Below are positions 1 to 35,881 of a stretch of DNA of 35,881 nucleotides, one piece after another; positions within the stretch are counted from its first letter, which is position 1; the number at the start of each line of letters is the position of its first letter. Position numbers and translations under genes: made by a program. This DNA is from Nitratidesulfovibrio oxamicus (GTDB lineage: Bacteria > Desulfobacterota > Desulfovibrionia > Desulfovibrionales > Desulfovibrionaceae), in assembly GCF_015731765.1 (NCBI RefSeq), contig NZ_VRYY01000551.1, positions 1-35,881 of the forward strand, written 5' to 3'. The notes under the pieces are model-generated. The model did not search any database and was not told the origin of the DNA. It was given only the letters and a program-made list of their open reading frames with translations.

Positions 1-145
1 GCGCTGCGGCCACGGCCTCGCGCGGGCCAACGGCCAGCACGGTGCCGTCGGCCACGGCCAGCGCGCCGTCCTCGATGACGGTGCGCATGGCGTCTTGTGT
101 AACGATGCAGGCGGCCTGTATGAGGATGTCGCAGGGGCGGGTCAT
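1..145 (-). CDS. Amidohydrolase, N-terminal fragment (cut by window edge)
   Basis: Only the first 48 codons are present; the gene runs off the left edge. The ATG is preceded on the minus strand by AAGGAG with a 5-nt spacer, so the start is well supported. The N-terminus (MTRPCDILIQAACIVTQD, then a stretch reading as 'VIEDGALAVADGTVLAVG') has the two-part beta-sandwich pattern that begins metal-dependent amidohydrolases of the TRZ/ATZ, SAH/MTA deaminase and cytosine deaminase type. The metal-binding HxH and the catalytic residues would lie outside the window. A 5-methylthioadenosine/S-adenosylhomocysteine deaminase is my best guess, by resemblance only; dihydroorotase-like or other family members cannot be excluded. 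It is transcribed away from the hydrolase that starts at 303. Confidence 0.6.
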   Translation of the reverse strand, partial: MTRPCDILIQAACIVTQDAMRTVIEDGALAVADGTVLAVGPREAVAAA

Positions 146-302
146 GATGACTCCTTGGCTATGCGCCGCGGGCGTGGCGTGAGGGGGATGATCCGGTATC
201 TGCCGGCCCGGCAACGAATCGGTTTCCATTAATATAGGGCATGGCGTGTCGCAAGCGTGCGGCGCCCGTGCGGCAGGCGCGGGGTGCGCCGGGGGGTGAA
301 GG

Positions 303-1049
303 ATGCGCGTGGGATGTCTGCTGGTGCACGGGTTCACCGGTGCGCCCTTTGAAATGGAGCCGCTGGCCGGACCGCTGCGCGAGATCGGCTGCGAGGTGCG
401 CAACATCCGCCTGCCGGGGCACGACACCTCGTTCGAGGACTTTCGGCGCACCGTGTTCGCCGACTGGGTGGCCCACGCGGAAGCCGAGTACCGCGCACTG
501 GAGCGCGAGGTGGACGCGGTGGTGCCGGTGGGCCTGTCCATGGGCGGCACCATCGCCCTGCACCTGGCCCAGATGTTCCGGCCCCTGGGCGTGGTGGCGC
601 TGGCCGCGCCCGTGTACGTGTACCGCATCATTCCGTGGCGCATGAAGGACTGGCGGCTGCCGCTGGTGGGGCTGCTGCGCCATGTGCGCCCGGTATGGCC
701 ATCCGCCCCGCGCAGCGAGACGGCGCGCGCCGTGGCCCCGTGGCGCGGCTATGAAGAGGCCACGGCCCTGCCGCAGTTGCACAGCCTTATCGTGGGGGCT
801 GTCGGAGTGCGTCGGGGGCTGGGCCGGGTGACGGCCCCGCTGCTGGTCATGCAGGCGCGCGGCGACGCCACGGTGCACTATTCCAACGCCCTGCACATTG
901 CCGCCCACGTGGCCTCGCCGGACGTGACCCTGAAGCTGTTCGACATGGCGGACCGGCGTGCCGGGCACCACGTCATCACCACGCATGCGGAATGCCGCGA
1001 CAGGGTGAGCGAGGCCGTGCGCGACTTCGTGCAGGGACTTTTTTGTTGA
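303..1049 (+). CDS. Alpha/beta hydrolase (carboxylesterase / monoacylglycerol lipase-like)
   Basis: 248-residue soluble alpha/beta-hydrolase with no signal peptide. The oxyanion-hole strand VHGFTG lies at residues 8-13. The nucleophile elbow GLSMGG is near residue 80, with Ser as nucleophile. A late 'QARGDATV' supplies the acid Asp and 'AGHHVITTH' supplies the catalytic His, so the triad is complete and in order. The size and the short VHGFTG(A)PFEM start resemble the Est30/YvaK carboxylesterase group, which cleaves short to medium acyl esters; the natural substrate cannot be told from sequence. The ATG follows a GGTGAAGG-like ribosome site. The gene is divergent from the amidohydrolase at 1-145, with an AT-rich patch (225-237) between them. 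It is followed by a 350-bp AT-richer gap before the glutamate synthase genes. Confidence 0.8.
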   Translation: MRVGCLLVHGFTGAPFEMEPLAGPLREIGCEVRNIRLPGHDTSFEDFRRTVFADWVAHAEAEYRALEREVDAVVPVGLSMGGTIALHLAQMFRPLGVVALAAPVYVYRIIPWRMKDWRLPLVGLLRHVRPVWPSAPRSETARAVAPWRGYEEATALPQLHSLIVGAVGVRRGLGRVTAPLLVMQARGDATVHYSNALHIAAHVASPDVTLKLFDMADRRAGHHVITTHAECRDRVSEAVRDFVQGLFC

Positions 1050-1180
1050 GACAAAAATGTTATTTTTTGAGCTTTTTCCGGTTTTTGCCAAAAAGCATAA
1101 TTTCACAAGCTAATATTCTGCAACAATTGCACAGTTTCAGCTGTGTGGCTGGTCAATTCTGACTTGCCCAGTTGGCGGGA

Positions 1181-1208
1181 TTGACGATTTTGAACGGAAT
1201 CGTTAAAT
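1181..1208 (+). promoter_or_regulatory. Putative sigma-70 promoter upstream of glutamate synthase genes
   Basis: TTGACG (1181-1186), a 16-nt spacer and TTAAAT (1203-1208) match the -35/-10 pattern in 5 and 4 of 6 positions. They lie in an AT-rich stretch (about 1050-1210) that stands out from the GC-rich surroundings. This would leave a leader of nearly 190 nt before the chosen GTG start at 1403. No riboswitch fold was recognised in the leader. Prediction from consensus only. Confidence 0.35.
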
Positions 1209-1402
1209 ATTGACCATGCCGGACGCTCCGGGGGATTGCGCCGCCGCTTCCCCGGTCCCTTGCCGCGTGAGTCATGCTGCGGTTTGTTCCGATTTCCACC
1301 GGACACACCGGACACGCACACGGAAGCATGCTATGCAGGGGGCGAACCGGTCCACCGTTCCCGGCAGTATTCCCACAGGTTCGCCAAGCCGAGGTTACCA
1401 GC

Positions 1403-2926
1403 GTGCATGTGAAGCCCATCAGCCAGCATTTCAACGACTTCGTCATCGAGCGCGAGCGCGCCCGGTGCATCAACTGTGAAGTCTGCGTGCGCCAGTGTTC
1501 GTACGAGGCCCACTTCTGGGACGAGGCGCGCCAGTTCGTGGTGCACGACAGCGCCCGCTGCGTGGGCTGCCACCGTTGCGCGGCCATGTGCCCCACCAGT
1601 TGCCTGACCATCCGCAAGAAGCCCTCGGATTTTCGCGACAACTCGCTGTGGACGTCCACCTACATCAAGCACATCTTCAAGCAGGCCGACACGGGCGGGG
1701 TGCTGCTGTCGGGCATGGGCAATCCGCAGCCCAAGCCCATCTACTGGGACAACATGCTGCTGGACGCCAGCCAGGTGACCAACCCTTCCATCGATCCGCT
1801 GCGCGAGCCCATGGAACTGCGCACCTTTCTGGGAGCCAAGCCCGACGCCGTGGACTTCATCCATACCCCCGAAGGCCCGCGCCTGAAGCAGCCCCTGCCG
1901 CCGCAACTGCAACTGGAATACCCCATCATGTTCGCGGCCATGTCGTTCGGGGCCATCAACTTCAACCTGCACGTGGCCATGGCCCGCGCCGCCACGCAAC
2001 TCGGCATCTGCTACAACACCGGCGAAGGGGGCCTGCACCCGGACCTGTACCAGTACGGGGCCAACACCATCGTGCAGGTGGCCTCCGGCCGGTTCGGCGT
2101 GCACAAGGACTACCTGAACGCCGGGGCCGCCGTGGAAATCAAGGTGGGGCAGGGGGCCAAGCCGGGCATTGGCGGGCACCTGCCGGGCGAGAAGATCGAC
2201 GAGGAAGTCTCGCGCACCCGCATGGTGCCGCAGGGGTCCGACGCCATCTCGCCCGCGCCGCACCACGACATCTATTCCATAGAAGACCTGCTCCAGCTCA
2301 TCTACGCCATCAAGGAGTCCACCAGATACCGGGTTCCCGTGGCCGTGAAGATCGCCGCCGTGCACAATGCCCCGGCCATCGCCTCCGGCATCGTGCGCGC
2401 CGGGGCGGACATCGTGGTCATCGACGGCTTCCGGGGCGGCACGGGCGCGGCCCCCACCATGATTCGCGACAACGTGGGCATCCCCATCGAACTGGCCCTT
2501 GCCTCTGTGGACAACCGCCTGCGCGACGAAGGCATCCGCAACCATGCCTCGCTGGTGGTGGCCGGGGGCGTGCGGTGCAGCGCCGACGTGGTCAAGGCCA
2601 TCGCCCTTGGGGCCGACGCCGTGTACATCGGCACCGCCGCGCTGGTGGCCGTGGGCTGCACCCTGTGCGGCCGATGCTACACCGGCAAGTGCCCGTGGGG
2701 CATCGCCACCAACGCCGCGCAGCTCAAGAAGCGTCAGAACCCGGACGTGGCCGCGCAGCGCATGGCCAACCTTGTCCGCGCCTGGGGCCACGAGATTCAG
2801 GAAATGCTGGGCGGCATGGGGCTGAACTCCATCGAAAGCCTGCGCGGCAACCGCGACAAGTTGCGGGGCGTGGGTCTGAACGAGGTGGAGCTCAATGTCC
2901 TTGGCATCAAGCACGCCGGTCTTTGA
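1403..2926 (+). CDS. Glutamate synthase, FMN-binding subunit with N-terminal 2[4Fe-4S] ferredoxin domain
   Basis: This protein of about 507 residues corresponds to the central and FMN domains of glutamate synthase, which join 2-oxoglutarate with glutaminase-derived ammonia. An N-terminal dicluster ferredoxin comes first (Cys22, 25, 28, 32 and Cys53, 56, 59, 63). The (beta/alpha)8 FMN domain follows, with the strings VKIAAVHNAP and IDGFRGGTGAAP and the loop 'VVAGGVRCSADV'. Near the C-terminus a Cys-rich GCTLCGRCYTGKCPWGIAT binds the [3Fe-4S] cluster in this family. The fused ferredoxin suggests electrons come from ferredoxin or a partner rather than a GltD-type NADPH subunit; no gltD is nearby. 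I chose GTG 1403 because GAGG lies 8 nt upstream and homology begins there; a longer frame from 1274 has no family-like residues. The glutaminase and GXGXG genes follow, making a three-piece 'archaeal-type' enzyme. Confidence 0.88.
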   Translation: MHVKPISQHFNDFVIERERARCINCEVCVRQCSYEAHFWDEARQFVVHDSARCVGCHRCAAMCPTSCLTIRKKPSDFRDNSLWTSTYIKHIFKQADTGGVLLSGMGNPQPKPIYWDNMLLDASQVTNPSIDPLREPMELRTFLGAKPDAVDFIHTPEGPRLKQPLPPQLQLEYPIMFAAMSFGAINFNLHVAMARAATQLGICYNTGEGGLHPDLYQYGANTIVQVASGRFGVHKDYLNAGAAVEIKVGQGAKPGIGGHLPGEKIDEEVSRTRMVPQGSDAISPAPHHDIYSIEDLLQLIYAIKESTRYRVPVAVKIAAVHNAPAIASGIVRAGADIVVIDGFRGGTGAAPTMIRDNVGIPIELALASVDNRLRDEGIRNHASLVVAGGVRCSADVVKAIALGADAVYIGTAALVAVGCTLCGRCYTGKCPWGIATNAAQLKKRQNPDVAAQRMANLVRAWGHEIQEMLGGMGLNSIESLRGNRDKLRGVGLNEVELNVLGIKHAGL

Positions 2927-3136
2927 TCCGGCGGGGCGGATCGCGGGCGCTGGCGGCGTCAAACCGGCTTTTTGCGCCGGTCACGCACGAAAGAGTGCGC
3001 TCCCTTTGCAAAAATGCCGGTTTTCCTTGCCATCACCCACGCTGCGCCCCGCCGGGGTTGTGCCGGGTGTGGTGGAGCGGAGAGTTAAAGAAGAACTTGA
3101 AGTCGGTGCGGCCCACTGACACCACGGAGAAAGGCC

Positions 3137-4246
3137 ATGCAGGCTCCACGCGATTTCTGGCATTTCGATAAGGACATTTCCGGCTGCGGGGTGTTCGGCG
3201 TCATCGACCGGGCGCGGCGGCTCATACCGGGCTCTGAGCCCATCGCGGCCATGTGCACCATGCACGACCGGGGCAACGGCCTTGGCGGCGGCTTTGCGGC
3301 CTACGGCATCTATCCGGACCGGGCGGACTGGTACGCCTTCCACCTGATGTGCGACGACCGCGACGCGCTGGAGCGGGCGGAAGGCGTCATCAAGCAGTTC
3401 CACGACATCCGCCATTCCGAGCCCATCCCCACCCGCAAGGTGGCCAGCGTGAAGAACCCGCCCGTGGTCTGGCGCTACTTCGTCACGCCCAAGTCCAACC
3501 GGCCTGCATGGGCCACCGGGGACGAGGCCGACTACATGGTGGGCACGGTGATGCACATCAACACCAGGGTGCCCGGAGTGTTCGTGTTCTCCAGCGGCAA
3601 GGACATGGGCGCCTTCAAGGGCGTGGGCTTTCCCGAGGACATCGCCGACTTCTTCCGGCTGGACGAATACCACGCCCACATGTGGACCGGGCACAACCGT
3701 TTTCCCACCAACACGCCCGGCTGGTGGGGCGGGGCGCACCCGTTCACCCTGCTGGACTGGGCCATCGTGCACAACGGCGAAATCTCGTCCTACGGCATCA
3801 ACAAGCGCTATCTGTGCCAGCACGGCTACGAGTGCACCCTGATGACCGACACCGAGGTGGTGGCCTATCTGATCGATCTTCTGATCCGCAAGCACGGCCT
3901 GACCAAGCGCGAAGCCAGCTGGGTGTTCGCGCCGCCGTTCTGGGACGAGGTGGACCGCATGCCCGAAGCCGAGCGCGAGGCCTTCAAGGCGCTGCGCATG
4001 GTCTACGGCCCGGCCCTGCTCAACGGTCCGTTCGCCATTCTGGTGACGGATTCCAACGGGATGATGGGCCTCAACGACCGGGTCAAGCTGCGCCCGCTGG
4101 TGGTGGCCGAAAAGGGCGACCGGGTGTTCATGTCCAGCGAGGAAAGCTCCATCCGCGAGGTGTGCCGCGACCTTGACCGGGTCTGGGCGCCCAAGGCGGG
4201 CCAACCGGTGATCATCGACTACCTGCCGCAGGGGGGTGCCGCATGA
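3137..4246 (+). CDS. Glutamate synthase, class II glutamine amidotransferase (glutaminase) subunit
   Basis: A 369-residue Ntn-hydrolase glutaminase domain that releases ammonia from glutamine for the synthase. The catalytic Cys is Cys17, in the string SGCGVFGV. It must become N-terminal, so a 16-residue propeptide is presumably cleaved, as in other class II amidotransferases with short leaders. Family signatures follow: 'GHNRFPTNTPGWWGGAHPF' for the substrate pocket, 'VHNGEISSYG' with the oxyanion-hole Asn-Gly, and 'MTDTEVVAYL'. In conventional GltB this domain is fused to the FMN domain; here it is a separate gene. The ATG is preceded by GGAGAAAGG. The next gene overlaps its stop codon by 4 nt (ATGA), which indicates translational coupling. 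The 210-bp gap before it contains one weak GC hairpin without a T-run, so co-transcription with the FMN subunit is likely. Confidence 0.88.
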   Translation: MQAPRDFWHFDKDISGCGVFGVIDRARRLIPGSEPIAAMCTMHDRGNGLGGGFAAYGIYPDRADWYAFHLMCDDRDALERAEGVIKQFHDIRHSEPIPTRKVASVKNPPVVWRYFVTPKSNRPAWATGDEADYMVGTVMHINTRVPGVFVFSSGKDMGAFKGVGFPEDIADFFRLDEYHAHMWTGHNRFPTNTPGWWGGAHPFTLLDWAIVHNGEISSYGINKRYLCQHGYECTLMTDTEVVAYLIDLLIRKHGLTKREASWVFAPPFWDEVDRMPEAEREAFKALRMVYGPALLNGPFAILVTDSNGMMGLNDRVKLRPLVVAEKGDRVFMSSEESSIREVCRDLDRVWAPKAGQPVIIDYLPQGGAA

Positions 4247-5112
4247 GTGGGGACGTGATGTGCGACGAAAAGGGCTTCTGCGTGCAGCGCGAGGGCGAGC
4301 GGTGCGTCATCGACGCCACCGGGGTCTACTACCGTCAGCTCAATGAACACATCCGCGCCGCTCTGGAGCACGGCGTCACCGACATCGAGGTGGTGCAGGT
4401 ACGCGGGCAGCGCTACATCGCCACCGCCGTGGAGGGCGACGTGCGCTTCGCCGTGCGCGGCGTGCCGGGTCAGGACCTTGGCGCGTTCATGCGCGGCCCC
4501 ACCATCCACGTGCACGGCAACGCGCAGGACGGCGTGGGCAACACCATGGACGGCGGGCGTATCGTCATCCACGGCATGGCGGGCGACGTGCTGGGCTACG
4601 CCATGCGCGACGGGCGCATCCTGGTGCGCGGCGACGTGGGCTACCGCGTGGGCATTCACATGAAGGCCTACATGGATCGCGTGCCGGTCATCGTGGTGGG
4701 TGGCAAGGCGGGCGACTTTCTGGGCGAATACATGGCGGGCGGGGCCATCATTTTGTTGGGCATGCATTCCGGCATGGCCGATGCGCCCATCACCGGGCGC
4801 AACCTCGGCACCGGCATGCACGGCGGGGTCATCTACCTGCGCGGGCGTGTGCCGGAATACCAGCTCGGGCCGGGCCTTTCCATGGAGCCGGTGGACGAGG
4901 CGGACCTTGCGTTTTTGCGCGGGCATATTGCCGACTTTGCAGCGGAATTCGCGGGGAAATTTGGTGCCGGGGCAGGCGGAAGCGGAACGGAAGGGCAAGC
5001 CGCCCCCGCCGATGCCGGGGCGCTGGCCGTGGCCATCCTGTCCGAGCCGTTCGTGAAGATCCGTCCCTTTTCGCACCGCCCCTACGGCAACATGTACGTG
5101 GGGACCAATTAG
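4243..5112 (+). CDS. Glutamate synthase, GXGXG (alpha-subunit C-terminal) domain protein
   Basis: A 289-residue protein built on the right-handed beta-helix GXGXG domain that ends conventional GltB. The repeats run from about residue 80 to 205, with recurring G-x-x-x-G-x-x-M-x-x-G-x-I elements such as 'GDVLGYAMRDGRILVRG' and 'GDFLGEYMAGGAIILLG'. The domain packs structurally against the glutaminase and synthase modules in the one-chain enzyme. A short N-terminal segment (about 30 residues) and a Gly/Ala-rich linker near residue 245 precede a conserved tail. The start overlaps the glutaminase gene by 4 nt, and the transcript probably ends at the strong hairpin at 5158-5190. The same fold occurs in formylmethanofuran dehydrogenase subunit C, but the two neighbouring synthase modules make glutamate synthase the safer call. 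Confidence 0.85.
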   Translation: MSGDVMCDEKGFCVQREGERCVIDATGVYYRQLNEHIRAALEHGVTDIEVVQVRGQRYIATAVEGDVRFAVRGVPGQDLGAFMRGPTIHVHGNAQDGVGNTMDGGRIVIHGMAGDVLGYAMRDGRILVRGDVGYRVGIHMKAYMDRVPVIVVGGKAGDFLGEYMAGGAIILLGMHSGMADAPITGRNLGTGMHGGVIYLRGRVPEYQLGPGLSMEPVDEADLAFLRGHIADFAAEFAGKFGAGAGGSGTEGQAAPADAGALAVAILSEPFVKIRPFSHRPYGNMYVGTN

Positions 5113-5157
5113 CCCGCATCGTCAACCTGCCGGAATGGCGACATGACGGCATGCGTG

Positions 5158-5190
5158 AAGGCCCCGGAGCATGAATGTTCCGGGGCCTTT
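5158..5190 (+). terminator. Rho-independent terminator of the glutamate synthase operon
   Basis: A 14-bp stem (AAGGCCCCGGAGCA with TGTTCCGGGGCCTT, one G-T wobble) closed by a TGAA tetraloop. The T-run is short (TTT). It lies 45 nt after the last stop codon and well before the antiporter start. Confidence 0.8.
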
Positions 5191-5327
5191 CATGTTGCGC
5201 TTCGTCATTTCGGGCATGTCGGGGGTTGCAGGACATGGCCGGAGTACGCATATTATTCCATTGGTCCGCAGTCCCGTTTTTCGGCGTCGCCATGCGCGCC
5301 GCGCCCTCACCCCGACCGGAGCCTTGC

Positions 5328-7268
5328 ATGCCGCACAATATCGATCTCATCCTGACCCTGGCGGGTGGCCTGACCGCCGCGCTGGCCCTTGGTTTCATCA
5401 CCCAGAAGCTGCGCCTGTCGCCCATCGTGGGGTATCTGCTGGCGGGCATGGTGGTGGGGCCGTATTCTCCCGGTTTCGTGGCCGATGCGGACACGGCCAC
5501 CCAGTTCGCCGAACTGGGCGTCATCCTGCTGATGTTCGGGGTGGGGCTGCATTTTCATCTCAAGGATCTGATGGCCGTGCGCTCCGTGGCCGTGCCGGGG
5601 GCCATCGTGCAGATTGCCGCCGCCACGGTGCTCGGCATGCTGGCCACGCACTTCTTCGGCTGGTCGTGGACTTCGGGGGCCGTGTTCGGCATTGCCATTT
5701 CGGTGGCCAGCACCGTGGTGCTTACCCGTGTGCTGTCCGACAACCGGGCCATGCACACCCCCGTGGGGCACGTGGCCATCGGCTGGCTGGTGGTGGAGGA
5801 TCTGTTCACCATTCTGGTGCTGGTGCTGCTGCCGGCGCTGTTCCCGCCCGCCGCGGCGTCGGGCGCCCCTGCATCGGTGTGGGTCACCCTGGGCACCACC
5901 ACCCTGAAGCTGGGCGCACTGGTGGTGTTCACCCTGGTGGCCGGGCAGCGGGTGATTCCGCTCTTGTTGTCCTACGTGGCCCGTACCGGCACGCGCGACC
6001 TGTTCACCTTGGCCGTGCTGGTTCTGGCGCTGGGCATTGCCGTGGGGGCGGCGGAGTTTTTCGGCGCGTCCATGGCGTTGGGGGCCTTTCTTGCGGGCAT
6101 GGTGGTGGGGCAGTCCGAATTCAGCGCCCGCGCGGCGGCAGAGGCGCTGCCCATGCGAGATGCATTCGCGGTGCTGTTCTTCGTGTCCGTGGGCATGCTG
6201 TTCGACCCGGCCTCGCTGGCCACCGGCTGGCCGCTGATGCTGATCACCCTGGGCATCGTGCTGGTGGGCAAGCCGCTGGCCGCGCTGCTGGTGGTGCTGA
6301 TGCTGGGCCACCCCCTGCGCAAGGCCGTTTCCGTGGCCGTGGCGCTGGCCCAGATCGGCGAGTTTTCGTTCATTCTCGCCTCGCTGGGCACGGCGCTGGG
6401 CGTGCTGCCGCCAGAGGCGGGCAACGCCATGGTGGTGGCGGCGGTGGTGTCCATCACCCTCAACCCCATGTTGTACAAGGGGATCGACCCCCTGATGAAG
6501 GCGCTGGCGCGTCGGGGCATTGGCGTGGCGCGTCCGGCTGCCGGGGATGGTCCCGTGCCGGGTCCGGTCGATGATGCGCACCGCGCGGTGCTGATAGGCT
6601 ACGGCCCGGTGGGCCGGGCCATCGCCCGCATCCTGCGCGACAACGACATGGACGTGACGGTGGTGGAGATGAACATCGACACCGTGCGCGAACTGCACGA
6701 GCAGGCCGTGCGCGAGTCGGCTCACCTTGACGCACTGGCGCAAGGCCCGGTCCACATGACGGACGCGCCAGACCAGGCAGACCGGGCAGACCGGGCAGAC
6801 CAGGCGGACCATGCAGACCAGGCGGGCACGGCGGGGGGCGATGGCGCCGCGGACTCCGGCGCTGCCAGCGGTGACGATTCCGGCAGTTTCGGCGGCTTGG
6901 CCGATCAGGGGGGCCATGTCGAACACCCCCTGCGGCCCCTGCATGCCGTGCACGGCGACGCCACCCAGGCCGAGATACTGCGCCATGCGGGCCTGGAAGA
7001 GGCCGAGGCGCTGATCATCTCCACGGTGACGGCCCCCGCGCGCGAGATCATCGAGGTGGCCCGGGCGGTGAACCCCAATGTGCGGATCCTCATCCACACC
7101 ACCTACCTGCGCGAGGCAGAGGCCCTGCGCGCGGGCGGGGCCGAGGTGGTCTTTTCCGGCGAGGGGGCGGTGGCCCTGTCGCTGTCCACCTTCCTGCTGC
7201 GCGAACTGGGCGCCACCGACGAGCAGGTGGAGGCCGAGCGCAGGCGCATCCGCCACGACTTCTGCTGA
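5328..7268 (+). CDS. CPA2-family cation:proton antiporter with C-terminal TrkA-N (RCK) domain, Kef/YbaL-like
   Basis: About 646 residues. Residues 5-385 form the Na+/H+-exchanger membrane domain, with some 12 hydrophobic helices; 'SPIVGYLLAGMVVGPYSPG' and the 'GVGLHFHLKDL' helix are typical of Kef/YbaL proteins. A TrkA-N Rossmann domain starts near residue 417 with VLIGYGPVGRAIA, so NAD(H) or AMP gating is likely. The domain is interrupted between 'VRELHEQAV' and 'HAVHGDATQ' by about 80 extra residues rich in Asp/Ala/Gly, including six Asp-x-Ala triplet repeats (482-499). The fold resumes with 'ALIISTVTAPAREIIEVAR'. Expected role: K+ or Na+ efflux in exchange for protons; the ion is not determinable. 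ATG 5328 was chosen over an upstream frame start because CGGAG precedes it and the first helix follows directly. A 7-bp hairpin (7290-7308) without a T-run follows the stop. Confidence 0.85.
   Translation: MPHNIDLILTLAGGLTAALALGFITQKLRLSPIVGYLLAGMVVGPYSPGFVADADTATQFAELGVILLMFGVGLHFHLKDLMAVRSVAVPGAIVQIAAATVLGMLATHFFGWSWTSGAVFGIAISVASTVVLTRVLSDNRAMHTPVGHVAIGWLVVEDLFTILVLVLLPALFPPAAASGAPASVWVTLGTTTLKLGALVVFTLVAGQRVIPLLLSYVARTGTRDLFTLAVLVLALGIAVGAAEFFGASMALGAFLAGMVVGQSEFSARAAAEALPMRDAFAVLFFVSVGMLFDPASLATGWPLMLITLGIVLVGKPLAALLVVLMLGHPLRKAVSVAVALAQIGEFSFILASLGTALGVLPPEAGNAMVVAAVVSITLNPMLYKGIDPLMKALARRGIGVARPAAGDGPVPGPVDDAHRAVLIGYGPVGRAIARILRDNDMDVTVVEMNIDTVRELHEQAVRESAHLDALAQGPVHMTDAPDQADRADRADQADHADQAGTAGGDGAADSGAASGDDSGSFGGLADQGGHVEHPLRPLHAVHGDATQAEILRHAGLEEAEALIISTVTAPAREIIEVARAVNPNVRILIHTTYLREAEALRAGGAEVVFSGEGAVALSLSTFLLRELGATDEQVEAERRRIRHDFC
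6771..6824 (+). repeat. Six tandem 9-bp units inside the antiporter gene
   Basis: Six consecutive 9-mers of the form GAC-CNG-GCR (GACCAGGCA, GACCGGGCA twice, GACCAGGCG, GACCATGCA, GACCAGGCG). They encode repeated Asp-Gln/Arg/His-Ala triplets within the insertion in the TrkA-N domain. The reading frame is kept, so length changes in whole units would be tolerated. Confidence 0.9.
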
Positions 7269-7488
7269 ACCATGTCCTGCCTTACGGAAGGCTGGCGCAT
7301 TGCCAGCCAGCCTCTGCAGGGGGGGCAGGGCATGCCTGCCGCCGCCTGTCTTCAGGGGGGCGCGCCGCACGGGCCACGCGGTGCGACGGGCAGAAAAGCG
7401 TTGAAAAAAAAGGCCACGGCAGGTAGGTAAGTCACGTTTTGCGACCATAACGCCCTCCTTGCGGGGGCGTAACCTTCAAGGAGGCATC

Positions 7489-7890
7489 ATGCTCTGGACC
7501 AATGTGGCGTACGCCATGGGCGCGGGTCAGCCGGCGGGCGGTGGGGCCAACCCCATCGCGTCTTTCGTACCGCTGATTCTCATGTTCGCCATTTTCTACT
7601 TTCTCCTGATTCGTCCCCAGCAGAAGAAGGCCAAGGAACACAAGGCCATGCTGGCGTCTATCAAGAAGGGCGACAACGTGGTGACCGCAGGCGGCATCTA
7701 CGCCCGCGTGTTTGAAGTGCAGGAAGATGTGCTGGTGCTCGACCTTGGCGAAACCAAGGTTCGCGTGGGCCGTTCCTTCGTCAGCGCGGTCATCGACCCC
7801 AAGGCGAAGAAGGAAGAAAAGAAGCCTGCCGACAAGAAGGCCGCCAAGGACGCGGACAAGAAGGAAAACGGGAAGGACGGGCAGAACTAG
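7489..7890 (+). CDS. yajC: Preprotein translocase accessory subunit YajC
   Basis: 133 residues. YajC is a single-span membrane protein that associates with SecDF and with YidC at the Sec translocon. After a short N-terminus, one hydrophobic helix spans about residues 24-42 and ends in the family hallmark LLIRPQQKKAKEHK. The following cytoplasmic domain carries 'GDNVVTAGGIYARV', also diagnostic. The tail is an unusually Lys/Glu/Asp-rich, low-complexity stretch of about 30 residues. ATG 7489 follows AAGGAGG at good spacing; an upstream in-frame start at 7459 lacks such a site. yajC is followed by an intrinsic terminator and then secD-secF, the normal order for this cluster. Confidence 0.93.
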   Translation: MLWTNVAYAMGAGQPAGGGANPIASFVPLILMFAIFYFLLIRPQQKKAKEHKAMLASIKKGDNVVTAGGIYARVFEVQEDVLVLDLGETKVRVGRSFVSAVIDPKAKKEEKKPADKKAAKDADKKENGKDGQN

Positions 7891-7910
7891 CCCTGTTTCC
7901 CTCGGCATGG

Positions 7911-7957
7911 GGCAAGCACGCGCGCCGTCCGCACGGCTGGCGCCTGCTTGCCTTTTT
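7911..7957 (+). terminator. Intrinsic terminator/attenuator between yajC and secD
   Basis: A long, slightly interrupted stem: GGCAAGCA pairs with TGCTTGCC, inner GCGC with GCGC and CCGT with ACGG. It has a CCGC loop and is followed directly by TTTTT. It starts 20 nt after the yajC stop. Some readthrough, or a secD promoter in the remaining 58 nt, must exist for secDF expression; no clear promoter is visible there. Confidence 0.75.
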
Positions 7958-8015
7958 GCCGTGAATGCGGCCGCGCGCCGCACCCGCGTGACATACCGCA
8001 ACTCCAGGAGTCGCA

Positions 8016-9614
8016 ATGAAAGAGGGTTTCCGCTGGAGACTCGCCGTGGTGCTGGCCGTGCTGCTGTTCGGCGCGGCCTACGTGCTGCCGAGCCTGCCGG
8101 GCATCAAGTCTTCGCCGTTGGGTCGGCTGCTGCCCGACAGCACCATCAGCCTCGGGCTTGACCTCATGGGCGGCATCCACCTGACGCTTGGCGTCGACGT
8201 GGACAAGGCCGTGGAAAACTCGCTGACGCAGATGGGCCAGGACATCCGCACCTCGGCGCGCGAGAAGGACGTCTTCGTCCTGCGCCCGCGCGTGCTGCCC
8301 GGCGACCGCATAGAGTTCGTGCTGGCCAAGGCCGAGCAGCGCGAGGTGCTGGGCGAACTGCTGGCCAAGCAGTTCCATCAGCTCAGTGTTGCCGCGCCGC
8401 AGTCCACCGATGACGGACAGTTGCGCTACGTGGCCACCATGAAACCGGAATATCGCAAGAACATCAGCGATATGGCGCTGGAGCAGGCGGTCAAGACCAT
8501 CCGCAACCGCATCGACCAGTTCGGTGTGGCCGAACCGGACATCCGCAAGCAGCAGGACAACCGCATCCAGATCCAGTTGCCCGGCCTGCACGACACCCAG
8601 CGCGCCATCCAGATCATCGGCCAGACGGCCCACCTGGAATTCCACATCGTACGCGATGACGTGGACGCGGAAAAGGCCGCGCGCGGCATCCTGCCCCCCG
8701 GCACCGAGTTGCGGCCCATGGTCCGGCGCGGGGCCGACGGCAGCCAGGCCGAAACCCCCGTGGTGGTGGACAAGGAAGCCGTGCTTACCGGCGAATACGT
8801 GGCCGATGCGCGCCCCGGCTTCGACAATTTCAACCAGGCCTATGTGATGCTGACCTTCAACAGCCGCGGTGCGGCCATGTTCGAACGCATCACCCAGGAA
8901 AACGTGCGCAAGCGCCTGGCCATCGTGCTGGACGGCAAGGTCTACTCCGCGCCGGTCATCCAGGAAAAGATCGGCGGGGGGCGCGCCAGCATCACCGGCA
9001 AGTTCTCCACGGCGGAAGCTCAGGACCTTGCCATCGTGCTGCGCGCGGGGTCGCTGCCCGCGCCGGTGAGCGTGCTTGAGGAGCGCACCGTCGGCCCTTC
9101 GCTGGGGCAGGAATCCATCGACAAGGGCATCATGGCCGCCGTTGTCGGCGGCGCGGTGGTGATGCTGTTCATGATGGTGTACTACGGCATGCCCGGCCTC
9201 ATCGCCAACGTCATGCTGTGCTTCACCGTGCTGCTCATCCTTGCGGGCATGGCGGCATTCGGCGCCACCCTGACCCTGCCGGGCCTTGCGGGCATCGTAC
9301 TGACCCTGGGCATGGCCGTTGACGCCAACGTGCTGATCTACGAACGCATCCGCGAGGAACTGCGCAGGGGGCACACCGCCCTTTCCGCCATCAACGAGGG
9401 CTTCGACCGCGCCACGCTGGCCATCACCGACTCGAACCTGACCACCATCATCGCGGCGGCCATCCTGTATCAGTTCGGCACCGGCCCGGTGCGCGGCTTT
9501 GCCGTCACGCTGTCGCTGGGCATCATCGCGTCCATGTTCACCGCCATCTTCGTCTCGCGCGTGGTCTTCCAGGCCTGGAAGGGCGGTTCGGGCGACAAAC
9601 GCCTCAGCATATAG
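8016..9614 (+). CDS. secD: Protein translocase subunit SecD
   Basis: 532 residues, normal length for SecD. It works with SecF as a proton-driven helper that pulls exported proteins through SecYEG from the periplasmic side. One N-terminal helix (residues 8-28) precedes the D1 motif GLDLMGGIHL. The large periplasmic P1 domain spans roughly residues 45-350, and the last five helices lie after residue about 375. The TM4 signature 'TLGMAVDANVLIYERIREEL' contains the conserved Asp and Arg needed for proton coupling. The ATG follows CCAGGAG. secF begins 15 nt after the stop, indicating one transcript. Confidence 0.96.
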   Translation: MKEGFRWRLAVVLAVLLFGAAYVLPSLPGIKSSPLGRLLPDSTISLGLDLMGGIHLTLGVDVDKAVENSLTQMGQDIRTSAREKDVFVLRPRVLPGDRIEFVLAKAEQREVLGELLAKQFHQLSVAAPQSTDDGQLRYVATMKPEYRKNISDMALEQAVKTIRNRIDQFGVAEPDIRKQQDNRIQIQLPGLHDTQRAIQIIGQTAHLEFHIVRDDVDAEKAARGILPPGTELRPMVRRGADGSQAETPVVVDKEAVLTGEYVADARPGFDNFNQAYVMLTFNSRGAAMFERITQENVRKRLAIVLDGKVYSAPVIQEKIGGGRASITGKFSTAEAQDLAIVLRAGSLPAPVSVLEERTVGPSLGQESIDKGIMAAVVGGAVVMLFMMVYYGMPGLIANVMLCFTVLLILAGMAAFGATLTLPGLAGIVLTLGMAVDANVLIYERIREELRRGHTALSAINEGFDRATLAITDSNLTTIIAAAILYQFGTGPVRGFAVTLSLGIIASMFTAIFVSRVVFQAWKGGSGDKRLSI

Positions 9615-9629
9615 CGGAGGAGAGCCACA

Positions 9630-10715
9630 ATGGGTTTCTCGTTCATCCGGCATGATACCAATATCGATTTCGTGGGCATGCGCCACAAGGCGTATGTGAT
9701 TTCCATCGCGCTCATCCTCGTGGGGCTGCTCTCCATCGTCTTCAGGGGCGGGCTGACCTACGGCATCGACTTCGCGGGCGGGGCCATCGTGCAGGTCAAG
9801 TTCGACCGGCCCGTGGCCGACGACACCCTGAAGAAGAGCCTTTCGGGCGCCAGCCTGCCCGGCCTTGCCGTGCAGCGCTTCGGCGAGGGCGAGACAGACT
9901 ACCTCATCCGCATCTCGCACTCCGACGAGTCGGCAGAGGTTCTTCGCACGACCGTAACCGAGGCGCTGACCGCCAACATCAAGGACGCCACGTTCGAGGT
10001 GCAGCGGCTGGAAATGGTCGGCCCCAAGGTTGGCGCGGACCTGAAGAGCAAGGCGGTGGAGGCGCTGTACTACGCGGTGCTGCTCATCGCCATCTACATC
10101 TCCGGTCGGTTCGAGCGCCGCTGGATGGCGTCCGCCGTCATGGCCGGCACCCTGGCGGGCGGCATGTACCTGCTGGGTCTCATCGGCGTGCCCAAGCTGT
10201 GGCTGGTGCCGTTTTCGCTGGTGCTCACCATGGTGCTGTGCTGGAAGCTGCGGCTCAACTTCGCCCTTGGGGCCATCGTGGCGCTGGTGCATGACGTGCT
10301 CATCACCCTGGGCGTGCTGTCCCTGCTGAACAGGGAAGTGGACCTGAACATCGTGGCGGCCATCCTGACCCTGGTGGGCTACTCGCTGAACGACACCATC
10401 ATCGTCTACGACCGCATCCGCGAAACGCTGCGCACCCACCGCAAGGAATGGAGCTACGGGCGCATCATCAACACCAGCATCAACCAGACGCTCAGCCGCA
10501 CCATCCTGACGGGCGGCACCACGCTGTTGGTCATCCTGGCGCTGTTCGTGCTGGGCGGCGGGGTCATCCACGACTTTGCGCTGACCATGCTGGTGGGCGT
10601 GTTCGTGGGCATCCTGTCGTCCATTTTCGTGGCAAGCCCGGTGCTGCTGCACTTCGGCATGCCCGAGGAGGAAAAGGAACCCGCGCCGCGCGTCGGACAG
10701 GAAGGGGCCGTGTAG
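9630..10715 (+). CDS. secF: Protein translocase subunit SecF
   Basis: 361 residues with the six-helix SecF layout. An N-terminal helix (residues 22-42) is followed by the D1-type motif '[13 protein letters not shown]', a short periplasmic domain to about residue 145, and five helices. The TM4 signature [16 protein letters not shown] carries the proton-relay Asp and Arg. It pairs with SecD to complete the SecDF channel partner. The start follows GGAGGAGAG. The C-terminus is a short charged cytoplasmic tail. A strong terminator 30 nt after the stop ends the operon. Confidence 0.96.
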
Positions 10716-10744
10716 ACGGTCTGTTCCGGCTTGGACTGAAATGG

Positions 10745-10774
10745 ACGGGCGGTACGCGAGTGCCGCCCGTTTTT
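10745..10774 (+). terminator. Rho-independent terminator after secF
   Basis: ACGGGCGGTAC pairs with GTGCCGCCCGT (one mismatch) around a GCGA tetraloop, followed by TTTT. It separates the sec operon from the cytochrome/oxidase cluster. Confidence 0.85.
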
Positions 10775-10898
10775 CATGTTATCATCCTCAATATCTGCGG
10801 ATTGCGTAAGAACGGCGTAAGGATCGCGCAAGGGTTGCTGCTCATGGTGAGCCAGGCGCCACGAGTGGTGCGGGGTTGCGTCCAATGCGCGAAGGAGG

Positions 10899-10928
10899 TT
10901 GCTTTTTTTTGCCGACAGGCGTTATCCT
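10899..10928 (+). promoter_or_regulatory. Weak candidate promoter for the cytochrome c553 / oxidase cluster
   Basis: TTGCTT (10899-10904) and TATCCT (10923-10928), 18 nt apart, are the best -35/-10-like pair in the 190-nt gap that follows the secF terminator. The -10 matches 4 of 6 positions and the -35 only 3 of 6. A start site is required somewhere in this gap, but the exact boxes are uncertain. Confidence 0.2.
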
Positions 10929-10966
10929 ACGGGTACTTGGAATCGTTTTTGTCCCGTGGAGGTGAC

Positions 10967-11293
10967 ATGAGGGCAATCGTGGTCGGTACGGTTCTTGGCG
11001 TGCTGCTTGCCTGTACGGCATGGGTTCCGGTGGCCGTCTGCACGGCGGTGGCCGCCGATGCTGCCGGGCTGTATGCCCAGTGTGCGGGCTGCCACGGCGA
11101 GGACGGCGGCAAGGCTGCCCTGGGGGTAGCCCGCCCGGTGAAGGGTCAGACCGCCGACGCGTTGTACGGCAAGCTCAAGGGCTATGCGGACGGCAGCTAT
11201 GGCGGCTCGAAAAAGGCCGTCATGGCGGGCATTGCCAAAAAGCTTTCGGACGGGGACATGCGCGCGCTGGCCGCGCACATGGCTTCCTTCTAG
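10967..11293 (+). CDS. c553-type monohaem cytochrome c, diverged paralogue
   Basis: A 108-residue exported cytochrome. The signal peptide covers about residues 1-29, ending in AVA, so the mature protein starts at '[10 protein letters not shown]'. One haem site CAGCH lies at residues 39-43, with Cys39, Cys42 and axial His43. The Met axial ligand is Met86, mature position 57, the same spacing as in Desulfovibrio c553. The shared '[12 protein letters not shown]' block shows that it and the next gene are paralogues. Likely role: small periplasmic electron carrier or alternative donor to the oxidase encoded downstream. The mature protein has few acidic residues compared with its neighbour and ends 'ALAAHMASF'. 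ATG 10967 follows GTGGAGGTGAC. The second cytochrome gene starts 67 nt after its stop. Confidence 0.85.
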
Positions 11294-11360
11294 ACCGATC
11301 CGGCGGGTACCCCCGCGCGTTATCGGGTAAACCTGGCATCACCAGAAAAGGAGAATTCGC

Positions 11361-11669
11361 ATGAAACGCACTCTTGTGGTCCTGAGCATCTGTGCCGCCC
11401 TCGCCTTTGGCGTTTCCGCCGCCATGGCCGCCGACGGCGCCGCCCTGTACAAGTCCTGCGTGGGCTGCCACGGGGCCGACGGCTCCAAGCAGGCCATGGG
11501 TGTCGGCATGCCCGTGAAGGGCCAGAAGACCGACGAACTGTTCAAGAAGCTGAAGGGCTATGCCGACGGCAGCTACGGCGGTGAGAAGAAGGCCGTCATG
11601 ACCAACCTCGTCAAGCGCTATTCCGACGAGGAAATGAAGGCCATGGCCGACTACATGTCCAAGCTGTAG
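11361..11669 (+). CDS. cyf: Cytochrome c553 (monohaem, periplasmic)
   Basis: A 102-residue precursor with a 23-residue signal peptide ([10 protein letters not shown] start, AMA cleavage) and a 79-residue mature cytochrome. CVGCH binds haem (Cys33, Cys36, His37), and Met80 (mature Met57) is the sixth ligand. The mature sequence follows the D. vulgaris c553 family closely, including '[18 protein letters not shown]' and the C-terminal DYMSKL. From memory it is nearest to the Miyazaki strain, which supports the species-group call. In Desulfovibrio, c553 has been proposed as an electron carrier for formate or lactate dehydrogenase and as donor to the cytochrome oxidase. Its place right before the SCO and oxidase genes favours the last role. 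AAAAGGAG precedes the ATG, and the next gene starts 10 nt after the stop. Confidence 0.93.
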
Positions 11670-11679
11670 GAGCGGGGCG

Positions 11680-13074
11680 ATGCGCGTACGCCACCATTCC
11701 CTGACGATTGTCGGCGTGCGCGCGCTTGCCGCCGCGGCCTTGCTGCTTGGTTTGTCTGTTGTGTCTGCCGTAGGGGGGCGGGCGGCGGTTTCTACCGTCG
11801 CTCCGTCCCCCGTCTTGTCCCCGATTCTGCTTGCCGCTGCCGATGGTGTACCTGCCGCCACGGATGCCAGGGATGGCGCGGGCGGCGCAGCCCATGCCGG
11901 TCACGATGCACCTGCCGACCATGCCGGTCACGATGCACCTGCCGACCATGCCGGGCATGCCGCCCCGGCCCCTGCCGACCATGCCGCCCCGGCCCCTGCC
12001 GACCATGCCGGGCACGGCAGCGCCCCCATGCCCCAGCTTCAGGCAGGTCAGGCGGATCAGGAAGGGAGCACGGGACACGCGGGGCACGCCCCGCCAACTG
12101 CCGCCCCGGCGCAGGATTCCCATGCTGGCCACGGCGCAGCCGAAACCGCCCCGCCCCCTGCGGAGCACGTGCATCCGGTGCCCCCGCCCACCACAGGGAA
12201 ACTGGGGCAACCCGGTCAATCCGGACAATCCGGTCAGCCGGGGCAGGGCGCTTCCGGCGATCCATCCGCCCAGACGCCCCTGGCGGGGGTGGACGAGCGC
12301 CTCGGTGACATCATCCCCGAGGGCATCCTGCTGCGCGACGAGTCGGGCAGTCCCATCGACCCGCGCACCCTGATGGATGTGCCGGTCATCATCGCGCCCA
12401 TCTATTATTCCTGCCCCACGGTGTGCAACATGCTGCAAAGCTCGCTGGCGCGGGTGCTGCCGCAGGTTTCGCTGCAACCCGGCAAGGACTACCGGGTGCT
12501 GTCCGTGAGCTTTGACGAGACGGACACCCCCCAACTGGCCGCGCGCAAGAAGCAGAACTATTTCGCGGCCATGAATTTTGCCTATCCGGAGGAAGGCTGG
12601 CGCTTCCTGTCCGGCGACCTTGCGTCCATCAACAGGTTCATGGACGCCATCGGGTTCCGGTTCACCCGGCAGGGGCGCGACTTCATCCATCCCGTGGTGC
12701 TGGTGGTCACCGCACCGGGGGGCAAGGTGGTGCGCTACCTGTACGGCCAGAACTTCATGCCCTTCGACCTGACCATGGCCGTCACGGAAGCCTCGCACGG
12801 CACCATCGGCCTGTCGGTAAAGCGGGTGCTGTCGTACTGCTTCACCTACGACCCGGAAGGTAGGCGCTATGTGTTCGATTTCATGCGCATTGCCGGGCTG
12901 ATCATCCTGTTCGGCGCGGCGGTGCTGCTGTTCGTGCTGGTGCGGGGTGGCCCGCGCAGGAAGGAGCGCAAGGGGCAGAATGGATCCGCCCCGTCTGGCA
13001 CGCCCCCGTCCGGTTCGTCTGCATCCGGCCCGTCGTCGTCAGATACGTCAATGCCGGGGCCTCCCCAAGGCTAG
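11680..13074 (+). CDS. SCO1/SenC-type copper chaperone with His-rich N-terminal extension
   Basis: 464 residues, over twice the usual SCO length. The N-terminal signal/anchor helix (about residues 10-35) leads into a 130-residue low-complexity region: repeats of HAGH, ADH and APAP, then Gly-Gln-Ser/Pro triplets. The SCO thioredoxin-like domain follows from about residue 205. It has the copper motif CPTVC (Cys245, Cys249) and the distal ligand His337 in 'DFIHPVVLVV'. A second hydrophobic helix (residues about 407-427) and a Ser/Pro/Gly tail end the protein, so both ends are membrane-linked and the domain is periplasmic. SCO proteins deliver Cu to the CuA site of oxidase subunit II, which is encoded in this cluster. 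The His-rich arm could collect or buffer copper; that is inference. ATG 11680 follows TAGGAG, 10 nt after the c553 stop. Confidence 0.88.
   Translation: MRVRHHSLTIVGVRALAAAALLLGLSVVSAVGGRAAVSTVAPSPVLSPILLAAADGVPAATDARDGAGGAAHAGHDAPADHAGHDAPADHAGHAAPAPADHAAPAPADHAGHGSAPMPQLQAGQADQEGSTGHAGHAPPTAAPAQDSHAGHGAAETAPPPAEHVHPVPPPTTGKLGQPGQSGQSGQPGQGASGDPSAQTPLAGVDERLGDIIPEGILLRDESGSPIDPRTLMDVPVIIAPIYYSCPTVCNMLQSSLARVLPQVSLQPGKDYRVLSVSFDETDTPQLAARKKQNYFAAMNFAYPEEGWRFLSGDLASINRFMDAIGFRFTRQGRDFIHPVVLVVTAPGGKVVRYLYGQNFMPFDLTMAVTEASHGTIGLSVKRVLSYCFTYDPEGRRYVFDFMRIAGLIILFGAAVLLFVLVRGGPRRKERKGQNGSAPSGTPPSGSSASGPSSSDTSMPGPPQG
11893..12015 (+). repeat. Tandem repeats encoding the His-rich arm of the SCO protein
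   Basis: Two exact adjacent 27-bp copies occupy 11893-11919 and 11920-11946. Degenerate 24-33-bp relatives beginning CATGCCG and ending CTGCCGAC continue to about 12015. They encode HAGHDAPAD-type units. A separate 9-bp periodic stretch (12202-12246) encodes Gly-Gln-Pro/Ser triplets. Confidence 0.88.
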
Positions 13075-13093
13075 GCCGCCGCTTCGGCCTTTT
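13073..13093 (+). terminator. Short hairpin with T-run after the SCO gene (possible attenuator)
   Basis: AGGCCG and CGGCCT form a 6-bp stem with a CCGCTT loop followed by TTTT. It overlaps the SCO stop codon. The stem is short, so partial termination before the oxidase genes is the most that can be suggested. Confidence 0.35.
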
Positions 13094-13166
13094 GCGTCCG
13101 CCGGTCCGTTTCCGTTGATAGTCGCTTTCCGGTTCACTGTCCGTACCAGACACAGGAGACCATCGC

Positions 13167-14792
13167 ATGAGCGCAGACGCGCACGACCACCCGAACTTCT
13201 TCCAGCCGTTGCCCGGCACGAAGGGCGGGATTGCCTCGTGGATATTCAGCACCGACCACAAGCGCATCGGCATGCTGTACCTGTACTGCATCGTCGCCAT
13301 GTTTCTGGTGGGGCTGACGCTGGGCTTCCTGATCCGGCTGGAACTCATCGCGCCGGGTCGCACCATCATGGGGCCGCAGACCTACAACGCGCTGTTCACC
13401 CTGCACGGGGTGGTGATGATCTTCCTGGTGGTCATCCCCAGCATTCCTGCCGCATTCGGCAACATCTTCCTGCCCATCCAGATCGGGGCGGAGGACGTTT
13501 CCTTTCCCCGGTTGAACATCTTTTCGTGGTGGCTGTACGTCATCGGCGCGGTGCTGGCCGTTGTCTCGCTGGTTACCGGCAAGGGTGCGCCCGACACGGG
13601 TTGGACCTTCTACGTGCCCTTCAGCGCGGTGACCACCACCAATGTGGACGTGGCCGTCGTTGCCGTGTTCATCCTGGGCTTTTCGTCGATTCTCACCGGG
13701 CTGAATTTCATCACCACCCTGCACCGGCTGCGCGCCCCCGGCATGACCTGGACGCGCCTGCCGCTGTTCTGCTGGTCGCTGTACGCCACCGGGTGGATCC
13801 AGGTGTTGGCCACGCCGGTGCTGGGCATCACCGTGCTGCTCATCTTTGCCGAACGCGTGCTGGGCGTGGGGCTGTTCGATCCTTCGCGCGGGGGCGACCC
13901 CATCCTGTACCAGCACCTGTTCTGGATCTATTCGCATCCGGCGGTGTACATCATGATCCTGCCCGCCATGGGCGTGATTTCCGAAATCCTGCCGGTGTTC
14001 GCGCGCAAGCCCATCTTCGGGTACAAGATGATAGCCTTTTCCAGCCTGGCCATCGCCTTTGCCGGGTCGCTGGTGTGGGCGCACCACATGTTCGTCAGCG
14101 GCATGAGCGACACCGCGGTGATGGTCTTCTCGTTCCTGACCTTCGTGGTGGCCATTCCCTCGGCCATCAAGGTCTTCAACTGGGTGTCCACGCTGTACAA
14201 GGGGTCCATACGGGTGGAACCGCCCCTGTGGTACGCGCTGGCGTTCATCTTCCTGTTTTCCATCGGCGGGCTGACGGGCCTTGTGCTGGGCGCGGCGGGC
14301 ACCGACGTGCACGTGCACGACACCTACTTCGTGGTGGCGCACTTTCACTACGTGATCTTCGGCGGGCTGGGCTTCGGCCTGTTCGGGGCCATGCACTACT
14401 GGTTCCCCAAGGTCTACGGGCGCATGTACGACAAGCGCATCGCCAACTGGTCGTGCCTGATCGCCTTCGTGGGCTTCAACATCCTGTACTTCCCCATGTT
14501 CATCATCGGGTTGCAGGGCATGCCGCGCCGTTACTACGACTATCTGCCCAAGTACGCCGAGGGGCACTTTCTCTCCACCATGGGCTCGTGGGTGCTGGCG
14601 GCGGGGCTTCTGCTGATGTTCTGGAACCTCTGGCGGGGCATCCGCCACGGCAAGCCCGTGGGCCGCAACCCGTGGGGAGCGGCCACCCTGGAATGGATGG
14701 TGCCTTCGCCGCCGCCGCATCACAACTTCGATGCCGAGCCCGTGGTCACCCATGGCCCCTACGACTACACGGGGGTGAAGCCCGATGCATGA
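13167..14792 (+). CDS. Cytochrome c oxidase subunit I (haem-copper oxygen reductase, A2-type)
   Basis: 541 residues with the 12-helix core of haem-copper oxidases, which reduce O2 to water and pump protons. Metal ligands are all present: His80 in 'TLHGVV' and His394 for the low-spin haem, His392 for the high-spin haem ('VVAHFHYV'), and His257, His306 and His307 for CuB. Tyr261 in 'HPAVY' is placed for the His-Tyr crosslink. The helix VI Glu of A1-type enzymes is absent; the motif is instead YSHPAVY (255-261), the Tyr-Ser signature of the A2 subfamily. Helix VIII-IX 'TDVHVHDTYF' matches the Mg-site region. The ATG follows CACAGGAG. Subunit III overlaps the 3' end by 8 nt. In D. vulgaris a related oxidase has been described as carrying haems o/b rather than a; no ctaA is present here. 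Confidence 0.95.
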   Translation: MSADAHDHPNFFQPLPGTKGGIASWIFSTDHKRIGMLYLYCIVAMFLVGLTLGFLIRLELIAPGRTIMGPQTYNALFTLHGVVMIFLVVIPSIPAAFGNIFLPIQIGAEDVSFPRLNIFSWWLYVIGAVLAVVSLVTGKGAPDTGWTFYVPFSAVTTTNVDVAVVAVFILGFSSILTGLNFITTLHRLRAPGMTWTRLPLFCWSLYATGWIQVLATPVLGITVLLIFAERVLGVGLFDPSRGGDPILYQHLFWIYSHPAVYIMILPAMGVISEILPVFARKPIFGYKMIAFSSLAIAFAGSLVWAHHMFVSGMSDTAVMVFSFLTFVVAIPSAIKVFNWVSTLYKGSIRVEPPLWYALAFIFLFSIGGLTGLVLGAAGTDVHVHDTYFVVAHFHYVIFGGLGFGLFGAMHYWFPKVYGRMYDKRIANWSCLIAFVGFNILYFPMFIIGLQGMPRRYYDYLPKYAEGHFLSTMGSWVLAAGLLLMFWNLWRGIRHGKPVGRNPWGAATLEWMVPSPPPHHNFDAEPVVTHGPYDYTGVKPDA

Positions 14793-15381
14793 GCACCGCG
14801 ATTACGAAGGCGCCAAGATCGGCATGTGGCTGTTCCTGTTCACGGAAGTGCTGCTGTTCGGCGGGCTGTTCCTGCTCTATGCCGTGTACCTGCACCGCTA
14901 CCCGGCGGAATTCCACGCCGCGGGCAAGGACCTGAGCCGCATTTTCGGCACGGCCAACACCATCGTGCTCATCACCAGTTCGTTGTGCATGGCTCTTGCC
15001 ATCAGCGCGCTGCAGCGCGGCAAGGTGGTGCTTTCGCAGCGGCTGGTGCTGCTGACCGTGGCCATGGCCGGGGTGTTCCTGGTCAACAAGTTCTTCGAAT
15101 GGAGCGCCAAGATCGGCCACGGCATCTACCCGGACAGCCCTGCGCTGCTGAAGCTGCCGCCCGGTGAGATGGTGTTCTTCAACCTGTACTACCTGATGAC
15201 CGGGCTGCACGGCATCCACGTGATCATTGGCGGGGCCGTGCTGATGTACGGATGGCACCTGATGCGCGTGGGCCGGGTGACCCCGGAACACTTCGTGTTC
15301 CTGGAGAACGGCGGCCTGTACTGGCACCTGGTGGACCTTGTGTGGATCTACCTGTTTCCGCTCTTCTACCTTGTGGTCTAG
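14785..15381 (+). CDS. Cytochrome c oxidase subunit III
   Basis: 198 residues, five predicted membrane helices, the short bacterial form lacking the first two helices of mitochondrial-type subunit III. Family marks are 'KIGMWLFLFTEVLLFGGLF' at the N-terminus, 'FFEW' near residue 110, 'GLHGIHVIIGG' and the C-terminal 'YWHLVDLVWIYLFPLFYL'. The subunit stabilises the core enzyme and is thought to support proton uptake. Its ATG lies inside the last codons of subunit I (8-nt overlap), so translation is coupled. The next small subunit starts 9 nt after the stop. Confidence 0.94.
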   Translation: MHEHRDYEGAKIGMWLFLFTEVLLFGGLFLLYAVYLHRYPAEFHAAGKDLSRIFGTANTIVLITSSLCMALAISALQRGKVVLSQRLVLLTVAMAGVFLVNKFFEWSAKIGHGIYPDSPALLKLPPGEMVFFNLYYLMTGLHGIHVIIGGAVLMYGWHLMRVGRVTPEHFVFLENGGLYWHLVDLVWIYLFPLFYLVV

Positions 15382-15390
15382 GGGGCCAGC

Positions 15391-15729
15391 ATGACCGGAC
15401 ACGATATCAAATACGATACCGGGCCTGATGCAGGACCCGATGCCGTGCATGACGCGGGGCACCACGCCGTCCCGGTGCGCACCAACATGCTGGTGTGGGC
15501 GGCCCTGATGCTGCTGACCGCCATCACCGTGGGCGTCACCAGTTTCGACTTCGGCTTCCTGAACGTGGTGGTGGCGCTGAGCGTGGCCACCACCAAGGCG
15601 GGGCTGGTCATCCTGTGGTTCATGCACCTGCGCTACGAGGGCAGGGTCATCCGGCTGATGGTGTTCACGGCCTTCGTCATCCTTGCCATCGCCATCGGGT
15701 TAACCTTCTTCGACGTGGCCTACAGGTAG
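15391..15729 (+). CDS. Cytochrome c oxidase subunit IV (small, prokaryotic type)
   Basis: 112 residues with a hydrophilic, His/Asp-containing N-terminus of about 28 residues and three hydrophobic helices. The pattern 'SVATTKAGLVILWFMHLRYE' in the second helix region is characteristic of the prokaryotic subunit IV (CtaF/CyoD-like) family. Its function is structural and helps assemble the core enzyme. AGGGGGCC precedes the ATG, and the subunit II gene begins 6 nt after the stop, so all four oxidase genes are packed as one unit in the order I-III-IV-II. Confidence 0.88.
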   Translation: MTGHDIKYDTGPDAGPDAVHDAGHHAVPVRTNMLVWAALMLLTAITVGVTSFDFGFLNVVVALSVATTKAGLVILWFMHLRYEGRVIRLMVFTAFVILAIAIGLTFFDVAYR

Positions 15730-15735
15730 GTTCCC

Positions 15736-16953
15736 ATGTATCCGCAATCGTTGACGCCCGTGCAGCAGGTGGACCTGGCGTTCACCATCATCTTCGGGTT
15801 CTCGGTGTTCGTTTTGCTGGCCATCACCGCAGCCATGCTGTGGTTCGTGTGGCGCTACCACGAATCGCGCCACCCCGTGCCCGCGCAGTTTTCCGGCAAC
15901 GTCCCCGCCGAGATCGCGTGGACGGTGATTCCCTCCATCATCGTCATGGGGCTGTTCTACTACGGGTGGGAGGGCTACAAGGCCCTGCGCACCGTGCCCG
16001 AGGGCGCCATGGAGGTAAAGGTGACGGCCCGCATGTGGTCGTGGGTGTTCGAATACCCCGGCGGCAAGCGGGGCAGCGTGCTGGTGGTGCCCGTGGACAC
16101 CCCGGTGAAGCTGAACATGACCAGCACGGACGTGATCCACAGCCTGTTCGTGCCTGCCTTTCGCATCAAGATGGATACCGTGCCCGGCATGGAAACCTAT
16201 GCCTGGTTCAAGGCCGACCGCCCCGGCGAGTACGACCTGCTGTGCGCCGAATACTGCGGCCTGAAGCACGCCAACATGATCACCACGGTGAAGGTGGTGG
16301 ACAAGGCCGCCTTCGATGCCTGGCTGGCCAGCGCCGATGCGCCCGGCGGCAAGGGCAGGGCGTTGATGGAGACCTACGGCTGTACCTCGTGCCATTCGCT
16401 GGACGGAACGCCCGGCGTCGGCCCCACCTTCAAGGACCTGTACGGCGCCGAGCGAGAAGTGGCCCTGCCGGACGGCACCAGGCGCAAGGTGTTTGCCGAC
16501 GAAGGCTACCTGCGCCGCGCCTTCACCGACCCCAACGGCGAACTGGTGGTGGGCTACGATCCCATCATGCCGTCCACCGAGGGCATGGTGCCCCGTGAGG
16601 ACATGGAGCAGATGCTGGCCTGGCTGATGCACGGCAACGAGGTGGGACGCGAGGAAGGCAGGCGGCTGATGGAGGCCGAGGGCTGCATCTCGTGCCATTC
16701 CACCGATGGCTCCATCATTGCCGGGCCGACCCTGAAGGGGTTGTGGAACGCGCCCACCACCGTGCTGCGCGACGGCAGGGAACAGCAGGTCACCGCCGAC
16801 GAGGCGTACCTGCGCGCCAAGATCGCCAATGCGCAGACGCAAGGCACTGTGAAGGGCTTCGACCCCATGATGCCGCCGTACGAACACCTGACGCCGGAGC
16901 AGTTGGGGAGCATGGTGGAGTACATCAAATCCCTTGGCCGGCACGCACATTGA
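15736..16953 (+). CDS. Cytochrome c oxidase subunit II with CuA and two C-terminal haem c domains
   Basis: 405 residues. Two N-terminal helices (about 14-40 and 54-75) anchor a periplasmic cupredoxin domain with a full CuA site: His135, Cys170, Glu172, Cys174, His178 and Met181. Two cytochrome c domains follow in tandem. The first has CTSCH at 216-220 and a Met in 'DPIMPS'; the second has CISCH at 317-321 and a Met pair in 'DPMMPP'. Electrons would pass from c553 through these haems to CuA and then to subunit I. One fused haem c is known in caa3 oxidases; two give the 'cc' form reported for Desulfovibrio. No cleavable signal peptide is obvious, so the first helix probably acts as the anchor. 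The prenyltransferase gene starts 72 nt downstream. Confidence 0.94.
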   Translation: MYPQSLTPVQQVDLAFTIIFGFSVFVLLAITAAMLWFVWRYHESRHPVPAQFSGNVPAEIAWTVIPSIIVMGLFYYGWEGYKALRTVPEGAMEVKVTARMWSWVFEYPGGKRGSVLVVPVDTPVKLNMTSTDVIHSLFVPAFRIKMDTVPGMETYAWFKADRPGEYDLLCAEYCGLKHANMITTVKVVDKAAFDAWLASADAPGGKGRALMETYGCTSCHSLDGTPGVGPTFKDLYGAEREVALPDGTRRKVFADEGYLRRAFTDPNGELVVGYDPIMPSTEGMVPREDMEQMLAWLMHGNEVGREEGRRLMEAEGCISCHSTDGSIIAGPTLKGLWNAPTTVLRDGREQQVTADEAYLRAKIANAQTQGTVKGFDPMMPPYEHLTPEQLGSMVEYIKSLGRHAH

Positions 16954-17025
16954 TGCAAGCCGTCCTTTTGCGCGCCGGTTTCCGACCCGAAGGGCGGGGG
17001 ATTACCTGCCGGAGAACATTGACGT

Positions 17026-18102
17026 ATGCCCCGCCTGCATGACCTGCGCCTGCTGCTGCGCCTGAACGTGACCCTGATGGTGGGGGCGGCCACGGCGTTC
17101 GGCTTTCTGCTTGCCGTACCGCTGCCTTTTGCCCGCACGTTCGGGGATGCCGGGCAGGCCGGGGGCAATCCCGCGCTTGCGTTCGTCTGGGTGGTGGCCG
17201 GGGCCATGCTGCTGGCCGCTGCCTGTTCGGCGTGGAATCAGGTGCAGGAGCGGGACATCGACGCGCTGTTGCCCCGCACGGCGGTACGACCGCTGCCGAC
17301 CGGGCGCATGATGCCGTGGGTGGCGGCTGGGATCGGCGCACTGCTGTTCGCGGCGGCGCTGGGCTGCCTGCATGCTGCCGGAGAACTGGGCGAGGTGCTG
17401 GCGACCGGACAGGCCGGAAACCTTCCGTACGATGCCGTGCCCGGCGTCGCCGCGCCAGTGCCGGATTCTCCTCCGGTGTCCGGGCTGTTGCTGCTTCTGG
17501 TGGGCGTGGGCATCGCCGCGGTCTACAACGGGGTGTACACCCCGCTGAAGCGCGTCACCTCGTTCGCCCTGCTGCCGGGCGCCCTGGTGGGGGCCATGCC
17601 GCCACTGCTGGGCTGGATGGCGGCGGGCGGCGACCCGCGCGACCCCGTGGCCATACTGCTGTACGGGGTGTACGTGCTGTGGCAGGTGCCCCATTTCTGG
17701 CTGCGCGCCCAGCGCGAACGCATCCACTACGCCCGTGCCGGACTGCCCGTGCCCCCCGCCCAGTTTGCCGCCGCACGCTATGCCCGGCTGCTGCGGGTGT
17801 GGTGCCACGCCCATGCCGTGGCCGTGCTGATGCTGCCCGTGTTTCCCTTGCTGCATGCCCCGCTGGTCCGTGCCGGGGTTGTCCTGCTGGGCGTGGCCCT
17901 GCTGGGCGTTTCGGCACTGGCGCGGCTGGCAGGCGGCGTGACGGAAGATGCCGTGGGTGTGACCGCGAGAGCGGATGCGGGGCAGGCGTCACCATGCACC
18001 GGCATGACCGGGCGCGATGTCGTCGTCCTGCGCGCCGCCGATGCAGCCATGCCCGCGCTGATGCTGCTGTTGCTGCTGGACCGGATGCTGCCTTTGTTCT
18101 AA
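17026..18102 (+). CDS. ctaB: UbiA-family prenyltransferase, probable haem O synthase (CtaB/CyoE-like), divergent
   Basis: 358 residues with 8-9 hydrophobic helices. The first Asp-rich motif is visible as 'NQVQERDIDALLPRT' followed by 'RPLPTGRM', the pattern of protohaem farnesyltransferases. The second region includes YTPLKRVTSFALLPG and 'ALVGAMPPLLGWMAAGGD', and 'LWQVPHFWLRAQ' matches the WxxPHFW motif of CyoE. It would convert haem b to haem o for the oxidase encoded just upstream. The protein is longer than typical CyoE (about 290-300) because of extra loop segments, one around residues 130-155 rich in Gly/Pro/Asp and one near residues 305-330. The ATG follows CCGGAG at a rather long spacing (11 nt). 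The identity rests on motifs plus context; another UbiA-type transferase is possible but less likely. Confidence 0.8.
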   Translation: MPRLHDLRLLLRLNVTLMVGAATAFGFLLAVPLPFARTFGDAGQAGGNPALAFVWVVAGAMLLAAACSAWNQVQERDIDALLPRTAVRPLPTGRMMPWVAAGIGALLFAAALGCLHAAGELGEVLATGQAGNLPYDAVPGVAAPVPDSPPVSGLLLLLVGVGIAAVYNGVYTPLKRVTSFALLPGALVGAMPPLLGWMAAGGDPRDPVAILLYGVYVLWQVPHFWLRAQRERIHYARAGLPVPPAQFAAARYARLLRVWCHAHAVAVLMLPVFPLLHAPLVRAGVVLLGVALLGVSALARLAGGVTEDAVGVTARADAGQASPCTGMTGRDVVVLRAADAAMPALMLLLLLDRMLPLF

Positions 18103-18147
18103 GTACGGATACTTCCTCTTCCCTCCACATCCGCACCGGGAGCCGCC

Positions 18148-18570
18148 ATGGTCTGGATTCACCCCGTCCTGCAGTTCGTCGCCACGCTCATCGGCCTCTA
18201 CGCCATGTATTTCGGCTGGATACGCTTTCAGGCCTCGCACATGGGGCGCAAGGTGGTCTTTCCCTGGAAGCCGCACGTCAAATGGGGCACCGTGGCCCTT
18301 GGCCTGTGGGCGGCGGGTTCGCTGCTGGGGCTGGCCGTGGCCCGGCTGGCGTGGTCAAGCGTGTTCATTACCGGCGCGCACGCCTGGGTGGGGCTGCTGA
18401 TGGTGCCGCTGTGCGCGGTGGGCTACTTCACCGGGCAGCGCATGGACGTGGTGAAAAAGCGCCGCAAGCTGCTGCCGCTGGTGCACGGCGTCAACAACCT
18501 GCTGTTGGTGGTGCTGGCGCTGTGGCAGTTGTGGACGGGCATCATGGTGGTGCGCGTCTACCTGCTGTAG
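18148..18570 (+). CDS. Four-helix membrane protein, DUF4079/cytochrome b561-like, last gene of the oxidase cluster
   Basis: 140 residues, four predicted membrane helices (about 5-27, 47-68, 76-95 and 112-137). His residues recur at helix ends: His5 in 'IHPVLQF', His31, His43, His78 in 'GAHAWVG' and His112 in 'LVHGVNN'. This layout resembles small b-haem membrane proteins (DUF4079, b561/ferric-reductase-like), so haem binding is plausible but unproven. The ATG lies 45 nt after the prenyltransferase stop, with CGGGAG upstream. Its place at the end of the oxidase cluster suggests an assembly or quinol-linked electron-transfer role. The 159-bp convergent gap after it holds only a 5-bp GC hairpin (18623-18636) with TTT, a weak terminator at best. 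Confidence 0.65.
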   Translation: MVWIHPVLQFVATLIGLYAMYFGWIRFQASHMGRKVVFPWKPHVKWGTVALGLWAAGSLLGLAVARLAWSSVFITGAHAWVGLLMVPLCAVGYFTGQRMDVVKKRRKLLPLVHGVNNLLLVVLALWQLWTGIMVVRVYLL

Positions 18571-18729
18571 GCCGCAACCTTGGCGACCGCGTTCACGCCC
18601 GGCGTGTGGCAGGCCCGGCCAGCCGCCACCGGGCGGTTTGCATTGGCGGGGCGAACCCCCGAGCGCCAAGCTGGCCCGCGACTGGGCCAGATATCGTGAC
18701 GATCCGACCCTGTGGCTGTTGCGGGCGGG

Positions 18730-19608
18730 TCATTCCTCGTTCATCCCACCCGCGTGGCTGGGGCTGATGCCGAAGTAGCGGCGAAATTCCCGGCTGAACT
18801 GCGAAACGCTTTCGTAGCCCACCATGCGCGCGGCCTCGCTGGCGCGCACGCCATCCTCGCGCAGCAGGCTGCGCGCCTTGTTCAGGCGCACCCGCTTCAG
18901 GTACTGGATGGGCGAAAATGCGGTGACGTCCTTGAAGGCCCGGTGGAAGGTGGACGGGCTCATGTTCACGAAGCCCGCCAGCTGGTCCACGTTGAACGGC
19001 TCCGAAAAGTTGCCGTGGATCTGCTTCAGCGCCTTTTCGATGCGCGACATGTTGGTGTTCTTGGTGGCCAGCGCGTGCAGGGCCGCCGCATTTTCTCCGC
19101 ACAGCACCCGGAACAGCAGCTCGCGCACCAGGCCCGGCCCCAGTACCTGCGCTTCCAGCGGACAGGACAGCGCCATCAGCAGGCGCAGCACCGTGCTCTT
19201 GAAGGCGGCGTCTGCCCTGGCCAGAAACAGCCCCTGATGGGTGCACCCTTGCGTCAGCGACCGGTAGTCGATACGGTCTTCTATCTGACCTATGAGTTCG
19301 TTGAGCACGCCAAGGTCGATGTCCACGACCAGGGACAGCAACGGCTTTTCCGGCGTGGCCACGGCCTCGCATTCGGCGGCAATGGGCACGCTGAGGGCAA
19401 GGTAGTGGTCCTGGTCGTACTGGTAGACCCGACCGCCAAAGTGCACCAGCTTGGCCCCCTGGCCGAGAATGATCAGCCCCTGCTGGTACAGCAGCGGCGT
19501 GCGGTGGATGGAACCGGAGGTTTTGTACAGCCCTACGCCGGGCAGGCCGGTTTCCGTCTTGCCCTCGCTGATTGCCAATTTGCTCATGAGTTCTGCTATT
19601 TCAGACAT
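18730..19608 (-). CDS. AraC-family transcriptional regulator (YqhC-like, AraC_N domain)
   Basis: 292 residues. The N-terminal half (about 15-165) matches the AraC_N ligand-sensing module, with 'TPLLYQQGLIILGQGAK' and 'YLALSVPIAAECEA'. The C-terminal 100 residues carry two helix-turn-helix units, the first in 'VDQLAGFVNMSPSTFHRAFK' and the second in 'SEAARMVGYESVSQFSREFR', ending with the FGISP signature. In enterobacteria this subfamily (YqhC) activates adjacent aldehyde reductase genes. Here the gene is divergent from an aldo/keto reductase, which suggests the same logic. I chose ATG 19608, preceded by TGGAGACTAC, over an in-frame start at 19704 whose first 32 residues look non-homologous. 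Confidence 0.88.
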   Translation of the reverse strand: MSEIAELMSKLAISEGKTETGLPGVGLYKTSGSIHRTPLLYQQGLIILGQGAKLVHFGGRVYQYDQDHYLALSVPIAAECEAVATPEKPLLSLVVDIDLGVLNELIGQIEDRIDYRSLTQGCTHQGLFLARADAAFKSTVLRLLMALSCPLEAQVLGPGLVRELLFRVLCGENAAALHALATKNTNMSRIEKALKQIHGNFSEPFNVDQLAGFVNMSPSTFHRAFKDVTAFSPIQYLKRVRLNKARSLLREDGVRASEAARMVGYESVSQFSREFRRYFGISPSHAGGMNEE

Positions 19609-19915
19609 GTAGTCTCCAGTTCGGGGGGCGATATGCGCTGCGCTACGATTTTGGGAACGTAACAGCTTTGATGCGTTTCTGCTATGAGCTGCAGGATCAG
19701 GCAAGAGATTGGCAGGAATGTGCCTTTTCGCCAGGGTATGGTCCGTTTATTCACGGAGCATCAAGCATCCCCCGCGTTCGCCGGTTGCATCGGCGTTACG
19801 CGGCCCGGATGGCGGCAGCGGCGGCCTTTTCCGCAAGCACCCGCGAGGGCTGGGGGTCGCGCAGTCCGCATAACCGTGAACGGGCGCGCCGCGCCCGGCA
19901 CCGAAGGAGCGAGAC
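19609..19915. promoter_or_regulatory. Divergent intergenic region between AraC regulator and aldo/keto reductase
   Basis: A 307-bp gap that must hold the promoters of both genes and probably the regulator's binding sites. Its middle (about 19650-19765) is less GC-rich than the flanks. I could not single out convincing -35/-10 boxes or a clear operator; a sigma-54-like GG...GC pair near 19710 has the wrong spacing. Open frames here look like chance. Confidence 0.4.
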
Positions 19916-21118
19916 GTGCTGTACAGAACCATGCCCAAGAACAGTGACACGCTGTCCGCGTTGGGCTTCGGCTGCATGCGCCTGCCCATGCTGGACGGCA
20001 GGGTGGACGAGGCCCGGGCCATCGCGCAGATCCGTAGCGCCATCGACGGCGGGGTCAACTACATGGACACGGCGTGGCCGTACCACCACGGAGAAAGCGA
20101 GATCGTGCTCGGCAAGGCCCTGCGAGACGGCTACCGCGAGAAGGTGAAAGTGGCCACCAAGCTGCCCTCGTGGCTGGTGAAGAACCGCGCCGACATGGAT
20201 CGCTACCTGAACGCGCAACTGGAGCGCCTTGGCGTCGATAGCATCGACTACTATCTGGTGCACGCGCTGGACGGTACCTTGTGGGACACCGTGCACGGCC
20301 TGGGTGTGCTGGAATTTCTGGAAAAGGCCAAGGCCGACGGGCGCATCGTCAATGCCGGGTTTTCATTCCACGGGCTGGCGGAAGACTTCAGGCGCATCAT
20401 CGACGCCTACCCCTGGGTGTTCTGCCAGATCCAGTACAACTACCTGGACGAAACCTATCAGGCGGGCACCGAAGGGCTGCGCTACGCGGCGGGCAAGGAC
20501 ATCGGGGTGATCATCATGGAGCCGTTGCGCGGCGGCAACCTGGGGCTGGTCACCGCGCCGCCCGCCGTGCAGGCCATCTGGGACGAATCGCCCGTTCGGC
20601 GCACCCCGGTGGAATGGGCGCTGCGCTGGATCTGGAACCACCCGGAAGTGACCGTGGTGCTGTCCGGCATGAACGAGGAAGCGCACATCGCCGAAAACCT
20701 GGCCATCGCGGGTTCCGCCGAGGCCGGGTCCATGACCCCGCAGGAACTGGAACTGGTGGCCCGCGCCAACGCCAGGTATCGCGAACTGATGAAGGTGCGC
20801 TGCACCGGCTGCGGCTACTGCATGCCGTGCCCCATGAACGTTTCCATTCCCATGTGCTTCGAGACGTACAACAAGATGCACATGTTCGGAAACATTCTGG
20901 AAGGCAAGTTCCTGTACGCCCTGCGCATGAGTGGCGAGATCGGCGGCGAAGGCCCCGGTTACGCCTCGCAGTGTGTGGCTTGTGGTCAGTGCATGGAAAA
21001 TTGTCCGCAGCACATCGCCATTCCGGACGTGCTGGCCGAACTGGCCGCCGAACTGGAAGGGGCGGACTTTGCCCAGTTGCAGGAGGCGGGGCGGCAGTTA
21101 TTGCGCCGCACCGCGTAG
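19916..21118 (+). CDS. Aldo/keto reductase fused to a C-terminal 2[4Fe-4S] ferredoxin domain
   Basis: 400 residues. Residues 10-280 form the aldo/keto reductase barrel. 'ALGFGCMRLPM' opens it, 'NYMDTAWPYHHGESE' gives the catalytic Asp and Tyr, 'KVATKLP' the Lys and 'YYLVHAL' the His, so the tetrad is intact. A C-terminal domain has two cluster motifs (Cys296, 299, 302, 305 and Cys353, 356, 359, 363), each followed by Pro. This links the barrel to ferredoxin-type electron transfer, as in a family common in anaerobes. It probably reduces or oxidises a carbonyl compound using electrons other than, or as well as, NAD(P)H; the substrate is unknown. The start is GTG 19916 with AAGGAG 6 nt upstream; an ATG five codons later is the alternative. 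Divergent control by the AraC-type regulator is likely. Confidence 0.88.
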   Translation: MLYRTMPKNSDTLSALGFGCMRLPMLDGRVDEARAIAQIRSAIDGGVNYMDTAWPYHHGESEIVLGKALRDGYREKVKVATKLPSWLVKNRADMDRYLNAQLERLGVDSIDYYLVHALDGTLWDTVHGLGVLEFLEKAKADGRIVNAGFSFHGLAEDFRRIIDAYPWVFCQIQYNYLDETYQAGTEGLRYAAGKDIGVIIMEPLRGGNLGLVTAPPAVQAIWDESPVRRTPVEWALRWIWNHPEVTVVLSGMNEEAHIAENLAIAGSAEAGSMTPQELELVARANARYRELMKVRCTGCGYCMPCPMNVSIPMCFETYNKMHMFGNILEGKFLYALRMSGEIGGEGPGYASQCVACGQCMENCPQHIAIPDVLAELAAELEGADFAQLQEAGRQLLRRTA

Positions 21119-21123
21119 GGCAT

Positions 21124-21371
21124 TCCAAATTGTCTTTTTGCTCGCTGGCTGACCGACCCGAAGGGCGCGAAGCGTGCCCGTTAGGCGAGCGTGCGAGTTT
21201 TACGGGCATCGAGCGCAGAGCGGTCAAGCTTCGCCTGCCATGGCGGTCAAATACGATAAGAGTACGCGTTGCGGTCCTCATCCGTAATGCTCGAAGACTC
21301 GCATAACGGTTGCGGCATTCCCCTATGGCAGGCTTGTTTTTCTCGCCAGCGAACAAAAATCCTAAGTTGGA
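21124..21371. repeat. Intergenic element bounded by imperfect 26-27-bp inverted repeats
   Basis: The left arm (21124-21149, starting TCCAAATT and ending TCGCTGGC) and the reverse complement of the right arm (21345-21371, starting TCCAACTT and ending TCGCTGGC) agree at 22 of 27 aligned positions. The interior of about 195 bp has no credible gene. It contains the conserved hairpin at 21282-21309. The element fills most of the 436-bp gap between the reductase stop (21118) and larC (21555). A further GC hairpin (GGCCGGGG at 21393-21400 with CCCCGGCC at 21412-21419) follows. No transposase is present, so it could be a MITE-like remnant or a large structured terminator region. Confidence 0.6.
21265..21313 (+). 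repeat. Conserved intergenic hairpin element, copy A
   Basis: A 49-nt segment matching copy B (minus strand of 23970-24018) at 39 of 49 positions. Its core (21282-21309) folds as CCGT-A-ATGC, the loop TCGAAGACTC, then GCAT-A-ACGG. Compared with copy B, the inner stem differs at two base pairs, and both pairs change on both sides so pairing is kept. It lies about 145 nt downstream of the reductase gene in the same direction. Confidence 0.65.
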
Positions 21372-21554
21372 AGCAGCCTGAGCGATTCGGCAGGCCGGGG
21401 TGGACCACCCGCCCCGGCCCCGGATAAGCTTTTGCCGGATATGTTCTTGATGGGCTCCCGGATTGGTTTCAGGTCCGGGTGTTGATGCACACACGTTCTC
21501 ACCGCCCGTTCCGTGCGGGCTGCGATGGCCTACGCCACCAGAGGGTTACCCGGC

Positions 21555-23102
21555 GTGAAGATACTGTTCTACGATTGCTTCGCGGGCATGAGCGGCGACA
21601 TGCACCTTGCCGCGCTGTTGTCCCTTGGCGTGGAGCCCGACTACCTGCGGGCCGAACTTTCGAAGCTGGAGCTGGACCACGAGTTCGAACTGCGGGTGAC
21701 GTCCGACATGCGCAAGGGCATTGCCGGCCTGCGTGTGGACGTGGCGCTGGCGCACGAAGGGCAGGACTGCGGGCAGGGGGATGGGTACGGGCATGATCAT
21801 GGCCACCCACACCGGCACGACCGGCATGAGGAGCATGACCATGGGCATCACCACGCGCGTCACGAACATGACGACCATCACCATGGGAATCACCACGGCC
21901 ACCATCACGCCCACCCGCACGAGGCGGCGCACCATGCCGGGCGCGATCATGCTCATGCCCATGACCACGGACATGACCACGGGCATGGCCACGAGCACGG
22001 CCATGCACATGCGCACCCGCACCCCCACGGGCACCATCACCCGCCGCACCGCAACCTGCCGGACATAGAGGCCATCATCACCGCCAGTACGTTGCCGGAA
22101 CAGGTGCAGCGCACCAGCCTGGCGATTTTTCGCAGGCTGGCCGAGGCCGAGGCCAGGGTGCACGGCAAACCGGTGGACGAGGTGCATTTTCACGAGGTGG
22201 GGGCCACCGACTCCATCGTGGACATCGTGGGTGCGGCCATCTGCTATCACCGCCTTGGCGTGGACGCGGCCTGGGCTTCGCCCGTGGAGCTTGGCGGCGG
22301 CTTCGTGCGCTGCGCCCACGGGCTGATGCCCGTGCCCGCCCCGGCCACGGCGGAAATCCTGTCCGGCATTCCCACCACACGCGGGGCCAGCCCGCACGAA
22401 ACCACCACCCCCACGGGCGCGGCCATCCTGGCCACGCTGGTGTCCCGCTTCACCGCCGCGCCGCGCATGGCCGTGCAGCGCACCGGCTACGGCATCGGCC
22501 ACCGCGATACCGAACTGCCCAACCTGCTGCGGGTGCACCTGGCCGAGGTGGATGCAACGCACGCCGGTCTGGCGGCTGGCGGTGCCTCAGCCACGGCATT
22601 CCCCGCCGCATTCGGGGCCGCGTCCGAGATCACATCCGGGATCGCATCCGGAACCGCAGTTCCGCTGCCCACGGAGCCCGCGCGCCTGCTGCAATGCAAC
22701 ATCGACGACATGACCGCCGAGCAACTGGCCGTGGCCATGGACACGCTGATGGAAGCGGGCGCCATGGACGTGCATTTCACGCCCATCATGATGAAGAAGG
22801 GGCGGCCCGCCACCTGCGTTTCGCTGCTCTGCGCACAGGGCGAGCAGGAACGCTTCGCGCGGCTGCTGTTCCGGCACACCGCCACGCTGGGCATCAAGAG
22901 CGTGCCCATCGACAAGCTGGTGCTGGAAACGCGCTTCGAGCGGCTGGAAACCCCGCTGGGGCCGGTGACCATGAAGCTGGCCCTGCTGGACGGCGAGGTG
23001 CTGCGCGCCAAGCCGGAACTGGAAGACTGCAAGGCGTTGGCGCGCAAGCATGGCATTCCTCTGGCCGACGTGTATCTGGCTATCGGGAAAGCCCGCACTT
23101 AA
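21555..23102 (+). CDS. larC: LarC, nickel insertion enzyme for the nickel-pincer cofactor, with long His-rich insertion
   Basis: About 515 residues, against roughly 400 for most LarC proteins. LarC inserts Ni2+ into pyridinium-3,5-bisthiocarboxylic acid mononucleotide in a CTP-dependent reaction, giving the cofactor of lactate racemase LarA. The start 'VKILFYDCFAGMSGDMH' is the family N-terminus. Residues about 79-165 are an inserted tract with about 43 histidines mixed with Asp, Gly and Ala. The LarC core resumes at 'PDIEAIITASTLPEQV' and includes 'VDEVHFHEVGATDSIVDIVG', 'HGLMPVPAPATAEIL', 'TPTGAAILATL' and, in the C-terminal domain, 'NIDDMTAEQLAVAMD' and 'MMKKGRPA'. A second low-complexity Ala/Ser/Gly linker lies near residues 335-365. 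GTG 21555 was chosen because GAGGG precedes it and homology starts there. larB follows 67 nt downstream. The single intact frame contrasts with the frameshifted larC1/larC2 of Lactobacillus. Confidence 0.92.
   Translation: MKILFYDCFAGMSGDMHLAALLSLGVEPDYLRAELSKLELDHEFELRVTSDMRKGIAGLRVDVALAHEGQDCGQGDGYGHDHGHPHRHDRHEEHDHGHHHARHEHDDHHHGNHHGHHHAHPHEAAHHAGRDHAHAHDHGHDHGHGHEHGHAHAHPHPHGHHHPPHRNLPDIEAIITASTLPEQVQRTSLAIFRRLAEAEARVHGKPVDEVHFHEVGATDSIVDIVGAAICYHRLGVDAAWASPVELGGGFVRCAHGLMPVPAPATAEILSGIPTTRGASPHETTTPTGAAILATLVSRFTAAPRMAVQRTGYGIGHRDTELPNLLRVHLAEVDATHAGLAAGGASATAFPAAFGAASEITSGIASGTAVPLPTEPARLLQCNIDDMTAEQLAVAMDTLMEAGAMDVHFTPIMMKKGRPATCVSLLCAQGEQERFARLLFRHTATLGIKSVPIDKLVLETRFERLETPLGPVTMKLALLDGEVLRAKPELEDCKALARKHGIPLADVYLAIGKART
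21792..22050 (+). repeat. Low-complexity CAT/CAC-rich tract encoding the LarC His-rich insertion
   Basis: About 260 bp dominated by CAY-NNN dipeptide codons (His-Asp, His-Gly, His-Ala, His-Pro). It keeps the larC frame throughout. There is no fixed unit length, so it is a degenerate repeat and not a clean tandem array. Likely nickel binding or storage, by analogy with His-rich nickel chaperones such as HypB and UreE. Confidence 0.85.
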
Positions 23103-23169
23103 TACGACACGATTTTTGACAATGATACCGGCAGCGCCCGCGCGGCGCGCCGCCTTGACGGACGACGAC

Positions 23170-23925
23170 ATGGACAGGACAGACGCCCTGCGGGACCTTT
23201 TGGAAGGCATTCGAGCGGGCACCATCGATGTGGACAAGGGCATGTCGCAGCTGCGCGACCTGCCGTACCTTGAAATGGGACACACCCGCTTCGACATGCA
23301 CCGCAAGCTGCGCAACGGTTTTCCGGAAGTGGTTTACGGTGCGGGCAAGACGCCCGAACAGGTGGCGGAGATTTTCACCCGGCTGCGCGGCCTCAGCCAT
23401 GTGCTGGCCACCCGCGTCTCGCCGGAAATGGCGGAGCACGTGCTGGCCTCCTGCCCGGAGGCCACCTACAACCCCCTTGGCCGCACCCTGACCATGCTGC
23501 ACGGCGAACTGACCTTCAAGCCCGGCGAGATCGGCATCATCACCGCTGGCACCTCGGATCTGCCCGTGGCCGAAGAGGCCCGCGTGACCTGCGAGATGCT
23601 GGGCAGCAGGGCGTGGGTCATCTCCGACGTGGGCGTGGCGGGCGTGCATCGCCTGTTCGACCGGCTGGACGAACTGCGCAAGGCCCGCGTGCTCATCGTG
23701 GTGGCGGGCATGGAAGGCGCGCTCACCAGCGTGGTGGGCGGCCTTGTGTCGCAGCCGCTCATCGCCGTTCCCACATCCGTGGGGTACGGGGCCAACTTCG
23801 CCGGGCTGTCCGCGCTGCTTGGCATGCTCACTTCGTGCGCCAGCGGCGTTACCGTGGTCAACATCGACAACGGGTTCGGCGCGGCCTGCGCCGCGTGTCG
23901 CATCAACAACCTGTTTGCGGAGTAG
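23170..23925 (+). CDS. larB: LarB, carboxylase/hydrolase of nickel-pincer cofactor synthesis
   Basis: About 251 residues. LarB carboxylates nicotinic acid adenine dinucleotide and cleaves the phosphoanhydride, giving the precursor that LarE then thiolates. The C-terminal half is PurE-like: 'IGIITAGTSDLPVAEEA', 'GVAGVHRLFDRLDEL', 'VVAGMEGALTSVVGGL', 'PLIAVPTSVGYGANF' and 'VVNIDNGFGAACAA' are the family blocks. The N-terminal part has 'DLPYLEMGHTRFDMHR'. ATG 23170 gives the usual length; an upstream ATG at 23122 is in frame but lacks a clear ribosome site, and the site before 23170 is also weak. It probably shares a transcript with larC. It converges on nadB, with about 280 bp of repeat-filled DNA between. 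Confidence 0.9.
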   Translation: MDRTDALRDLLEGIRAGTIDVDKGMSQLRDLPYLEMGHTRFDMHRKLRNGFPEVVYGAGKTPEQVAEIFTRLRGLSHVLATRVSPEMAEHVLASCPEATYNPLGRTLTMLHGELTFKPGEIGIITAGTSDLPVAEEARVTCEMLGSRAWVISDVGVAGVHRLFDRLDELRKARVLIVVAGMEGALTSVVGGLVSQPLIAVPTSVGYGANFAGLSALLGMLTSCASGVTVVNIDNGFGAACAACRINNLFAE

Positions 23926-23969
23926 GCGAGGGGGAGAAGCTTTTTGTAAGCCTCCGGCGGGCAGGGACG

Positions 23970-24018
23970 GCAGCCGTTACACGCGTCTTCGAGTGTTACG
24001 GATGGCGATCGCAGCGCG
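23970..24018 (-). repeat. Conserved intergenic hairpin element, copy B
   Basis: Minus-strand copy of the element at 21265-21313 (39 of 49 positions identical). The core hairpin is 23974-24001, read on the minus strand as CCGT-A-ACAC, the loop TCGAAGACGC, then GTGT-A-ACGG. The loop differs from copy A at one position. It lies downstream of nadB in nadB's direction, as copy A lies downstream of the reductase gene. Confidence 0.65.
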
Positions 24019-24042
24019 CTGTCTCCCCCTGCACTCCTTTTC

Positions 24043-24080
24043 AACGCGAAGAACCGCCCAAAGGGCGGTTCTTCGCGTTT
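24043..24080 (+). terminator. Long perfect hairpin, likely terminator of the lar genes
   Basis: A 17-bp perfect stem starting AACGCGAAGAACC, with an AAA loop at 24060-24062, followed by a short T-run (the final GTT runs into TTG). It lies 117 nt after the larB stop. The stem is strong but the T-tract is short, so it may act on both strands or serve as a transcript-end stabiliser. Confidence 0.65.
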
Positions 24081-24155
24081 GCACTTGATAGCGGATTGCC
24101 GCCGATGAGGACGCAGTTCCGTTAGGTGATGGGAAAACAGTTACCCAGTACGGGG

Positions 24156-24180
24156 GGGCAGGGGGCATCGCCCCCTGCCC
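24156..24180 (-). terminator. GC hairpin downstream of nadB
   Basis: GGGCAGGGGGC pairs perfectly with GCCCCCTGCCC around a 3-nt loop, 27-51 nt past the nadB stop on the minus strand. No T-run follows the stem on that strand, although a run of six T's precedes it. It may therefore slow or stabilise transcripts instead of terminating them in the classical way. Confidence 0.4.
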
Positions 24181-24206
24181 GCCGGAGGCGTACAAAAAAC
24201 CGCTCC

Positions 24207-25799
24207 CTAATCTACCCGGTAATGACACCCCAGGCTCTGCTTGTTCCGCAGCGCGGCCATGGTCACCATGTACGAAGTCTGGCAGCCGTGGAACAGGTCC
24301 ACGAGGGGCTTGGAGAGCGGGGTTCGCTTGTAGAAGTCGTGCAGGTGGCGCGACAGGTCGCGCAGGTCTTCGAAGGCGCGTTGCAGGCGGCTGCGGGTGC
24401 GGGTGATGCCCACGTAGTTCCACATGGTGTGGCGGATGGTGGCCCAGTCCTGCGCGATGAGGGCCGGGTCGTCGTTGCGTTCGTCGCCGGATGACTGCCA
24501 GTCGGGGATGGAGTCGCGCAGGCGCTTGCCAAGGCCACGCTGGGCACCGGAGCGTTTGGCGATGTCCTCTGCGGCGGTGCGGCCCCATAGCAGGGCTTCC
24601 AGCAGCGATGTGGACGCCAGGCGGTTGGCCCCGTGCACGCCGGTGCAACTGCATTCGCCCACGCTGTACAGCCGTTCCAGGGTGGTGCGGCCCGTCAGGT
24701 CGGTAAGGATGCCGCCGCAGAAGTAGTGTGCGGCGGGCACCACGGGAATCAGGTCGCGCCGGATGTCGATGCCCAGTTCCATGCACCGGGCGAAGATGGT
24801 GGGGAAGCGCTCGGACGGGTCCTGCTCCATGTGGCGGGCGTCCAGGTACACGCATTCCTCGCCGTTGCGCAGCATTTCCTCCACGATGGACCGGGCCACG
24901 ATGTCGCGCGGGGCAAGGTCGGCGCGGGGGTCGTAGCGTTCCATGAAATGCTCGCCGCTGCCGTTCACCAGCCGACCGCCCTCTCCGCGCATGGCCTCCG
25001 TGACCAGGAACCTGCGCGAACTGCGATGCAGCAGGGCGGTGGGGTGGAACTGCACGTACTCCAGGTTTTCGGTGCGTACGAAGGCGCGGCTGGCCATGGC
25101 CACGCCGGAGCCGATGGAGGTCGGGCTGTTGGTGGTGTGCAGGTACACCTGCCCGATGCCGCCGGTGGCCAGCACCGTGACGTCGGCGAGGATGGTTTCC
25201 ACCCGGCGCAACTGCTCGTTGAAGACGTAGGCCCCCACGCATTGGTTGTTGAGCTGGTAGCGGAATTCGTTGTTGCGGGCGTGGTGGTGGCTGGTCAGCA
25301 GGTCGACGGCAGTGCGTTCCGACAGCACGCGGATGTTGGGGGCGTCGTTCACAGCCGCCATCAGCCCGTCCATGATGGCCCGTCCGGTGTAGTCGGCGCA
25401 GTGCAGGATGCGGTGCGCCCCGTGGCCGCCTTCCATGGTCAGGTCCCATTCGCATTCGGGGGTGCGCCCTTTGGCAAAGGGGATGTGCAGCCGGTCCACA
25501 AGGATGTCCTGCACGGCCTTTGGGCCGCTGCGCGCGATGTGGCGCACCGCGCGCAGGTGGTTGTGGCGGTGCCCGGCGATGAGGATGTCGCTTTCCAGTT
25601 GGCGGGGGTCGCCGTCGCCCGCGCGGAACACGATGCCGCCCTGGGCCAGGGCGGAATTGCCGCTGTCCAGTTGCTGACCGCTGTTGATGAGCGTCACTTC
25701 GATGCCCTGGTCGGCCAGGGTGAGCGCGGCAGTGCACCCGGCGATGCCCGAGCCGATGACCAGTACCGGAGTGTGCAGGCGGTAGGAGGAATTGTTCAT
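24207..25799 (-). CDS. nadB: L-aspartate oxidase NadB
   Basis: 530 residues, normal length. This FAD enzyme oxidises L-aspartate to iminoaspartate, the first step of de novo NAD synthesis; under anaerobic conditions fumarate can serve as acceptor. The FAD motif 'VLVIGSGIAGCTAALTLA' is at residues 12-29, and 'SGNSALAQGGIVF' follows. Catalytic-region blocks 'QFHPTALLH', 'EAMRGEGGRLVN' and 'PRDIVARSI' match the succinate dehydrogenase/NadB family. 'AAHYFCGGILTDLTGRT' and 'ASTSLLEALLWGR' complete the capping and FAD domains. The C-terminal helical domain carries 'MWNYVGITRT'. ATG 25799 follows AAGGGA; the frame is open further upstream without homology. It follows nadA after an unusually long 293-bp spacer. 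Confidence 0.95.
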   Translation of the reverse strand: MNNSSYRLHTPVLVIGSGIAGCTAALTLADQGIEVTLINSGQQLDSGNSALAQGGIVFRAGDGDPRQLESDILIAGHRHNHLRAVRHIARSGPKAVQDILVDRLHIPFAKGRTPECEWDLTMEGGHGAHRILHCADYTGRAIMDGLMAAVNDAPNIRVLSERTAVDLLTSHHHARNNEFRYQLNNQCVGAYVFNEQLRRVETILADVTVLATGGIGQVYLHTTNSPTSIGSGVAMASRAFVRTENLEYVQFHPTALLHRSSRRFLVTEAMRGEGGRLVNGSGEHFMERYDPRADLAPRDIVARSIVEEMLRNGEECVYLDARHMEQDPSERFPTIFARCMELGIDIRRDLIPVVPAAHYFCGGILTDLTGRTTLERLYSVGECSCTGVHGANRLASTSLLEALLWGRTAAEDIAKRSGAQRGLGKRLRDSIPDWQSSGDERNDDPALIAQDWATIRHTMWNYVGITRTRSRLQRAFEDLRDLSRHLHDFYKRTPLSKPLVDLFHGCQTSYMVTMAALRNKQSLGCHYRVD

Positions 25800-26092
25800 G
25801 GCGGGTCCCTTGCGAAGTGGCGGCGTGGGGGATGTGGTGCGGTGTCCGTGCGCCGGGCCTTGCACCTGCCGGGGCACTTCCGGCGGCGAAAGGGGCGGCT
25901 GGCGCGGGCGGGGAAAAATCGTTTCGGGTCTGGGCCAAATCAACCAGAACCAAAGCGGCTTGGTCCATATCTGCCAGCCAGGCCAGCCAGGCCAGCCAGG
26001 TTGGACAGGCCGGACGCAGGATGCTTGTCGGCCCGCGCGGCGCCCGTATATCGGCGGGCATCGCGCGGGCCGCTGTTTCTTCCTACGCCTGC
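25800..26092 (-). other. Non-coding spacer between nadA and nadB
   Basis: 293 bp without a recognisable gene; the nadB frame stays open through it but codes for low-complexity, non-homologous sequence. It contains three perfect 9-bp tandem units (25973-25999). No hairpin with a T-run and no confident promoter were found, so whether nadB shares the nadC-nadA transcript is unresolved. Confidence 0.5.
25973..25999. repeat. Three perfect tandem 9-bp units between nadA and nadB
   Basis: GCCAGCCAG occurs three times head to tail, in non-coding DNA. The 9-bp period is the same as in the coding repeats at 6771-6824 and 12202-12246. Confidence 0.85.
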
Positions 26093-27142
26093 TCAGGCAC
26101 AGGCGTCCAGCATGCGTTGCAGGGCTGCCTTGGCGGGTTCGTGCAGGTCCATGGGCACGGTGACCGGGGCTTCCGTGCCCGCCGCCACGCCCTCCAGGGT
26201 GTGCAGCAACTTGGGCTCTGTCACGCGGGCCATGTGCGAACAGGCGCTTTCCAGCAGGGGCAGCACGGTCAGCCGCCCGGCATGCTGGCGGGCCAGCCGC
26301 CGCACGAGGTTGATTTCCGTGCCGATGATGACGGTAGAACCTTTGGGGGCCTCGTCGGCAAAGCGGATGATGGTGGTGGTGGACCCGGCGGCATCGGCGG
26401 CGTTGACCACCTCTGGCGAACATTCCGGATGCACCACTATGCGACAGCCGGGGTGTGCTGCGCGGGCCGTTTCCATCTGGCGCAGGTTGAACCGGGCGTG
26501 GATGGCGCAACAGCCGGGCCAGATCAGCAGTTCCGCCCGGCGGGCCGAGTCGGTCAGCACGTCGGCGCTAAAACTGGCAGACCGCACGTCCAGCATGTGC
26601 CGCCTTTCATCGGGAATGCCAAGAAGGTTCGCGGTGTTGCGGGCCAGGTTCTTGTCCGGCAGAAACAGCACGGCGTCGCCCTGGTTTCGGGTCCATTCCA
26701 GCATGGTGCGTGCGTTGGCGGATGTGCACACCGCGCCGCCGTGCCGCCCAACCACGGCCTTTACCGCCAGCGAGGTGTTCACGTAGGCCAGCGGCACCAC
26801 CTTGCGGCCATCGGCCTGAAGGGCGCGCAGCACCGCGTCCACCCGTTCCGCCGGGGCCATTTGCGCCATGACGCAGTTGGCGGAATGCTCCGGCAGGTAC
26901 ACCTTCTGGCCGGGCCGCGCCAGCAGGGCGGCGGATTCCGCCATGAAGTACACCCCGCAGAACACGATGGCGGCGGCGTCCGTGTCGGCCACGCGGCGGG
27001 CCAGTTCCAGCGAATCACCGCGCAGATCGGTGTGCCGGATGACAGATTCGTGCTGGTAGTGGTGGCCCATGATGGTCAGGTCGGGGCCGAGCGCGGCGCG
27101 CAGCGCGGCGATGCGCTCTTTCTGGGAAGGTTGTGCGGTCAT
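26093..27142 (-). CDS. nadA: Quinolinate synthase NadA
   Basis: 349 residues. A [4Fe-4S] enzyme that condenses iminoaspartate with dihydroxyacetone phosphate to quinolinate, using the NadB product. The start of the conserved region is 'LTIMGHHYQHESVIRHTD', and 'IVFCGVYFMAESAALL' follows. The three cluster Cys are in 'EHSANCVMAQ', 'WPGCCAIHARF' and 'LLESACSHM'; the extra adjacent Cys in the second motif leaves a small ambiguity about which one ligates. 'VVHPECSPEVVNAADAAGST' and 'GTEINLVRRLA' are also family blocks. ATG 27142 lies 1 nt beyond the nadC stop, so the two genes are translationally coupled. A longer frame start at 27313 overlaps nadC and is not credible. Confidence 0.95.
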   Translation of the reverse strand: MTAQPSQKERIAALRAALGPDLTIMGHHYQHESVIRHTDLRGDSLELARRVADTDAAAIVFCGVYFMAESAALLARPGQKVYLPEHSANCVMAQMAPAERVDAVLRALQADGRKVVPLAYVNTSLAVKAVVGRHGGAVCTSANARTMLEWTRNQGDAVLFLPDKNLARNTANLLGIPDERRHMLDVRSASFSADVLTDSARRAELLIWPGCCAIHARFNLRQMETARAAHPGCRIVVHPECSPEVVNAADAAGSTTTIIRFADEAPKGSTVIIGTEINLVRRLARQHAGRLTVLPLLESACSHMARVTEPKLLHTLEGVAAGTEAPVTVPMDLHEPAKAALQRMLDACA

Positions 27143-27143
27143 G

Positions 27144-28052
27144 TCATGCCTTGCGTATGCGCATGCTGAAGTCCGCCACCGGGGCGGAGTGGGTAAGCCT
27201 GCCCACGGAGACGAAATCCGGCCCGTGGGGAGATGCCTCGGCCAGTTGCCGCAGCGTTTCCAGGGTGACGCCGCCGCTGGCCTCGGTTTCAATGCCAGTG
27301 GGCACCAATGCAAGCGACTCGCGCAGGAGCGCCAGGTCCATATTGTCCAGCATGATGCGGTCCACCTTGCAGGCCACGGCCTCGCGCACCTCGTCCAGGG
27401 TGCGGCATTCCACCTCGATGGGCGGGCAGGGCGCGTAGGCCGCGCGCAGCGCCGCCACGGCGGCCGTGATGGACCCGGCGGCGTCGATGTGGTTGTCTTT
27501 CAGCATCAGCATTTCGGCCAGGGTGCGGCGGTGGTTTTGCCCGCCACCCACCAGCACCGCGTACTTTTCGGGAAAGCGCAGCCCCGGCAGGGTCTTGCGC
27601 GTATCCAGCAGGCGGGAGGCGGTGCCGTCCAGTTCGTGCGCGTAGCGGCGGGTAAGGTTGGCGATGCCGGACAGGTGGCAGACGAAGTTCAGGATGACCC
27701 GTTCCGCCTTCAGTACCAGCCGCGCCGGGCCTTCGATGTCGGCGGCGATGGAGCCGGGCGACAGTTCGTCGCCGTCCGCGGTATGGGGAGTCCACGTCCA
27801 GCCGCCTACCACCGGGCTTTCCAGCAGGGCGGCGCAGCGTTCCATCACCAGCGGGGCAATGGGCAGCCCGGCCACCAGGGTCTGCTGCTTGGCCACGATC
27901 TGGGCGGCCAGCCGGTCAACGGGGCCGAACACGGCGTCGCTGGTAAGGTCGGGGCCGTCCTCCAGCAGGGCCAGGTCTATGGCGGCCAGCAGGTGTTCGC
28001 GGGGCTGTCCCGCAAAGAAGGCGTCGAAATCCGGTACGGTATGCGATGACAT
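27144..28052 (-). CDS. nadC: Nicotinate-nucleotide pyrophosphorylase (carboxylating) NadC
   Basis: 302 residues. It converts quinolinate and PRPP to nicotinate mononucleotide, CO2 and pyrophosphate, the third step of the pathway after NadB and NadA. Family blocks are 'LALLEDGPDLTSDAVF' near the N-terminus, 'ERVILNFVCHLSGIAN', the active-site string 'DTRKTLPGLRFPEKYAV' followed by GGGQNHR, 'MLKDNHID', 'VECRTLDEV' and the C-terminal 'EASGGVTLETLRQLAE'. ATG 28052 was chosen; an in-frame GTG five codons upstream (28067) is possible, and neither has a strong ribosome site. It is first in the nadC-nadA-nadB minus-strand group. Confidence 0.94.
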   Translation of the reverse strand: MSSHTVPDFDAFFAGQPREHLLAAIDLALLEDGPDLTSDAVFGPVDRLAAQIVAKQQTLVAGLPIAPLVMERCAALLESPVVGGWTWTPHTADGDELSPGSIAADIEGPARLVLKAERVILNFVCHLSGIANLTRRYAHELDGTASRLLDTRKTLPGLRFPEKYAVLVGGGQNHRRTLAEMLMLKDNHIDAAGSITAAVAALRAAYAPCPPIEVECRTLDEVREAVACKVDRIMLDNMDLALLRESLALVPTGIETEASGGVTLETLRQLAEASPHGPDFVSVGRLTHSAPVADFSMRIRKA

Positions 28053-28424
28053 GGATTGTGCCGCCACTGGCTAGATGATACACGCAGGGTGCCCCGCGCC
28101 GAGCCTGCGCCGCGCGGTGGGGTTTCGCCGCCTCACGGGATGCGCCGCGAACTGCGCCACGCGAGGCGTCTCGGACAGGGCGCTTGCCGTGTAGTAGGAG
28201 GCTGCCCCGCTTTCGTCAAGCCGATGCCGCCTTACCGCCACACGGAACGGGCATGTGGGGTGGCATGCTCGCGAATCTCGCCGGTCGGGGCCGGAAAGGC
28301 TGACGTTGGCGCATGACCGGCGCAGTTCGACCAGCCGGGGTGGTTTGTCCCGTTTGCGCAGTCGCGGCAGCGCGCATGCTGCACGCGGTTTACGGCTTCA
28401 CAGGATAACGGGCAGGGGGGTTGC
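28053..28424. other. Divergent intergenic region between nadC and mgtE, no gene seen
   Basis: 372 bp, GC-rich, with only short unconvincing frames. I looked for a magnesium (M-box/ykoK) riboswitch ahead of mgtE and for a NAD-related leader on the nadC side, and recognised neither. Both genes need promoters here; no clear sigma-70 boxes stand out. Confidence 0.4.
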
Positions 28425-29834
28425 ATGGCCGGGCAGGAACACGGACAAGAGCGCGGTCACGAGCACGACCGCGAATGCGTGGATGGCGCCCCCCGCGACG
28501 ACGGGGACGCCTGCCGCATCATAGTGCTGCCCGAGGAATGCCGCGATCCCGCCACGCCCGGCGAAGACGCCGAGTTCGCCCACCCCGCGGACGTTGCCGA
28601 CCACCTGGAGAATCTTTCGCTGGAACGGCAGGTGTGCGTGCTGCGCCACCTGCCCGCCGAGGACGCCGCCGACGCACTGGCCGAGCTTGACGAGCATGTA
28701 CGCGTCGACCTGCTGGAGAACCTTGATGCCGACGTGGCCGCCCAGATCCTGTCCGAAATGTCGCCCGACGACGCGGCGGACGTGCTGGACGAACTGGACG
28801 AAGACCACCGCGACGTCCTGCTGAGCAGCCTCGAAACCGAGGACGCCGAGGAAATCCGCCACCTCATGGCCTTCGACCCGGACACGGCGGGCGGGGTCAT
28901 GAACACCGAGGTGATCATCCTCGACCACGGCCTGACCGCCGACCAGGCCATCCTGCAAATCCGCGCCGAGATCGAAGACAAGGAAATTCCCTACTACGCC
29001 TATGTCGTGGATGAGCAGGACCGGCTGGTGGGCGTGCTTTCGCTGCGCGACATCATGCTGTGCAAGCCCGGCAACAAACTGCGGGACGAGGTGCGCGGCC
29101 AGGGGCTGATTTCCGTGCTGTTCGACCAGGACAAGGAAGAGGTGGCGCACCTGCTGGGCCACTACAACTTCATGGCCATGCCCGTGGTGGACTACGAGGG
29201 CCGCCTGCTGGGCGTGGTCACCCACGACGACATCATCGACATCATCCACGACGAGGCGTCCGAGGACATGCTGGGCATGGTGGGCGCGGGCACGGACGAA
29301 ACCGTGGACACGCCGTGGCACGAATCGGTGCTGAAGCGTCTGCCGTGGCTGGTCATCAACATGCTGAACTCGGCGGTGTCGGCGTCCGTCGTGTACATGT
29401 TCGAAGGGTCCATCGCCCAGATGGCGGTGCTGGCCGTGCTGATGCCCATGGTGGCCAACCAGGCGGGCAACACCGGGCAGCAGGCGCTGGCCGTGATGAT
29501 CCGGCAGTTGGCGGTAGAGCGGTTCGACCGGCGCAAGGCATGGTGGGCCGTGCTGCGCGAGGCCAAGATCGGCCTGTCCAGCGGGGCCATTGTGGCGCTG
29601 CTGGTGCTGTGCGCGGTGTGGGCGTTTGCCGGGTCGTGGAAGCTGGCCTCGGTGATGTCGCTGGCGCTGCTGCTGGACATGCTGCTGGGCGCGCTGGCCG
29701 GGGCGTCCATTCCGCTCATTTTGCGGGCCGTGGGGCGTGACCCGGCGCAGGCGTCCAGCATCTTCCTGACGGCCATCACCGACGGTGCGGGTTTTTTCAT
29801 CTTTCTGGGGCTGGCGACGCTGGTATTGTTTTAG
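28425..29834 (+). CDS. mgtE: Magnesium transporter MgtE
   Basis: 469 residues, standard MgtE architecture. An acidic N-terminal superhelical domain (about residues 45-165, e.g. 'LPAEDAADALAELDEH' and 'MSPDDAADVLDELDEDH') senses cytoplasmic Mg2+. Two CBS domains follow (about 170-295). The long linking 'plug' helix leads into five membrane helices from about residue 315 with 'PMVANQAGNTGQQALAVMIR', the conserved pore region, and 'ASSIFLTAITDGAGFFIFLG' at the end. It forms a dimeric Mg2+ channel gated shut by bound Mg2+. The first 25 residues are an extra His/Glu/Asp-rich stretch not usual for the family. The ATG follows a G-rich site. A clear terminator lies 57 nt after the stop. Confidence 0.95.
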   Translation: MAGQEHGQERGHEHDRECVDGAPRDDGDACRIIVLPEECRDPATPGEDAEFAHPADVADHLENLSLERQVCVLRHLPAEDAADALAELDEHVRVDLLENLDADVAAQILSEMSPDDAADVLDELDEDHRDVLLSSLETEDAEEIRHLMAFDPDTAGGVMNTEVIILDHGLTADQAILQIRAEIEDKEIPYYAYVVDEQDRLVGVLSLRDIMLCKPGNKLRDEVRGQGLISVLFDQDKEEVAHLLGHYNFMAMPVVDYEGRLLGVVTHDDIIDIIHDEASEDMLGMVGAGTDETVDTPWHESVLKRLPWLVINMLNSAVSASVVYMFEGSIAQMAVLAVLMPMVANQAGNTGQQALAVMIRQLAVERFDRRKAWWAVLREAKIGLSSGAIVALLVLCAVWAFAGSWKLASVMSLALLLDMLLGALAGASIPLILRAVGRDPAQASSIFLTAITDGAGFFIFLGLATLVLF

Positions 29835-29890
29835 GTGTCTTTGCCCAGGGAACGCGGGAACTTTTGCTGTTGATAGTAAAGCAAAAAACG

Positions 29891-29927
29891 AAGAGGCTCC
29901 ATCTTGCGATGGGGCCTCTTTGTTTTT
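29891..29927 (+). terminator. Rho-independent terminator after mgtE
   Basis: AAGAGGCTCCATC pairs with GATGGGGCCTCTT (one mismatch) around a TTGC loop, followed by TGTTTTT. It separates mgtE from the AT-rich cassette. Confidence 0.9.
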
Positions 29928-29955
29928 GTGTTGTATTTTATGTGTGCATTCAAGA

Positions 29956-29983
29956 TTGTTTTAGTCTCGTTGCTAAATATATC
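29956..29983 (+). promoter_or_regulatory. Putative promoter of the AT-rich two-gene cassette
   Basis: TTGTTT (29956-29961), a 16-nt spacer and TATATC (29978-29983), within a strongly AT-rich stretch upstream of the ATG at 30042. AT-rich DNA yields chance matches easily, so confidence is modest. The location between the mgtE terminator and the first cassette gene fits. Confidence 0.35.
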
Positions 29984-30041
29984 CTGATGAAGTATGCGCG
30001 ATTGTATACGTGTGGTTTTTAAAAAAACGTGAGGTGAGCAT

Positions 30042-30728
30042 ATGGTAGTGGGTAAAGTGCGCACTTCTCCTAGGATTTCATTAAATAAATTGGGAGAATA
30101 TCTTGTTTCTAAGCCAGGTCGCAGGCGTACGATTATACGGGATCAAAAGGAACCTTCTGATTTCATAGTTGCAAGGTACGCAGAAGCTAAAAGGATAATT
30201 CAAGATTGCTTAGTATCAGGTGGGGCTGATGTCAGGCCAGTGAATAGAGCGATAGAGGGCTTCTCAGGCTCTTACGAAACAAAGTGGCAAAAAGATACGG
30301 CAATACTATGCGCATCAGCCCTGCGGGCTTTTTTGAGGATGTCAGCGAGCATTCCCTTGAATGGCTTTAATCCCGTCAGAGGTATCGATAATCCAGAAAA
30401 AATGAATATTTCTGGCGTAGATGTCAGCGTGTGTCCTGAAATTATTCTGTTAGCCCCATCACAAGATAATGCAATTGTTGGTGGCGTTAAGTTGTATTTC
30501 AGTAAGAATAATCCATTAACAGAAGATGCATCAGAATTTGTGGGGTCTGTTTTGTATAGATATTTATCAGAAGTAACGTCGAGTGAGAGTGCTGTTTCAT
30601 ATAAAAATTGTACTGTGGTTGATGTGTTTGCTGGGAAGTGTTTCATTGCTCCAAAAACATATAAGCGAAATATGAATGATGTTGCGGCTGCGTGCGCAGA
30701 AATTTATCACCTTTGGAACGTTGCATAG
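30042..30728 (+). CDS. Hypothetical protein of unknown function in an AT-rich, probably acquired cassette
   Basis: 228 residues, no signal peptide or membrane helix, predicted soluble. Base composition is roughly 40% GC against well over 60% in the flanking genes, with matching codon use (many AAA, ATT and TTA), a strong sign of horizontal transfer. The N-terminus is basic ('RISLNKLGEYLVSKPGRRR', residues 11-29) and could contact nucleic acid. The C-terminal half has alternating hydrophobic stretches ('DVSVCPEIILLAPS', 'IVGGVKLYFSK', 'NCTVVDVFAGKCFIAP') that suggest a beta-rich fold. The Asp...(x)Lys spacing faintly recalls PD-(D/E)xK nucleases, but the key acidic residue before the Lys is missing, so I do not assign this. 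GAGGTGA precedes ATG 30042. The small gene 30737-30919 follows after 8 nt, so the two are surely co-expressed. I do not recognise the family. Confidence 0.8.
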   Translation: MVVGKVRTSPRISLNKLGEYLVSKPGRRRTIIRDQKEPSDFIVARYAEAKRIIQDCLVSGGADVRPVNRAIEGFSGSYETKWQKDTAILCASALRAFLRMSASIPLNGFNPVRGIDNPEKMNISGVDVSVCPEIILLAPSQDNAIVGGVKLYFSKNNPLTEDASEFVGSVLYRYLSEVTSSESAVSYKNCTVVDVFAGKCFIAPKTYKRNMNDVAAACAEIYHLWNVA

Positions 30729-30736
30729 GAGGTGTT

Positions 30737-30919
30737 ATGGCGAAGAATACTGGTGATGGACACCGTAATGGCGCGGTTAATGATCGCACTCAAGTGCAGA
30801 ATCCGAAGACTGGACAGTGGGTTAAAAGGGACACAGATACCGGGAAATTTATGGACGTTAAGCAAGATGGCAAACCTTTTAAGGGGGTTGCAAAAGAAGT
30901 TGATGACCGTAGGAAGTAA
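30737..30919 (+). CDS. Small hypothetical protein (60 aa) paired with the preceding gene
   Basis: 60 residues, very hydrophilic, with no hydrophobic core or helix-turn-helix. The middle contains 'NPKTGQWVKRDTDTGKFMD', two similar Thr-Gly-(x)-hydrophobic turns, followed by 'GKPFKGVAKE', and the end is charged. I have the impression that similar small proteins occur widely in bacterial genomes, but cannot name a family. Its ATG follows AGGAGG at ideal spacing, 8 nt after the upstream stop. It shares the low GC content. A partner, inhibitor or adaptor of the 228-residue protein is an inference from the pairing. Confidence 0.75.
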   Translation: MAKNTGDGHRNGAVNDRTQVQNPKTGQWVKRDTDTGKFMDVKQDGKPFKGVAKEVDDRRK

Positions 30920-30942
30920 GATTTATTCAACATAGCATTGTG

Positions 30943-30975
30943 AAGGGCCGGTCCCCCATGGTGGGACCGGCCCTT
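30943..30975. terminator. Bidirectional hairpin between the cassette and the ABC operon
   Basis: A 13-bp perfect stem (AAGGGCCGGTCCC with GGGACCGGCCCTT) and a 7-nt loop. It sits between two convergent units: 23 nt past the stop of the small cassette gene and 34 nt past the ABC ATPase stop on the other strand. T-tracts are only TT on either side. Confidence 0.65.
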
Positions 30976-31009
30976 GGCCGTTCGGTGCGGCAGCCCGCCG
31001 TCGCGCGGG

Positions 31010-31759
31010 CTACAGGGTGAGCACCGAGGCGTCTATGATCTCGCGGCGCATCTCCAGAAAGTGCTTGCCCGTCAGGTCGCGAGGGCGGGGCAGGTCCACG
31101 GTGTAGGTGCGCTGCACCCGTCCGGGCAGCTTGCCCTCGATGGTCACGATCCGGTCGGCCAGAAACAGCGCCTCGTCGGTGTTGTTGGTCACGAAGAGGA
31201 CGGTGCGCTTGTCGGTCTGCCAGATGCGCTCTGTTTCCTGTTCCATGAAGATGCGCGTCTGGGCGTCCAACTGGCCGAAGGGTTCATCCAGCAGCATCAC
31301 CCGTGGCTTGTTGGCGTAGGCGCGGGCAATGCCCACGCGCTGCTTCATGCCGCCGGAAAGCTGATGCGGGTAGTGCTTTTCAAAGCCGTTCAGCCCCACC
31401 AGGTCGATGTAGTGCATGGCGATGTCGCGGGCTTCGTCCCTGGGCAGGCCGCACAGCTTCGGCCCCATTTCCACGTTGCCGAGCACGGTCTTCCACGGAA
31501 ACAGCATGTACCCCTGGAACACCAAGCCCCGGTCGGCCCCCGGCCCGGTCACTGGCTCGCCGTCAAGGATGACGGTGCCGGTGGTGGGCGTTTCCAGTCC
31601 GGCGATGATGCGCAGCAGCGTGCTCTTGCCGCTCTGGCCGGGGCCGAGGATGACCACGAATTCGTTGGCCTGCACGTCGATGCTCACGTCCTCGAGCACC
31701 GGGACTTCCTGACTGCCCTTCTGGATGAAGGTCTTGCTCACGTTGCGGCATTCGATCAC
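31010..31759 (-). CDS. ABC transporter ATPase, nitrate/sulfonate/taurine type (SsuB/TauB-like)
   Basis: 249 residues, a single nucleotide-binding domain that energises the import system encoded upstream on this strand. Walker A is 'GPGQSGKST' (residues about 39-47), a variant of the usual GPSGSGKST. The Q-loop is in 'GLVFQGYMLFPWKTV', the signature is 'LSGGMKQRVGIARA', Walker B is 'VMLLDEPFGQLD'. The switch (H-loop) His normally found in a 'VTHD' string is replaced: the sequence reads 'FVTNNTDEALFLAD', with Asn at that place. ATP hydrolysis may still occur in such variants but this deserves note. It is the last gene of a four-gene minus-strand operon and ends at the hairpin at 30943-30975. 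Confidence 0.9.
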   Translation of the reverse strand: MIECRNVSKTFIQKGSQEVPVLEDVSIDVQANEFVVILGPGQSGKSTLLRIIAGLETPTTGTVILDGEPVTGPGADRGLVFQGYMLFPWKTVLGNVEMGPKLCGLPRDEARDIAMHYIDLVGLNGFEKHYPHQLSGGMKQRVGIARAYANKPRVMLLDEPFGQLDAQTRIFMEQETERIWQTDKRTVLFVTNNTDEALFLADRIVTIEGKLPGRVQRTYTVDLPRPRDLTGKHFLEMRREIIDASVLTL

Positions 31760-31801
31760 GGCGTCGTCCCTTCCTTTGGGGCTGGGGTTCCGGCGGTGGG
31801 G

Positions 31802-32680
31802 CTACAGGCCCACGATCTTGCGCTTCCACGGACACAGCTTGCGTTCCAGCGCGGTGACCAGCAGCGTGGTGCCCCACGCCGCCGCCGCGATGACCGCCAT
31901 GCCGCCGATGACCATGGCCGGTTGCGACAGGTTCATGCCCTGCACGATGATGTACCCCATGCCCGAACGGGCGCTGACCAGTTCCGCCGCCAGCACGCAG
32001 GTCCAGGCGATGCTGAGCGATATCTGCAGCCCAGCGAAGATGGCCGGGAACGAGGCGGGAAAACAGACGTGCAATATCTCGTCGCGCCGCTTGCCGCCCA
32101 GCATGCGCACCACGTCGTACAGTTCCGGCTCCACCAGGCGCACGCCGTTGTAGGCGTTGAGCAGGCACGGCACGAAGGTGCCCAGCACGATGATGAACAC
32201 CTTGGACGTTTCGCCGATGCCGAACCACAGGATGGATATGGATATCCACGAGATGGGCGGCATGGGCTTCAGCAGGTCGAACAGGGGCTTGACGATGGCG
32301 TTGACGTAGCGGTTCAGCGCCATGAACAGCCCCAGCGGCACGGCGATGGCGGCGGCGATGGAAAAGCCTATCACCACGCGCTGGGTGCTGGCCCACACGT
32401 GGCCCCAAAGGGTCAGTTCCGCCAGTTCCTCGCGGGTGAGCACCGCCAGCTGTTCCAGCACTTCATGCGGGCGGGCCAGGACGCTGCTGCCCGCGCCCAG
32501 CACGTTGGAGCGGGCCAGCCAGTCCCACAACCAGAAGAACGCTACGATGGACACGGTATGAAGGAACCAGCGGTTGGTGAGGATGCGCCCCAGGCTGATG
32601 GGGCCGCGGTCCACCACCTGCCCCACGGTCTCGTTGGCGATGGAAGAGCTTGCGGCGCTGCACGTGGCTTCCTGCGACAT
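31802..32680 (-). CDS. ABC transporter permease, SsuC/TauC-like (second permease)
   Basis: 292 residues with six predicted helices after a hydrophilic N-terminus of about 35 residues. The cytoplasmic coupling loop is around 'RMLGGKRRDEILHVCFPASFPAIFAGL' positions 200-226, the EAA-type motif of binding-protein-dependent permeases. 'DLLKPMPPISWISISILWFGIGE' at about 138-160 is typical of the SsuC/TauC/NrtB group. It follows the other permease after 3 nt, so the two are translationally linked. It probably forms a heterodimer with it, because the two differ clearly in sequence. Confidence 0.9.
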   Translation of the reverse strand: MSQEATCSAASSSIANETVGQVVDRGPISLGRILTNRWFLHTVSIVAFFWLWDWLARSNVLGAGSSVLARPHEVLEQLAVLTREELAELTLWGHVWASTQRVVIGFSIAAAIAVPLGLFMALNRYVNAIVKPLFDLLKPMPPISWISISILWFGIGETSKVFIIVLGTFVPCLLNAYNGVRLVEPELYDVVRMLGGKRRDEILHVCFPASFPAIFAGLQISLSIAWTCVLAAELVSARSGMGYIIVQGMNLSQPAMVIGGMAVIAAAAWGTTLLVTALERKLCPWKRKIVGL

Positions 32681-32683
32681 GGT

Positions 32684-33481
32684 CTACCTCCTGATTCCGG
32701 CCAGCAGCCGCTTTTCCACCCTGTCGATGATCACGCCGATGAAGGCGCCGGTCAGCCCCACCATGAACATGCCCAGCACCACCATTTCGGGCATGGCCAG
32801 GCGACGGCCCATGGTGATCATGAACCCCAGGCCCGCGTCAGCGGCCAGCAGTTCCGCCGCGACAAGGTTGGTCCAGCAGCAGGCCAGCGCGATCTGCAGG
32901 GCGCCGAAGACCATGGGCAGGGCGGAAGGGATGCACAGCTGCCTGAAAATCTGCCAGTCGCTGGCCCCGTAGGTGCGGGCCATCTGGATGAGCGTGGGAT
33001 TGGTCATCTTGACCCCCACGTAGGCGTTGATGACGCACGGAACCAGCCCCCCCAGCCAGATGATGAATATCTTGCCGGGCAGCCCGATGCCGAACCAGAA
33101 GATGGTCAGGGGTATCCACGCCACGGGGGGAATGGGCCGGATGATCTCGAAGATGGGCCGCGCAAGGCCCTCGGCCACGTTGAACCAGCCCATGGCCAGC
33201 CCCAGCGGCAACCCCACGGCCAGGGCCAGGAAATAGCCGCCGAAGGCTTCCTGGATGCTGACCCAGGCGTGCTGGTGCAGCAGTGCGCCGTCGGGGTCCA
33301 CGTTGGTGAATTTGTCGAACAGCAGTTGCGTCACTGTGGTGGGCGCGGCCAGCATGGTGTCCGGCACGACCCCGGTGCGCACGACGATCTCCCATGCGAT
33401 GAAGAACGTGGCCACGCTGACGATGGGCAGTATTTTCAGCGCCAGCGGCGTTCTTACGACAACCTCGCGATATGCGGTCAT
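32684..33481 (-). CDS. ABC transporter permease, SsuC/TauC-like (first permease)
   Basis: 265 residues, six helices. 'FEIIRPIPPVAWIPLTIFW' followed by FGIGLPGK marks the same subfamily as its neighbour, and the EAA-type loop is in 'ARTYGASDWQIFRQLCIPSA'. The C-terminus is short and basic. It is preceded on this strand by the binding-protein gene, 71 nt away. Two distinct permease genes in tandem indicate a heterodimeric channel. The transported compound (sulfonate, taurine, nitrate-like anion, pyrimidine precursor and others all use this family) cannot be read from the sequence. Confidence 0.9.
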   Translation of the reverse strand: MTAYREVVVRTPLALKILPIVSVATFFIAWEIVVRTGVVPDTMLAAPTTVTQLLFDKFTNVDPDGALLHQHAWVSIQEAFGGYFLALAVGLPLGLAMGWFNVAEGLARPIFEIIRPIPPVAWIPLTIFWFGIGLPGKIFIIWLGGLVPCVINAYVGVKMTNPTLIQMARTYGASDWQIFRQLCIPSALPMVFGALQIALACCWTNLVAAELLAADAGLGFMITMGRRLAMPEMVVLGMFMVGLTGAFIGVIIDRVEKRLLAGIRR

Positions 33482-33552
33482 GCATGCCTCCGGTGTCGGC
33501 GGTGGAGGGGAGCGGCGCCCGCCCCGCGCGGGCGGGCGCCGTGCGGAAACGG

Positions 33553-34401
33553 TTACTTCACGGTGGGCACGAGCTTCAGGAACTTGTCGGTGATGTAGTA
33601 GCCGGTCAGCAGCTTCTCGCCTTCAGCAGGCTTCAGCTTGCCGAGTTCGGTAAAGAACTTCACCAGGTCCTTCTGCCATGCCTGCACCTGGCTTTCACCA
33701 GTGGAGGCATCGAACATCTTCAGCTGTTCCTGCAAGGTGAACACCGGGTGCAGTTCCAGGTCCATCTTTGCTTCTTCTTCGGTCATGTTCAGCCCGGCCC
33801 ACTTCAGGAAACGGGCGTATTCGGGGGCCAGCTTCACGCCTTCGGCACGCAGCGCGTCGATGCCCTGGAAGTACACCTTGAGGAAACGCGCCACTTCTTC
33901 GGGGTTCTTGTCACAGTATTCCTTGTCGCCGATGAGCACGATGGGGACAAAGCCGCCCGCCGTCTTGACGTCGGAGGCAACCTTCCAGCCCTTCTTGAGG
34001 CCGTTGTACATTTGCGGGGCCCACAGCACCACGGCGTCGCCGATGCCCTTTTCGAACGCGGCCACGCACTGGGCGGGGTCCATGTTCTTGATGGTCACGT
34101 CCTTGTCGGTCAGGCCAAGCGACTTCAGCCACAGGCTCATGGCGTAGTGGCCGGACGAGATGGTGGTGGCGAGGATGGTCTTGCCCTTGACGCTTTCAGG
34201 CGAGCCGAACACGTCGGGGTGCTTGGGGTTGAAGCCCTTGGTCTTCAGGATGGGGCTGTCCGGGCGCACCAGCACCGCATTGGTCACTGACTCGTCGTTG
34301 GCGATGGCGATGAGGTAGGCGTTCTGGCGCAGCGCGCCGAACATCATGGGCACGCCGCCCGTGCCGCTGGTGCTTGAACGCTCCATCCTGCCCACGGACA
34401 T
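33553..34401 (-). pseudogene. ABC transporter substrate-binding protein, 5'-truncated
   Basis: The C-terminal roughly 268 residues of a periplasmic binding protein of the SsuA/TauA/NMT1 class are intact ('LRQNAYLIAIANDESVTNAV', 'KGKTILATTISSGHYAMS', 'DAVVLWAPQMYNGLKKG'). The signal peptide and the first strands, normally another 50-70 residues, are missing. Homology starts at about 34359 ('GGVPMMFGAL'). The 14 codons before it, back to ATG 34401, are just the antisense of a GntR gene and have no ribosome site. Without a signal peptide the product could not reach the periplasm, so I call it a pseudogene. The rest of the operon (two permeases and an ATPase) looks intact but has probably lost its natural promoter as well. 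Confidence 0.75.
34349..34365. other. Deletion junction with flanking inverted repeat
   Basis: GGCACG (34349-34354) and CGTGCC (34360-34365) form an inverted repeat around a 5-nt spacer. Coding homology switches here: left of about 34359 is binding-protein gene (minus), right of about 34361 is GntR/UTRA gene (plus), with no intervening 5' ends of either. Confidence 0.6.
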
Positions 34402-34747
34402 GGTTCCGGACTTTCTGGAAAAGAAGCTGGATACCGCGCTCTACAAGGTGCTGCACGAGGACTACGGCATACGCCTTTTGCATTCACGGCAGGAACTGGG
34501 GGCGGTGATGCCCACGGAGAATGAGCGCAAGTACCTGAAGATCGGCGACAACTGCCCGTGCATCTGGGTGGAGAGCGTAGTCTACACCGATACGGGGCGG
34601 GCCGTGGAATTCGGCCGCGCCCTGCACCGGGGCGACAAGTACCGCTTCCGCTGCGCCATTGGCGCGTACGTGTACGACAAGGATGGCACCGCCGGGCAGG
34701 CGCCGCTTGTTGGCACCCTGGTGGACTCTTCCGGTGCTGGCGGGTAG
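34361..34747 (+). pseudogene. GntR-family regulator, 3' fragment (UTRA ligand-binding domain only)
   Basis: Roughly 128 codons with the UTRA effector-domain pattern: 'PLVLERSILPTDMVPDF', 'YKVLHEDYGIRLLHSRQELG', 'CIWVESVVYTDTGRAVEFG' and the closing 'RGDKYRFRCAIG'. This is the C-terminal half of HutC/FadR-type GntR regulators, which bind a small effector. The winged-helix DNA-binding domain (normally about 70-80 residues) and the first part of UTRA are absent. The only in-frame ATG upstream (34346) lies in antisense of the binding-protein gene. The regulator was probably divergent from the ABC operon and controlled it, then lost its 5' half in the same event. A terminator follows at 34830-34861. 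Confidence 0.72.
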
Positions 34748-34829
34748 GGCCGCATCAGCAGGGCGGCAAGGTCCGCCTGGTCGTGCGGACGAAAGACCGT
34801 TCACGGCCGCGCAGCGGACAGACAAACAC

Positions 34830-34861
34830 AAGGCCGGACTCCCTGAGGAGCCCGGCCTTTT
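34830..34861 (+). terminator. Rho-independent terminator after the GntR fragment
   Basis: AAGGCCGGACTCC pairs with GGAGCCCGGCCTT (one A-C mismatch), CTGA loop, then TTTT. It is 82 nt after the stop of the regulator fragment, which agrees with this having been a functional gene end. Confidence 0.85.
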
Positions 34862-34960
34862 CATATTGGAACGCGGGGCGGCGCATTGCGTGCCATGGAC
34901 GCTCGCCATGCCGTGGCAGCACTGGCGGCTGGCGGGCAGGCAGTGCCGGTAGCCCGGTTT

Positions 34961-35665
34961 TCATCCAGCCGCAGCGGCTGCGCGGGCGTCCGCCGGGCGT
35001 GCGCGCTGCAGGCGGCGGGCCAGGTAGATGAACGGGGTGTCCAGCAGGGCCACCACGGCCTTGAACAGGTAGGTGGTCAGCATGATCTCCAGCACCACCT
35101 CGAACGGGTACACCCCGGTGAAGGCGGCCAGGCAGAACACCGAGGAATCGAGCACCTGGCTGACCAGGGTGCTGGCGTTGTTGCGCAGCCACAGGTGGCG
35201 GCCACCGGTGCGCTGCATCCAGAAGTGGTAGGCCCACACATCGTGGTATTGCGAGACCAGATAGGCCAGCAGGCTGGCGCCGGCCAGGCGCGGCAGCAGG
35301 CCGAACAGGGCTTCCAGGTGCGGCTGGGCGAAGTCGGAGGGGGCCGGGGCGTACAGCAGCGAGGCCTGCATGTAGGCCGTGCCCAGCAGCAGGGTGATGA
35401 AGCCGAGCAGCACGCCCTTGCGCGCCTCTGTCTTGCCGTGAAATTCGCCCAGCATGTCGGTGGCAAGGAACACCCCGGCGTACACGATGTTGCCGAGGGT
35501 GGTGGTCATGCCGAACAGGGTCACGGTTTTCAGTACCTGGATGTTGCACACCATCAGGTTGAGCACGATGAGGGCATGCAGCCCGGCGGCGCCGAACAGG
35601 CGGTGCATGAGTACGGTGATGCCCATGTCGAACAGGGCGAAGCACAGCCAAAGCAGTTCGTTCAT
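34961..35665 (-). CDS. YhhQ-family membrane transporter (queuosine precursor / VUT family)
   Basis: 234 residues with about six membrane helices. Blocks such as 'VLKTVTLFGMTTTLGNIVYAG', 'FLATDMLGEFHGKTEARKG', 'QYHDVWAYHFWMQRTGGRHLW' and 'LRNNASTLVSQVLDSSVFC' are those of YhhQ/VUT proteins, which import queuosine precursors such as preQ0 or preQ1 in bacteria. The C-terminus is Ala/Arg-rich. ATG 35665 follows CGGAG with a 6-nt spacer; a start 21 codons upstream lacks homology. No preQ1 riboswitch was recognised in the 216 bp upstream (35666-35881), which also holds no visible gene up to the window edge. Confidence 0.87.
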   Translation of the reverse strand: MNELLWLCFALFDMGITVLMHRLFGAAGLHALIVLNLMVCNIQVLKTVTLFGMTTTLGNIVYAGVFLATDMLGEFHGKTEARKGVLLGFITLLLGTAYMQASLLYAPAPSDFAQPHLEALFGLLPRLAGASLLAYLVSQYHDVWAYHFWMQRTGGRHLWLRNNASTLVSQVLDSSVFCLAAFTGVYPFEVVLEIMLTTYLFKAVVALLDTPFIYLARRLQRARPADARAAAAAG

Positions 35666-35881
35666 GCGGAACTCCGGAAAAGCGAGATGGGCCGCGAAGC
35701 GAGCCCGCAAGGTCGGATGACGGCGCAAAAGGCGGCGAAGGGTACGGGCTGCGGGAGGTGGGCGGCGGAACGGGGGGCTTACGCCACGCCGCGCGCCGGG
35801 TCAAGCCGTACCGCACGCCCGGGCCAAGCATGATGGCGCCCGTCCGAGGCACGGCGTGCGTCTGGTCGAACCATGCCGCCC

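Follow-up and report, generated by a model that had tools for sequence, protein, structure and literature searches.

Among the closest described systems, REP/BIME sequences are short imperfect palindromes that lie outside genes in many copies and assemble into composite arrays, and REPs carry a GTRG head and are associated with a Y1 (RAYT) transposase (available excerpt of PMC2817692). Insertion sequences that enter REPs are known, for example IS1397 and IS621, which have palindromic extragenic targets (available excerpt of PMC1525189), and mobile-looking hairpins, comprising hairpin-forming and double-hairpin elements, are known from intergenic regions of mitochondria (available excerpt of PMC2800124). 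MITEs are small, non-autonomous, dispersed and palindromic, and intrinsic terminators are GC-rich hairpins behind stop codons. Fungal mitochondrial hairpin elements insert into one another. The 52-nt hairpin analysed here, module B, has features in common with the REP, IS1397/IS621, mitochondrial and MITE systems, and the gap in which it lies has GC-rich hairpins behind stop codons as intrinsic terminators do; searches of the available open-access literature returned no description of these repeats.

The window, a 35,881-nt stretch of the Nitratidesulfovibrio oxamicus genome (contig NZ_VRYY01000551.1), contains the convergent genes larB and nadB, adjoined by larC and nadA, and the structured gap between them (Table 1). 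The original prediction described this gap as built entirely of nested inverted repeats. Its 26-bp arms (23941–23966 and 24173–24198, 25/26 identical) were recovered beyond chance, with the match stretching to 31/35 over 23932–23966 and 24173–24207, and so were the 17-bp perfect hairpin (24043–24059 and 24063–24079) and the GGGGGGCAGGGGGC (GGGCAGGGGGC) hairpin (24153–24166 and 24170–24183, 93%). The top inverted-repeat score of the segment was 22, against a maximum of 11 in 200 dinucleotide shuffles, and its RNA-fold z-scores were −9.3 and −9.0 on the plus and minus strands, respectively. The word "entirely" was too strong, because 24080–24148 holds no inverted-repeat arm at a minimum length of 12; the repeats themselves are real, and what that reading missed was the most unusual part of the gap, the module, as a separate unit. 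Within 24080–24148, where R1, the model used to find modules, has no match, GATGAGGACGCAG and CCGTTAGGTGA look like pieces of a decayed module.

Table 1. Features of the larB/nadB gap, its neighbouring genes and the nearby composite element (window coordinates)
Feature	Position	Strand	Basis
Larger composite "C" element with two B modules	21129–21370	.	R1 53.4 and 69.5 bits; boundaries set by eye
larB (AIR-carboxylase-like domain), convergent neighbour	23170–23925	+	PF00731, E 3.1e-15; ORF list
Left part of larB-side A: T-run, GCCTCCGGCGGGC, 5' arm GGGCAGGG	23932–23966	+	31/35 match to nadB-side copy
Module B (hairpin, 52 nt): conserved T.T mismatch, tandem G.A pairs, 3' mini-hairpin GCAGCGC	23967–24018	+	R1 match 23966–24021
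3' arm of larB-side A hairpin (CTGTC TCCCCC TGCACTCC)	24019–24037	+	Alignment to uninterrupted arm TCCCCCTGCACCCC of relatives
Shared middle hairpin, terminator-like in both directions	24043–24079	.	17-bp perfect stem; no canonical U-tract in window
Uninterrupted A behind nadB	24149–24207	−	Dispersed repeat; there in all seven genomes with the gap read
nadB (FAD_binding_2), convergent neighbour; start codon provisional	24207–25823	−	PF00890, E 2.1e-79; adjoins NadA

The two 26-bp arms belong to a pair of facing copies of one gene-end repeat, A, of which they are the first parts. Repeat A is a dispersed 3'-end repeat consisting of a T-run, GCCTCCGGCGGGC and then a G-rich hairpin; its convergent copies behind larB and nadB each read away from the stop codon of their own gene, directly downstream of it, and the terminator-like hairpin lies between them. 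The arm is not unique in the genome, as the nadB-side copy has 48 own-genome matches at E ≤ 1, a figure that includes the query itself and other places in the window and of which 40 candidates were scored. The related genome G007 carries 24 occurrences of the A motif GCCTCCGGCGG in 1.2 Mb, 22 of them outside called genes. Twelve of these 22 lie at most 150 nt downstream of a same-sense stop codon, 10 do so in neither sense, and none (0/22) lies within 150 nt of an opposite-sense stop only.

The gap was compared across eight congeneric genomes, in which Desulfovibrio sp. A2 is the same as G002 (flanks 100% identical) and was counted once. It is not conserved base by base among these relatives: in seven of them its length is 294, 296, 294, 222, 720, 127 and 217 nt, and in the eighth, G003, the larB and nadB flanks lie ∼2.1 kb apart. 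This inter-flank DNA of G003 (C2, about 1630938–1633035) includes a partial second copy of the nadB end, and the 720-nt gap of G007 (L148) contains extra DNA in which a short open frame seems to separate the A hairpin from the middle one. A single element bounded by the 26-bp arms was rejected: the larB-side A is missing in G001 and present elsewhere, and the two A copies therefore vary independently. A mobile non-coding element, one of the options raised in the original prediction, is probably present, as the 52-nt module in the larB-side hairpin and not as a unit bounded by the arms. Plain conserved terminators were likewise rejected, with the gap varying among genomes and the terminator scan negative. 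Unlike intrinsic terminators, the gap has no canonical U-tract within 23880–24240, and the T-run of A precedes its hairpin. The middle hairpin is still a hairpin in G001, G004 and G007 despite changes in both arms, and in G002 its orthologue is followed by TTTTT. The layout is compatible with a two-sided transcription barrier, and the gap may halt transcription from both sides.

Module B interrupts the larB-side A hairpin, and its copy in the gap matches R1 at 68.5 bits (E 2.5e-12). The DNA fold of this copy reproduces the modelled pairing, including the GCAGCGC mini-hairpin, with a z-score of −2.8. In Rfam no hit reached the gathering score: the best ones for 23800–24350 of the window fell far short of it, and a search with eleven loci gave MIR810 and MIR530, each on L033 and each under that score. 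The mismatched form CCGTTA..TTACGG occurs 40 times in 1.2 Mb of G007, with one occurrence then dropped as a false match, and the perfect palindrome CCGTTA..TAACGG is absent from this 1.2 Mb (0 occurrences). Alignment A2 combines the 39 exact CCGTTA..TTACGG copies from G007 with the window copy; its CCGTTA and TTACGG columns are invariant because the copies were chosen by exact match to them. Most A2 copies start with RC-GGCAG.

Pairing of the module is conserved. In A2, 92.9% of the cells of the named structure are paired compared with 83.4% in shuffles, 71 cells are changed on both sides compared with 23.5 ± 3.3 in shuffles and 1 to 21 in slid registers, and the covariation score is 0.296 compared with 0.132 ± 0.010 in shuffles; on the opposing side, the number of pairs with double changes, nine, is reached by 30 of 500 shuffles. 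The stem beside the foot takes the forms CCTTA/TAAGG, CCTCA/TGAGG, CCCTA/TAGGG, CTTTA/TAAAG and CTTCA/TGAAG, together with CGGCA/TGGCG, which has a G.G mismatch, and elsewhere in the family the foot stem is formed by different complementary arms, CTGTA/TACAG and CTATA/TATAG among them. Pairs of the G.U type outnumber A.C by 36 to 6 on the module strand, with 13 of the 36 G.U cells contributed by one pair of one subtype, and this excess suggests that the module strand is the strand that folds, as DNA or as RNA. Compared with a two-hairpin unit, B is a putatively mobile main hairpin with a 2-bp 3' mini-hairpin, and it is unlike the mitochondrial hairpin elements in being bacterial and in its larger, covarying consensus (available excerpt of PMC2800124).

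The module is dispersed. In its own genome B has 43 matches at E ≤ 1, self-matches included and 40 candidates scored, and R1 finds three modules in the window. Two of these lie in opposite orientation, at 21170–21225 (+) and 21262–21317 (−), in the composite C element, which sits between a gene ending near 21118 and larC. In G007, the first 1.2 Mb contains 63 modules by R1 and another 1.2 Mb adds 54, which gives 117 in 2.4 Mb (56% of this genome). Matches to R1 occur in 66 of 149 family genomes and in 22 of 44 genera; when 16 genomes were searched again all matched (16/16), with 1 to 127 copies each, and of 120 genomes drawn across the order 36 match, all those listed belonging to the same family. 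Four stretches of viral-collection contigs (L244–L247) also contain the exact module pattern.

Orthologous sites are filled in some congeners and empty in others. At larB/nadB the module is present in G000, G005 and G006 (3/8), and the same A hairpin stands without it in G002, G004 and G007 (3/8); the larB-side A hairpin is missing in G001, and the state of G003 was not read because of the distance between its flanks. The junction here is not letter-perfect, since the 5' arm of the filled hairpin has two to three fewer G than the arm of G002, which is empty. At two other loci the junctions are exact. At the L056 T hairpin G002 has CCTTTT-TC-AAAAGG, and the G000 counterpart is CCTTTT-[module]-TC-AAAAGG, with no letters lost and none duplicated. 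Among the seven genomes compared, G005 being unreadable at this site, G000 and G001 have the module here, and the hairpin is empty in G002, G003, G004, G006 and G007; a second G000 module lies slightly upstream, where G002 and G004 have none. At L013 the same GAGT^ junction carries two modules in G000, one in G001 (97.5% flank identity between the two) and none in G007; the carrier element is wholly missing in G002, G003, G005 and G006, and G004 gave no orthologous flank. The L056 T hairpin and L013 lack a target-site duplication, in which B differs from MITEs. The reverse distribution also occurs: L004 is an A hairpin without B in the window's own genome and its G007 counterpart contains B.

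These differences could in principle have arisen by loss, with the modules being ancestral parts of the gene-end repeats that were removed by precise deletion, through slippage across the hairpin, and the empty sites being secondary. Hairpins are deletion hot spots, and the flank trees leave the direction of change unsettled: their support is weak, the filled larB genomes are not grouped, and the direction of change consequently rests on counts. In the L056 tree, however, the two filled genomes pair (support 0.81) and the five others are empty, and the same module is found within A, T and C host hairpins that are unrelated to one another. The occurrence of one module in hairpins of unrelated sequence requires spread and not loss alone. 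We regard precise deletion as improbable, and gain rather than loss probably lies behind most of the site differences.

The host hairpins of B are unlike in sequence, comprising A hairpins, T hairpins, whose stems are particular to each locus and reach 25 bp, and points that recur in the larger C repeat. At 32 of 37 sites, omission of the solitary module leaves 10 or more pairs bridging the junction; in the shifted controls the figure is 132 of 296 (p 1e-5, Mann-Whitney). A stricter test, in which the stem starts at the junction with a score of at least 8, is passed by five of the 16 solitary modules (controls 4.1%) and two of the 47 clustered ones (controls 6.0%), so that insertion at the exact hairpin centre is clear for T-type hosts only. 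The sites are not independent, because many C-repeat sites are one position that has been copied. The outer-stem comparison, whose random set contains N runs and whose mismatched set contains shared families, serves the reading of stems only. At one orthologous locus (L315, L317, L318, L319 and L320) the T hairpin retains a long stem while its two arms vary from genome to genome, as though they changed in concert.

Nesting extends to the module itself. In G137, five long composites enclose one module in the loop of a second; this composite (five loci, L291–L295) is roughly 500 nt long and has inverted ends CAGGGCAGACGCATCTAA. A near-identical composite is common to nine loci in G091, and L285 of G069 is a tandem array of composite units with modules in alternating orientation. 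Spread without a dedicated enzyme, via template switching at hairpins during replication-fork passage, would account for junctions at hairpins and for nested or tandem growth, and 71 of the 117 G007 modules lie on the lagging strand and 46 on the leading strand. This strand bias, which movement as single-stranded DNA would be expected to produce, is weak (24 of 37 solitary modules lagging and 13 leading, p 0.10) and is confounded by gene orientation, and the precise ends RC..GCARMGC, common to copies in different hosts, are not expected from random switching. Spread by template switching with no dedicated enzyme is considered unlikely.

The placement of the modules relative to genes bears on whether B serves the host as RNA. 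The first 63 modules of G007 form 36 intergenic clusters, between 24 tandem, 11 convergent and one divergent gene pair, and none of the 36 overlaps a called gene, the gene caller being home-made and validated on larB/nadB only. A gene 3' end lies at most 400 nt from 35 of the 36 clusters, at a median of 54 nt. The flanks of L168 (G005) look coding, and this locus may be an exception to intergenic placement. Placement behind stop codons, together with the conserved pairing, T.T mismatch and tandem G.A pairs and the G.U excess on the module strand, would suit a selected host RNA motif at mRNA 3' ends that binds a protein or affects RNA stability and was spread through recombination among the repeats. 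Yet when each module is referred to the gene whose stop codon lies nearest, 20 modules are sense and 41 antisense (61 modules), so that no fixed module strand is present in the mRNA, and the G.U excess draws over a third of its cells (13/36) from the single pair noted above. A host RNA motif is accordingly a doubtful explanation. Given the mixed orientation relative to genes, the fold more likely persists because it serves the spread of the module itself than because it serves the mRNA.

A conventional REP element moved by a Y1 (RAYT) transposase was entertained as the leading idea and rejected. B is extragenic, of high copy number (117 in 2.4 Mb) and an imperfect palindrome, as REPs are, its pairing is imperfect, and it forms composite arrays. 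In contrast to REP/BIME sequences, it has no GTAG/GTRG head at its 5' foot in A2, shows no association with Y1 across the family and sits inside other hairpins (head and arrays as in the available excerpt of PMC2817692). The Y1 family PF01797 has no match in six of the eight congeners, including G007, which is in one contig and 99% complete, and is represented by fragments in the other two, G003 and G005. Across the 149 family genomes Y1 is found in 51 and the module in 66, with both in 20 compared with 22.6 expected (Fisher p 0.39). A RAYT-driven REP is therefore highly improbable. B also differs from IS1397 and IS621 in being 52 nt long and in having no gene (available excerpt of PMC1525189), and from MITEs in having no known parent transposase; with PF01797 as the family sought, no mobilising enzyme was found.

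Taken together, we consider it likely that the gap is a gene-end region, made of two convergent A copies and a terminator-like hairpin, in which the larB-side hairpin has been colonised by the mobile hairpin B. An A copy directly downstream of each stop codon would thereby flank the shared terminator-like hairpin, and B, a separate structured unit of 52 nt, would have been inserted into the larB-side A hairpin. B would be a non-autonomous mobile hairpin whose targets are hairpins, often at or beside the loop, with the folded single strand being what a putative enzyme recognises. As B is itself a hairpin within larger palindromic repeats, its repeated insertion would give rise to nested, growing structures.

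The data point to B as a mobile hairpin of a type not yet described, one that lodges within other hairpins. It is quite possible, although we stop short of calling it probable, that B is the founding member of a class of mobile elements without genes in the Desulfovibrionaceae. An enzyme would recognise the folded single strand of such an element and insert it at the tips of hairpins, the loops of other such elements among them, and gene-end hairpins would grow in the manner of Russian dolls. With no Y1 match in most congeners, a new mobiliser is called for, and the series of filled and empty sites in close relatives makes the mechanism testable. If this reading is true, gene-end hairpins would themselves be the landing sites of a mobile structured element, and the origin of complex nested palindromes between bacterial genes would be explained.

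Follow-up and report, generated by a model that had tools for sequence, protein, structure and literature searches.

A horizontally acquired two-gene cassette encoding a predicted RecB/Cas4-type protein and a PDC-S38 protein in Nitratidesulfovibrio oxamicus

In the 35,881-nucleotide stretch of N. oxamicus DNA analyzed here (the window), two small AT-rich genes lie between mgtE and an ABC operon with no defense genes beside them, which raises the question of where the pair came from and what its products do. The reading that we prefer, with the balance for and against it standing about level, is that the two genes were acquired horizontally and together form an accessory module directed against mobile elements, whether phage or plasmid DNA.

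Layout and origin of the cassette

The two genes are encoded on the same strand, with 8 nt separating the stop codon of gene 1 from the start of gene 2 and a good ribosome-binding site upstream of each (AGGTGAG for gene 1, TAGGAGGTG for gene 2), reproducing the tightly coupled genes of 228 and 60 aa reported in the preliminary description of this DNA. The AT-rich character of the cassette within GC-rich DNA is borne out as well: GC content is 0.412 in gene 1, 0.459 in gene 2, and 0.416 in the entire insert versus 0.651 in the window (41.6% versus 65%). A promoter of the cassette's own, proposed at 29956-29983, was not recovered by a consensus scan, which returned 2 sites elsewhere against 2.4 expected.

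Table 1. Coordinates of the cassette and its boundary features in the window
Feature	Position	Strand	Remarks
Gene 1	30042-30728	+	ATG start, 228 aa; RecB/Cas4/Dna2-type PD-(D/E)XK fold (predicted), degenerate motif
Gene 2	30737-30919	+	ATG start, 60 aa; PDC-S38 / phrog_12550
AT-rich insert, ~1.1 kb	29836-30942		blastn versus five genus-mates; GC 0.416
Strong intrinsic terminator	29884-29927	+	-31.8 kcal/mol, z -8.8
Bidirectional terminator hairpin of the mgtE/ABC junction	~30943-30975		folds at -32 kcal/mol

Both genes are present in the sister genome, a termite-gut Desulfovibrio MAG (G001, locus L001), whose copies share 96% (gene 1) and 98% (gene 2) amino acid identity with those of the window. 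The changes are mostly synonymous, with dN/dS of ~0.11 for gene 1 and ~0.04 for gene 2. Because the sister copies are nearly identical and differ mainly by synonymous substitutions, both genes are real and constrained; purifying selection acts on each of them.

The junction could be read by blastn in five genus-mates (G003, G004, G005, G006, and G007). Homology to these genomes reaches the mgtE stop codon, breaks at 29832-29839, and restarts at 30942, so that the insert occupies the interval from the mgtE stop codon to the terminator of the ABC operon, where the other genomes have an unrelated spacer of 67-260 bp. The site is empty in 5/5 of these informative genomes, each of which carries a short unrelated spacer instead. 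Gene 1 itself is rare, being carried by 2/8 genus, 2/288 family, 3/348 order, and 2/395 phylum genomes. Horizontal acquisition of the cassette is well supported by the five empty sites together with the presence of gene 1 in only 2/288 family genomes, in agreement with the self-contained acquired unit first proposed.

The boundaries required some reassignment. The strong hairpin on the left, earlier credited to mgtE, is indeed present but lies inside the insert and is missing at the empty sites; it was acquired along with the cassette, which it insulates from mgtE. The bidirectional hairpin on the right also exists as described, but it is ancestral, occurring at every empty site and hence in all relatives compared, and is a flank that lies outside the cassette. 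A search of the insert boundaries found no flanking repeats, as the preliminary description had remarked, and the 1.1-kb insert contains gene 1 and gene 2 only, with no mobility gene. The insert thus shows neither the integrase or transposase nor the flanking repeats by which genomic islands are recognized. Insertion borne by an IS element or an integrase was dropped as an explanation for want of repeats and a mobility gene, and a prophage remnant was dropped because the insert holds no further phage gene.

Two further observations concern the surrounding DNA. In G006 (L144, G006:C221:26000-30500), which has no insert, comparison with window 28001-32000 gives 99.6% identity toward the ABC operon but only 90.6% toward mgtE, a difference that suggests exchange by homologous recombination across the junction, its breakpoint being at the cassette site or close to it. 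Farther along, collinearity with the sister genome (L001) stops at window position 34367; in this region (33553-34747) a minus-strand ABC substrate-binding gene without an ordinary N-terminus overlaps a plus-strand ORF (34346-34747) that resembles the end of a GntR/UTRA-type regulator, an arrangement that could reflect a rearrangement or a joint in the assembly.

Predicted fold and active-site motif of the gene 1 protein

Searches with the gene 1 sequence against Pfam, PHROGs, NCBIfam, PADLOC, and PDB sequences gave no match. Remote relatives with 23-50% identity were found on viral contigs, on a planctomycete plasmid, and in the genomes G694 and G447; a further scan of viral contigs yielded no additional loci, and a weak match in G050 was rejected since it arises from the antisense strand of a clpB-like gene. 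Gene 1 thus represents a rare family outside Pfam, PHROGs, NCBIfam, and PADLOC, which annotation pipelines miss. The family alignment comprises nine members, and an AlphaFold model built from six sequences is confident (pLDDT 86.6, pTM 0.84).

When the model was compared with known structures, the strongest Foldseek and VIA-align rows all came from the RecB/Cas4/Dna2/lambda-exonuclease branch. Foldseek returned the Argonaute-associated Cas4 protein ACE1 (7.9e-6) and AdnA (2.3e-5), while VIA-align matched Dna2 (Z 10.8, rmsd 5.2, 212 residues), AdnA (Z 10.3, rmsd 5.0, 207 residues), and Cas4 (Z 10.3, rmsd 4.1, 156 residues). In BFVD, the majority of the named top matches are PD-(D/E)XK/RecB/Cas4 phage nucleases, and the predicted model contains the alpha-beta-beta-beta-alpha-beta nuclease core. 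The gene 1 product is thus predicted to have a RecB/Cas4/Dna2-type PD-(D/E)XK fold, at odds with the initial view that it has no recognizable domain.

The predicted likeness to this branch (ACE1, Cas4, AdnA/AddAB, Dna2, MGME1) extends over nearly all 228 aa, with Z up to 10.8, whereas gene 1 has no family sequence match, no helicase partner, and an altered active-site motif. As assigned by sequence alignment and predicted strands rather than by superposition, the motif residues are P132-E133 ... G148-V149-K150, and the nine-member family follows V-[ST]-V-x-P-[D/E/Q] ... G-[AG]-x-K. The first acid (P-[D/E]) and the Lys are each kept in 8/9 relatives. The second acid, two residues before the Lys, is missing in 9/9, being replaced by Gly or Ala in the eight members with the Lys, while the ninth has no Lys; the catalytic D ... 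(D/E)-x-K arrangement therefore occurs in none of the nine. Nor does the family have the four conserved cysteines of the Fe-S subgroup (Cas4, AddB, and Dna2), the only conserved ones being C190 (8/9) and C218 (9/9). Because the (D/E)-x-K acid is missing throughout while P-[D/E] and the Lys are largely retained, the alignment points to either a pseudo-nuclease that binds DNA without cutting it or a nuclease whose active site has changed, and catalysis is uncertain.

The PDC-S38 protein and its surroundings

Gene 2 was likewise thought to lack a recognizable domain, yet it clearly matches the PADLOC family PDC-S38 (PDLC05010, E=1.8e-32), with residues 1-54 aligned to profile positions 1-56/57, as well as phrog_12550 in PHROGs (E=2e-21). 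PDCs are defense candidates nominated through guilt-by-embedding, most of which still await validation (PMC12988326); a search for PDC-S38 by name found no paper naming it in the library searched. For gene 2, AlphaFold gave an unreliable model (pLDDT 51), and this low confidence suggests that the product may be largely disordered or dependent on a partner. PDB matches of gene 2 were discarded as low-complexity similarity to designed trefoils.

PDC-S38 is a widespread uncharacterized candidate defense protein, present across several phyla in chromosomes and on plasmids as well as in phages. Its relatives were found in phages and prophages of Streptococcus and Staphylococcus, in 78 plasmid records, on ~80 viral contigs, and in 12/395 phylum genomes (~3%). 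Their surroundings include XRE regulators, ImmA-type peptidases (CapH/CapP- and RmrA-like), LexA, multiubiquitin/E2/E1/JAB operons, and TIR, SIR2, and RloB genes. The family is thus embedded in defense loci (hsdRMS in G694, multiubiquitin-E1, and TIR/SIR2/RloB), although the window copy itself is not.

In three Desulfobacterota loci (L044, L046, and L047) and on a Methylomagnum plasmid (L005), the PDC-S38 gene directly adjoins multiubiquitin/E2/ThiF-JAB operons, and loci of this type often contain XRE and ImmA-type (CapH/CapP-like) genes. Several PDC-S38 relatives thus resemble RosmerTA or CapH-CapP immune operons in lying beside XRE, ImmA-type proteins, and multiubiquitin operons, whereas the window cassette has no such regulator. 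CapH+CapP, and similarly CapK+CapS, control immune operons in response to DNA damage (PMC13373217). On two viral contigs, a LexA-type repressor gene begins 9-15 nt after the PDC-S38 gene (L062:3186-3842 and L086:3180-3860), which suggests that the PDC-S38 protein is under DNA-damage control.

Association of the two genes and possible function

The pair recurs in an order-level relative (G694, locus L041), where a PDC-S38 gene precedes a gene 1 relative that is 50% identical to the window protein; the order is swapped with respect to the window. Here the pair and its neighbors are all on one strand, with hsdR, hsdM, and hsdS preceding the pair and an AAA ATPase/DUF3696 gene following it, a placement between hsdS and the ATPase that resembles type I restriction-modification operons with embedded accessory defense genes. 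The window copy differs in having no hsd genes alongside. The G694 ATPase (L041:4201-6974) matches the NsnB and HEC-03B models; the next gene, of 322 aa, has no family assignment.

In PADLOC, PDC-S38 is a single-protein candidate, whereas the window and G694 copies are paired with a specific partner gene. The gene 1 proteins that have a PDC-S38 neighbor cluster together with modest support (75/74), and the two paired lineages may share one ancestral cassette by descent. Elsewhere, PDC-S38 occurs without gene 1 at 57 independent loci, and 7/9 gene 1 lineages are without PDC-S38. The neighborhood survey thus recovers the pair a second time, inside hsdRMS, without the constant co-occurrence that the preliminary description proposed to look for; the association looks real but not obligate.

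The same counts bear on the suggestion that the cassette is a toxin-antitoxin, defense, or phage pair. The link to defense or phages was upheld (PDC-S38, hsdRMS, viral contigs), but an obligate toxin-antitoxin pair is unlikely because each partner usually occurs without the other. In a toxin-antitoxin system, gene 1 would be a nuclease toxin and the hydrophilic gene 2 product its antitoxin, or the reverse, as the coupling of two genes of unequal size and the predicted nuclease fold would allow. Moreover, several PDC-S38 neighbors match ImmA-type proteins of the RmrA/CapP kind, which serve as antitoxins in RosmerTA systems (PMC10440598). The cassette itself, however, has no ImmA/HTH antitoxin gene, neither gene matches the RosmerTA ImmA-protease/HTH antitoxin (RmrA) model in profile searches, the active-site motif of gene 1 is incomplete, and the partners are mostly apart rather than forming the obligate adjacent pair of type II systems. 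We judge a toxin-antitoxin function to be unlikely.

Separate occurrence would be expected if the two were independent defense or stress genes that share islands without a joint function, gene 2 encoding a stand-alone, DNA-damage-regulated small protein and gene 1 a phage or plasmid accessory protein. Each gene is mainly found alone, and PDC-S38 adjoins XRE/ImmA (CapH/CapP-like), LexA, and multiubiquitin-E1 operons. Against this stand the 8-nt gap in the window and the adjacency of the genes in two lineages, in different orders, despite the scarcity of both PDC-S38 (12/395) and gene 1 (2/395, ~0.5%) among phylum genomes. We regard independence as doubtful, if less so than a toxin-antitoxin function.

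We return to the preferred reading of an accessory module directed against mobile elements. The cassette is probably a small uncharacterized anti-phage module, since it is foreign DNA, encodes a protein with a predicted nuclease fold together with PDC-S38, and recurs elsewhere inside a restriction-modification operon. Analysis results back the foreign origin, the predicted fold, and the defense association, whereas the molecular mechanism, and the idea that the two proteins act together, are inferences. By analogy with Cas4, Dna2, AdnA/AddAB, and the lambda and RecE exonucleases, the gene 1 product might engage DNA ends or single-stranded DNA arising from phage entry, replication, or restriction. 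The PDC-S38 protein is probably translated from the gene 1 message and would act in the response as co-factor or regulator rather than as an obligate antitoxin, because its relatives are found in many loci without gene 1. As a more tentative possibility, somewhat ahead of independence of the two genes, the cassette could represent a two-component anti-phage system of a new kind, pairing a catalytically reshaped RecB/Cas4-type protein with PDC-S38 and working either independently or in addition to type I restriction. If so, the small PDC-S38 protein would serve as a general adaptor or trigger across several unrelated immune operons (restriction, multiubiquitin, CapH/CapP-controlled). In the cassette, PDC-S38 has a specific partner whose fold can be read; the whole unit is a minimal 1.1 kb and its empty site is clean, which makes PDC-S38 function directly testable.

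The genomic surroundings of gene 1 relatives are the setting of defense or counter-defense cargo. Relatives occur on four independent viral contigs and on plasmids: one adjoins a phage integrase (L022), one follows a Mu portal gene (L014), and another lies near GmrSD_N+HNH and an IS1595 transposase (L026). These locations, along with PDC-S38 in Streptococcus and Staphylococcus prophages, would also suit a phage- or plasmid-derived maintenance or anti-defense module, in which gene 1 protects the element by DNA-end processing or anti-restriction and not the host. The G694 copy, however, is embedded in a complete hsdRMS operon, which puts it on the side of the defending host, and accessory genes on phages often defend against rival phages, which also counts against element maintenance; we find that reading the least probable of those considered. 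One further relative, on a Rhizobium gallicum plasmid (L019:3642-4372), has genes for Fic and type I restriction endonuclease in its vicinity; its frame is disrupted, the gene being split over two frames and probably decayed.
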